38,793 nt of DNA from Streptomyces sp. (GTDB lineage Bacteria > Actinomycetota > Actinomycetes > Streptomycetales > Streptomycetaceae): NCBI RefSeq assembly GCF_031181555.1, contig NZ_JAPSKQ010000033.1:10126-48918 (forward strand). Direction: 5' to 3'. Shown one piece after another: positions 1-38,793 of the stretch. The notes beneath the pieces were generated by a model that worked only from the letters and a program-made list of their open reading frames with translations, ran no database searches and had not been told where the DNA came from. How positions within the stretch are numbered: position 1 is the stretch's first letter; each line of letters opens with the position of its first letter. A program made the translations under genes and the position numbers.

Positions 1-1734
1 GTGAGTCCGATGCGCCGCCGCCTGGGCCTGCTCATGGCCCTCGCGGTCATCCTGCTGTCGTTCGCCGGCATACCGGGCCCCCCGTCCGCCCACGCCGCCG
101 ACGCTCTGCTCTCTCGGGACAGACCGGTGACGGTTTCGTCCACGGAGAACCCGTTCGTCGGCGCCAACGCCGTGGACGGCGATCCAGGCACTCGCTGGTC
201 CAGCGAATTCGCCGACCCCCAGTGGATCCAGGTCGACCTGGGCGCTTCCGCCAAGATCAGCGAGATAGTCCTGAACTGGGAAGCCGCCTACGCCAAGGCA
301 TTCCAGGTGCAGGTCTCCGCCGACGCCCGTACCTGGTCCACGGTCCACGAGACCGCCGCAGGCACCGGGGGCAACCAGCGGCTGACCGTCTCGGGAACCG
401 GCAGGTACGTCCGCATGTACGGCACCGAGCGGGCCACCCCATACGGCTACTCCCTGTGGGAGTTCCAGGTGTACGGCACCATGGACAACGGCGGCGACCC
501 GGATCCCGGCCCCGGTGAGAAGCTGCTGTCCTACGGCAGGACCGGCACGGCGTCCAGCTCACAGAACGACGGTCACTGCCAGGAGTGCACCCCGGCCCGC
601 GCCTTCGACCGCGACCCCGCCACCCGCTGGGCGACCAGCCCCACGAACGGCTGGACCGACCCCGGCTGGATCTCCGTCGACCTGGGCGCGACGGCGCAGA
701 TCAGCAAGGTGGTGCTCCAGTGGGACCCGGCCTACGCCAGGTCGTTCCAGATCCAGGTCTCAGCGGACCACACGAACTGGACCCCGATCTACTCGACCAC
801 GGCCGGCACCGGGTTCAAGCAGACCCTGACCGTGTCCGGCACCGGCCGGTACGTCCGCATGTACGGCACCGAGCGGGCCACCCCGTACGGCTACTCGCTG
901 TGGGAGTTCCAGGTGTACGGCACCGGCGGAGACCCGCTCACCCCGCCCCCTGTGCCGCCCGACCCCGCCGACCCGCCCCGGATCGTCTGGCAGGACGAGT
1001 TCAACACCCCGGCGGGCACCAGGCCCGACCCGGCCAAATGGACCGCGGACCCGGGCACCGGCCACAACAACGAGTTGCAGTACTACACCGACAACGACAA
1101 CGTGAGCACGGACGGCGCGGGTCACCTCGTCATCGAGGCACGCAAGCGGGCCACCCCCGGTACGTCGTGCCCGACCGACCCGCTCACCGGAAGCGGCACC
1201 TGCCAGTACACATCCGCGCGGATCAACACCGGCAACAAGTTCGAGTTCACGTACGGCCGGGTCGAGGCGCGGATCAAGGTGCCCAAGGGCAACGGCCTGT
1301 GGCCCGCCTTCTGGATGATGGGTGCCGATTTCCTCGACGGCCGTCCGTGGCCGTACAACGGTGAGATCGACATCATGGAGATCCTCGGAAAGGACGTGAA
1401 GACCTCGTACTCGACCGTCCACGCGCCGGCGTACAACGGCGGCGGCGGGATCGGAGCGCCCTACAAGCTTCCGGGCGACGCCGACTACTCGGACGACTTC
1501 CATGTGTGGGCCGCCCACTGGGACAGCAAGGGCATCGTCTACAGCCTCGACGGCCGGACCGTCCTCACGCTCGACAAGGCCCGGATCGAACAGACCCGCG
1601 GTCCATGGGTCTTCGACCACCCCTTCTACCTGATCCTCAACCTCGCCGTCGGCGGCGACTGGCCCGGACCGCCCGACGCTTCGACCCCGTTCCCGGCGAG
1701 GATGCTGGTGGACTACGTGCGGGTCTACCAGTGA
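1..1734 (+). CDS. Secreted GH16 beta-glucanase with two F5/8C (discoidin-like) carbohydrate-binding domains
   Basis: 577 residues. A signal peptide fills about residues 1-32 (Arg-rich start, Leu/Ala core, A-H-A cleavage region). Two F5/8 type C / CBM32-like domains follow (about 35-160 and 172-308), then a Pro/Asp-rich linker and a C-terminal GH16 domain (about 325-577). The GH16 active-site motif EIDIME is present, placing the nucleophile at E455 and the acid/base at E460. The family endo-hydrolyses beta-1,3 or mixed beta-1,3/1,4 glucans, so an extracellular laminarinase-like role is likely; the exact substrate cannot be read from sequence. The GTG at position 1 opens the window, so its ribosome binding site cannot be checked; ATG at 10 is an alternative start. 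The two discoidin domains share an almost identical 33-residue end. The GH3 gene downstream suits a shared beta-glucan pathway. Confidence 0.93.
   Translation: MSPMRRRLGLLMALAVILLSFAGIPGPPSAHAADALLSRDRPVTVSSTENPFVGANAVDGDPGTRWSSEFADPQWIQVDLGASAKISEIVLNWEAAYAKAFQVQVSADARTWSTVHETAAGTGGNQRLTVSGTGRYVRMYGTERATPYGYSLWEFQVYGTMDNGGDPDPGPGEKLLSYGRTGTASSSQNDGHCQECTPARAFDRDPATRWATSPTNGWTDPGWISVDLGATAQISKVVLQWDPAYARSFQIQVSADHTNWTPIYSTTAGTGFKQTLTVSGTGRYVRMYGTERATPYGYSLWEFQVYGTGGDPLTPPPVPPDPADPPRIVWQDEFNTPAGTRPDPAKWTADPGTGHNNELQYYTDNDNVSTDGAGHLVIEARKRATPGTSCPTDPLTGSGTCQYTSARINTGNKFEFTYGRVEARIKVPKGNGLWPAFWMMGADFLDGRPWPYNGEIDIMEILGKDVKTSYSTVHAPAYNGGGGIGAPYKLPGDADYSDDFHVWAAHWDSKGIVYSLDGRTVLTLDKARIEQTRGPWVFDHPFYLILNLAVGGDWPGPPDASTPFPARMLVDYVRVYQ
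382..480 (+). repeat. Direct repeat copy 1 inside the GH16 gene
   Basis: This 99-base segment ends the first discoidin-like domain. It matches 826-924 at 93 of 99 bases, and all six differences are synonymous, so the 33 encoded residues are identical. Confidence 0.9.
826..924 (+). repeat. Direct repeat copy 2 inside the GH16 gene
   Basis: Second copy of the repeat at 382-480, offset by 444 bases (148 codons). It ends the second discoidin-like domain just before the Pro-rich linker to the catalytic domain. Domain duplication followed by gene conversion or strong selection would explain the identity. Confidence 0.9.
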
Positions 1735-2193
1735 CACGCCGTCCTTCATGATCGTCACCGGACGCCCCTCGACGGCTGTCAACGGCCCGCCGTCGAGGGG
1801 CACGGCCGAGCGGACGGGATCAGCGATCCCAGCCGAGATCCTCATGACAGCTTCAGTGCCGCCGTGCATCGATGCGAACGTGAGGGCGTGCTCTTCGTCC
1901 ACGGCGAGATTCTCCAGCGCTCCGTGGACGCCGGAAGGTGCTGCCGGTGGTGCGACGGTGCCGCCGTGGCGGCGGTCGACGTGCGGGCGACGAGCTGGGC
2001 TGCCGGAGGCCGAGAACCTGCTCGACCCGGAGCGTCCGAGCGGGGTGCCCCGCCGGGCGCGCCCACCGCGCCGAGTCGTTCGTCCAGCCCCCGGCGCCAT
2101 GCAGCGCCCTTCGGGGGCGACCGGCCGTCATGACCACCTCCTCTTCCTCTTCCACTCCCACCAGCGCCGACCGCGCCCCCGGAAAGGAACCCC
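1735..2193. other. 459-base intergenic region between GH16 and GH3
   Basis: It holds the hairpin at 1764-1801 and, at its right end, the GGAAAGGA ribosome binding site of the GH3 gene. In between, open frames exist on both strands but none has a recognisable domain or a ribosome binding site, so I call no gene. The GH3 promoter probably lies here. I saw no intact CebR-type TGGGAGCGCTCCCA box. Confidence 0.5.
1764..1801 (+). terminator. Strong hairpin downstream of the GH16 gene
   Basis: A perfect 13-base inverted repeat (GCCCCTCGACGGC and its complement) surrounds a 12-base loop, 29 bases after the GH16 stop. There is no U-tract, as is usual for Streptomyces terminators. Confidence 0.75.
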
Positions 2194-4482
2194 ATGCCCG
2201 CCCTCCCCTACCGCGACCCCACCCGACCGGTCCGCGAGCGCGTCGCCGACCTCCTCGGCCGTATGACACTGCCCGAAAAGGTCGGCCAGATGCTGCAGTT
2301 GAACGCGCGGGACGGAGTGCGGCACCTCGTCGAGGACCTCCACGCGGGGTCGGTCCTCCACGCCTCGCCCGCCCGGGTCGCCGAGGCCGTGGAGCTGGCC
2401 GCGCGCACCCGGCTGGGCATCCCCCTGCTCGTCGCGGAGGACTGCATCCACGGGCACTCCTTCTTCGAAGGCGCCACCGTCTACCCCACCCAGCTCGCCA
2501 TGGCCGCGACCTGGGACCCGGCCCTGGTGGAACGCATCGGCCGGGCGACGGCGGTCGAAGTCGCGGCGACCGGGGTGCACTGGACGTTCTCACCGGTGCT
2601 GTGCGTCACCCGGGACCTGCGCTGGGGCCGGGTGGGCGAAACCTTCGGTGAGGACCCGTACCTCATCGGCGAGCTGGCCTCCGCCATGGTCCGCGGCTAC
2701 CAGGGCGACGGGCTCACCGACCCCACCGCGATCCTGGCCTGCGCCAAGCACTTCGCCGGGTACTCCGAGACACAGGGCGGACGGGACGCCAGCGAGGCAG
2801 ACCTGTCCCGCCGCAAACTGCGCTCGTGGTTCCTGCCGCCGTTCGAGCGGGTCGCGCGGGAGGGCTGCCGAACGTTCATGCTGGGCTACCAGTCCATGGA
2901 CGGCGTCCCGATCACCGTCAACAAGTGGCTCCTCGACGAGGTGCTGCGCGGTGAGTGGGGCTACACCGGCACCCTGGTCACCGACTGGGACAACGTCGGA
3001 CGCATGGTCTGGGAGCAGAAGGTGTACGCCGACCACGCGCACGCCGCCGCGGCGGCGGTCCGCGCGGGCAACGACATGGTCATGGCCACGCCCCGGTTCT
3101 TCACCGCCGCGCAGCAGGCGGTCGCCGAGGGACTGCTGGAGGAAGCGGAGATCGACGCGGCGGTGACCCGGATCCTCACGCTGAAGTTCGAACTGGGCCT
3201 CTTCGAGGATCCCCGCCGCCCCGACCCCGCACGGCAGGCCGAGGTCGTCGGCCACCCCGACCACACGGAGCTCAACCTCGAGGCGGCGCGCCGCTCGCTG
3301 GTGCTGCTGACCAACGACGGCACGCTGCCGCTCGCCGGCGGACACGAGGCCGGGAAGGACGGACGCGCCGTCGCCCCCGCCGGCGCGGCGCCGCGCACCG
3401 TCGCCGTGATCGGCCCGAACGCCGACGCCGCCCAGACCCAGCTCGGCGACTGGGCCGGGAACTCCGGCCAGGCCGACTGGATGCCGGACGGCCACCCGCG
3501 TGAGAAGATCCGCACCGTCCTCGACGGCCTCCGCGAGCACGTGCCCGAAAGCTGGACCGTGGTCCATGCGCGCGGCGCGGACATCCTCGCCGTGGGCCCC
3601 GACCCGGAGGGCGCCTTCTTCCTCGACGGCCAGCCCCGGCCGGACATCGTGCTCCCGGCTCCGCCCGACGACGCGCTCATCGCCGAGGCCGTCGCCACCG
3701 CGGAGAGCGCCGACCATGTCGTGGCGGTCGTCGGCGACCGCGTCGAGCTGTTCGGCGAGTGCTGTTCGACCGCCACCCTGGAACTGGTCGGCGGCCAGGT
3801 CGCGCTGCTCGACGCGCTCGCCGCGACGGGCAAGCCGCTCGTCGTGGTGGTCGTCAGTTCCAAGCCGCTGGTCCTGCCGCCCGCCGCCCACAAGGCGGCC
3901 GCGATCGTGCAGGCGTTCAGCCCCGGCATGCTCGGCGGGCAGGCGGTGGCGGAGCTGCTGCTCGGCCTGATCGAGCCTTCCGGTCGGCTGCCGGTGTCCT
4001 TCGCCCGGCACGCGGGGCAGCAGCCGACGTACTACCACCAGATCCGCGGCCAGCACGGCACCCGCTACGCGGACCTGACGCAGCGTCCGGCGTTCGCGTT
4101 CGGAGAGGGGCTGAGCTACACGACCGTCGAGTACACCGACCTGCGCGTCCTCACCGGCACCGTCGGAATGTCCGACACCGTACGGGCCAGAGTCACCCTC
4201 TCCAACACCGGTCAGCGGCCCGCGCTGGAGACCGTGCAGGTGTACATCAGCGACACGATCACCTCCGTCACATGGGCCGAGAAGGAGCTCAAGGCCCACC
4301 AGCAGGTGCGACTCGCTCCGGGCGAGACCCGTGAGGTGCTCGTCGAGGTGCCGGTGCCGGCCTGCTCGCTGGTGGACGCCGAGGGCACCCGTGTCGTCGA
4401 GCCGGGGGCGTTCGAACTGCTCGTCGGCCCGTCGTCGCGGGACGAAGACCTGTTGCGGGCCGGCTTCGCCGTCAAGAGCTGA
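2194..4482 (+). CDS. GH3 family beta-glucosidase, cytoplasmic
   Basis: 762 residues. The N-terminal GH3 barrel has the KHF motif (K185, H186) and the nucleophile loop VTDWD with D264 as predicted nucleophile. A GH3 C-terminal alpha/beta sandwich spans about 360-640, followed by a fibronectin III-like domain (about 665-755). No signal peptide is visible, so it probably works in the cytoplasm on imported beta-linked oligosaccharides, releasing glucose from non-reducing ends. The ATG start follows GGAAAGGA at good spacing. Length and domain order fit the bgl-type subfamily with the FnIII-like tail. The secreted GH16 enzyme upstream would supply its oligosaccharides. Xylosidase or related specificities in GH3 cannot be excluded. 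Confidence 0.92.
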   Translation: MPALPYRDPTRPVRERVADLLGRMTLPEKVGQMLQLNARDGVRHLVEDLHAGSVLHASPARVAEAVELAARTRLGIPLLVAEDCIHGHSFFEGATVYPTQLAMAATWDPALVERIGRATAVEVAATGVHWTFSPVLCVTRDLRWGRVGETFGEDPYLIGELASAMVRGYQGDGLTDPTAILACAKHFAGYSETQGGRDASEADLSRRKLRSWFLPPFERVAREGCRTFMLGYQSMDGVPITVNKWLLDEVLRGEWGYTGTLVTDWDNVGRMVWEQKVYADHAHAAAAAVRAGNDMVMATPRFFTAAQQAVAEGLLEEAEIDAAVTRILTLKFELGLFEDPRRPDPARQAEVVGHPDHTELNLEAARRSLVLLTNDGTLPLAGGHEAGKDGRAVAPAGAAPRTVAVIGPNADAAQTQLGDWAGNSGQADWMPDGHPREKIRTVLDGLREHVPESWTVVHARGADILAVGPDPEGAFFLDGQPRPDIVLPAPPDDALIAEAVATAESADHVVAVVGDRVELFGECCSTATLELVGGQVALLDALAATGKPLVVVVVSSKPLVLPPAAHKAAAIVQAFSPGMLGGQAVAELLLGLIEPSGRLPVSFARHAGQQPTYYHQIRGQHGTRYADLTQRPAFAFGEGLSYTTVEYTDLRVLTGTVGMSDTVRARVTLSNTGQRPALETVQVYISDTITSVTWAEKELKAHQQVRLAPGETREVLVEVPVPACSLVDAEGTRVVEPGAFELLVGPSSRDEDLLRAGFAVKS

Positions 4483-5075
4483 CGTCCCGCTCCGTCCGGG
4501 AAAGCGACCGGGCCGGACCTCACGGCCGTCCCGGTCGTCTCCCGCTGCCCTGACCAGCGGTCGAGGTCGAGGCGGTGGGCACCGCCCTGCTCCGTGCCGA
4601 CGAACAGGTGGTCCCCGTCCCGCGTGGCGGCCGGGCTCAGGACAGCCTTGTCCGGCATGCCCCGGGACACGTTCCGGGAAGCAGTCCGGGAACGCTCACC
4701 ACTACAGCCACTCACCTGGTGGGACTTCCACAAGACGCCAGACCGAGTACCGAGTCCCCGTACCAGCGCGTGGCTCGCTCGCTCATCGGGCCGGAATCCG
4801 TCCGGTGGCCACCCGGCCCGCAATGGCCACCCCCGCTCTCGCGAAGCAGAACACGAACCCCTGGGAGAATTCGACGGCGCGTCAGCAAAGTGAGCAAAGG
4901 GTTGGCAAGAGTCCTGCCGCAGCCGCCCACGGACAGCCAGACCCCGGAATCGCCCAGCTCCAGAAATCAAGCCGTCGGCATACCCGGCCGTCCTCCCGCG
5001 AGCGGCCGCCGGGCGGGAGGCGACGCCCGACAGCATGTCACCCGCCTAGCGTCAACGATCAGCTGTTTTCGCAGG
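4483..5075. other. 593-base region without a recognisable gene
   Basis: After the hairpin at 4505-4537 I see no gene with a domain or a ribosome binding site on either strand. The part from about 4690 to 5060 looks less G+C-rich than its surroundings and lacks clear codon bias. A minus-strand reading around 4490-4680 contains a GDHLFVGTEQGG-like stretch reminiscent of beta-propeller proteins, but it has no start and runs through the hairpin. It may be decayed coding sequence. Confidence 0.45.
4505..4537 (+). terminator. Hairpin after the GH3 gene
   Basis: CGACCGGG pairs with CCCGGTCG (8 bases), with further partial pairing inside, starting 22 bases after the GH3 stop. No U-tract. Confidence 0.5.
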
Positions 5076-6041
5076 TCAACGGGACCTTCCTCGCGGCTTC
5101 AGCGGCGTCGCCGGCAGCTCGGGGGCCGGCAGCGGGTCCCCGTCGTACCCCTTCACCTCCCCGAACCGTGTCCCTTCCATCCAGTCCCGGCGCGCCTGCA
5201 CGATCTCCTCCTGCGACCGCCCGATCCAGTTCCAGAACATGATCAGCTCTTCCTCGAACGGCTCGCCGCCCAGGAGCATCAGGCCGGCGTCCGACTCGGC
5301 GCGCAGTGGGAGTTCGCCGCGGCCGCAGCCGAGGTAGAGCATCGAGCCGGGGAGCACCGGTACACCGTCGACGTGGGCCTCGCCGGACATGGAGAGCACG
5401 GCGTACTCGAAGTCCGGCTCCAGTGGCAGGCGGACGTCCGCGCCGCGCGCCAGGGCGAGGTCGGCGCCGACGATCGGGGTGTACGCCGTACCGGGCGAGG
5501 TGGCGCCGTCGAGGTCGCCGAGGATCAGTGTGGCCTCGATGCCCTGCGCCGTGACGACCGGCAGGTCGGCGTGGTGCTCGAAGCGGGGCTCCGTGTGACG
5601 GTGACCGTCCGGGAGCGCGACCCACAGCTGGGCACCGTGCAGGAAGCGGGCGTGCGAACGGGGGCTCTCCTCGGAGTGGCTGATCGCCCGGCCGGAGGTC
5701 ATCAGGCCCAGCTCGCGCGGGCGGATCGTCTGGAGGCTGCCCGTGGAGTCGCGGTGCAGCACCTCCCCCTCGTGCAGCCAGCTCACCGTCTGCAGCCCCA
5801 TGTGCGGGTGCGGCGGCACCTGCATGCCGGGCTCGTCGGCGATGTCGTCGGGACCGTAGTGGTCGACGAAGCACCAGGCGCCGACCATGCGCCGCCCCAG
5901 GTTGGGCAGCAGTCGCCGGACCTCGCTGGACTCGCCGAGCTTGACGTGCCGAGGGCTGAGGAGTTCCCGCACGGGCTCCGCCACGACGAAGCCCCGGCCG
6001 CCGCACGGGGAAGGAACCGCCTCGCGCTCAAGATTGCTCAT
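5076..6041 (-). CDS. Pirin family protein
   Basis: 321 residues forming a bicupin of the pirin family. The metal-ligand region of the N-terminal cupin is visible: PHPHMGLQTVSW, then HRDSTG, then SGRAISHSE, giving the usual His-His-His-Glu set. Bacterial pirins bind a metal, and some oxidise quercetin or modulate other enzymes; the partner here is unknown. The start ATG at 6041 gives MSNLERE, which fits the usual pirin N-terminus; longer in-frame starts run into the opposite-strand regulator remnant. No strong ribosome binding site is visible. The gene points away from the MarR remnant, and such pairs of an oxidoreductase-like gene facing a MarR regulator are common in actinomycetes. Confidence 0.9.
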   Translation of the reverse strand: MSNLEREAVPSPCGGRGFVVAEPVRELLSPRHVKLGESSEVRRLLPNLGRRMVGAWCFVDHYGPDDIADEPGMQVPPHPHMGLQTVSWLHEGEVLHRDSTGSLQTIRPRELGLMTSGRAISHSEESPRSHARFLHGAQLWVALPDGHRHTEPRFEHHADLPVVTAQGIEATLILGDLDGATSPGTAYTPIVGADLALARGADVRLPLEPDFEYAVLSMSGEAHVDGVPVLPGSMLYLGCGRGELPLRAESDAGLMLLGGEPFEEELIMFWNWIGRSQEEIVQARRDWMEGTRFGEVKGYDGDPLPAPELPATPLKPRGRSR

Positions 6042-6080
6042 GACGGACAACCTAGCCCCGCGGGGCACCGTGCGTCCGCC

Positions 6081-6386
6081 GTGTCCGGCACCGGCCCGGC
6101 CGACCGCGTCCCCCTCGTCCGGGACGTCTCCGGCGCCCTCAAGATCCCCCCGGTGGAGGCCGACGGCGTGGTCGACGAGCTGATCGCCTCGGGGCTGCTG
6201 GCCCCGCACGAGCCGTCCGGGGCGCGGATCACGGACGCCGGACGGGAGGTGCACGAGCGGAGTTCCACCGAGACCGCGGCGATCTCCGCCAGGATCTACG
6301 CCGGCATTCCCGCCGAGGACCTCGCCGTCGCCGGACGGGTGCTCGCCCTCGTCACCGAGCGGGCCGACGCGGAACTGGCCGCCGCG
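6081..6386 (+). pseudogene. C-terminal remnant of a MarR/winged-helix regulator
   Basis: In one frame the sequence reads as the second half of a streptomycete MarR-type regulator: a winged-helix part (VSGALKIPPVEADGVVDELI, then a wing with ARITDAGRE) and a C-terminal helix ending ISARIYAGIPAEDLAVAGRV and ALVTERADAELAAA. The N-terminal dimerisation helix and first DNA-binding helices are missing; upstream, this frame has no matching sequence and the pirin start begins. The frame also runs on without the normal stop. A GTG at 6081 could start a short product, but no ribosome binding site precedes it. I infer a truncated regulator that once faced the pirin gene. Confidence 0.65.
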
Positions 6387-6405
6387 ACCGGCACGGTCGC
6401 ACAGC

Positions 6406-6431
6406 GGAATAGGGCACCGCCCGAGTCCGTT
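6406..6431 (+). promoter_or_regulatory. SigR-type promoter (GGAAT-N18-GTT) for the TPR gene
   Basis: GGAAT at 6406-6410 and GTT at 6429-6431 are separated by exactly 18 bases, the published SigR (disulfide stress sigma factor) consensus. The predicted transcript would start near 6437, just before the GGAGG at 6443-6447 and the GTG at 6454, leaving a short leader. The promoter lies 20 bases after the MarR remnant. Confidence 0.65.
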
Positions 6432-6453
6432 GTCGGCCTCGAAGGAGGTACGA

Positions 6454-6801
6454 GTGGACACCACGTACTACGACCACGGAACACCGGCCGAGCGCTGGGA
6501 GCGGGCCGGGATGTTCTTCGACGCCAAGGACTACGCCGCCGCCGCGCGCGTCCTGGACGGGCTGGTCGAGGAGGTGCCGGAGCAGACCGGGCCGCGGCTG
6601 CTGCTGGCGCGGGCCTACTACCACTCGGCTCAACTGCGCCGTGCGGAAGCGGAGTTGCGCGTCATCGTGGAGCGCGACCCGGTGGAGCACTACGCCCGGC
6701 TGATGCTCGGCCGCACGCTCGAGCGGCAGGGGCGGCACGCGGAGGCCCGGCCCCATCTGCGCATCGCCTCCGCGCTGGCGGGAGAGTTCGACGAGGACTG
6801 A
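6454..6801 (+). CDS. Tetratricopeptide repeat protein
   Basis: 115 residues made almost wholly of TPR-like helix pairs: a first repeat near residues 14-45 (DAKDYAAAARVLDGL) and others across 46-110 (LLLARAYYHSAQLRRAEAEL, YARLMLGRTLERQGRHAEA). TPRs mediate protein-protein contact; no catalytic domain or membrane segment is present. The GTG at 6454 is chosen because GGAGG lies 6 bases upstream; a TTG at 6430 would overlap the predicted promoter. The exact SigR-type promoter implies induction by thiol oxidation. A strong terminator separates it from peptide deformylase, so the two may not be co-transcribed. Confidence 0.85.
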   Translation: MDTTYYDHGTPAERWERAGMFFDAKDYAAAARVLDGLVEEVPEQTGPRLLLARAYYHSAQLRRAEAELRVIVERDPVEHYARLMLGRTLERQGRHAEARPHLRIASALAGEFDED

Positions 6802-6842
6802 CGACGGCTGAGGAGAGCCGGGGTTCCCTGTCGTCGGCACGG

Positions 6843-6878
6843 CCGGTGCCCGGTTTCCCCCGGGGGACCGGGCACCGG
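6843..6878 (+). terminator. Terminator hairpin between the TPR and deformylase genes
   Basis: CCGGTGCCCGG pairs perfectly with CCGGGCACCGG (11 bases, 12 with the next T-A pair), and a second C5/G5 stem forms inside. It begins 42 bases after the TPR stop. Confidence 0.8.
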
Positions 6879-6923
6879 CGTGAGCGCGTCCCACGCTCTT
6901 TCACCGCGTGGCATCCTGGCGCG

Positions 6924-7568
6924 ATGGGAACTCCGAACGATCACGCGCCCCTGGCCGAGCGGGTCGAGGAACTCCTCGCCGCGAACGGCCCGTTGCCCAT
7001 CGTCACGGCCGGTGATCCGGTGCTGCGGCGCGGCACCGAGCCCTTCGACGGCCAGCTGGAGCCCGCGCTGCTGGCCCGGTTCGTCGAGGCGCTGCGGCTC
7101 ACGATGCACGCGGCGCCGGGGGTCGGGCTGGCCGCGCCGCAGGTCGGGGTGGGGCTGCGGATCGCGGTGATCGAGGATCCGGCACCGGTTCCGGAGGAGG
7201 TGCGGCTGGCGCGCGGGAGGGTGCCGCAGCCGTTCCGGGTGCTGGTGAATCCGTCGTACGAGCCGGTCGGAGCGGAGCGGGTCGCCTTCTTCGAGGGATG
7301 CCTCAGCGTGCCGGGGTACCAGGCGGTGGTGGCGCGGCCCGCCGAGGTGCGGCTGACCGGGCAGGACGAGCACGGGCGGGCACTGGACGAGGTGTTCACC
7401 GGGTGGCCCGCGCGGATCGTGCAGCACGAGACCGACCACCTCGACGGCGTCCTGTACCTCGACCGTGCCGAGCCGCGCTCGCTGTCGTCCCACCAGGCGG
7501 TGGCGGAGCGCTGGTCGCAGCCGACGGCCGAGCGGGCCGCGCGGGCACTGGGCTTCGAGCTGCCCTAG
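6924..7568 (+). CDS. def: Peptide deformylase
   Basis: 214 residues with all three deformylase motifs: GVGLAAPQ (66-73), EGCLSVPG (C126 as metal ligand) and QHETDH (H168 and H172 as ligands, E169 catalytic). It removes the formyl group from N-terminal methionine of new proteins and uses Fe(II), which makes deformylases oxidation-sensitive. The ATG at 6924 lacks a clear ribosome binding site; a CATCCT element 6 bases upstream could serve as the -10 of a leaderless transcript. Streptomycetes usually carry several def paralogues, so this may be an accessory copy. Its position between two SigR-type genes suggests a stress role, but a terminator lies between it and the upstream SigR promoter. Confidence 0.95.
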   Translation: MGTPNDHAPLAERVEELLAANGPLPIVTAGDPVLRRGTEPFDGQLEPALLARFVEALRLTMHAAPGVGLAAPQVGVGLRIAVIEDPAPVPEEVRLARGRVPQPFRVLVNPSYEPVGAERVAFFEGCLSVPGYQAVVARPAEVRLTGQDEHGRALDEVFTGWPARIVQHETDHLDGVLYLDRAEPRSLSSHQAVAERWSQPTAERAARALGFELP

Positions 7569-7663
7569 CGCGGACGCCGACGCGGTGGTCATGGTGGCGC
7601 ACGACGGCGGCGCGGTCGAAGCCCTGTGCCCGGGCCACCGGCCGGCCGCCGGACCGGGCGGGC

Positions 7664-9109
7664 TCAGGCGTCCCGGTACGCCTCCAGCAGCCGCAGCCAG
7701 ACCTCGCTGATCGTCGGATACGACGGGACCGCGTGCCACAGGCGGCCGACCGGGACCTGTGCGGCGACGGCGACGGTCGCGGAGTGGATGAGTTCGCCGA
7801 CGCCGGGTCCGACGAGGGTGACGCCGCGCAGGATCTCGTCCTCGAGGTCGACGACCATGCGGGCGCGGCCCTTGTAGCCGTCGGCGTACAGACCGGCGCC
7901 GGCGACCGTGGACAGGTCGACGTCGACGGCGCGGACGCGGTGGCCGGCCCGTTCCGCCTCGGCCAGCGAGAGACCGGCGGAGGCGGCCTCCGGGTCGGTG
8001 AAGACGACCTGGGGGACGGCGGCGTGGTCGGCGGTCGCGGCGTGCGCGCCCCAGGCCTCCGGGCGCACGGGTTCCCCGGCGGCGCGGGTGGCGATGGCGG
8101 CGCCCGCGACGCGGGCCTGGTACTTGCCCTGGTGGGTGAGCAGGGCGCGGCGGTTGACGTCGCCGACCGCGTACAGCCAGTCGTGGCCGGTCACCCGGAG
8201 GGTGTCGTCCACGGTGAGCCAGGAGCCGGGCTCCAGGCCGATCGTCTCCAGACCGATGTCGTCGGTGCGCGGGGCGCGGCCGGTGGCGAAGAGGATCTCG
8301 TCGGCCTCGATCCGGTCACCGCCGTCGGTGACGACCAGGACGGTGCCGTTCTCCCGGGTCACCGACTTCACCGAGGTGCCGGTGCGGATGTCCGCGCCGG
8401 CCTCGGCGAGGGCCTCGGCCACCAGTTCCCCGGCGAAGGGCTCCATGCGGGACAGCAGACCGCTGCCGCGCACGAGAACCGTGACCTGCGAGCCGAGCGC
8501 CTGCCAGGCGGTGGCCATCTCGGTGGCGACCACACCGCCGCCGACCACGACCAGCCGGCCGGGCACGGACCGGGCGCTGGTGGCCTCCCGGCTGGTCCAC
8601 GGCCTGACCTCGGCGAGTCCGGGCAGGTCGGGCAGCTGGGCGCGGCTGCCGGTGCAGACGGCGACGGCGTGCCGGGCGGTGAGGACGCGCCGGCTGCCGT
8701 CGGGACCGGTGACGGTCACGGTGCGCGGGCCGGTGAGCCGTCCGTGGCCGCGGTGGAGGTCGGCTCCGATGCCCTCCAGCCACTGGACCTGGCCGTCGTC
8801 CTTCCAGTGGGAGGTGTAGGAGTCGCGGTGGGCGAGGACCGCGGCGGCGTCCAGGGGGCCCTGGACCGACCGGCTCAGGCCGGGCGTGCGGCGGGCGTCG
8901 GCCCGGGCGATCACCGGGCGCAGCAGGGCCTTGCTGGGCATGCAGGCCCAGTAGGAGCATTCGCCGCCCACCAGCTCGCTCTCCACGACCGCGGTGGTGA
9001 GCCCGGCGGCGCGGGTGCGGTCGGCGACGTTCTCCCCCACGGGCCCGGCTCCGAGCACCACGACGTCATAGGCGATGGGTTCCGTTTGCGTCGGTTGCGT
9101 TTCCGTCAT
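7664..9109 (-). CDS. FAD-dependent pyridine nucleotide-disulfide oxidoreductase
   Basis: 481 residues with class I disulfide oxidoreductase architecture. The FAD motif is VVVLGAGPVGEN near 16-27, the redox pair is CSYWAC (C51 and C56, CX4C), the NAD(P) motif VVVGGGVVATEMA lies mid-chain and a second FAD motif reads YAVGDV. The C-terminal dimer domain carries WHAVPSYPTISE, the His/Glu active-site base pair of lipoamide dehydrogenases and mercuric reductases. Its disulfide substrate is not known from sequence. The CSYWAC motif differs from the classic CVNVGC and marks a separate subfamily. The ATG at 9109 has no clear ribosome binding site. It diverges from trxC with 118 bases between, so a role in the thioredoxin or thiol system is plausible but inferred. 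Confidence 0.9.
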   Translation of the reverse strand: MTETQPTQTEPIAYDVVVLGAGPVGENVADRTRAAGLTTAVVESELVGGECSYWACMPSKALLRPVIARADARRTPGLSRSVQGPLDAAAVLAHRDSYTSHWKDDGQVQWLEGIGADLHRGHGRLTGPRTVTVTGPDGSRRVLTARHAVAVCTGSRAQLPDLPGLAEVRPWTSREATSARSVPGRLVVVGGGVVATEMATAWQALGSQVTVLVRGSGLLSRMEPFAGELVAEALAEAGADIRTGTSVKSVTRENGTVLVVTDGGDRIEADEILFATGRAPRTDDIGLETIGLEPGSWLTVDDTLRVTGHDWLYAVGDVNRRALLTHQGKYQARVAGAAIATRAAGEPVRPEAWGAHAATADHAAVPQVVFTDPEAASAGLSLAEAERAGHRVRAVDVDLSTVAGAGLYADGYKGRARMVVDLEDEILRGVTLVGPGVGELIHSATVAVAAQVPVGRLWHAVPSYPTISEVWLRLLEAYRDA

Positions 9110-9159
9110 GGCGTCAGTCTGGTGGGTGGTGTGCGCGGTGGCCACATGGGTAGGGGCGC

Positions 9160-9185
9160 GGAATACGTGACCGGTCGGCCGTGTT
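9160..9185 (+). promoter_or_regulatory. SigR promoter (GGAAT-N18-GTT) of trxC
   Basis: GGAAT at 9160-9164 and GTT at 9183-9185 have the exact 18-base spacing of SigR promoters. The transcript would begin near 9191, about 37 bases before the trxC start. In S. coelicolor trxC is a known SigR target, which supports the call. Confidence 0.8.
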
Positions 9186-9227
9186 GTGCCGACGGCCCGA
9201 CCCGACACCAGGAAGAGGGAACACGCC

Positions 9228-9623
9228 ATGAGCAGCACCGTGGAGCTCACCAAGGAGAACTTCGACCAGATGGTCACGGACAACGAGTTCGTCCTGATCG
9301 ACTTCTGGGCGGCCTGGTGCGGTCCGTGCCGTCAGTTCGCGCCGGTGTACGAGAAGGCGGCGGAGGAGAACCCGGACCTGGTGTTCGGCAAGGTGGACAC
9401 CGAGGCGCAGCCGGAGCTGGCCGCGGCCTTCGGCATCCAGTCGATCCCGACGCTGATGATCGTCCGCGACCAGGTCGCCGTGTTCGCCCAGCCGGGCGCC
9501 CTGCCCGAGGCCGCTCTGACGGACGTCATCGGGCAGGCCCGCAAGCTGGACATGGACGAGGTCCGCAAGCAGATCGCCGAGCAGCAGGCACAGCAGGGCC
9601 AGGCTCCGAACCAGGGCGAGTGA
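9228..9623 (+). CDS. trxC: Thioredoxin (TrxC type)
   Basis: 131 residues with a thioredoxin fold. The active site is WCGPC (C31, C34) and the cis-proline loop reads IQSIPTL. The protein reduces disulfides in cytoplasmic proteins and is itself normally reduced by thioredoxin reductase. It is longer than a typical 105-110 residue thioredoxin because of a charged, Gln-rich C-terminal tail (about 108-131). The ATG at 9228 follows GGAAGAGGGA. The exact SigR promoter and the divergent disulfide oxidoreductase agree with the S. coelicolor trxC locus as I remember it. No thioredoxin reductase (trxB) is in the window. Confidence 0.95.
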   Translation: MSSTVELTKENFDQMVTDNEFVLIDFWAAWCGPCRQFAPVYEKAAEENPDLVFGKVDTEAQPELAAAFGIQSIPTLMIVRDQVAVFAQPGALPEAALTDVIGQARKLDMDEVRKQIAEQQAQQGQAPNQGE

Positions 9624-9825
9624 TCCCGCCCGGAGCACGAGGCCCGGCGGCAGCCGTCGCCGCAGCGGGCACCGGTGCCGGACGCGGCGGTCCCGCCGAG
9701 GGGACGGCGACCTCGTCGTTCGCGGTCCGGTCGTCGACGTGCGCGGTCACCGCCGGGGCGCGTGTCGTCCTTCCCGCCGGGACGCGTGACGCCGGGCCCC
9801 GCCTCCGGTCGCCCTCCCCGTCCCG

Positions 9826-10863
9826 TCAGCTGGACTCGCGCCGCACCACCGACGCCCCCAGCACCTTGTGCGCCTCGGGCGCGGCGGCCGGGTCGCGCAC
9901 CGCGCGGTCGACCAGCTCGGCGAGCTCACGGCCCGACGGCAGCTCCAGGTGCACGGTGCTCAGCCGGGGCCGCAGCAGCCGGCCCAGCATCAGGTTGTCG
10001 GCGCCGATCACGGCGGTGTCCTCGGGGATGCGGATGCCTTCGTCCTGGAGTGCGCGCATCAGGAGCATCGCGTACTCGTCGTTGTACGTGAACACGGCGT
10101 CGAGGCCGAGGTCGCGCCAGCGGGCGGCGAGCCGCGCGGCGGCGCCCTCGTCGTGCGCGAGGGGCAGCTCGGTGACCGTGGCGTCCGTACCGCGCAGGGC
10201 CTCGCGCACTCCGGCCAGGCGGGGCGCGGAGAACGCCTCCAGGCCGGGCTCCCGCGGGACGACGACACCGATCCGGCGCCGGCCCCGGTCGAAGAGGTGG
10301 GCGCCGGCGCTGTGACCGACGACGTCGTGGTCCATGAGCAGGGCGTGCGCGCCCTCGACGGACTCGGGGCCGAGGGTGACGACGGCCCGCGCCCCGGAGC
10401 GTCTGAGCACCTCGACACCCCGCGGGCCGAGCCCGGAGCCGGGGACCAGGACCGCCACCGGTCGCAGTTCGGCCCAGGCACGGGCGGCCTCGTCGTCCTG
10501 CAGGCCGGCGGTGCCGTACTGCACGACCGTGTAGTCGAGGAGCCCGAGCGCCCCCTGGAGGTCGCTGATGAACTGGCTGTAGAGCGGGCCCACGGGGAAG
10601 GCCGGCGCGGGCATCAGGACCATGCGGCTGTGCCCGGCGCGCAGGCTGCGCGCCGCGGCGTGCGGCACGTACCCGAGTTCCCTCGCGGCCTCGCGGACCC
10701 GGCGCCGGGTGGGTTCGCTGATCCGGACGGCGCCGGCGTCGTTCAGGACGTAGGAGACGGTCGCGCGCGAGACGCCGGCCAGGCGGGCCACGTCGGCGCT
10801 CGTGGGGGCGGAGCGCGTCGGTGCGGGGGACGCGGGCGGGGGCGTTTTCGGTATCTGCACCAT
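9826..10863 (-). CDS. LacI family transcriptional regulator
   Basis: 345 residues. A LacI-type helix-turn-helix with hinge lies near residues 22-75 (SADVARLAGVSRATVSYVLN, then ARELGYVPHAAARSLR), followed by a periplasmic-binding-protein-like effector domain ending in the family pattern IGADNLMLGRLLRPRLSTV. Such proteins usually repress sugar or nucleoside genes and release DNA on binding a small ligand. I place the start at ATG 10863, because AAGGA lies about 11 bases upstream; ATG 10875 is also in frame but directly abuts that same sequence. The neighbouring genes are not clear targets. A palindromic LacI-like site at 10913-10926 upstream suggests autoregulation. Confidence 0.88.
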   Translation of the reverse strand: MVQIPKTPPPASPAPTRSAPTSADVARLAGVSRATVSYVLNDAGAVRISEPTRRRVREAARELGYVPHAAARSLRAGHSRMVLMPAPAFPVGPLYSQFISDLQGALGLLDYTVVQYGTAGLQDDEAARAWAELRPVAVLVPGSGLGPRGVEVLRRSGARAVVTLGPESVEGAHALLMDHDVVGHSAGAHLFDRGRRRIGVVVPREPGLEAFSAPRLAGVREALRGTDATVTELPLAHDEGAAARLAARWRDLGLDAVFTYNDEYAMLLMRALQDEGIRIPEDTAVIGADNLMLGRLLRPRLSTVHLELPSGRELAELVDRAVRDPAAAPEAHKVLGASVVRRESS

Positions 10864-10912
10864 GACGTACCGCATCCTTGCAGAAGCCCCGACGGACCTG
10901 TCGGCCGGGTGA

Positions 10913-10926
10913 GTCGAGCGCTCCCA
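10913..10926. promoter_or_regulatory. Candidate LacI-type operator upstream of the LacI gene
   Basis: The 8-base palindrome GAGCGCTC (10916-10923), extended to GAGCGCTCCCA, matches 11 of 14 positions of the CebR box TGGGAGCGCTCCCA and has the central CG typical of LacI-family operators. It lies about 50 bases upstream of ATG 10863. Confidence 0.4.
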
Positions 10927-10956
10927 CGCACGCCTTCGCCCCGGCCGGGGCCCGGG

Positions 10957-11619
10957 TCAGCGGGAGGACGCCGCGCCCGTCACCCGGTCGACCAGGTCCA
11001 CCCACGCCGATTCCAGCCGCTCCGGCGGCATGCCGCACTGCCGGGTCAGGTGGTGGATCAGGGCGGGGTCGAGCTGGGCCAGCAGGATGTGGGCGAGGAT
11101 CTCGCAGTCCGCGTCCGGTACCGCCTCGCGCAGCAGCAGGGTGACGTGATGGCGCAGCACGCGGCGGGGCGGGGCGGTGAAGCGGCGGGCGGGTTCCGGT
11201 TCGGCCGCCAGCTGCAGCTCCAGCTCGTCGGCGGTCCGGCGGAGCATGGCCAGGCCGAACGCCCGCAGCCGCTCCACGGGCGGCGCGCCCGGCCCCAGCG
11301 GCGGGGGCCCGGTGAGGAAGGCGGCCTGGAACTTCTTCTCGGAGTGGTCGAGCAGCGCCGTGAGCAGACCGGTACGGTCACCGAAGCGGCGGAAGACCGT
11401 GCCCTTGCCCACGCGGGCCGCGGCCGCCACCGCCTCCATGGTGACGCAGTCCGCACCGCGCTCGGCCACGAGCCGCGCGGCGGCCTCCAGCAGCCGGGCC
11501 CGGTTGCGCGCGGCGTCGGCGCGCAGGCAGGGCTCGTCGGCGTCGGGGCCGAGTTGCAACAACTCCTGCGGTTCGACGGGCTCCTGGGGGGCCGGGACGG
11601 GCGATGGCGCGGCGGACAT
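10957..11619 (-). CDS. TetR family transcriptional regulator, likely repressor of the adjacent FMN reductase
   Basis: 220 residues. The N-terminal TetR DNA-binding domain lies near 40-85 (RARLLEAAARLVAERG, then AVAAAARVGKGTVFRRFG), followed by a helical ligand-binding domain. The ATG at 11619 is preferred: TACCCT at 11627-11632 sits 7 bases upstream and could be the -10 of a leaderless transcript, and no ribosome binding site is seen for the in-frame ATG at 11637. The gene diverges from the FMN reductase. Two dyads with GGACC/GGTCC arms lie between them, one of them about 18 bases upstream of the TACCCT element, near this gene's -35. I infer repression of both genes, relieved by an unknown, possibly quinone-like, ligand. 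Confidence 0.88.
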   Translation of the reverse strand: MSAAPSPVPAPQEPVEPQELLQLGPDADEPCLRADAARNRARLLEAAARLVAERGADCVTMEAVAAAARVGKGTVFRRFGDRTGLLTALLDHSEKKFQAAFLTGPPPLGPGAPPVERLRAFGLAMLRRTADELELQLAAEPEPARRFTAPPRRVLRHHVTLLLREAVPDADCEILAHILLAQLDPALIHHLTRQCGMPPERLESAWVDLVDRVTGAASSR

Positions 11620-11649
11620 GAAGCCAGGGTAAAGCATCGGGAAGAAACT

Positions 11650-11699
11650 GGACCACGGTCCGGTTGAGGTGCTACAACAGAGAAACGGACCCCGGTCCG
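11650..11699. promoter_or_regulatory. Pair of inverted-repeat operators between tetR and the FMN reductase
   Basis: Dyad 1 is GGACC-AC-GGTCC (11650-11661). Dyad 2 is CGGACC-CC-GGTCCG (11686-11699). Both have perfect arms and a 2-base centre, and their centres are 37 bases apart, all inside the 117-base divergent intergenic region. Similar paired sites are typical of autoregulating TetR proteins. Confidence 0.65.
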
Positions 11700-11736
11700 A
11701 TTTCCGGGGCGGTCATTCATCCCACTGGAGTTCTTC

Positions 11737-12300
11737 ATGTCTGCTCGCATCCTCGCCCTCGTCGGCAGCCTCCGTGCCGGTTCGCACAACCGCCAGCTCG
11801 CCGAGGCCGCGGTCAAGCTCGCTCCGGAGGGCTCCGAGGTGGCGCTCTTCGAGGGGCTCGCGGAGATCCCCTTCTACAACGAGGACATCGACGTCGAGGG
11901 CAGTGTCCCGGCCGCCGCCGTCCGGCTGCGCGAGGCCGCCGCCGGCGCCGACGCGCTGCTGCTCTTCACGCCCGAGTACAACGGCACCATCCCGGCCGTC
12001 CTGAAGAACGCCATCGACTGGCTGTCCCGCCCCTACGGCGCCGGCGCCATCAGCGGCAAGCCGGTCGCCGTGGTCGGCACCGCCTTCGGCCAGTACGGCG
12101 GTGTCTGGGCGCAGGACGAGACCCGCAAGTCCGTGGGCATCGCGGGCGGCAAGGTGATCGAGGACATCAAGCTCTCCATCCCGGGCTCCGTGACCCGCTT
12201 CGCCGAGCTCCACCCGGCCGACGACACCGAGGTCGTCGAGCAGCTGACCGAGGTCATCACCCGTCTGCACGGCCACGCCGCGGAGCCGGCCGCGGCCTGA
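11737..12300 (+). CDS. NADPH-dependent FMN reductase / NAD(P)H oxidoreductase
   Basis: 187 residues with a flavodoxin-like fold. The flavin phosphate loop is GSLRAGSHNRQLAEA near 10-24, and the family signature PEYNGTIPAVLKNAIDW lies near 88-104, followed by GKPVAVVGTAFGQYGG. This is the family of SsuE- and chromate/quinone-reductase-like proteins, which use NAD(P)H to reduce free flavin, quinones or similar acceptors. Length is normal. The ATG at 11737 follows GGAG at 7 bases. It faces a TetR gene across two operator-like dyads, so induction by an electrophile or quinone is likely (inference). A strong hairpin ends the gene. Confidence 0.9.
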   Translation: MSARILALVGSLRAGSHNRQLAEAAVKLAPEGSEVALFEGLAEIPFYNEDIDVEGSVPAAAVRLREAAAGADALLLFTPEYNGTIPAVLKNAIDWLSRPYGAGAISGKPVAVVGTAFGQYGGVWAQDETRKSVGIAGGKVIEDIKLSIPGSVTRFAELHPADDTEVVEQLTEVITRLHGHAAEPAAA

Positions 12301-12323
12301 TCACGGCCGGCACGCCCGACGCC

Positions 12324-12360
12324 CGAAGGGGCTGGAGCCAGGACGGCTCCGGCCCCTTCG
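12324..12360. terminator. Bidirectional terminator between convergent genes
   Basis: CGAAGGGGCTGGAGCC pairs with GGCTCCGGCCCCTTCG: 16 base pairs with one G-U wobble and a 5-base loop. It lies 23 bases after the FMN reductase stop and 19 bases beyond the end of the convergent XdhC-type gene. Confidence 0.85.
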
Positions 12361-12379
12361 TCGTACGCGTGCCCGGCGC

Positions 12380-13528
12380 TCAGGCGGCCCCCGCCGCGCT
12401 CCGTTCGGCGTCGCGGTCGTCGCGGTGGATCGGCACGCCCGAGCCGGTCAGCGGTACGCCCGTGCCGCCCCTGCGGGCCGCGACGATCTCCGCCGCGATG
12501 GACAGGGCGGTCTCCTCCGGCGTACGGGCGCCGAGGTCGAGGCCGATCGGGGACCTGAGCCGGGCCAGCTCCCGCTCCCCCACGCCCGCCTCGCGCAGCC
12601 GCCGCTCGCGGTCGGCATGGGTGCGGCGCGAGCCCATCGCCCCCACGAACGCCACCGGCATCCCCAGGGCGGTCTTCAGCAGGGGGACGTCGAACTTCGG
12701 GTCGTGGGTGAGCACGCACAGCACCGTGCGCGCGTCGGTCGTGGTGCCGCGCAGATAGCGGTGCGGCCAGTCGGCCACGATCTCGTCGGCCTCCGGGAAC
12801 CGGGCCCGGGTGGCGAAGACCGGGCGGGCGTCGCAGACGGTGACGTGGTAGCCGAGGAACCTGCCCGCCCGCACCAGGGCCGCCGCGAAGTCGATCGCAC
12901 CGAAGACGATCATGCGGGGCGGCGGCACCGAGGACGCGACGAACAGGGTCAGGCCGCCGGGGCAGTACGAACCGTCCGCGGACAGGCCGACCGTGCCGGT
13001 GCGCCCGCCGTCCAGCAGTGCCCGGGCCTCGGCCGCCGCCGTCCGGTCCAGCTCCGGGCGCCCGCCGAGGCCGCCCTCGTACGAGCCGTCCGGGCGGACG
13101 AACAGGGCCCCGCCGAGGAGGTCCGCCGGGCCCCGGACGACCCGGGCGAGAGCCCCCGGCTCGCCCCGGGCGACGGCCGGGAGCGCCTTGTGGAGCACCT
13201 GCCGGACGGGGGCGTGGGCACCGACCGGGGTCACCAGGACGTCGATGACCCCGCCGCAGGTCAGGCCGACCGCGAAGGCGTCCTCGTCGCTGTGCCCGAA
13301 CCGCTCGACGCGCGTCTCGCCGTCCTCGAGCGCCCGGACGCACAGCTCGTACACCGCGCCCTCCACGCAGCCGCCGGAGACCGAGCCGACCGCCGTGCCC
13401 TCGCGGTCGACGGCGAGGGCGGCCCCCGGGCCGCGCGGTGCGCTGCCGCTCACGGACACGACCGTGGCCACGGCGAACTCCCGGTCTCCGTCCAGCCATC
13501 CGCACAGCTCACCGGCGACGTCAAACAC
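12380..13528 (-). CDS. XdhC/PaoD family molybdenum cofactor maturation protein
   Basis: 382 residues. The N-terminal XdhC/CoxI domain carries VSGSAPRGPGAALAV and the conserved VSGGCVEGAVYE (about 35-65). A Rossmann-like XdhC C-terminal domain (VFGAIDFAAALVRAG, about 210-300) ends in the family block VGAMGSRRTHADR. Such proteins bind and load the mature molybdenum cofactor into xanthine dehydrogenase-type enzymes and are not part of the final complex. The start GTG at 13528 is preceded by a GGGGGG tract and overlaps the stop of the large subunit gene by 8 bases, so it is the last gene of the four-gene operon, as paoD is in E. coli. I see no sign of degradation. Confidence 0.9.
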   Translation of the reverse strand: MFDVAGELCGWLDGDREFAVATVVSVSGSAPRGPGAALAVDREGTAVGSVSGGCVEGAVYELCVRALEDGETRVERFGHSDEDAFAVGLTCGGVIDVLVTPVGAHAPVRQVLHKALPAVARGEPGALARVVRGPADLLGGALFVRPDGSYEGGLGGRPELDRTAAAEARALLDGGRTGTVGLSADGSYCPGGLTLFVASSVPPPRMIVFGAIDFAAALVRAGRFLGYHVTVCDARPVFATRARFPEADEIVADWPHRYLRGTTTDARTVLCVLTHDPKFDVPLLKTALGMPVAFVGAMGSRRTHADRERRLREAGVGERELARLRSPIGLDLGARTPEETALSIAAEIVAARRGGTGVPLTGSGVPIHRDDRDAERSAAGAA

Positions 13529-15653
13529 CCGGTCCCCCCGCCCGCAGCACCCGGTCCGGGCGGATGGGCAGGCTGCGGTGGCGCACGCCGGTCGCGTGCC
13601 AGACCGCGTTGGCGACGGCCGCCGCGGCGCCCACGACGCCGATCTCACCGATGCCCTTGATGCCGACCGGGTCGTCGGGGTCCGGGTCGTCCACCCAGTC
13701 CGCCTCGATCGCCGGTACGTCGGCGTGGGTGGCGATGTGGTAGCCGGCCAGGTCGGCGCCGTAGAGGCCGCCCGAGGCGTGGTCGCGGACCGCCTCCTCG
13801 TGCAGGGCCATGGAGATGCCCCAGGTCATGCCGCCGACGAGCTGGCTGCGCGCGGTGAGCGGGTTGACGATCCGGCCCGCCGCGAAGATCCCCAGCATCC
13901 GGCGCACCCGCACCTCGCCGGTGGTGACGTCCACGGCGACCTCGGCGAACTGCGCCCCGAAGGAGTGCCGCTCCTGCTGCGCGAGGGCCCCGAGGGCGGC
14001 GGTGGTGTCGGAGCGCACGGTGATGCCCTCCGGCGGCACGGCGGCTCCCGGCACGAGCCGGTCCCGCAGCTCCTCGGCGGCGGCGGTGACCGCCCAGGCC
14101 CAGGACCGGGTGCCCATCGAGCCGCCGGCGAGCCCCGCCGGGCCGAAGTCGCTGTCGCCGATCCGCACCCGGACCCGGTCGGGCGCCACCCGCAGCGCGT
14201 CGGCGGCGACCAGGGTGAGCGCGGTACGGGCCCCGGTGCCGATGTCGGCCGCGGCGATCCGCACGGTGAAGGTGCCGTCCGCCTGAGCGGTCACCGCGGC
14301 CGTCGCCGGGAGGGCGCCCGCGGGGAAGGAGGCGGCGGCCGTGCCCGTGCCGAGCAGCCGGCGTCCTTCGCGCCGTACGCCGGGGCGCGGGTCCCGGCCG
14401 GCCCAGCCGAAGCGGCGGGCGCCCTCGCGGAAGCAGGCGGCCAGGTTGCGGCCGGCGAACGGCAGCCCGGAGACCGGGCCCCGCCCGGGCTCGTTGCGCA
14501 GCCGCAGCTCGACCGGGTCGACGCCGCACCGCTCGGCGAGTTCGTCGAGCGCCGCCTCCAGCGCGAACGACCCCGGCGCCTCGCCCGGCGCCCGCATCCA
14601 CGTCGGGGACGGCACGTCCAGCCGTACGACCTCGTTCACCGTGCGGTGGGCGTCGGCGTCGTACATCACCCGGGCCGGTCCGGAGCTCGGCTCGACGAAC
14701 TCCCACACCGTCGACGTCTGGTTCAGCGAGCGGTGCTCCAGGGCGCGCAGCCGCCCGTCGGCGTCGGCGCCGAGCCGGATCCGCTGGGTGGTGGGACTGC
14801 GGTAGCCGGTGAGCGAGAACATCTGACGTCGGGTCAGCACGACGCGCACCGGGCGCCGCAGGGCGGTCGCGGCCATCACGGCGGCCACCTGGTGGGCCCG
14901 CAGGCCCTTGCTGCCGAAGCCGCCGCCGACGTGCTCGGAGCGCACCCGCACGGCGGACGGTTCGAGGGAGAACATCTTGACGAGCTCGTCGGCGATCCAG
15001 GTGGTGCCCTGGTTGGAGTCGACGACCTCGAGCCGGCCGCCGTCCCACAGGGCGGTCGCCGCGTGCGGCTCCATCATGGCGTGGTGTTCCTCGGGCGTGG
15101 TGTACTCCGCGTCCACCACGTGGGCGGAGGCGGCGAGTTCGGCCTCCAGGTCGCCCTTCTCCGTGGCGGCGGGCATGTGCCCGTCCGCCGGGTACGCGTC
15201 CGGGCGGCCGGCGCGGAACGCGATGTCGTGCGGCTGCCGTTCGTAGGTGACGACGAGCGCCTCGGCGGCCTCGCGGGCCTGTTCGGGCGTCTCGGCGACG
15301 ACGAGCGCGACGGGCCACCCGGCGTGCGGGATCCGGTCGTGCTGGAAGACGGCGGCGGTCGGGTCCGGCGGGACGCCCAGCATGCCGGTGTAGTCGGTGT
15401 CGACGCGCGGGGCGTTCCCGTGGTGCAGGACGGCGAGCACGCCCGGCATGCCGAGCACGTCGGCGGTCTCGACGGCGCGGATCCGGCCGCGGGCGACGGT
15501 GGACAGCACCAGCCGGCCGTGGGCGAGGTCCGCGAAGGGTATGTCGCCGGCGTACCGGGCGGCCCCGGTGACCTTGTCGCGGCCCTCCACGCGGGGGTGC
15601 GCGGTGCCGACGGCGCCGGCCGGCGCCGTACGGCCGGTCGTGGCGGTGGTCAT
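13521..15653 (-). CDS. Molybdenum-binding large subunit of a PaoC-like aldehyde/xanthine dehydrogenase
   Basis: 710 residues. The N-terminal aldehyde oxidase/xanthine dehydrogenase a/b hammerhead domain spans about 20-130, and the molybdopterin-binding domain follows (about 140-690) with EHVGGGFGSKG and PTWMRAPGEAPG. The catalytic glutamate is E670 in KGIGEIG near the C-terminus. It would hydroxylate an aldehyde or N-heterocycle at the Mo centre. The closest operon layout is E. coli paoABCD (periplasmic aldehyde oxidoreductase), so an aldehyde-detoxifying role is likely, but substrate is not proven. The ATG at 15653 follows GAGGAGG and overlaps the FAD subunit stop as ATGA. No signal peptide is visible. 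Confidence 0.92.
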   Translation of the reverse strand: MTTATTGRTAPAGAVGTAHPRVEGRDKVTGAARYAGDIPFADLAHGRLVLSTVARGRIRAVETADVLGMPGVLAVLHHGNAPRVDTDYTGMLGVPPDPTAAVFQHDRIPHAGWPVALVVAETPEQAREAAEALVVTYERQPHDIAFRAGRPDAYPADGHMPAATEKGDLEAELAASAHVVDAEYTTPEEHHAMMEPHAATALWDGGRLEVVDSNQGTTWIADELVKMFSLEPSAVRVRSEHVGGGFGSKGLRAHQVAAVMAATALRRPVRVVLTRRQMFSLTGYRSPTTQRIRLGADADGRLRALEHRSLNQTSTVWEFVEPSSGPARVMYDADAHRTVNEVVRLDVPSPTWMRAPGEAPGSFALEAALDELAERCGVDPVELRLRNEPGRGPVSGLPFAGRNLAACFREGARRFGWAGRDPRPGVRREGRRLLGTGTAAASFPAGALPATAAVTAQADGTFTVRIAAADIGTGARTALTLVAADALRVAPDRVRVRIGDSDFGPAGLAGGSMGTRSWAWAVTAAAEELRDRLVPGAAVPPEGITVRSDTTAALGALAQQERHSFGAQFAEVAVDVTTGEVRVRRMLGIFAAGRIVNPLTARSQLVGGMTWGISMALHEEAVRDHASGGLYGADLAGYHIATHADVPAIEADWVDDPDPDDPVGIKGIGEIGVVGAAAAVANAVWHATGVRHRSLPIRPDRVLRAGGPGV

Positions 15654-16642
15654 CGGGCGGCCTCCTCGGCGAGTTCGGACAGCACGGCCACCACGAGGTT
15701 GCGCATGAGTGTCACCTTGTATCCGTTGTCGGGCAGCGGCCTGGCCGCCGCCAGTTCGGCGTCCGCGGCCGCGGCGAAGTACTCCTCGTCGGCCGGGGCC
15801 CCGGTCAGGACGCGTTCGGCCGCCCGGGCCCGCCACGGCCGGGACGCCACCGCGCCGAAGGCCAGGCGTGCCTCGCACACGATCCCGTTGCTGACGTCGA
15901 GGGCGGCGGCGACCGAGCCGATCGCGAAGGCGTACGAGGCGCGTTCGCGGACCTTGCGGTAGCGGGAGCGGGCGGCGACCGGCGCGGGCGGCAGGGTGAC
16001 GCCGGTGACGAGCGCGCCGGCCGGCAGGGCGGTCTCCCGGTGCGGGGTGTCGCCCACGGGCAGGTAGAGGCCGTCGAGCGGCAACTGCCCCGGCCCGTCG
16101 GCCGTTTCGTACGAGACGACCGCGTCGAAGGCGGTCAGTGCCACCCCCATGTCGGACGGGTGGACGGCCACGCAGTGCTCGGAGGCGCCCAGGACGGCGT
16201 GGTTGCGGTGCTCGCCGGTGACGGCGGGGCAGCCGCTGCCGGGCACACGCTTGTTGCAGGGCCGGCTCACGTCGGCGAAGTAGCCGCAGCGGGTGCGCTG
16301 GAGCAGGTTGCCGCCGACGGTGGCCATGTTGCGCAGTTGCCCGGAGGCGCCGGCGAGCACCGCCTGGGCCAGGGCCGGGTAGCGGCGGCGGACCTCCGGG
16401 TGGGCCGCGAGGTCGCTGTTGGTGACGGTGGCGCCGATGCGCAGCCCGCCGTCGTCGGTCGGTTCGATCCGGTCCAGCGGGAGCCGGCGGACGTCGACGA
16501 GCCGGGCGGGGCGCTCGACGCCGGTCTTCATCAGGTCGACGAGGTTGGTGCCGCCGCCGAGGTAGCGGGCGTCCGGGTCGGCGCCGAGCAGTGCCACGGC
16601 GCCGGGGACGTCGTCCGCGCGCCGGTAGTCGAACTCCCTCAT
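15650..16642 (-). CDS. FAD-binding middle subunit, PaoB-like
   Basis: 330 residues of the CO dehydrogenase flavoprotein/xanthine dehydrogenase FAD family. FAD-binding motifs are ARYLGGGTNLVDLMK (about 26-40) and ATVGGNLLQ (107-115), and a CODH FAD C-terminal domain follows from about 220. After the GGN motif an insert carries C119, C129, C138 and C157, in the context RCGYF, PCNKR, PGSGC and EHC. In E. coli PaoB and in 4-hydroxybenzoyl-CoA reductase such an insert binds an extra [4Fe-4S] cluster, so this complex probably has three Fe-S clusters; whether all four cysteines are ligands is inferred. It passes electrons between the Fe-S subunit and FAD. Overlaps both neighbours as ATGA. Confidence 0.92.
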   Translation of the reverse strand: MREFDYRRADDVPGAVALLGADPDARYLGGGTNLVDLMKTGVERPARLVDVRRLPLDRIEPTDDGGLRIGATVTNSDLAAHPEVRRRYPALAQAVLAGASGQLRNMATVGGNLLQRTRCGYFADVSRPCNKRVPGSGCPAVTGEHRNHAVLGASEHCVAVHPSDMGVALTAFDAVVSYETADGPGQLPLDGLYLPVGDTPHRETALPAGALVTGVTLPPAPVAARSRYRKVRERASYAFAIGSVAAALDVSNGIVCEARLAFGAVASRPWRARAAERVLTGAPADEEYFAAAADAELAAARPLPDNGYKVTLMRNLVVAVLSELAEEAAR

Positions 16643-17196
16643 ACCGCCGCCTCCTCGGTCCCGGTCCGGGCCTGCGCGGCCGCGCGGGCGACGGCCTCGA
16701 CGATCGACGGGTAGGCACCGCAGCGGCAGAGGTTGCCGCTCATCCGCTCCCGGATCTCCTCCGGGGTCAGCGGCGGCGGTCCCGCTTCGGGCCGTATGTC
16801 GTCGGTGACGGCGCTGGGCCAGCCGGCGGCGTGTTCCTCGATGACGGCGAGGGCCGAACAGATCTGACCGGGCGTGCAGTAACCGCACTGGAAGCCGTCC
16901 AGGTCGAGGAAGGCCTGCTGCACCGGGTGCAGTCGCCCTCCCCCGGCCACGCCCTCCACGGTGGTGATCTCGCGTTCCTCGGCCGCGACGGCCAGGTGGA
17001 GGCAGGACACGGTGCGGCGGCCGTCGACCAGGACCGTGCAGGCTCCGCACTGTCCCTGGTCGCAGCCTTTCTTGGTGCCGGTCAGGTCGAGTCGCTCGCG
17101 CAGGACGTCGAGCAGGGTGGTGCGGTGGTCGACGGTCAGCGTGTGCTTCTCGCCGTTGATGTCCAGGGTGACGGTGCTGGACGTCGAGGGGGCCAT
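16639..17196 (-). CDS. [2Fe-2S] small subunit, PaoA-like
   Basis: 185 residues with two Fe-S domains. The N-terminal plant-type ferredoxin domain has C45, C50, C53 and C65 (GCDQGQCGAC and SC), and the C-terminal [2Fe-2S]-binding domain has C104, C107, C157 and C159 (CGYC and CRC). It carries electrons from the molybdenum site. E. coli PaoA is exported by a twin-arginine signal, but this protein starts MAPSTSSTVTLDI with no RR motif, so the complex is probably cytoplasmic. The ATG at 17196 follows GAAGGAAGG; a longer in-frame start (17289) would add an Arg/Pro-rich segment, is unsupported, and also shows no twin-arginine plus hydrophobic pattern. First gene of the operon, facing a TetR gene. 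Confidence 0.92.
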   Translation of the reverse strand: MAPSTSSTVTLDINGEKHTLTVDHRTTLLDVLRERLDLTGTKKGCDQGQCGACTVLVDGRRTVSCLHLAVAAEEREITTVEGVAGGGRLHPVQQAFLDLDGFQCGYCTPGQICSALAVIEEHAAGWPSAVTDDIRPEAGPPPLTPEEIRERMSGNLCRCGAYPSIVEAVARAAAQARTGTEEAAV

Positions 17197-17377
17197 GAGC
17201 AGCCTTCCTTCGCGGATCCGGGGCGTGTCGGGACGGCGTTCCGGACGGCGGGCGGGTCGGTGACGCGGGGGGCTGTACGGGACGGGCACGGTTCGGGAAC
17301 CATGCGGTCATGCGGGGCACGGGACGCGGCGGGCCGTGGCGCCGGGCGTGCGGGCCCGCCGATACGATGGGCCGAAG

Positions 17378-17420
17378 CGGACAACTGTCCGTTACCGGAG
17401 AAGTTAGTGGACAGCTGTCC
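17378..17420. promoter_or_regulatory. Pair of inverted-repeat operators between the pao-like operon and tetR
   Basis: Dyad 1 is CGGACA-AC-TGTCCG (17378-17391). Dyad 2 is the perfect palindrome GGACAGCTGTCC (17409-17420). Their centres are 30 bases apart (about three helical turns), 45-87 bases before the tetR start. The near-identical arms point to two binding sites for one dimeric regulator, most likely the adjacent TetR protein. Confidence 0.7.
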
Positions 17421-17464
17421 GGTCGACAAGGACGGTTTCGGCCAGGACCCGGGAGGAGTCACGC

Positions 17465-18043
17465 GTGCGGGAGAAGAAGGACGCGCCCCTGCGTTCGGAC
17501 GCACAGCGCAACCGCGAGCGCATCCTGGACGTGGCCCTGGCCGAGCTCACGCGCTCGGCGGACACTCCGCTGAGCGTGATCGCCAAGAAGGCCGGCGTCG
17601 GGCAGGGCACGTTCTACCGGAACTTCCCCGGCCGTGAGGCACTCGTCCTGGAGGTCTACCGGCACGAGATGCGTCAGGTCGTCGAGAGCGCGGCCCGGTT
17701 GCTGGCGACCCGGGAGCCCGACCGGGCCCTGCGCGAGTGGATGGACCGGCTGGCCCGGTTCGCCATGGCCAAGGCCGGGCTGGCCGACGCCATCCGGCAG
17801 GCCACCAGCGGACCGGGGAGCCCGGCGAAACCGGGGCACAGCGCGGTGACCGAGGCGGTCGAACTCCTGCTCCGCGCCTGCGAGGAGGCCGGTTCCATCC
17901 GCCCCGGCGTGACCGCGGACGACTTCTACCTCGCCATCGCCGGCCTCTGGCAGATCGACCCGGACGGGGACTGGCAGCCGCGCGCCACCCGGCTGCTGGA
18001 CATCGTCATGGACGGGCTGCGCGCGGGGGCACGCGGGCGGTAG
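17465..18043 (+). CDS. TetR family regulator of the adjacent molybdenum hydroxylase operon
   Basis: 192 residues. The TetR DNA-binding domain covers about 12-60 (NRERILDVALAELTRS, then VIAKKAGVGQGTFYRNFPGREAL). The C-terminal domain is short and resembles the streptomycete TetR group that contains an LLLRACEEAGSIRPGV segment. The start GTG at 17465 follows GGAGGAG. It diverges from the four-gene pao-like operon across a 268-base gap with two strong dyads. I infer that it represses itself and that operon, and that an aldehyde or aromatic substrate acts as ligand; neither is proven. Confidence 0.9.
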   Translation: MREKKDAPLRSDAQRNRERILDVALAELTRSADTPLSVIAKKAGVGQGTFYRNFPGREALVLEVYRHEMRQVVESAARLLATREPDRALREWMDRLARFAMAKAGLADAIRQATSGPGSPAKPGHSAVTEAVELLLRACEEAGSIRPGVTADDFYLAIAGLWQIDPDGDWQPRATRLLDIVMDGLRAGARGR

Positions 18044-18066
18044 CCCCCGGCCGGCTCTCCCGCCCC

Positions 18067-18972
18067 TCAGGCGACCGCCGTCGGTGCCAGTTCCCGCAGT
18101 TCCCGCAGCGCGGCCTCCACCGCCGGCCGGGCGTGCCCGCCGCCGCGCGTGCAGGTCAGCAGCTTGCGGTGCGGGTTGCCGGCGCAGCGGACGCGGGTGA
18201 TCGCCAGGTGCGGGGTCAGATGGGCGAGGCGCGGGATCAGGGCGACGCCGAGTCCGTGGGAGACGAGGTGGGCGGTGACGTTCCAGTCGAGGGCGTGGTG
18301 GACGACGTCCGGGGCGAATCCGGCCGCGCCGCACGCGGACATCACGTGCGGCCGGCAGGGGCTCTCCGGCACCGGCGCGATCCACGACTCGCGCGCCGCC
18401 TCGGCGAGGTCGATCCGCTCGCGCCCGGCCAGCGGATGCCCCTGGGGGACCACCAGGTCGAACGGGTCGTCCAGCAGCGGCCGCTGATCGAACCGCGTGT
18501 CGCTCAGCGGCGGGTTGTGCGGGGTGGACTCCACGACGGCCAGATCGGCGGCCCCTTCGAAGAGCAGGTCGAAGCTCTGCTCCACCCCGGTCTCGGCGAT
18601 CCGTACCGACAGCCGCGGATGGCGCTCGCCCAGCCGGGCGGCCATGGGCGCCAGCAGCACCGAGACCGCCACCGGGAACCCGATCACGCGCAGCGGCCCG
18701 GCCGGGGCGCCATGGTCGGCCCGCAGGTCCAGTTCCGCCTGGTCCCAGCGTGCCTGGATGGCGTCGGCGTGCGCGAGCAGGCTCTCGGCGGCCGGGGTGA
18801 GCCGCACCCCGCGCCCCTGTGGCTCCAGCAGCTCGACGCCCAGGTCGCGGGCGAGCTGACGGATCTGCTGCGAGGCGGCGGACGGGGTGAAGTGCAGGGC
18901 GCGGGCGGCCGCGGTGACCGTGCCGTAGTGGGCGACCGCCCTGAGGACGTGCAACCGGCGCAGGTCAATCAT
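18067..18972 (-). CDS. LysR family transcriptional regulator
   Basis: 301 residues. The winged helix-turn-helix is N-terminal (LRRLHVLRAVAHYGTVTAAA, then LHFTPSAASQQIRQLARDLG, about 3-50), and the rest is a LysR substrate-binding domain (about 88-290). I chose ATG 18972 (MIDLRRLHVL) over GTG 18981 because a promoter-like arrangement (TTGACT, 17 bases, AAGCGT) ends 7 bases before it, consistent with a leaderless transcript, and the shorter N-terminus is usual for the family. It diverges from the zinc-ribbon gene, which precedes a CoA-transferase; those are its likely targets, by the usual LysR logic. The gene converges on the upstream TetR gene with a 23-base gap. Confidence 0.9.
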   Translation of the reverse strand: MIDLRRLHVLRAVAHYGTVTAAARALHFTPSAASQQIRQLARDLGVELLEPQGRGVRLTPAAESLLAHADAIQARWDQAELDLRADHGAPAGPLRVIGFPVAVSVLLAPMAARLGERHPRLSVRIAETGVEQSFDLLFEGAADLAVVESTPHNPPLSDTRFDQRPLLDDPFDLVVPQGHPLAGRERIDLAEAARESWIAPVPESPCRPHVMSACGAAGFAPDVVHHALDWNVTAHLVSHGLGVALIPRLAHLTPHLAITRVRCAGNPHRKLLTCTRGGGHARPAVEAALRELRELAPTAVA

Positions 18973-18979
18973 GAAGTCC

Positions 18980-19008
18980 ACGCTTCACGGTGGTGTCCAC
19001 AAAGTCAA
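18980..19008 (-). promoter_or_regulatory. Candidate promoter of the LysR gene
   Basis: On the minus strand TTGACT (19003-19008) is followed after 17 bases by AAGCGT (18980-18985), and ATG 18972 lies 7 bases further on. The -35 is good; the -10 is weak. Confidence 0.35.
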
Positions 19009-19095
19009 CCTGGACGTGTACGGATGGTCCGGCGCACCCTTGCTGTGTCGCGACGATCGACGAGCACCCGACGCACGAGCACGCAAGGAGTCAGC

Positions 19096-19332
19096 ATGAC
19101 CAGCACGACCGGCACCACGGGCACGACCGAAGCAGTCTGCCCGTACTGCGGGTGGCCGGACGACGCCGAGCCGTTCCAGGTGGTCTCCCGGCACGGCACC
19201 GCGGCGGGCAGCACCGTGTGGACCCGCTGCGGCTGCGGCTCGCTCCAGGTCCGTGCCGTCGACGACCGCGGCGTCCGCATCGTGTCCCGCAGCAGGCCCG
19301 CCGGCCTTCCGTGGAGCCGGGCGGGCCGGTGA
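19096..19332 (+). CDS. Small zinc-ribbon-like protein of unknown function
   Basis: 78 residues. After a Thr/Ser/Gly-rich start, CPYC (C15, C18) and CGC (C45, C47) form a CXXC...CXC set that could bind one zinc ion, inside a short predicted beta-rich core (WPDDAEPFQVVSRHG, then GSLQVRAVDDRGVRIV). I do not recognise a named family. The ATG at 19096 has a good AAGGAG 9 bases upstream, and codon use is normal, so it is likely translated. It sits between a divergent LysR gene and a downstream CoA-transferase, so it may belong to that regulated unit, although the transferase has its own promoter-like sequence. Confidence 0.75.
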   Translation: MTSTTGTTGTTEAVCPYCGWPDDAEPFQVVSRHGTAAGSTVWTRCGCGSLQVRAVDDRGVRIVSRSRPAGLPWSRAGR

Positions 19333-19347
19333 CCGGCCGGGCGGCCG

Positions 19348-19377
19348 TTGACAGGCGGCCCGCCCCGGCCGTACTAA
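19348..19377 (+). promoter_or_regulatory. Promoter-like sequence before the CoA-transferase gene
   Basis: TTGACA (19348-19353, full consensus) is followed after 18 bases by TACTAA (19372-19377, next base T). A transcript would start near 19384, before the AGGAGG at 19405-19410. Such a close match to the housekeeping consensus is rare in this window. Confidence 0.6.
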
Positions 19378-19417
19378 TCGAGGCCGGTGGTCCCGGGACC
19401 CGGCAGGAGGCGTGGAC

Positions 19418-20602
19418 GTGCAGAGACATCCGTTGTCCGGGGTCACGGTGGTCAGCCTGGAGCAGGCGGTGGCCGCGCCCTACGCCACCCGGCAGCTGGC
19501 CGATCTCGGCGCTCGCGTGATCAAGGTGGAGCGGCCGGGCGAGGGCGACTTCGCCCGCCGCTACGACACGACCGTCCACGGCCACTCCAGCTATTTCGTG
19601 TGGATCAACCGCTCCAAGGAGTCCCTCACGCTGGACCTGAAGGACCCGCGGGGCCGCGCGATCCTGCACCGGCTCCTGAAGGACGCCGACGTGTTCGTGC
19701 AGAACCTCGCGCCCGGCGCCGCCGACCGCCTCGGCCTGGGCACCGGGGAGCTCACCCGCCGCTACCCGCGGCTGATCCCGTGCACGATCTCCGGCTACGG
19801 CACGACCGGCCCCTGGGCGGACCGCAAGGCGTACGACCTGCTGGTGCAGTGCCAGACGGGACTGGTGTCGCTGACCGGGACGGCGGACGGGACCGCGCGC
19901 ACCGGCATCTCCGTCGCCGACATCGCCGCCGGGATGTACGCGTACAGCGGCGTGCTCACCGCCCTGTACACCCGCGCGACCACCGGCACGGCCCCTCCGG
20001 TGGAGGTGTCGCTGTTCGAGGCGCTGGCCGAGTGGATGGGCCAGCCCGCCTACTACACCCGCTACGGCGGCAGCCAGCCCCCGCGCCTGGGCACCCAGCA
20101 CGCCACCATCGCCCCGTACGGGACCTACCGGGCCGCCGACGGCCGCGAGGTGCTGTTCTCCGTCCAGAACGAGCGCGAATGGGCGGCCCTGTGCGCCGGG
20201 TTCCTCGGCCGGCCCGAGCTGACCGATGATCCGCGCTTCGCCACCGGTTCCGACCGCGTGGCCCACCGGGAGGAGCTGAACGCGATCATCGCCGAACGCT
20301 TCGCCCGCTCCGACGCCGAGGAGCTGCTCAAGGATCTGGAGGCGATCGGCATCGCCTGCGCCGGGGTCAACGACGTCGCCGCGTTCCTCGACCATCCGGT
20401 GCTCGCCGCCCGCGGCCGCTGGCGCGAGGTCACGGTGCCGGGCGCGACCGTTCAGGCGCTGCTGCCGCCCGCCGACCTCGCCGGTCTGCCGGCGCGCATG
20501 GACCCGGTACCGGCCGTGGGCGAGCACACGGAGGCCATCCTGACGGAGCTGGGCCACTCCCCCGAGGACATCGAGGCGCTGCGCGCGGACCTTGTGGTCT
20601 GA
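19418..20602 (+). CDS. CaiB/BaiF (class III) CoA-transferase family protein
   Basis: 394 residues. The CoA-binding N-terminal block reads LADLGARVIKVERPGEGDF and NRSKESLTLDLKDPRG. The family catalytic aspartate is predicted as D140 in KAYDLLVQ, and later blocks include VEVSLFEALAEWM. Class III enzymes move CoA between carboxylic acids through an aspartyl-CoA anhydride; the acyl pair here is unknown (formyl/oxalyl, succinyl/malyl and mesaconyl types share these motifs). Two GTG codons compete for the start: GTG 19412 lies 1 base after AGGAGG, GTG 19418 lies 7 bases after it, so 19418 is chosen. The gene follows a LysR/zinc-ribbon pair. Confidence 0.9.
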   Translation: MQRHPLSGVTVVSLEQAVAAPYATRQLADLGARVIKVERPGEGDFARRYDTTVHGHSSYFVWINRSKESLTLDLKDPRGRAILHRLLKDADVFVQNLAPGAADRLGLGTGELTRRYPRLIPCTISGYGTTGPWADRKAYDLLVQCQTGLVSLTGTADGTARTGISVADIAAGMYAYSGVLTALYTRATTGTAPPVEVSLFEALAEWMGQPAYYTRYGGSQPPRLGTQHATIAPYGTYRAADGREVLFSVQNEREWAALCAGFLGRPELTDDPRFATGSDRVAHREELNAIIAERFARSDAEELLKDLEAIGIACAGVNDVAAFLDHPVLAARGRWREVTVPGATVQALLPPADLAGLPARMDPVPAVGEHTEAILTELGHSPEDIEALRADLVV

Positions 20603-20609
20603 GCCGCGC

Positions 20610-21257
20610 CTACCCCTGCCGCTGGTGCAGCGCCGCCAGTACGTCCTCGTCCGTCAGCTGCTCGAAGTCGTCGTACCACTGCCCCACGGCCATGAACGCG
20701 GCCGGTTCGTGCAGACAGACCACCTCGTCGGCCTCGGCGCGCATCAGACCGGCGCCCTCCGGTGAGCAGACCGGGGCGGCCAGCACGAGCCGGGCGGGGT
20801 CCTGCCGCCGCAGGGAGCGCAGGGCGGCGCGGGCCGTGGAGCCGGTCGCCAGTCCGTCGTCGACGACGATCACGGTCCGTCCCCGGACGTCGGGTGCGGG
20901 CCGGCCCCGGCGGTAGAGCTGTTCGCGGCGGCGCAGTTCGCCGCGCTCGCGCTCGACGACGGGGGCGAGATCGGACTCGTCGAGGCCCAGCCGGCGCAGG
21001 GCCTCCGCGTCGAACAGCGGCACCCCGTCGCCGGCCATCGCCCCGACGCCGAACTCCTCGTGGTGGGGGGCGCCGACCTTCCGTACGACGAGGACGTCGA
21101 GCGGGACGTCCAGCTCCCGGGCGACCTCCTGTGCCACGGCGACACCGCCACGGGGCAGGGCCAGGACGACGGGGTCGGGCAGGGCTCCCTCGTCCTGCCT
21201 CGCCCGCAGCCGCTCGGCCAGTTCGCGGCCGGCTTGCCGGCGATCACGGAACCGCAT
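20610..21257 (-). CDS. Phosphoribosyltransferase family protein
   Basis: 215 residues of the type I phosphoribosyltransferase fold. The PRPP-binding loop VIVVDDGLATGSTARAAL is intact near 133-150, and the N-terminal block MRFRDRRQAGRELAERL is typical of a subfamily found in actinobacteria, including the DosR-regulated Rv0571c of M. tuberculosis. The base or other acceptor is unknown. The ATG at 21257 follows GGAGGGAGGGAA. The end is 7 bases from the convergent CoA-transferase. It diverges from the archease-like gene. I saw no DosR-type palindrome (GGGACN6GTCCC-like) upstream. Confidence 0.88.
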   Translation of the reverse strand: MRFRDRRQAGRELAERLRARQDEGALPDPVVLALPRGGVAVAQEVARELDVPLDVLVVRKVGAPHHEEFGVGAMAGDGVPLFDAEALRRLGLDESDLAPVVERERGELRRREQLYRRGRPAPDVRGRTVIVVDDGLATGSTARAALRSLRRQDPARLVLAAPVCSPEGAGLMRAEADEVVCLHEPAAFMAVGQWYDDFEQLTDEDVLAALHQRQG

Positions 21258-21457
21258 GGCGGATTCCCTCCCTCCGCACCGGGACAGCGCCGGGGACGGC
21301 ACCTGGTCCGGCACCCGCGTACCCCGCTCCCGCGCGGTCGAAGCGTGCCGCGTCCGCCCTCCCCCGGTGCGTGCTCCGCAGCGCCTCGCGGCACACGCAC
21401 CCGTGGCTCGCCGGGGCGGTCCGGCATGGGTGCGCGGTCGTCGGGCACGCGAGATTC

Positions 21458-21913
21458 ATGGTCGGTGACACGGGCGACTACGGACAGGGACGGCGGCCGG
21501 GCGACAGCGGGCACCGGGCGGTGCCGCAGGAGGACGACATCCGGATCGAGGCGTGGGCGGGAAGCCGGGAGAACTGCCTGGCGGAGGCCGTGACGGCGGT
21601 GGTGGAGTGCTTCGCCGACGTCTCCGGGGTGCGGCCGACCGGCGTGGGCCGCATCCGGCTGGACGAGGCCAGTGACGACGATCTGCTGGCCGCCCTGCTG
21701 GACGAGATCCTGTACCGGCTCCAGGTGCACGGGCAGGTCCCGGTGGATGTGGAGGCGGACGAGGCCGAGGGCGGGCTGGATGTGCGGCTGGCGGTCACCG
21801 GCCTGGCGGACGTGCGGATCACCGGGGCCCTGCCGACGGCCGTGGCCTGGGAGGAGCTGCGGATCGGGCCGGGACCGTACGGGTGGTCCTGCGCGGTCAC
21901 GGTGGACGGCTGA
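21458..21913 (+). CDS. Archease family protein with an altered N-terminal motif
   Basis: 151 residues. Blocks typical of archease are present: IRIEAWAGSRENCLAEA, VECFADVSG, DDLLAALLDEILYRLQ and the C-terminal GPGPYGWSCAVTVDG. Archease activates the RNA ligase RtcB by helping its guanylylation. The N-terminal motif that normally reads DHTAD before the first strand is here PQEDD, so the usual His is lost and only the last Asp remains; activity is uncertain. The ATG at 21458 has a weak ribosome binding site (GCGAGA), and a later in-frame GTG near 21521 is possible. No rtcB gene follows: the next gene is PEBP-like. The divergent gene is a phosphoribosyltransferase. Confidence 0.78.
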   Translation: MVGDTGDYGQGRRPGDSGHRAVPQEDDIRIEAWAGSRENCLAEAVTAVVECFADVSGVRPTGVGRIRLDEASDDDLLAALLDEILYRLQVHGQVPVDVEADEAEGGLDVRLAVTGLADVRITGALPTAVAWEELRIGPGPYGWSCAVTVDG

Positions 21914-21977
21914 GCGATGCCACCGGTGCCCCGGTGCGCGCCGCATGTCCGGGGGGCGCCGGGGTACCCCGGGGCAC

Positions 21978-22430
21978 ATGAGCGGCATCGACATCGGCAG
22001 TGACGCCTTCAACGACCACGCCTTCATCGCGCGCCGGCACGCGTACGAGGGAGCCAATGTCTCCCCTTCGCTGACCTGGAGCGGGGTACCGGACGACGCG
22101 GCGGAGCTGGTGCTGCTGTGCGAGGACCCCGACGCGCCGTCGGGCACCTTCGTGCACTGGATCGTGGTGGGGATCGACCCCCGCAGCGACGGAGTCCCGG
22201 CGGGGCAGAGTCCCCCGCGGGGGACCGAACTCGTCAACGGCTACGGCGAACGCGGCTGGGGCGGGCCGCACCCTCCCCCGGGAGACGACGCGCACCACTA
22301 CTTCTTCCGGCTCTACGCCCTCGCCGAACCGTGCCTCCTGCCCGACGCGCCCCGGGCGGAGCAGGTGCACGAGGCGGTCGAGAAGGCGCAGCTCGCCAGC
22401 GGCACGCTGGTGGGGCTCTACCAGCGCTGA
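21978..22430 (+). CDS. YbhB/YbcL family PEBP-like protein
   Basis: 150 residues with the phosphatidylethanolamine-binding (Raf kinase inhibitor-like) fold. Motifs are NVSPSLTWSGVP, CEDPDAPSGTFVHWIVVG (the DPDAP and HW ligand-pocket elements), and HHYFFRLYAL. No signal peptide, so cytoplasmic. Ligand and biochemical role in bacteria are largely unknown. The ATG at 21978 has only a weak purine-rich upstream stretch (GGGGCAC). It lies 64 bases after the archease gene and may be cotranscribed with it. It converges on the CBS-domain gene. Confidence 0.9.
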   Translation: MSGIDIGSDAFNDHAFIARRHAYEGANVSPSLTWSGVPDDAAELVLLCEDPDAPSGTFVHWIVVGIDPRSDGVPAGQSPPRGTELVNGYGERGWGGPHPPPGDDAHHYFFRLYALAEPCLLPDAPRAEQVHEAVEKAQLASGTLVGLYQR

Positions 22431-22501
22431 ACCGGCGCCGAACGCACGCCCCCGGCCCTCGCTTCCGCGGGGCGGCGTCGACGGGTGGACGTCGGCGGGG
22501 C

Positions 22502-22927
22502 TCAGTGGGTCGGGGCCGACCTGCTGATGTCCGCCAGAGCGGAGTGCGGGTCCTCGGCGGCGGCGAGGTCGCCGAGGCTGACCACGCCGACGGGGCATCC
22601 GCCGCGTTCGACGACCGGGAGCCGGCGCACGGCGTACTGCCGCATCAGCTCGACGGCGTGATCGGTGGTGTCCTCAGGGGCGAGTGTCACCAGGGGCGGG
22701 CGCGTGCACAGGGAGCCGACCGTCGTGGCCTGCGGGTCGTGCCCCTCGGCCACGGCCCGCAGCACGATGTCGCGGTCGGTCAGCACACCGAAGAGGTCAC
22801 AGTCGTAGGCCACCAGCACGTCGCCGATGTCCCGCTCGCGCATCAGGCGCGCCGCCTCCGCCACCGTGGTCATGGGCTCCACGGACGTGGTGTCCGGTGA
22901 CATCACGTCCCGTATCCGTCGGGTCAT
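22502..22927 (-). CDS. Tandem CBS-domain protein
   Basis: 141 residues consisting of two CBS domains (about 8-62 and 72-128) with typical blocks VAEAARLMRERDIGDVLV, GVLTDRDIVLRAVAEG and LMRQYAVRRLPVV, GVVSLGDLA. CBS pairs bind adenosine nucleotides and act as energy sensors; stand-alone forms such as Hrp1 of mycobacteria are often stress-induced. The ATG at 22927 follows GGGAGGTG. A SigB-like element lies about 50 bases upstream (22977-23001). No enzyme domain is attached, so its target is unknown. Confidence 0.9.
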   Translation of the reverse strand: MTRRIRDVMSPDTTSVEPMTTVAEAARLMRERDIGDVLVAYDCDLFGVLTDRDIVLRAVAEGHDPQATTVGSLCTRPPLVTLAPEDTTDHAVELMRQYAVRRLPVVERGGCPVGVVSLGDLAAAEDPHSALADISRSAPTH

Positions 22928-22976
22928 GGGCACCTCCCGGTAACCGGCCGGCCGGGTCTTCCTCCGTGTCCGCCGC

Positions 22977-23001
22977 GTAGCCCGCAGCGCGGTGCGTAAA
23001 C
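22977..23001 (-). promoter_or_regulatory. Candidate SigB-type promoter for the CBS gene
   Basis: On the minus strand GTTT (22998-23001), 15 bases, then GGCTAC (22977-22982), compared with GTTT-N14-16-GGGTAC for SigB of Streptomyces. One mismatch in the -10. It lies 50 bases before the start codon. Confidence 0.35.
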
Positions 23002-23183
23002 CGCCCGCCGGGCGGCTGCCCCGCCGGGCCGCGGACCGCGATCGTGCTCGCCGGTCTCCTGCTGCTCCCCCGCCACGACTCCGGTACGGAGGGGCGGCAC
23101 GCACCGGCGGGGGGGGCGACCGGCCGGGGCGGGACCGGGCCACGCCCGCCCCGCCCCGGCCGCCTCCCGGACCGGGGCTCGGC

Positions 23184-23612
23184 CTACACCGCCCCGGGGA
23201 CTTCCTCCGTCACACCGTTCAGCGGTGAGGCCGGGTCGCTGCCGTACGGCCGTGTGATGGCCTCGAGGCCGTGTCCGGCCGGGTCCCGGAAGTACACGCC
23301 GCGTCCGCCGTCATTGCGGTTGATCCGGCGCGGGTGCCGTCCCTGCGGATCGGCCTGGAGGGGGATCCCGGCGTCCACGAGCCGGGCGAGGATCGCGTCG
23401 AACTCGTCCTCGGAGACGAGGAACGCGTAGTGCTGCACGGGGATGTCGGCGTCGATGGTCGCGAAGTCCAGGGTGACGCCGTTGGCGGTCGTCACCGGCA
23501 GGAACATTCCGGCCGGTTCCCCGACCTCCAGTCCCAGGATCTCCGCGAGGAAACGGGCGGACCTCTCACGGTCACGGGTGAGAACGATGGTGTGATTGAA
23601 CTCGACTGACAT
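23184..23612 (-). CDS. VOC (glyoxalase/dioxygenase-like) family protein
   Basis: 142 residues forming one VOC unit of two beta-alpha-beta-beta-beta modules. Motifs are FNHTIVLTRDRERSARFLAE, HYAFLVSEDEFDAILARL, and RGVYFRDPAGHGLEAITRPY, with H7, the HYAF histidine and the GLE glutamate as likely metal ligands. The superfamily includes glyoxalases, dioxygenases and antibiotic resistance proteins; the substrate here is unknown. The ATG at 23612 has GGAGG 11 bases upstream. It is next to the CBS gene but separated by a 256-base gap, so probably has its own promoter. Confidence 0.88.
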   Translation of the reverse strand: MSVEFNHTIVLTRDRERSARFLAEILGLEVGEPAGMFLPVTTANGVTLDFATIDADIPVQHYAFLVSEDEFDAILARLVDAGIPLQADPQGRHPRRINRNDGGRGVYFRDPAGHGLEAITRPYGSDPASPLNGVTEEVPGAV

Positions 23613-23871
23613 GCTGTCAATGCCTCCACGGGCATCCGCGGCGCCTCCATGCCTCACCCGGCCGGTGACCGGCACGCGATGCCGCACGCCGGAGCCTAGG
23701 CGAGGTCTCCCGCGCCCGTCGACCGGTTTTCCCGGCGGCGCCGCCGGTACGCGCCGGCCCCGCTCCCCGGTGGCCCCCGACGTCCGTCGGGGACCCGGTC
23801 ACCCCCTGTCTCCCCACGGTTCTGGGCGTCGGCCGTGTGCCGCACCGCACCAACCGGTCACAGGGGGAATC
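23613..23871. other. Non-coding region upstream of the VOC gene
   Basis: No gene is supported here. It contains a hairpin at 23775-23792 (CCCCGAC, 4-base loop, GTCGGGG), the probable promoter region of the VOC gene on the minus strand, and an AGGGGGAATC ribosome binding site at the right end before the fragment at 23872. Confidence 0.45.
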
Positions 23872-23970
23872 ATGTCCACTCGCACCACGGCCGGGGCCGC
23901 GCTCGTCGGCACCGGCGCCCTCGCCCTGCTCGGCCCGCTCACCGCGGCGCCGGTGGGTCGCAGAAACTGT
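23872..23970 (+). pseudogene. Signal-peptide-like N-terminal fragment of a lost secreted protein
   Basis: ATG at 23872 follows a strong GGGGG ribosome binding site and encodes a signal-peptide-like start (MSTRTTAG, then AALVGTGALALLGPLTAAP). After about residue 30 the frame becomes Arg-rich and non-protein-like and runs into the next gene in the wrong frame. I read this as the 5' end of a secreted protein gene whose rest was deleted. A short secreted peptide (stop at 24126) is the alternative. Confidence 0.4.
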
Positions 23971-24068
23971 AGGGGCGGGTTCCGCTTGCCCCGGGGCCAT
24001 GGCGCGGTGTGGCTGATCCCCGTTCTCCGGGGCACCCGGACGGCACACCGTCTCAGGGGAGGGACATC

Positions 24069-24272
24069 GTGCTCGCCGTCGCGCTGCTGCTGCTGCCCGG
24101 GCTGGGTCTGCTGCTGGCCCTCATGACGCGCATCGAGGACCGGCTGCTGAAGGAGGACGACCCTCTCCGTCCGCCCCGTCTGCGCCTTCTGCCGGGAGGC
24201 GGGGGCGCCCCGTCCGCCGCGTCCGCGCCGGCGAACGGGCGTCGCGCTCGTCGGGGGCGGCACGCCGCCTGA
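24069..24272 (+). CDS. Small single-pass membrane protein
   Basis: 67 residues. Residues 1-20 are almost purely hydrophobic (MLAVALLLLPGLGLLLALM), followed by RIEDRLLKEDD and a basic Pro/Gly/Ala/Arg-rich tail. A single N-terminal membrane segment with a cytoplasmic tail is likely. I do not recognise a function, though short membrane proteins of this design are common in streptomycetes. The GTG at 24069 follows GGGAGGG, which supports translation; in-frame GTG 24009 has no such site. Confidence 0.6.
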   Translation: MLAVALLLLPGLGLLLALMTRIEDRLLKEDDPLRPPRLRLLPGGGGAPSAASAPANGRRARRGRHAA

Positions 24273-24361
24273 TCCGGCACGGTGGACGGCACCCGAGCCG
24301 GATCGCGGGCGCGGGCGGGCGGAGGCGGAGCCGCCGGACCGGTCCGGCCGGGCGTCCGTCG

Positions 24362-25165
24362 TCAGCGCGGGCCGGTGTGCCCGCCTCCGGCCCCGGCCGC
24401 CTCGTCGACGCGTCCGGCCACCCAGTCCAGGAAGTCCCGCACCCGTGCCGCGGGCAGCGGGAGAGCGGACTCCCGGGGGCGCTCGAAGCTGCGCAGCGCG
24501 TCCTCGACGAGCGGCCGGAACGCCTCCTCGGACGCGGCGATCGCCTCGGCCGCCCCGCGCTTGGCGCACCAGTGTCCCGTGCGGCAGTACACCACGGTAC
24601 GGCAGCCGTTGAGCACGCGGTTGTCGGCGACGTGCCCCTCTCCGGCGGCGTGTTCCCGCACGGAGGCCCGGAGTGCGGCGAGCACGGCGGGCCGCTCCGG
24701 TGCGGCGATCACCTCCCGCACCGGCCTGCCGAACAGCGGAAGACCGCTCTGGTGGGCGAGGGAGCGGTCCAGGACGTACCAGAACGCCGGTGACCCCTCC
24801 GGGTCGTAGCTGACCCGCTCGGGCAGCGACGGGCCGGTGTTGAGGTCCATCAGGTAGCCCGCCTCCCCCGACGGGCGAGCGGCGAAGCCGGCCGGATACA
24901 CGACCAGTTCCAGTCCGGCCGCGGGGCAGGGCAGGGCGGGGTGGGCCAGTGCCCCGGCCAGGTCGGGCAGCGCCCGCCGGGGAAGGGAGGGGGCCACCAC
25001 CACCGTCACGTCGACGTCGCTGCGTCCGGGCCGGTAGTCGCCGAGCGCGAGGGACCCGACCGCGAGGACGCTCACCAGGTGGGGGCCGCAGACGGCACGG
25101 GTGCGGCGGACCAGCTCGTCCAGGTAGGCGCGGACGTCGCGGGGCGGGGCGGGGGCGGGGCTCAT
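24362..25165 (-). CDS. Nucleotidyltransferase, aminoglycoside adenylyltransferase-like
   Basis: 267 residues. The N-terminal nucleotidyltransferase motif is GSLALGDYRPGRSDVDVTV near 37-55, with the GS and the DVD metal-binding aspartates. A C-terminal all-helical domain (about 165-265) matches the layout of ANT(3'')/DUF4111 enzymes, including CRTVVYCRTGHWCAKRGAAE. These transfer AMP to aminoglycosides such as spectinomycin and streptomycin; homologues in producers and soil bacteria may have other substrates. The ATG at 25165 is preceded by a GGGGCGGGG-rich stretch rather than a clear ribosome binding site. It ends 36 bases from the isochorismatase-like gene on the same strand and may be cotranscribed. 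Confidence 0.85.
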   Translation of the reverse strand: MSPAPAPPRDVRAYLDELVRRTRAVCGPHLVSVLAVGSLALGDYRPGRSDVDVTVVVAPSLPRRALPDLAGALAHPALPCPAAGLELVVYPAGFAARPSGEAGYLMDLNTGPSLPERVSYDPEGSPAFWYVLDRSLAHQSGLPLFGRPVREVIAAPERPAVLAALRASVREHAAGEGHVADNRVLNGCRTVVYCRTGHWCAKRGAAEAIAASEEAFRPLVEDALRSFERPRESALPLPAARVRDFLDWVAGRVDEAAGAGGGHTGPR

Positions 25166-25201
25166 GGCGCCAGTGTCGCCTGCCGTGCACGGTCGGCGCC
25201 G

Positions 25202-25738
25202 TCAGTTCCACAGCTCCCGGCTGTCGCACACGTGCGCGCCCATGTTGCGTTCCATCATCCGCAGGGCGGCGTCCGCGAGGTCGGCGTGGATGTGGGCGAC
25301 GGCGTCCCGCGGCACGGTCACGTCGAAGTGGCGGATGTGCGCGTCGAGCGAGGAGTAGAGGACGCACTGCTCCGTCACCTGGCCGCACAGCACGAGCCGC
25401 TCGACGTCCTGCTGGCCGAGCAGATAGGCGAGCGGGGTCTCGAAGAAGACCGAGTGGCGGGCCTTGACGACGAAGAGGGAGGAGTCGTCCGGCCGCAGTG
25501 GCTCGACTAGGTGGGCGTGCGGACCCGACAGGGCCTTGTCGAGCAGTTCGCCGTGGTGGGAGCGCCACTCACCGAAGTTGTCGTTGACGTAGATCACCGG
25601 TACGCCCCGTCGCCGCGCCCGCTCCAGCAGGTCGGCGACGACGGGCACGACCGACTCCGCGGACGGGAGCAGCAGCTCGGCGTCCGGGTGGTCGTAGGTG
25701 TTGATCATGTCGATGACGATCAGCGCTGTCTTGCCCAT
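25202..25738 (-). CDS. Isochorismatase-like cysteine hydrolase
   Basis: 178 residues. The catalytic triad of the family is visible: D10 in ALIVIDM, Lys in FVVKARHS, and Cys in VTEQCVLYSSLDAHIRHFD with the preceding non-proline cis-peptide region (GQVTEQC). Such enzymes hydrolyse amides (nicotinamidase, carbamoylsarcosine amidase) or isochorismate; this one is of the stand-alone amidase-like type and the substrate is unknown. The ATG at 25738 follows GGGGAA. Its upstream region runs into the remains of a NarK-type transporter gene on the same strand. Confidence 0.9.
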   Translation of the reverse strand: MGKTALIVIDMINTYDHPDAELLLPSAESVVPVVADLLERARRRGVPVIYVNDNFGEWRSHHGELLDKALSGPHAHLVEPLRPDDSSLFVVKARHSVFFETPLAYLLGQQDVERLVLCGQVTEQCVLYSSLDAHIRHFDVTVPRDAVAHIHADLADAALRMMERNMGAHVCDSRELWN

Positions 25739-25869
25739 GGCACCGGGGTTCCCCGTACGACGGATTCGAACGACGGGGTGCGGTCGGGCCCTCCGTTCGG
25801 GCGGGTGCCGGCGCGGGCCCGGGCCGCCTCGACGGCCTCCCGCTGATCGGCGGTCAGGGAGGCCGGCGC

Positions 25870-26462
25870 GGCCGGCCAGCCGCTCGGGCCGGTCCGGGTC
25901 GGCCGGCACCGCCGTCGCGGCCTCCTCCGGGGGTGAAGGCCAGGGCGGCCGCGGCCGCCAGGGAGCCGCTCAGCAACCCGTACCGGGCCGATGCGGTCCG
26001 ACAGCCGGCCGCCGACCGGCCGCATCGCCACGGCCGGCAGCACGAACCCCGCCATCCGGTCGGCCGCGTCGCCTGGGCCAGGCCGTACCCGGTCTTCAGA
26101 TACGCCGGCAGGTAGACCGAGAAGGCGACGTAGCCGCCGAGGGCCACCGCGTACAGGGCGGAGGCCTGCCGGGTGACGCCCAGCCTGAACGCCGCGCCCA
26201 GGCGGCGCGCCGGCGGTTCGGCCGGCACGGTGCGTCCCGGCGCGTCCCGCAGCAGCCACCACGCGACGACCGCGTAGAGGGCCAGGACGGCCGAAGTGAT
26301 CAGGAACGGGTTCGCCGTCCGGTACGCGTCCACCAGCTTGGCGGTGGTCAGCGCGCTGATCGCGGTGCCGCCCGCCCCGGCGCCGAAGACGCCGATGGCC
26401 AGGCCCCGCCGCTCGGGCGGGAGCCAGGCGCTGACGTACGGCACGTCGAGGGCGTCCCGTAC
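25870..26462 (-). pseudogene. NarK-type nitrate/nitrite MFS transporter, truncated and frameshifted
   Basis: The minus strand reads LDVPYVSAWLPPERRGLAIG, FGAGAGGTAISALTTAKL and SVYLPAYLKTGYGLAQA, the middle of a NarK-family major facilitator protein. At about 26069 one base appears lost: the next block, DRMAGFVLPAVAMRPVGG with RLSDRIGPVR, continues in another frame. A second frame change near 25990 moves to GSLAAAAALAFTPGGG. The first ~100-130 residues and the last transmembrane segments are missing, and the break at about 26462 is next to the start of the MazF-like gene. The product cannot function. The remaining 25739-25869 has no match I recognise. Confidence 0.85.
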
Positions 26463-26471
26463 GGTACGCCC

Positions 26472-26918
26472 GTGACCGCCTACAGCACCGAGGACGCCCC
26501 GGGCCGCCACGGCCCCTCCGCCACCGTCGAGGCCGCACCCCGCGAGGTGGGCCGGGTGCGCACCGAGTACTCGCCCGCCCACGACGGCGACCCCGATCCC
26601 GGGGAGATCGTCTGGACGTGGGTGCCCTACGAGGAGAACGACGGCCGGGGCAAGGACCGCCCGGTGCTCGTCGTCGCCCGTGAGGCGGCCGGGACCCTCC
26701 TCGCCGTGCAGTTGTCCAGCAAGCCGCGTGTCGGGAACCGGGACTGGGTGCCGATCGGCAGCGGGCCGTGGGACCGGTCGGGCCGGGCGTCGTGGGTCGC
26801 CGTCGACCGGGTGCTGCGGCTGCACGAGGAGGGCATGCGCCGGGAGGCGTGCGCCCTGGACCGGATGCGGTTCAACCTCGTGCGTCAGCGGCTGCGGGAG
26901 CGGTACGGCTGGAGTTGA
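26472..26918 (+). CDS. MazF/PemK-like toxin-family protein, orphan
   Basis: 148 residues. An N-terminal tail (about 1-45) precedes a MazF/PemK-like core: PGEIVWTWVPYEENDGRGK, DRPVLVVAREAAGTLLAVQL, then GSGPWDRSGRASWVAVDRV, HEEGMRREACALDRMRF. The DRPVLVV block matches the (R/K)RPxLV segment of MazF ribonucleases. No antitoxin gene lies on either side, and the acidic N-terminal tail is unusual, so toxicity is uncertain; many streptomycete members are annotated this way without antitoxin. The GTG at 26472 lacks a ribosome binding site, but TACGGT lies 6 bases upstream as a possible -10 for a leaderless transcript. It overlaps the end of the convergent gene by 47 bases. Confidence 0.7.
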   Translation: MTAYSTEDAPGRHGPSATVEAAPREVGRVRTEYSPAHDGDPDPGEIVWTWVPYEENDGRGKDRPVLVVAREAAGTLLAVQLSSKPRVGNRDWVPIGSGPWDRSGRASWVAVDRVLRLHEEGMRREACALDRMRFNLVRQRLRERYGWS

Positions 26919-27768
26919 CCCCCACCGCCTCCGACGCGAGGTCCGCGAAGGCCCGTTCGAACGCGGTGCGGACCGCGCTCTCGCGCGTGCGGTCCAGGAT
27001 CCCGAAGACCACGTGCTCGAAGGCGCCCGCGAAGCGCGCGCCGGGCTCCAGCAGCGACCGGAACGCCGCCGCCACCTGAGCCGGGTCGTTGCGGAAGACC
27101 CCGCAGCCCCACGCGCCGAGCACCAGCCGCCGGTAGCCGTGGGCCACGGCGGTCTCCAGGACGCGCTCGGCGCGTACGGCCAGGGCGCGGGGCAGCTCCC
27201 CCGCGCGCTCCGGCATCGTCCGCAGGACGACTCCCGCGTTGGGCGCGGGCGAGGTGAGGAAGCCGGCCGTGAACGGCTCGTCCAGGAGACGGCCGCGGTC
27301 GTCGCGGAAGACGGGCACGGCGGGTGAGTGGACGACCCGGTCCGTGTAGAACGGGTCGCGGTGGGCGCGGTGGTGGTCGTAGTGGTCCGGGGCCCGCAGC
27401 AGGCAGGTGTACAGCGCGGAGGCACGGCACAGGGCCTCCTCCTGGGCCTGGGCGCCGTTGAGGTAGCCCCCGCCGGGGTTCCGGGCGGAGGCGAAGTTCA
27501 GCACGGCGGGCCCGCCGCCGGGGGCGGGCGGCTCGTGGGCGAGCCGTCGCGCGGCCTCCAGGCTGCTCTCGCCGGTGACCTCGACCCGGGTGTCCACCGG
27601 CCGGAACACCGGGAACGGGACCGGGTCCGGCCCGTACGTCCGCGTACCGTCCCGCGCGGCCTCGATCGCCGCCCGGAGGGGCACCGCGCGCCCGTCCGGC
27701 GTGCGGTAGCCCCCCGCCGCCACGATCCGCTCGGTCTCGCGTGCGATGCCCCGCAGGCGCGCGCTCAC
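26872..27768 (-). CDS. Bacterial-type poly(ADP-ribose) glycohydrolase (TIGR02452/DUF2263)
   Basis: 298 residues. The diagnostic PARG signature GGG-X7-QEE is intact in NPGGGYLNGAQAQEEALCR (about 98-116), with the two glutamates of QEE as catalytic residues, followed by LYTCLLRAPDHYDHHR and a macrodomain-like C-terminal part (LVLGAWGCGVFRNDPAQVA). Bacterial PARGs such as that of Thermomonospora remove poly(ADP-ribose) chains; in bacteria without a PARP the target may be other ADP-ribosylated molecules. The GTG at 27768 overlaps the stop of a 20-codon reading frame (GTGA). Its 3' end overlaps the MazF-like gene by 47 bases. Confidence 0.88.
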   Translation of the reverse strand: MSARLRGIARETERIVAAGGYRTPDGRAVPLRAAIEAARDGTRTYGPDPVPFPVFRPVDTRVEVTGESSLEAARRLAHEPPAPGGGPAVLNFASARNPGGGYLNGAQAQEEALCRASALYTCLLRAPDHYDHHRAHRDPFYTDRVVHSPAVPVFRDDRGRLLDEPFTAGFLTSPAPNAGVVLRTMPERAGELPRALAVRAERVLETAVAHGYRRLVLGAWGCGVFRNDPAQVAAAFRSLLEPGARFAGAFEHVVFGILDRTRESAVRTAFERAFADLASEAVGVNSSRTAPAAADARG

Positions 27769-27827
27769 GCCGCGACCCCCGTACGCGCCGTGACCGCACG
27801 TCGCGCGGTCTCCCCCGTCGTGCTCAT
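27765..27827 (-). CDS. Possible 20-residue leader reading frame upstream of PARG
   Basis: ATG 27827 opens a 20-codon frame (MSTTGETARRAVTARTGVAA) whose TGA overlaps the PARG GTG as GTGA. A possible promoter (27834-27863) would start transcription at the ATG, so PARG translation may be coupled to this leader. It could be chance, since no ribosome binding site is involved. Confidence 0.3.
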   Translation of the reverse strand: MSTTGETARRAVTARTGVAA

Positions 27828-27833
27828 GCAGGC

Positions 27834-27863
27834 ATCGTGAGCGATGCTGGTGAGGCGGTGCAA
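27834..27863 (-). promoter_or_regulatory. Candidate promoter upstream of the PARG gene
   Basis: On the minus strand TTGCAC (27858-27863), 18 bases, CACGAT (27834-27839), then 6 bases to ATG 27827. Moderate fit to the housekeeping consensus. Confidence 0.3.
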
Positions 27864-28064
27864 CGGAGTTTCTCCGTCGAGGGCCCGGGAAGCGGGCGGG
27901 AAAACCCCAGGAAACAGGCGGAACGGAAGGATCGTCCGTCCGGAACGCGCCGCCGGGTGCTCTTGTGCCGAGCGTCGCGAGGGCTTTGGGTGGACGCGTT
28001 GAGGCCGACCCGGACCACCGCGCTCCGGGCCGGCGACATGGTGGAATCTCAGGAGGATCCCGAC

Positions 28065-29477
28065 ATGTCCCATCCGGCAGGTGGCTCTCTCGAGCCGCGT
28101 ACCGCCGTCACGGAAGCCGATGCGGAAGCCCTGGTGCGGGGCATCTGCTTCAAGACCGGACCGCCGCGCCGCCTCGGAGTGGAGGTGGAATGGCTCGTCC
28201 ACGAGCCGCGTGACCCGCGGCTCCCCGTGTCACCCGAACGACTCGGAGCGGCCTACGCCGCCCTGCGGACCGTGCCCCTGAGGTCGGCGCTCACCGTCGA
28301 GCCCGGCGGCCAGCTGGAACTGAGCTCGCCGCCCGCCGCCTCACTGATGGAGTGCGTCGGTACCGTCTCCGCCGACCTCGACGCCGCCCGCGCGGTGCTG
28401 CGCGAGGACGGCCTGGTTCTCGTCGGTCTCGGCCACGACCCCTGGCAGGCGCCGCGCCGGTTCCTGCGCGAGGCGCGCTACGACGCCATGGAGGCCTGTC
28501 TCGACCGCACCGGCCCCGCCGGCCGCGCGATGATGTGCGCCTCCGCCTCCGTGCAGGTGTGCCTGGACGCCGGGTACGAGGAACCCGGTCCCCTCGGCCA
28601 CGTACGGCGCTGGTGGTTGGCGCACCAGCTGGGCGCGGTCCTGGTGGCCGTGTTCGCCAACTCCCCGATCGCCGGTCACCGGCCGACCGGATGGCTGTCC
28701 ACGCGGCAGCTGCGCTGGGCGCAGATCGGCACCGGCCGGGCGGGCGGCCCCGCGCTGGACGCCGACCCGCGCGGCGCCTGGGCCCGGCACGTCCTGGACG
28801 CGCCGGTGATGTGCGTACGGCGGGACGGCGGGCCGTGGGACGTTCCGGAGGGGCTGACCTTCCGGGAGTGGACCAGGTCCGGCTTACCCAGGCCGCCGAC
28901 CCGGGAGGACCTCGACTACCACGTCACGACGCTGTTCCCGCCGGTCAGGCCGCGCGGTCACCTGGAACTGCGCATGATCGACGCGCAGCCCGGCGACGAC
29001 GGCTGGATCGTGCCGCTGGCGGTGACGGCGGCGCTGTTCGACGACCCTGAGGCCGCCGAGACCGCCTACCGGGCGGTGAAACCACTGGCCGAGCGGACCC
29101 ACGGCATGCCCGCGCCGCACAATCCGCTGTGGCGGGACGCGGCCCGTGCCGGGCTGGCCGACCCGGAGCTGCGCGAGGTGGCCGCCACGTGTTTCGCGGC
29201 GGCGCTGCGGGCCCTGCCCCGGATCGGCGCCACCACCGGGGTCACGGACGCGGTCGCGGCGTATCACGACCGCTACGTCGCCCGGGGCCGCTGCCCGGCG
29301 GACGACCTGCTCGACGACCTGCGCGACGGCCTGTTCGACGGCCTGCGCGGCACCCCGGACGACGGCCGTCCGCACGAGGCGGCCCGCGGCACCGACGGCA
29401 CCCCCGTGTCCGGCGCGCACCCACCCGCCCGCCCTCCGCACGGCACGCACCCGCACCGGAAGGACATCCGCCCATGA
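28065..29477 (+). CDS. egtA: EgtA: glutamate-cysteine ligase of ergothioneine synthesis
   Basis: 470 residues of the glutamate-cysteine ligase (GCS2/EgtA) family, with RLGVEVEWLV near the N-terminus, LTVEPGGQLELSSPP, MCASASVQVCLDAG and GHLELRMIDAQ. It makes gamma-glutamylcysteine, the sulfur donor for EgtB. The ATG at 28065 follows AGGAGG; ATG 28038 just upstream is also in frame but without a ribosome binding site. Codon 274 (28884-28886) is TTA, the rare leucine codon read only by bldA tRNA in Streptomyces. The C-terminus is a long His/Pro-rich tail (from about 440) that is probably unstructured. It is the first gene of egtABCD and overlaps egtB as ATGA. Confidence 0.95.
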   Translation: MSHPAGGSLEPRTAVTEADAEALVRGICFKTGPPRRLGVEVEWLVHEPRDPRLPVSPERLGAAYAALRTVPLRSALTVEPGGQLELSSPPAASLMECVGTVSADLDAARAVLREDGLVLVGLGHDPWQAPRRFLREARYDAMEACLDRTGPAGRAMMCASASVQVCLDAGYEEPGPLGHVRRWWLAHQLGAVLVAVFANSPIAGHRPTGWLSTRQLRWAQIGTGRAGGPALDADPRGAWARHVLDAPVMCVRRDGGPWDVPEGLTFREWTRSGLPRPPTREDLDYHVTTLFPPVRPRGHLELRMIDAQPGDDGWIVPLAVTAALFDDPEAAETAYRAVKPLAERTHGMPAPHNPLWRDAARAGLADPELREVAATCFAAALRALPRIGATTGVTDAVAAYHDRYVARGRCPADDLLDDLRDGLFDGLRGTPDDGRPHEAARGTDGTPVSGAHPPARPPHGTHPHRKDIRP

Positions 29478-30790
29478 CCGACCCCGCCCTCGACGCCGAA
29501 GCCCTGCGTGAGCGCGCGGTCGCCTCGCTGGTCACCGCGCGGGACCGCACCACGCTGCTGACCGGCTGCCTCGACGAGCCCGACCTGACCGCGCAGCACT
29601 CGCCGCTGATGTCCCCGCTGGTGTGGGACCTCGCGCACATCGGCAACCAGGAGGAGCAGTGGCTGCTGCGGGCCGTCGCCGGCCAGGAGGCGATACGGCC
29701 CGAGATCGACAGCCTCTACGACGCCTTCGAGCACCCGCGCGCCGAACGCCCGAAGCTGCCGCTGCTGCCACCGGACGAGGCCCGCCGGTACGCCGCCGAC
29801 GTGCGCGGCCGGGCGCTGGACGTACTGGAGAACGCCGCGTTCCACGGGACGCGGCTGACGGAGGCGGGCTTCGCCTTCGGGATGATCGCGCAGCACGAGC
29901 AGCAGCACGACGAGACCATGCTGATCACGCATCAGCTCCGCAGGGGCCCGCAGGCCCTGAACGCCCCGGACCCGGATCCGGTGCCGCTGTTCACCGGCCC
30001 GTCCGAAGTCCTCGTCCCGGGCGGCCCGTTCACCATGGGCACCTCGACCGAGCCGTGGGCGCTGGACAACGAACGCCCCGCGCACCGGCGCGAGGTGCCG
30101 CCCTTCTCCATCGACACCACCCCGGTGACGAACGCCGCCTACCAGGCGTTCATCGAGGACGGCGGCTACGACGACCCGCGCTGGTGGACCGCGGACGGGT
30201 GGGCCCACATCCGCCGCAACTCCCTCACGGCACCGCTGTTCTGGCGCCGTGACGGCCGGCAGTGGCTCCGTCGCCGGTTCGGTGTCACCGAGGTCGTGCC
30301 GCCCGACGAGCCGGTGCTGCACGTGTGCTGGTACGAGGCCGACGCCTACGCCCGCTGGGCCGGGCGGCGGCTGCCCACCGAGGCCGAGTGGGAGAAGGCG
30401 GCCCGCTACGACCCGGCCGGCGACCGCTCGACGCGCTACCCGTGGGGCGACGCCGACCCCGGTCCCGAGCACGCCAACCTCGGCCAGCGGCATCTGCGTC
30501 CCGCGCCCGCCGGGAGCTACCCGGCCGGTGAGTCACCGCTCGGAGTACGGCAGTTGATCGGTGACGTGTGGGAGTGGACGGCGAGCGACTTCCTGCCGTA
30601 CCCGGGATTCCGGGCGTTCCCGTACAAGGAGTACTCGGAGGTGTTCTTCGGGCCGGAGTACAAGGTGCTGCGCGGTGGTTCGTTCGCCGTGGACCCGGTC
30701 GCCTGCCGGGGTACGTTCCGCAACTGGGACCTGCCGATCCGGCGGCAGATCTTCTCCGGGTTCCGCACGGCGCGCTCGGAGGACGTCTGA
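29474..30790 (+). CDS. egtB: EgtB: ergothioneine sulfoxide synthase
   Basis: 438 residues. The N-terminal DinB-like four-helix domain has the three iron-binding histidines: H55 in [14 protein letters not shown], and H141 and H145 in [10 protein letters not shown]. The C-terminal FGE-sulfatase-like domain (about 170-435) has [32 protein letters not shown] and VLRGGSFAV. EgtB is a non-haem Fe(II) enzyme that joins gamma-glutamylcysteine to trimethylhistidine (hercynine) with O2. Length is as in mycobacteria. The start overlaps the egtA stop as ATGA, and the stop overlaps egtC by one base (TGATG), so translation is coupled. Confidence 0.96.
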
Positions 30791-31653
30791 TGTGCCGACA
30801 CGTGGCGTACGTGGGGCCCGAGGAGCCGCTCGGCAGGCTGCTCGTGGAGCCGCCGCACGGCCTGTACCGCCAGTCCTGGGCCCCCCGGAGACAGCGGTAC
30901 GGGACGGTCAACGCCGACGGCTTCGGCGTGGGCTGGTACGCGCAGGGCGATCCGGTGCCGGCCCGCTACCGCAGGGCCGGGCCGATCTGGGCGGATCTGT
31001 CGTTCGCGGATCTCGCCCGGGTGGTCCGCACCCGGGCGCTGCTCGCCGCCGTACGGGACGCGACGCTGTCGGGCGCGGACGCGGAGGCCGCGGCGGCGCC
31101 GTTCGCCGCGGGAACCTGGCTGTTCAGCCACAACGGGGCGGTCCCGGGCTGGCCGGGCTCGCTCGCGCCCCTCGCCTCGGGCCTGGCCGCCGAGGACGTG
31201 CTGTCGCTGGAGGCCCGCAACGACTCGGCGTTCGTGTGGGCCCTCGTGCTCGCCCGCCTGCGTGCCGGTGTCCCGGAGGGGCGGGCGCTGGCCGGCACGG
31301 TCCTGGAGGTCGCCGCGGCGGCCCCCGGCTCCCGGCTCAACCTGCTGCTCACCAACGGCGACACCGTCACCGCGACGGCCTGGGGCGACACGCTGTGGTA
31401 CCTCACCCGGCCCGGTGGCGGCACCGTCGTGGCCTCCGAGCCGTACGACGACGATCCGCACTGGCGCGAGGTCCCCGACCGAACCCTGCTGGCGGCGAGC
31501 CGCACGGACGTGCTGCTGACCCCGGTCGGGGAGCCCCTGCCGGAGGAACCGGCGCCCGGCCCGCCCCCGTTCGACGCCCCCTTGACCGAGGAGCCCGGCG
31601 ACGCCCCGGAGCCCGCCGACGCACCCGCCCCCGCGAAGGAGCCCCTCACGTGA
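30790..31653 (+). CDS. egtC: EgtC: gamma-glutamyl amidohydrolase of ergothioneine synthesis
   Basis: 287 residues of the class II glutamine amidotransferase-like Ntn-hydrolase fold. Cys2 follows the initiator Met (MCRHVAYVG), giving the N-terminal nucleophile after Met removal; [11 protein letters not shown], then FSHNGAVPG and [13 protein letters not shown] are other family blocks. It removes the gamma-glutamyl group from the sulfoxide made by EgtB. The last ~45 residues are a Pro/Glu/Ala-rich tail that is probably disordered. The start (TGATG) and stop (GTGA with egtD) overlap the neighbours. Confidence 0.95.
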
Positions 31654-32612
31654 GTCCGTTCGCCGTCACCCGCACGCTGCCCGAGGACGCCACCGGCGCC
31701 GCACTGCGCGCCGACGTCCTCGAGGGTCTGAGCGGCAGCCCCAGGACGCTGCCGCCCAAGTGGTTCTACGACGCGCACGGCAGCGAGCTGTTCGAGAGGA
31801 TCACCACGCTGCCCGAGTACTATCCGACGCGCGCCGAACGCGAGATCCTCCTCGCCCGCTCGGGTGAGATCGCCGCGGCCTCCGGCGCCCGCACCCTGGT
31901 CGAACTGGGCTCCGGTTCCTCGGAGAAGACGCGGTACCTGATCGACGCCCTCACCGGTCTGCGCACCTACGTCCCCGTCGACGTCAGCGAGAGCGCCCTC
32001 ACCCGGGCCGGACAGGCGCTCGTCGCCGAGCGGCCGGGGCTGGACGTGCACGCGCTGATCGCCGACTTCACCGCCCCCCTGACGCTGCCGGGGACACCGG
32101 GGCCGCGGCTGGTGGCGTTCCTCGGCGGCACGATCGGCAATCTGCTGCCCGCCGAGCGTGCCGCGTTCCTCGCCTCGGTCCGTGGCCTGCTCGCGCCGGG
32201 CGACGCCCTGCTGCTGGGCACGGACCTGGTGAAGGACGAGCGGGTGCTGGTCCGGGCGTACGACGACGCGGCCGGGGTGACGGCCGCCTTCAACAAGAAC
32301 GTCCTGACCGTGATCAACCGGGAGCTGGGCGCCGACTTCGATCCGGCCGCCTTCGACCATGTGGCGCTGTGGGACGCCGGGCAGGAGTGGATCGAGATGC
32401 GGCTGCGCTCCCGTCTCGCGCAGACGGTGAAGGTCCCCGCCCTCGATCTCGCCGTCGACTTCGCGGCGGGCGAGGAACTGCGCACCGAGGTGTCGGCGAA
32501 GTTCCGGAAGGAGGGGGTGCGCGCCGAACTGGAGGCCGCGGGGCTGGAGCCGGCCCGGTGGTGGACCGACGACGCGGGGCGGTTCGCGCTGTCGCTGAGC
32601 GTCGTGCGCTGA
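31650..32612 (+). CDS. egtD: EgtD: histidine N-alpha-methyltransferase
   Basis: 320 residues of the EgtD family. It starts [20 protein letters not shown], has [18 protein letters not shown] and the SAM-binding motif [11 protein letters not shown] (about 88-98), then [10 protein letters not shown] and [18 protein letters not shown]. The enzyme trimethylates histidine to hercynine using three SAM. Its length matches the mycobacterial enzyme. The GTG start overlaps the egtC stop. No egtE-like PLP lyase gene follows; the next gene is on the other strand, 19 bases after the stop. Confidence 0.96.
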
Positions 32613-32631
32613 CGGCCGCCCCGCCGGAGAC

Positions 32632-33891
32632 TCACCCCGGATTGAAGTCCAGGGTCTCGGTGATGCGCCGCGAGGCGCGTGCGGCCTCCGTCGCCGGGTC
32701 GGCCCCGGTGAGCACCTTGGTCATGTACTCCTTGATCGGGTTGTCGGCCTCGACCTCGCCCCACTCGGGTGTGATGGGGGTCGCCCGGCCCTGTGCGGCT
32801 CCGGCCGCCATGGCCGCGACCCCCTCCTCCCCCGCCACCGAGCCGGCGAGCTTCGCCTTGTTGGGGACGTAGTTCATGGTGCGGGCCAGGTCGGTGTTCC
32901 ACCGGGCCCCGGTGAGCGCGGCGACGACCTCGACGGCCCCCTCCCGGTTGTCGGTGTTCACCGGGACGACGAGGTCGGAGCCGCCCGTGAAGACGGCACC
33001 GGGCTCGTCGGCGGTCCGGCCGGGGACGGGGAAGTAGCCCAGTTCGTCCTCGAGTTCCGGGTTCTGTTTGACGATGGCCCGCGCGAGCCCCGGCACGGCC
33101 ACGATCTGCGCGACCCGGCCCTCGGCGAACACGCCCGCCTGCGGCGGGTGTTCCTCGTCGGCGTCGACCGGTCCGTCGCCGAGGGCCTGCAGCCGGCGGT
33201 AGAAGTCCATCCCGCGCAGCGCCGCGGGACTGTCCAGGGTGCCCCGCCAGACGCCGTTCCGCTCCTTGGCGAGGTCTCCGCCCTCCTCCCAGATGAATCC
33301 GGCGAGCGTGTACCAGTCCTGTCCGGCCAGGTAGATGCCCTGGTTCCCGCCGGTGTCGAGCTTCTCGGTGACGGCGAGCCACTCGTCGCGGGTCTTCGGC
33401 GGGGCGGTGATGCCGGCCTGCCGGAAGAGGTCCTTGCGGTAGATGACGACGCGGTTGGCGGCGTACCAGGGGATGCCGTACTGCTGGGTTCCCCACCGTC
33501 CCGGTTCGGCGAGGCCGGGCAGCCAGTCGTCGCGGCCCCAGTCGCGCATCGACTCCAGGGTGAGGTCGAGCAGCCCGTCGCCCTCCGCGTACTGGGCGAC
33601 CTGGGTGTTGCCGACCTCGATGACGTCGGGGCCGTCTTCCCGCGGGGTCTCCAGCGCCGTCTGCACCTTCTCGCCGATGCCGGTCCACTCCTGGATGCGG
33701 ATGTCGAGGTCGAGGTCGGGATGGGTGCGCTCGAAGTCCTCGGTGAAGCGGTCCAGGAACTCCTGCGAGGCGCTGTGCCGCATCAGCCACACGGTGACCG
33801 TGTGCCGTTCGGTTCCGCCGCCGGGCATCAGGCCGCAGCCGGTGAGGAGGGATGCGGATACGCAGACGAGGGCAAGCAGACGGCGTCTCAC
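32632..33891 (-). CDS. DasA-like sugar-binding lipoprotein of an ABC transporter, orphan
   Basis: 419 residues. The lipoprotein signal is short (MRRRLLALVCVSASLLTGCG) with lipobox LLTGC, lipidated C19. Characteristic solute-binding blocks match DasA-like proteins: QEWTGIGEKVQTALE, DVIEVGNTQVAQYA, VFTGGSDLVVPV, MNYVPNKAKLAGSVAG and ADNPIKEYMTKVL. DasA binds N,N'-diacetylchitobiose, so a chito-oligosaccharide ligand is likely but not proven. GTG 33891 follows AGGA at 6 bases. No permease or ATPase gene is nearby, so it must share components with a transporter elsewhere. The promoter carries a DasR-like palindrome. It faces the dodecin gene. Confidence 0.88.
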   Translation of the reverse strand: MRRRLLALVCVSASLLTGCGLMPGGGTERHTVTVWLMRHSASQEFLDRFTEDFERTHPDLDLDIRIQEWTGIGEKVQTALETPREDGPDVIEVGNTQVAQYAEGDGLLDLTLESMRDWGRDDWLPGLAEPGRWGTQQYGIPWYAANRVVIYRKDLFRQAGITAPPKTRDEWLAVTEKLDTGGNQGIYLAGQDWYTLAGFIWEEGGDLAKERNGVWRGTLDSPAALRGMDFYRRLQALGDGPVDADEEHPPQAGVFAEGRVAQIVAVPGLARAIVKQNPELEDELGYFPVPGRTADEPGAVFTGGSDLVVPVNTDNREGAVEVVAALTGARWNTDLARTMNYVPNKAKLAGSVAGEEGVAAMAAGAAQGRATPITPEWGEVEADNPIKEYMTKVLTGADPATEAARASRRITETLDFNPG

Positions 33892-33971
33892 GAGGGGTCC
33901 TGTTTCTGTCTGACGGACAGGGGGCGGGGCCCGACGTGGGGGGCGAGCGGGAGCTCGTACGGGTGCCCTGC

Positions 33972-34000
33972 ATCTTGGTATGGACCAATGCGGAGGTCAA
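33972..34000 (-). promoter_or_regulatory. Promoter of the DasA-like gene with DasR-like (dre) site in the spacer
   Basis: On the minus strand TTGACC (33995-34000, -35), 17-base spacer, CAAGAT (33972-33977, -10). The palindrome TTGGTATGGACCAA (33975-33988) lies over the spacer and -10. Its core TGGTATGGACCA matches 10 of 12 positions of the DasR core TGGTCTAGACCA. Such overlap suits repression by DasR or another GntR/HutC-type regulator. Confidence 0.55.
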
Positions 34001-34120
34001 GGGGGTCAGGCGAACGGTGCCGACGCCTCGCGCTTCACCGCCCGGTGGGGCACGGTGGAATGACGTGCGACACAGGCGCCGCCCCGTGCGGGTGGGAGCC
34101 GCCAGGAGAGGAGCACCCGC

Positions 34121-34336
34121 ATGTCGAACCACACCTACCGGGTCACGGAGATCGTCGGCACCTCGCCCGACGGCGTCGACCGGGCCGTGCGCAACGGCAT
34201 CGAACGCGCCTCGCGGACCCTGCGCAATCTGGACTGGTTCGAGGTGACCCAGGTGCGGGGCCAGATCGAGGACGGCCGGATCGCGCACTGGCAGGTGGGG
34301 CTGAAGGTCGGCTTCCGCCTGGAGGACGCGGACTGA
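34121..34336 (+). CDS. Dodecin
   Basis: 71 residues, the typical length of dodecins: HTYRVTEIVGTSPDGVDRAV, then GIERASRTLRNLDWFEV, VRGQIEDGRIAHWQVGLKVG. Twelve subunits form a hollow sphere that binds flavins or CoA-like ligands between stacked tryptophans; the Trp in LDWFEV is the usual stacking residue. It acts as a flavin buffer in the cytoplasm. The ATG at 34121 follows AGGAGAGGAG. It diverges from the DasA-like gene and converges on the HAD gene. Confidence 0.93.
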   Translation: MSNHTYRVTEIVGTSPDGVDRAVRNGIERASRTLRNLDWFEVTQVRGQIEDGRIAHWQVGLKVGFRLEDAD

Positions 34337-34397
34337 GACCGAGCCGCCCACCGGCCGGCAGCGGGACACGCGCGGACCGGGACGCACGCGCCGGACG

Positions 34398-34889
34398 TCA
34401 GGTCCGCCCTTCCCGCTCCTGCGCCGTCTTCAGCTCCCCGGACGGGGCCGTCCAGCGGGCCTGGACGACGGTGAAGCCCGCGCGCCGGGCGTCCTCGCAG
34501 ACCAGTCCGTCGTCGTCCACGAGGACACGGATGTCCCGGGTGCGGGCGAGGCGCCGCAGGATCTCCAGTTTGGTGCGGCGCGCGGGCCGGCGGTCGGCGT
34601 TGCCGCGCATGTACACGCTTCCCTCGGGCAGCCCCTGGGCGGCGAGCCAGTCGAGCGTGTCGCGCCGGCAGCGCTCGGGCCGCCCGGTGAGGTAGACGAT
34701 CTCGCACTCCCGCGCGCTCTCCCGCACCATGGCGATGCCCTCGGCGAGCGGCGGGTCCTGCGGCGCGGCGGCGAAGAAGGCGTCCCAGTCGCGCGGCCTG
34801 CGCTCCAGGAACCGCTGCCGGTGCGCCGTGTCGGCGAGGGTGTTGTCGAGGTCGAACACGGCCACGGGGCGCTTGTCGCTGTCGGTCAC
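34398..34889 (-). CDS. HAD family hydrolase (polynucleotide kinase 3'-phosphatase-like)
   Basis: 163 residues. HAD motif I is FDLDNTLAD (D13, D15), motif II is the Thr of YLTGRPERCR, motif III is the K of RTKLEIL, and motif IV is LVDDDGLVCEDARRAG. The fold and length match small HAD phosphatases related to the phosphatase domain of T4 polynucleotide kinase; the substrate is unknown. GTG 34889 lacks a ribosome binding site; TAGGCT lies 7 bases upstream and could be the -10 of a leaderless transcript. A longer version extending to about 35096 would overlap the divergent luciferase-like gene and is not supported. Confidence 0.82.
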   Translation of the reverse strand: MTDSDKRPVAVFDLDNTLADTAHRQRFLERRPRDWDAFFAAAPQDPPLAEGIAMVRESARECEIVYLTGRPERCRRDTLDWLAAQGLPEGSVYMRGNADRRPARRTKLEILRRLARTRDIRVLVDDDGLVCEDARRAGFTVVQARWTAPSGELKTAQEREGRT

Positions 34890-35004
34890 ACGGCTCAGCC
34901 TAGACACCGGCCCCGCGACGGACCCGCCGGCCGGTGCGCCGGGTGTCCGGATCCCGGCACCGCGCCGTGCGGAATCCTGCGGCCCGCCGGGTGTTGTACC
35001 GGAC

Positions 35005-36024
35005 ATGAGCTCCCTGATCGCCTCGGCCCGCTTCTCCGTCCTCGACCGTTCCCGCATCCGCGAGGGGCACACCGCTCCCGAGGCGCTGCGCGACACCGTA
35101 CGACTGGCGCGGGAGGTGGAACGGCTCGGTTACCACCGGTTCTGGGTCTCGGAGCACCACGGGGTGCCGGGGGTCGCCGGTTCGGCGCCGACCGTGCTGG
35201 CCGCCGCCGTCGCCGGGGCGACCCGGACCATCCGCGTCGGCACCGGCGGGGTCATGCTGCCCAACCACCGGCCGCTGGTGGTGGCCGAGCAGTTCGGGGT
35301 GCTCGAGTCGCTCTTCCCGGGACGCATCGACATGGGTCTGGGCCGCTCGGTCGGCTTCACCGACGGGGTGCGCAGGGCGCTGGGGCGCGACAAGGGCGAC
35401 GCGGAGGACTTCGCGGCCCAACTCGACGAGCTGCTCGGCTGGTTCCGCGGCACCTCCCCGACCGGGGTGCGCGCCCGTCCGGCCGAGGGACTGGCCGTGC
35501 CGCCGTTCGTGCTGGCCATGGGCGAGGGCGCCGCGATCGCCGCCCGCGCGGGTCTGCCCCTGGTCATCGGCGACCTCCGCGACCGCGACCGGATGCGGCG
35601 CGGCATCGACCACTACCGCACCCGCTTCCGCCCCTCGGTCTGGGCGAGCGAGCCGTACGTCGTCGTCTCGGGCACGGTCGCCGTGGCCGCCACGCCCCGG
35701 GAGGCCCGGCGTCTGCTGGTGCCGGAGGCGTGGTCGATGGCGTACTCCCGTACGCACGGCACCTTCCCCCCGCTGCCGCCCGCCGAGCGCGTCGAGTCGC
35801 TCGCGATGACCGCCAGGGAGCGTGACCTCTACGCGTCGGGGCTCACCGGCCAGGTGGCCGGCACCGAGGAACAGGTGGCGGACACACTGGAGTCGGTGCT
35901 GAAGGAGACGGGCGCGCAGGAGGTGCTCGTCACCACCAGCACGCACGACCGCGAAGCCCTGCTGGACTCCTACCGGCGGCTCGCCGCGCTCGCGGGGCTC
36001 GACGGCAGGACGACGCGCCGGTGA
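35005..36024 (+). CDS. LLM class flavin-dependent oxidoreductase (luciferase-like)
   Basis: 339 residues of the luciferase-like monooxygenase family. Blocks include EVERLGYHRFWVSEHHGVPG (about 38-57), TRTIRVGTGGVMLPNHRPLV, AEQFGVLESLFPGRIDMGLG, and a C-terminal GTEEQVADTL. It probably uses reduced flavin and O2 (FMN- or F420-dependent; the substrate is unknown). The ATG at 35005 has no clear ribosome binding site. A GGAAT at 34971-34975 with GTT at 34993-34995 (N17) resembles a SigR promoter with one base too few. It diverges from the HAD gene. Confidence 0.9.
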   Translation: MSSLIASARFSVLDRSRIREGHTAPEALRDTVRLAREVERLGYHRFWVSEHHGVPGVAGSAPTVLAAAVAGATRTIRVGTGGVMLPNHRPLVVAEQFGVLESLFPGRIDMGLGRSVGFTDGVRRALGRDKGDAEDFAAQLDELLGWFRGTSPTGVRARPAEGLAVPPFVLAMGEGAAIAARAGLPLVIGDLRDRDRMRRGIDHYRTRFRPSVWASEPYVVVSGTVAVAATPREARRLLVPEAWSMAYSRTHGTFPPLPPAERVESLAMTARERDLYASGLTGQVAGTEEQVADTLESVLKETGAQEVLVTTSTHDREALLDSYRRLAALAGLDGRTTRR

Positions 36025-36070
36025 CGGCTCGCACCGGCGCGCCGGGGGACGAGGGGTGGCTGGTGCAGGT

Positions 36071-36928
36071 CTACTCACGCCCCCGCTTCGGGACGTCACG
36101 GCCGGACCGCCCGGTGTCGTCCTCGGCCTCGATGTGCTCCTTGCGCACCTGACCGCGCACGGTCTCGTTCGTGGTCTGCTCCTCCGCGGTGAGCCGCACC
36201 CGCTCCACCGGTACCGTCTCGGTCTCCACGACGGGCCGCTCCTCGTGCAGCGTGACCTCGTGCTCGGCCTCGGTGATGTCCGGGCCGGACATGGCCTGGT
36301 CGCGGTTGGCGTCCGTGATCGGTTCCCGCTCCACGCGCACTTCCTCGTGGCGCACCGGCACGGTCTGCTGGACCTCCTCCGTGACCACGTACTTGCGCAG
36401 CCTGGCCCGCCCGGTCTCGCGGCGCTCGACGCCGACGTGCATCCGGTCCTCGGAGCGGGTCATGGCGTCGTCACCGCGTGCACCCGTGCGCGCCTCACCG
36501 CGCCGACCGGCCGTGCCCGCGGCTCCTGCCGTGCCCGCCGCTCCGGCCGTGCCCATGCCGGTGGCCCGGTCACGGCCGCCCGACTGCTCCGGCTCCGCCA
36601 GCACGCTGTCCCAGTCGATGCCGTAGTAGTCGTACAGACGGTGTTCCTCGTCCGCCGACAGGTGCCCGCCCGCGTCGATGTCGACGTTGGGCGCGCCCTT
36701 GACCTTGTCCTTGGGATAAGGGACTTCGAGGTGGTCCTGCACCAGGGAGGCGTCGCGGACGGGGACGAACGACTCGCTGGAGCCGAACATGCCCGTCTTG
36801 ACGGTCACCCACTCGGGGCGTCCGCTCACGTCGTCGAGGAAGACGTGCTTCGCGTCACCGATCTTGTTGCCGTCCCCGTCGTACACGGGGTGATCCAGCA
36901 GGATCCCGATCTCTTCGCGGGTGATCAT
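36071..36928 (-). CDS. PRC-barrel and DUF2382 (YsnF/AvaK) stress protein
   Basis: 285 residues. The N-terminal PRC-barrel (about 5-75: DHPVYDGDGNKIGDAKHVFL, then FVPVRDASLVQDHLEVPYPK) is followed by a Gly/Ala/Thr linker with GTAGAAGTAGAAGTAG repeats (about 125-145) and a DUF2382 domain (about 165-275: VTEEVQQTVPVRHEEVRVE, ITEAEHEVTLHEE). Function is unknown, but YsnF-type proteins are often general-stress genes. The ATG at 36928 follows GGGAGAG. The upstream region includes an unusually A/T-rich patch (about 36985-37024), where its promoter probably lies, past the end of the acyltransferase gene. Confidence 0.9.
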   Translation of the reverse strand: MITREEIGILLDHPVYDGDGNKIGDAKHVFLDDVSGRPEWVTVKTGMFGSSESFVPVRDASLVQDHLEVPYPKDKVKGAPNVDIDAGGHLSADEEHRLYDYYGIDWDSVLAEPEQSGGRDRATGMGTAGAAGTAGAAGTAGRRGEARTGARGDDAMTRSEDRMHVGVERRETGRARLRKYVVTEEVQQTVPVRHEEVRVEREPITDANRDQAMSGPDITEAEHEVTLHEERPVVETETVPVERVRLTAEEQTTNETVRGQVRKEHIEAEDDTGRSGRDVPKRGRE

Positions 36929-37030
36929 CTTGCATCACTCTCCCTTCGGGGTCGCTCCTCTCCGGTTCTCCGCACCAGTCGACCAAAAACAGCACATGAG
37001 GCACAAAAGGTAATAATTTTCCCACAGTGC

Positions 37031-37840
37031 TCACCCATGGCCACCGTCCCCGTACGCCGGGTCGGCCTCCGGCTGGGCGGCGGCGGCCAGGGCGCGGCGG
37101 CCGGCGAAGCCCTCCGGCGGGATCGGGGCCCGTACCTCGACCTCGGCGATCACCCCGCGGGTCGAGGCCACGCGCCACAGCGAGGCGAGCAGGGTGTCGT
37201 CGCCGACGAAGGCCACGGCGGTCACCGGGGCCCCTCGCGCGGTCCGGTAGCGGATGCGGACCGGCTGGACCGGAACCGCCGCGTCCAGTGCGGCCTGGAA
37301 GACCGCGCGGCGGAAGCGCCCCTGGGCCCGGCCGCACCAGGTGCTGCCCTCCGGGAAGGCCGCGACCGCCGCACCGTCGCGCAGGGCCCCGGCGATCCGG
37401 GCGACCGTTCCCGGCAGGGCGCGCAGCCGGTCCCGGTCGATGAACAGGACGCCGCCGCGCGCGGCCAGCGGCCCCGCCACGGGCCAGCGCCGTATCTCGG
37501 ACTTGGCCAGCATGCGGGCGGGACGGACCGCGGCGAGCAGGGGCACGTCCAGCCAGGAGATGTGGTTGGCGACGAGCAGCAGTCCGCCCGTGGGCGCGGC
37601 GGCCCCGACGATGCGGACCCGGACCCCGGCGGCCCGCACGATCCAGCGGCACCACCGGCGCACCGGGTCGGCCGGGATCCACCGCCCGAGCGGCAGCAGC
37701 GCGATCCCGGCGAGGAGCAGGAGGCCGACCGCGGTCAGCCGTGCCACCGCCCGCACCGTCCGCGGCACGACCGCCGCGGCTGCCGCAGGCTCCACGCAGC
37801 CCCGTGGGGTGCAGGGCGCGCCGGGCAGCCAGAGGCTCAC
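37031..37840 (-). CDS. OlsA-like lysophospholipid/acyl-ornithine acyltransferase
   Basis: 269 residues. A hydrophobic segment near 30-52 anchors the protein, and the PlsC acyltransferase motifs are present: NHISWLD (the NHX4D box, catalytic H and D) near 92-98 and FPEG near 163-166. With the GNAT-type gene just upstream (4-base GTGA overlap), the pair matches olsB-olsA, where OlsA adds a second fatty acid to lyso-ornithine lipid in the membrane. In S. coelicolor the pair is, as I recall, SCO0921-SCO0920. A general lysophosphatidate acyltransferase is the alternative. The GTG at 37840 is coupled to the upstream stop and has no separate ribosome binding site. Confidence 0.8.
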   Translation of the reverse strand: MSLWLPGAPCTPRGCVEPAAAAAVVPRTVRAVARLTAVGLLLLAGIALLPLGRWIPADPVRRWCRWIVRAAGVRVRIVGAAAPTGGLLLVANHISWLDVPLLAAVRPARMLAKSEIRRWPVAGPLAARGGVLFIDRDRLRALPGTVARIAGALRDGAAVAAFPEGSTWCGRAQGRFRRAVFQAALDAAVPVQPVRIRYRTARGAPVTAVAFVGDDTLLASLWRVASTRGVIAEVEVRAPIPPEGFAGRRALAAAAQPEADPAYGDGGHG

Positions 37841-38610
37841 CGGGCCGGGACGAGGGAGAGGAAGTGCCGCAGATAGCGCGGGTTGACCCGGTGCATCGGC
37901 AGCAGCACGTAGAGGTCGGCGACGCCGAAGTCCACGTCGTGCGCGGGCTCCCCGCAGACCCAGGCGCCGAGGCGGAGATAGCCGCGCAGGAGGGCGGGCA
38001 GTTCGGTGGGGGCGGCGGGACCGGCGGTCCTCGGCAGCCAGGGCAGCAGCGGGCGTACGCGGTACTCCTCGGGCGCCAGGTGCTTCTCCCGCACCCGGTC
38101 CCAGGTGGCGGAGGCGAGCGCGCCCCCGTCGGCGAGGGGGACGGAGCAGCAGCCGGCCAGCCAGGCGTGGCCGTGGTCGGTCATGTAGCGGGCGATGCCG
38201 GCCCAGATGAGCCCGATGACCGCGCCGTCGCGGTGGTCGGGGTGCACGCAGGAACGGCCCACCTCGACCAGGCCCGGCCGTATCGCGTCGAGCGCCGAGA
38301 GGTCGAACTCGCCCTCTCCGTAGAGCCGTCCGGCGATCCCGGCGCGCTCCGGCGGCAGCAGCCGGTACGTCCCGACGACCTGGCCGCTCACCTCCTCGCG
38401 CACCAGCAGGTGGTCGCAGTAGGCGTCGAAGGGGTCGATGTCCAGTCCCGGCTGCGGGGTGGACAGCAGCGCGCCCAGTTCCCCCGCGAAGACGTCGTGC
38501 CGCAGCCGCTGGGCGGCGCGCACGTCCTCCTCGTCGCGGGCGAGGGTGACGGTGTAGCGGGTGGGCGCGGCGGGCCGCGGGGGGCGGTGGAGCGTGGTGA
38601 CGCCGGTCAT
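37837..38610 (-). CDS. OlsB-like ornithine-acyl-ACP N-acyltransferase (GNAT)
   Basis: 257 residues of the GNAT acyltransferase family. The blocks RYTVTLARDEEDVRAAQRLR, LDIDPFDAYCDHLLV, VGTYRLLPPE, VEVGRSCVHPDHRDGAVIGL and WLAGCCSVPLADGG match OlsB/hemolysin-like proteins, which transfer a 3-hydroxy fatty acid from ACP to ornithine as the first step of ornithine lipid synthesis. The ATG at 38610 has AGGAG at good spacing. OlsB and OlsA are coupled. Ornithine lipids replace phospholipids under phosphate starvation in many bacteria; I saw no clear PHO box in the 183 bases upstream that are visible. Confidence 0.85.
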   Translation of the reverse strand: MTGVTTLHRPPRPAAPTRYTVTLARDEEDVRAAQRLRHDVFAGELGALLSTPQPGLDIDPFDAYCDHLLVREEVSGQVVGTYRLLPPERAGIAGRLYGEGEFDLSALDAIRPGLVEVGRSCVHPDHRDGAVIGLIWAGIARYMTDHGHAWLAGCCSVPLADGGALASATWDRVREKHLAPEEYRVRPLLPWLPRTAGPAAPTELPALLRGYLRLGAWVCGEPAHDVDFGVADLYVLLPMHRVNPRYLRHFLSLVPAR

Positions 38611-38793
38611 GGCTGACTCCTGGGCACGGGCCGGGTTCGGCGGAGCGGGGGCGGACCGGGGGACGTGCGGCCCGCCGCTCCTGTTCTTCCGATACCGGTT
38701 GGCGCCTGCGTGACCTGTGCCGGGAGCGCGGATGTGGGGATGTTGAACGACGTGCGCCCGCGCGGCCGAGGGCCCCACGGGCCGGCCGTGCTC

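Follow-up and report, generated by a model that had tools for sequence, protein, structure and literature searches.

A TTA codon in the ergothioneine gene egtA of a Streptomyces is probably a chance codon, and a TTA near the gene start in another branch is a likelier place for developmental control

Codon 274 of egtA in the Streptomyces genome examined here, a TTA, is probably a chance codon, a private change kept by drift where the sequence is free to vary, and it probably has little effect on the timing of ergothioneine synthesis. A TTA codon is commonly taken to indicate developmental control. A simple test can be put to any such codon: is the codon kept in relatives, is its position free to vary, and does its occurrence rise above the background? 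By this test codon 274 is poor evidence for such control, and the same search turned up a better candidate, another TTA in egtA at codon 26 in a different branch of the genus, which is the likelier place for it.

The egtABCD locus and its TTA codon

The window, a stretch of 38,793 nucleotides from a Streptomyces sp. (contig NZ_JAPSKQ010000033.1 of assembly GCF_031181555.1), carries on its plus strand egtA (28065..29477), the glutamate-cysteine ligase gene of ergothioneine biosynthesis, whose 470-residue translation scores 487.6 bits against TIGR03444 (curated cut-off 370.8). The ATG at 28065 is supported by homologues that start at the same place; our home-made, codon-usage-based caller, which finds 38 genes that together span 85% of the window, sets a later start at 28134, and the TTA codon is the same with either. 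A sequence-only reading had held that the TTA at 28884..28886 is codon 274 of egtA, that it has no in-frame counterpart among its neighbors, and that egtA heads an overlapping operon. Each of these points is borne out: the codon is in frame with the ATG at 28065 and is the sole in-frame TTA among the 38 genes of this caller, and egtA is followed on the same strand by egtB (29474..30790; TIGR03440, 457.8 bits, cut-off 360), egtC (30790..31653; TIGR03442, 308.5 bits, cut-off 218.65) and egtD (31650..32612; TIGR03438, 376.4 bits, cut-off 290.9). The egtA stop and egtB start share ATGA (29474..29477), the egtB stop and egtC start share TGATG, and the GTG start of egtD overlaps the egtC stop in GTGA, which suggests a single egtABCD transcript. 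As in known ergothioneine clusters (TIGR03444, 03440, 03442, 03438), the four genes stand in order, overlap and exceed the family cut-offs; the cluster differs from these in nothing found, and the codon alone is unusual.

Elsewhere in the window, egtD is immediately followed, on the opposite strand, by a gene for an extracellular solute-binding protein (32632-33891, minus), genes with the molybdopterin-binding and FAD-binding domains of molybdopterin dehydrogenases occupy 13521-17320 (minus), and 1-4482 (plus) encodes a GH16 protein containing two F5/8 type C stretches and then a GH3 glycosidase.

Codon 274 among relatives and the background of TTA genes

Conservation of the codon in related species had been proposed as a check, and its outcome goes against a developmental role. 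From 269 egtA loci, the window included, we obtained 220 distinct genes and kept 219, one (L299) being dropped for low coverage before tree building. Across these 219 genes the codon-274 column holds 33 states (GCG 59, GTG 29, CTG 20, TCG 17, one gap), with TTA occurring once, in the window, and in none of the 218 other distinct genes. In a set of 136 loci (80 named relatives and 56 more), the site encodes Ala in 51, Val in 29, Thr in 17, Ser in 12, Leu in nine (CTG or CTC), Gly in five, Arg in five, Glu in two and His in two, with a gap in four and TTA in none, and the 80 named relatives have no TTA anywhere within the compared part of egtA. The position accommodates 12 different residues, and a two-residue deletion falls there in six of 38 aligned proteins (P0007, P0017, P0018, P0019, P0032 and P0042, from S. 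fungicidicus and its kin). A DNA pattern with TTA at this site, whose flanks fit 97 of the 136 egtA genes and which therefore reaches about 7 in 10, matched only the window's own genome among the 392 of the genus.

At codon 274 the two nearest relatives carry GTG (Val); compared with the nearest, this is one of five doubly changed codons among 457, codon 270 being another. The sequence-only reading had itself named absence from close relatives as evidence against its proposal, and that absence is what we find, at the level of sequence only. The codon also lies deep in the gene, 274 of 470, whereas streptomycete TTA codons are reportedly biased towards the gene start (PMC4255298). As with bldA-dependent TTA genes, a high-GC gene here has TTA in frame, and the genome encodes tRNA-Leu(TAA). 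In contrast, adpA, the type example of TTA genes, has a TTA in all 14 Streptomyces genomes tabulated in PMC4255298 (Table 2), whereas the egtA TTA is private at codon 274 and mainly confined to one branch at codon 26. That adpA control was taken from the publication instead of from the window's own genome, where a search of 12 of 18 PF01965 matches and five more stretches gave no clear adpA with TTA.

The background rate bears on the same point. If a mean of 177 TTA ORFs per genome is taken as about 2.5% of the genes of a member of the genus, the probability of at least one TTA gene in 38 is 0.62. In 38 other stretches of the window's genome, TTA occurs in 4 of 476 called genes (2/258 in 18 stretches, mostly around tRNA genes, and 2/218 in 20 more), and at this rate 38 genes would include one or more with a probability of 27%; since the home-made caller may miss low-GC genes, this background would, if anything, be too low. 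A single TTA gene in the window therefore needs no explanation. Across Streptomyces genomes the reported number of TTA ORFs ranges from 51 to 505, with the mean of 177 used above, and most are described as little conserved (PMC10327506). Leaving aside codon 26 and the window, six of the 219 distinct egtA genes have single TTAs scattered at other places (L309, L314, L317, L336, L350 and L365), approximately the genus average per gene. An enrichment of TTA in the egt genes of relatives was considered and rejected: egtA has it in 2/136, egtB in 1/136, egtC in 0/131 and egtD in 0/78, against 5/877 other genes, the latter called in 109 loci and still including the egt genes of 17 minus-oriented loci; the TTA at codon 26 emerged only in a wider search. 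The sole egtB TTA of the 136 relatives is at aligned position 160 in Streptomyces tendae JCM 4610 (L042).

Decoding of UUA and the weighing of explanations

The bldA-type tRNA, on which the sequence-only reading relies, has its gene in this genome. The draft assembly (328 contigs, 86.8% complete) contains one tRNA-Leu(TAA) gene of the bldA type (L121 10519-10605), and the other Leu anticodons in the scanned stretches are TAG, GAG (two) and CAG, in a scan of 45 of the 56 tRNA matches, the remaining 11 all being of 70-75 bases. By wobble rules and this tRNA set, UUA would be read solely by tRNA-Leu(TAA), and full-length EgtA should need the bldA-type tRNA. A UUA codon with scarce tRNA is expected to slow ribosomes, which may have some effect on EgtA timing; in S. 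griseus at the transition phase, TTA is reported to show the highest ribosome pausing of the 61 codons (PMC8914203). In S. coelicolor, the pair SCO6638/SCO6637 resembles egtABCD in having TTA in the first gene and an overlapping stop and start, and deletion of bldA reportedly abolishes the SCO6638 product and lowers both RNA and protein of SCO6637 (PMC2000904). There the downstream fall was measured; together with the pausing in S. griseus, it makes polarity across egtABCD possible by analogy, in that ribosomes held up at codon 274 would reduce EgtB to EgtD as well. We take the tRNA supply to be sufficient in normal growth and the effect on timing to be probably small.

The same genome encodes three further full-length GCS2 proteins, besides one match that is weak and partial. 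The three (L162, L163 and L164) are carboxylate-amine ligases of the YbdK type, from the same Pfam family (GCS2) as EgtA; they exceed the TIGR02050 (YbdK type) and NF010041 cut-offs and reach just 26-27 bits with the EgtA model, whose cut-off is 370.8. As judged from family membership, they could in principle supply gamma-glutamylcysteine and bypass EgtA.

Among the explanations for the codon at 274, drift at a free position is favored because the column is hypervariable, TTA is absent from it in relatives, and the two nearest carry GTG. This reading has to contend with two facts: GTG to TTA takes two substitutions over a short distance, and a near-identical EgtA (P0002) keeps Leu274, which argues that the TTA is not a last-minute mutation. 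The same protein bears on whether the codon is a sequencing or assembly error at 28884-28886. The draft state of the genome would allow for one, but P0002, which differs by a single residue (at 219) and comes with a longest contig of 572 kb against the window's 48.9 kb, also has Leu274 at the protein level, and two bases rather than one separate the codon from the GTG of the nearest relatives, so that an error is hardly probable at all. The opposite proposal, with which the sequence-only reading began, is that selection placed the TTA as a bldA switch delaying EgtA and, by polarity, EgtB to EgtD until late growth. Much speaks for it, namely the codon, its gene, the overlaps, its being the sole in-frame TTA of 38 called genes and lying in the first of four overlapping ones, the tRNA-Leu(TAA) gene, the published SCO6638/SCO6637 precedent and the TTA pausing in S. 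griseus. The developmental switch itself does not follow: with the codon missing from the 218 other distinct egtA genes, at a hypervariable position, far from the start considering the reported bias, and at a frequency the background would supply, we regard selection for a switch at codon 274 as very unlikely.

A TTA near the start of egtA in another branch

Two of the 136 loci (L152 and L160) have TTA at a common other site, in the stretch DLLRGICFK near the egtA start, which we refer to as codon 26; its aligned counterpart in the window is codon 23 of egtA, a CTG at 28131..28133 on the plus strand. A pattern for this TTA matched 22 of the 392 genus genomes. Each of the 22 matches is in frame, in a gene that has both the EgtA start motif and an EgtA tblastn match, and most lie 25 or 26 codons after an ATG. 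With two carriers among the same 392 genomes that the pattern missed (L281, which is genome G359, and L333, which is G138), the number of Streptomyces genomes with this TTA rises to at least 24. With starts chosen by script, the TTA of the 24 distinct carriers is at codon 26 or 27 in 21 and at codon 14 or 21 in three, lying towards the gene start as the reported bias would have it. One of these 24 distinct loci is L231, with the codon at 1501-1503. The order egtA, egtB, egtC, egtD recurs in ten stretches measuring 10 to 18 kb, of which nine have the TTA and one lacks it; the last three genes are free of TTA wherever they were matched (in L319, the end of egtB alone was matched).

In a FastTree tree of the 219 egtA genes, 21 of the 24 distinct carriers group in a single, fully supported (1.0) branch of 35 genes, the other 14 of which have CTG (eight), CTA (four), TTG (one) or CTC (one); the three carriers outside it are L226, L242 and L333. 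Our trees are egtA gene trees rather than species trees, and carriers are over-represented in them, having been fetched by their TTA, so that the unselected figure is the 22 of 392 found by pattern. An earlier tree of 179 genes required nine changes of TTA state, against a mean of 22.1 and a minimum of 19 in 200 shuffles; since related sequences share codons by descent, this control shows inheritance, not selection. Among the 23 carriers then known, a median of 43% of four-fold sites differ and protein identity goes down to 65%, and from this divergence the codon-26 TTA is either old or gained repeatedly. Parsimony on the 179-gene tree gives three gains and six losses at equal cost, two gains and seven losses with gains at twice the cost, and no gain and 12 losses with gains costing three or five times as much as losses. 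The age of the codon is therefore not fixed; it is probably ancestral to the branch of 35 distinct genes, in 21 of which it is found. Among the best 120 proteins listed near one branch member, the named ones are from S. atratus, S. brevispora, S. laculatispora, S. microflavus, S. anulatus, S. atroolivaceus, S. cyaneofuscatus and S. griseus, a proximity at the protein level.

Retention of the codon was assessed with a two-state model, in which loss rates are expressed per four-fold substitution per site and compared by 2dlnL. TTA at codon 26 is lost at a rate of 0.91 (profile roughly 0.4 to 1.9), and faster loss is found for A-ending codons pooled over 111 four-fold columns (4.0, 2dlnL 21.8), for CTA, TTG and CTT at other Leu columns (7.1, 5.1 and 5.0), for TTG over 35 columns (5.5, 36.2), and for AGA (3.9, 20.6), TTT (3.0, 13.0), CAA (10.5, 70.3) and AAA (1.9, 4.2). 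The codon thus outlasts most rare synonymous codons severalfold, but not uniquely: loss is no faster for GAA (1.14, 2dlnL 0.3), one TTG column (0.86) and five TCA columns (0.88), among 25 single A-ending columns with ten or more carriers each the slowest reaches 1.01, and ATA is lost more slowly than TTA (0.33, 4.6), mostly at one column four codons downstream of codon 26. Considering that GAA, TCA, one TTG column and ATA are equally slow or slower, selection for the codon-26 TTA is suggested at most, and the neighborhood of codon 26 may be under nucleotide-level constraint for another reason. The ATA, a rare Ile codon, at the downstream site is common to 23 of the 219 distinct egtA genes.

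How far do the two codons belong together? One possibility is that egtA is a repeated bldA target, for which codon 26 and the window's codon 274 are parallel solutions. The number of genomes with the codon-26 TTA, its presence in 21 of 35 genes of one branch and in three carriers elsewhere, and its slow loss relative to the pooled A-ending codons all point that way, but the six scattered TTAs in other egtA genes make codon 274 resemble scatter, and retention at codon 26 is ordinary when set against GAA, the TCA columns, the TTG column and ATA, so we consider a shared explanation quite unlikely. Unlikely as a whole, too, is the scenario in which ergothioneine in one branch came under bldA control through a codon-26 TTA that was gained before the branch split, mostly kept and regained elsewhere, with the window's codon-274 TTA arising later and separately. 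If ergothioneine did come under bldA control at codon 26, the likely mechanism is that ribosomes slow down or stop some 26 codons into egtA, the first gene of the operon, for as long as the bldA tRNA is low. A genus-wide redox buffer would then be coupled to development in that branch but not in the rest.

The literature searched contains no report of a codon-26 TTA in egtA and nothing joining ergothioneine with 'TTA codon', or 'TTA codon' with Streptomyces and glutamate-cysteine ligase; work joining ergothioneine and bldA is on other matters, judging by titles and abstract openings. egtA is not among the frequent TTA genes of Table 2 in PMC4255298 or the 11 conserved TTA sites of PMC10327506, and ergothioneine is absent from the main text of both. 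Ergothioneine in S. coelicolor is the subject of Nakajima et al. 2015, as cited by PMC12313630 and PMC11993508.
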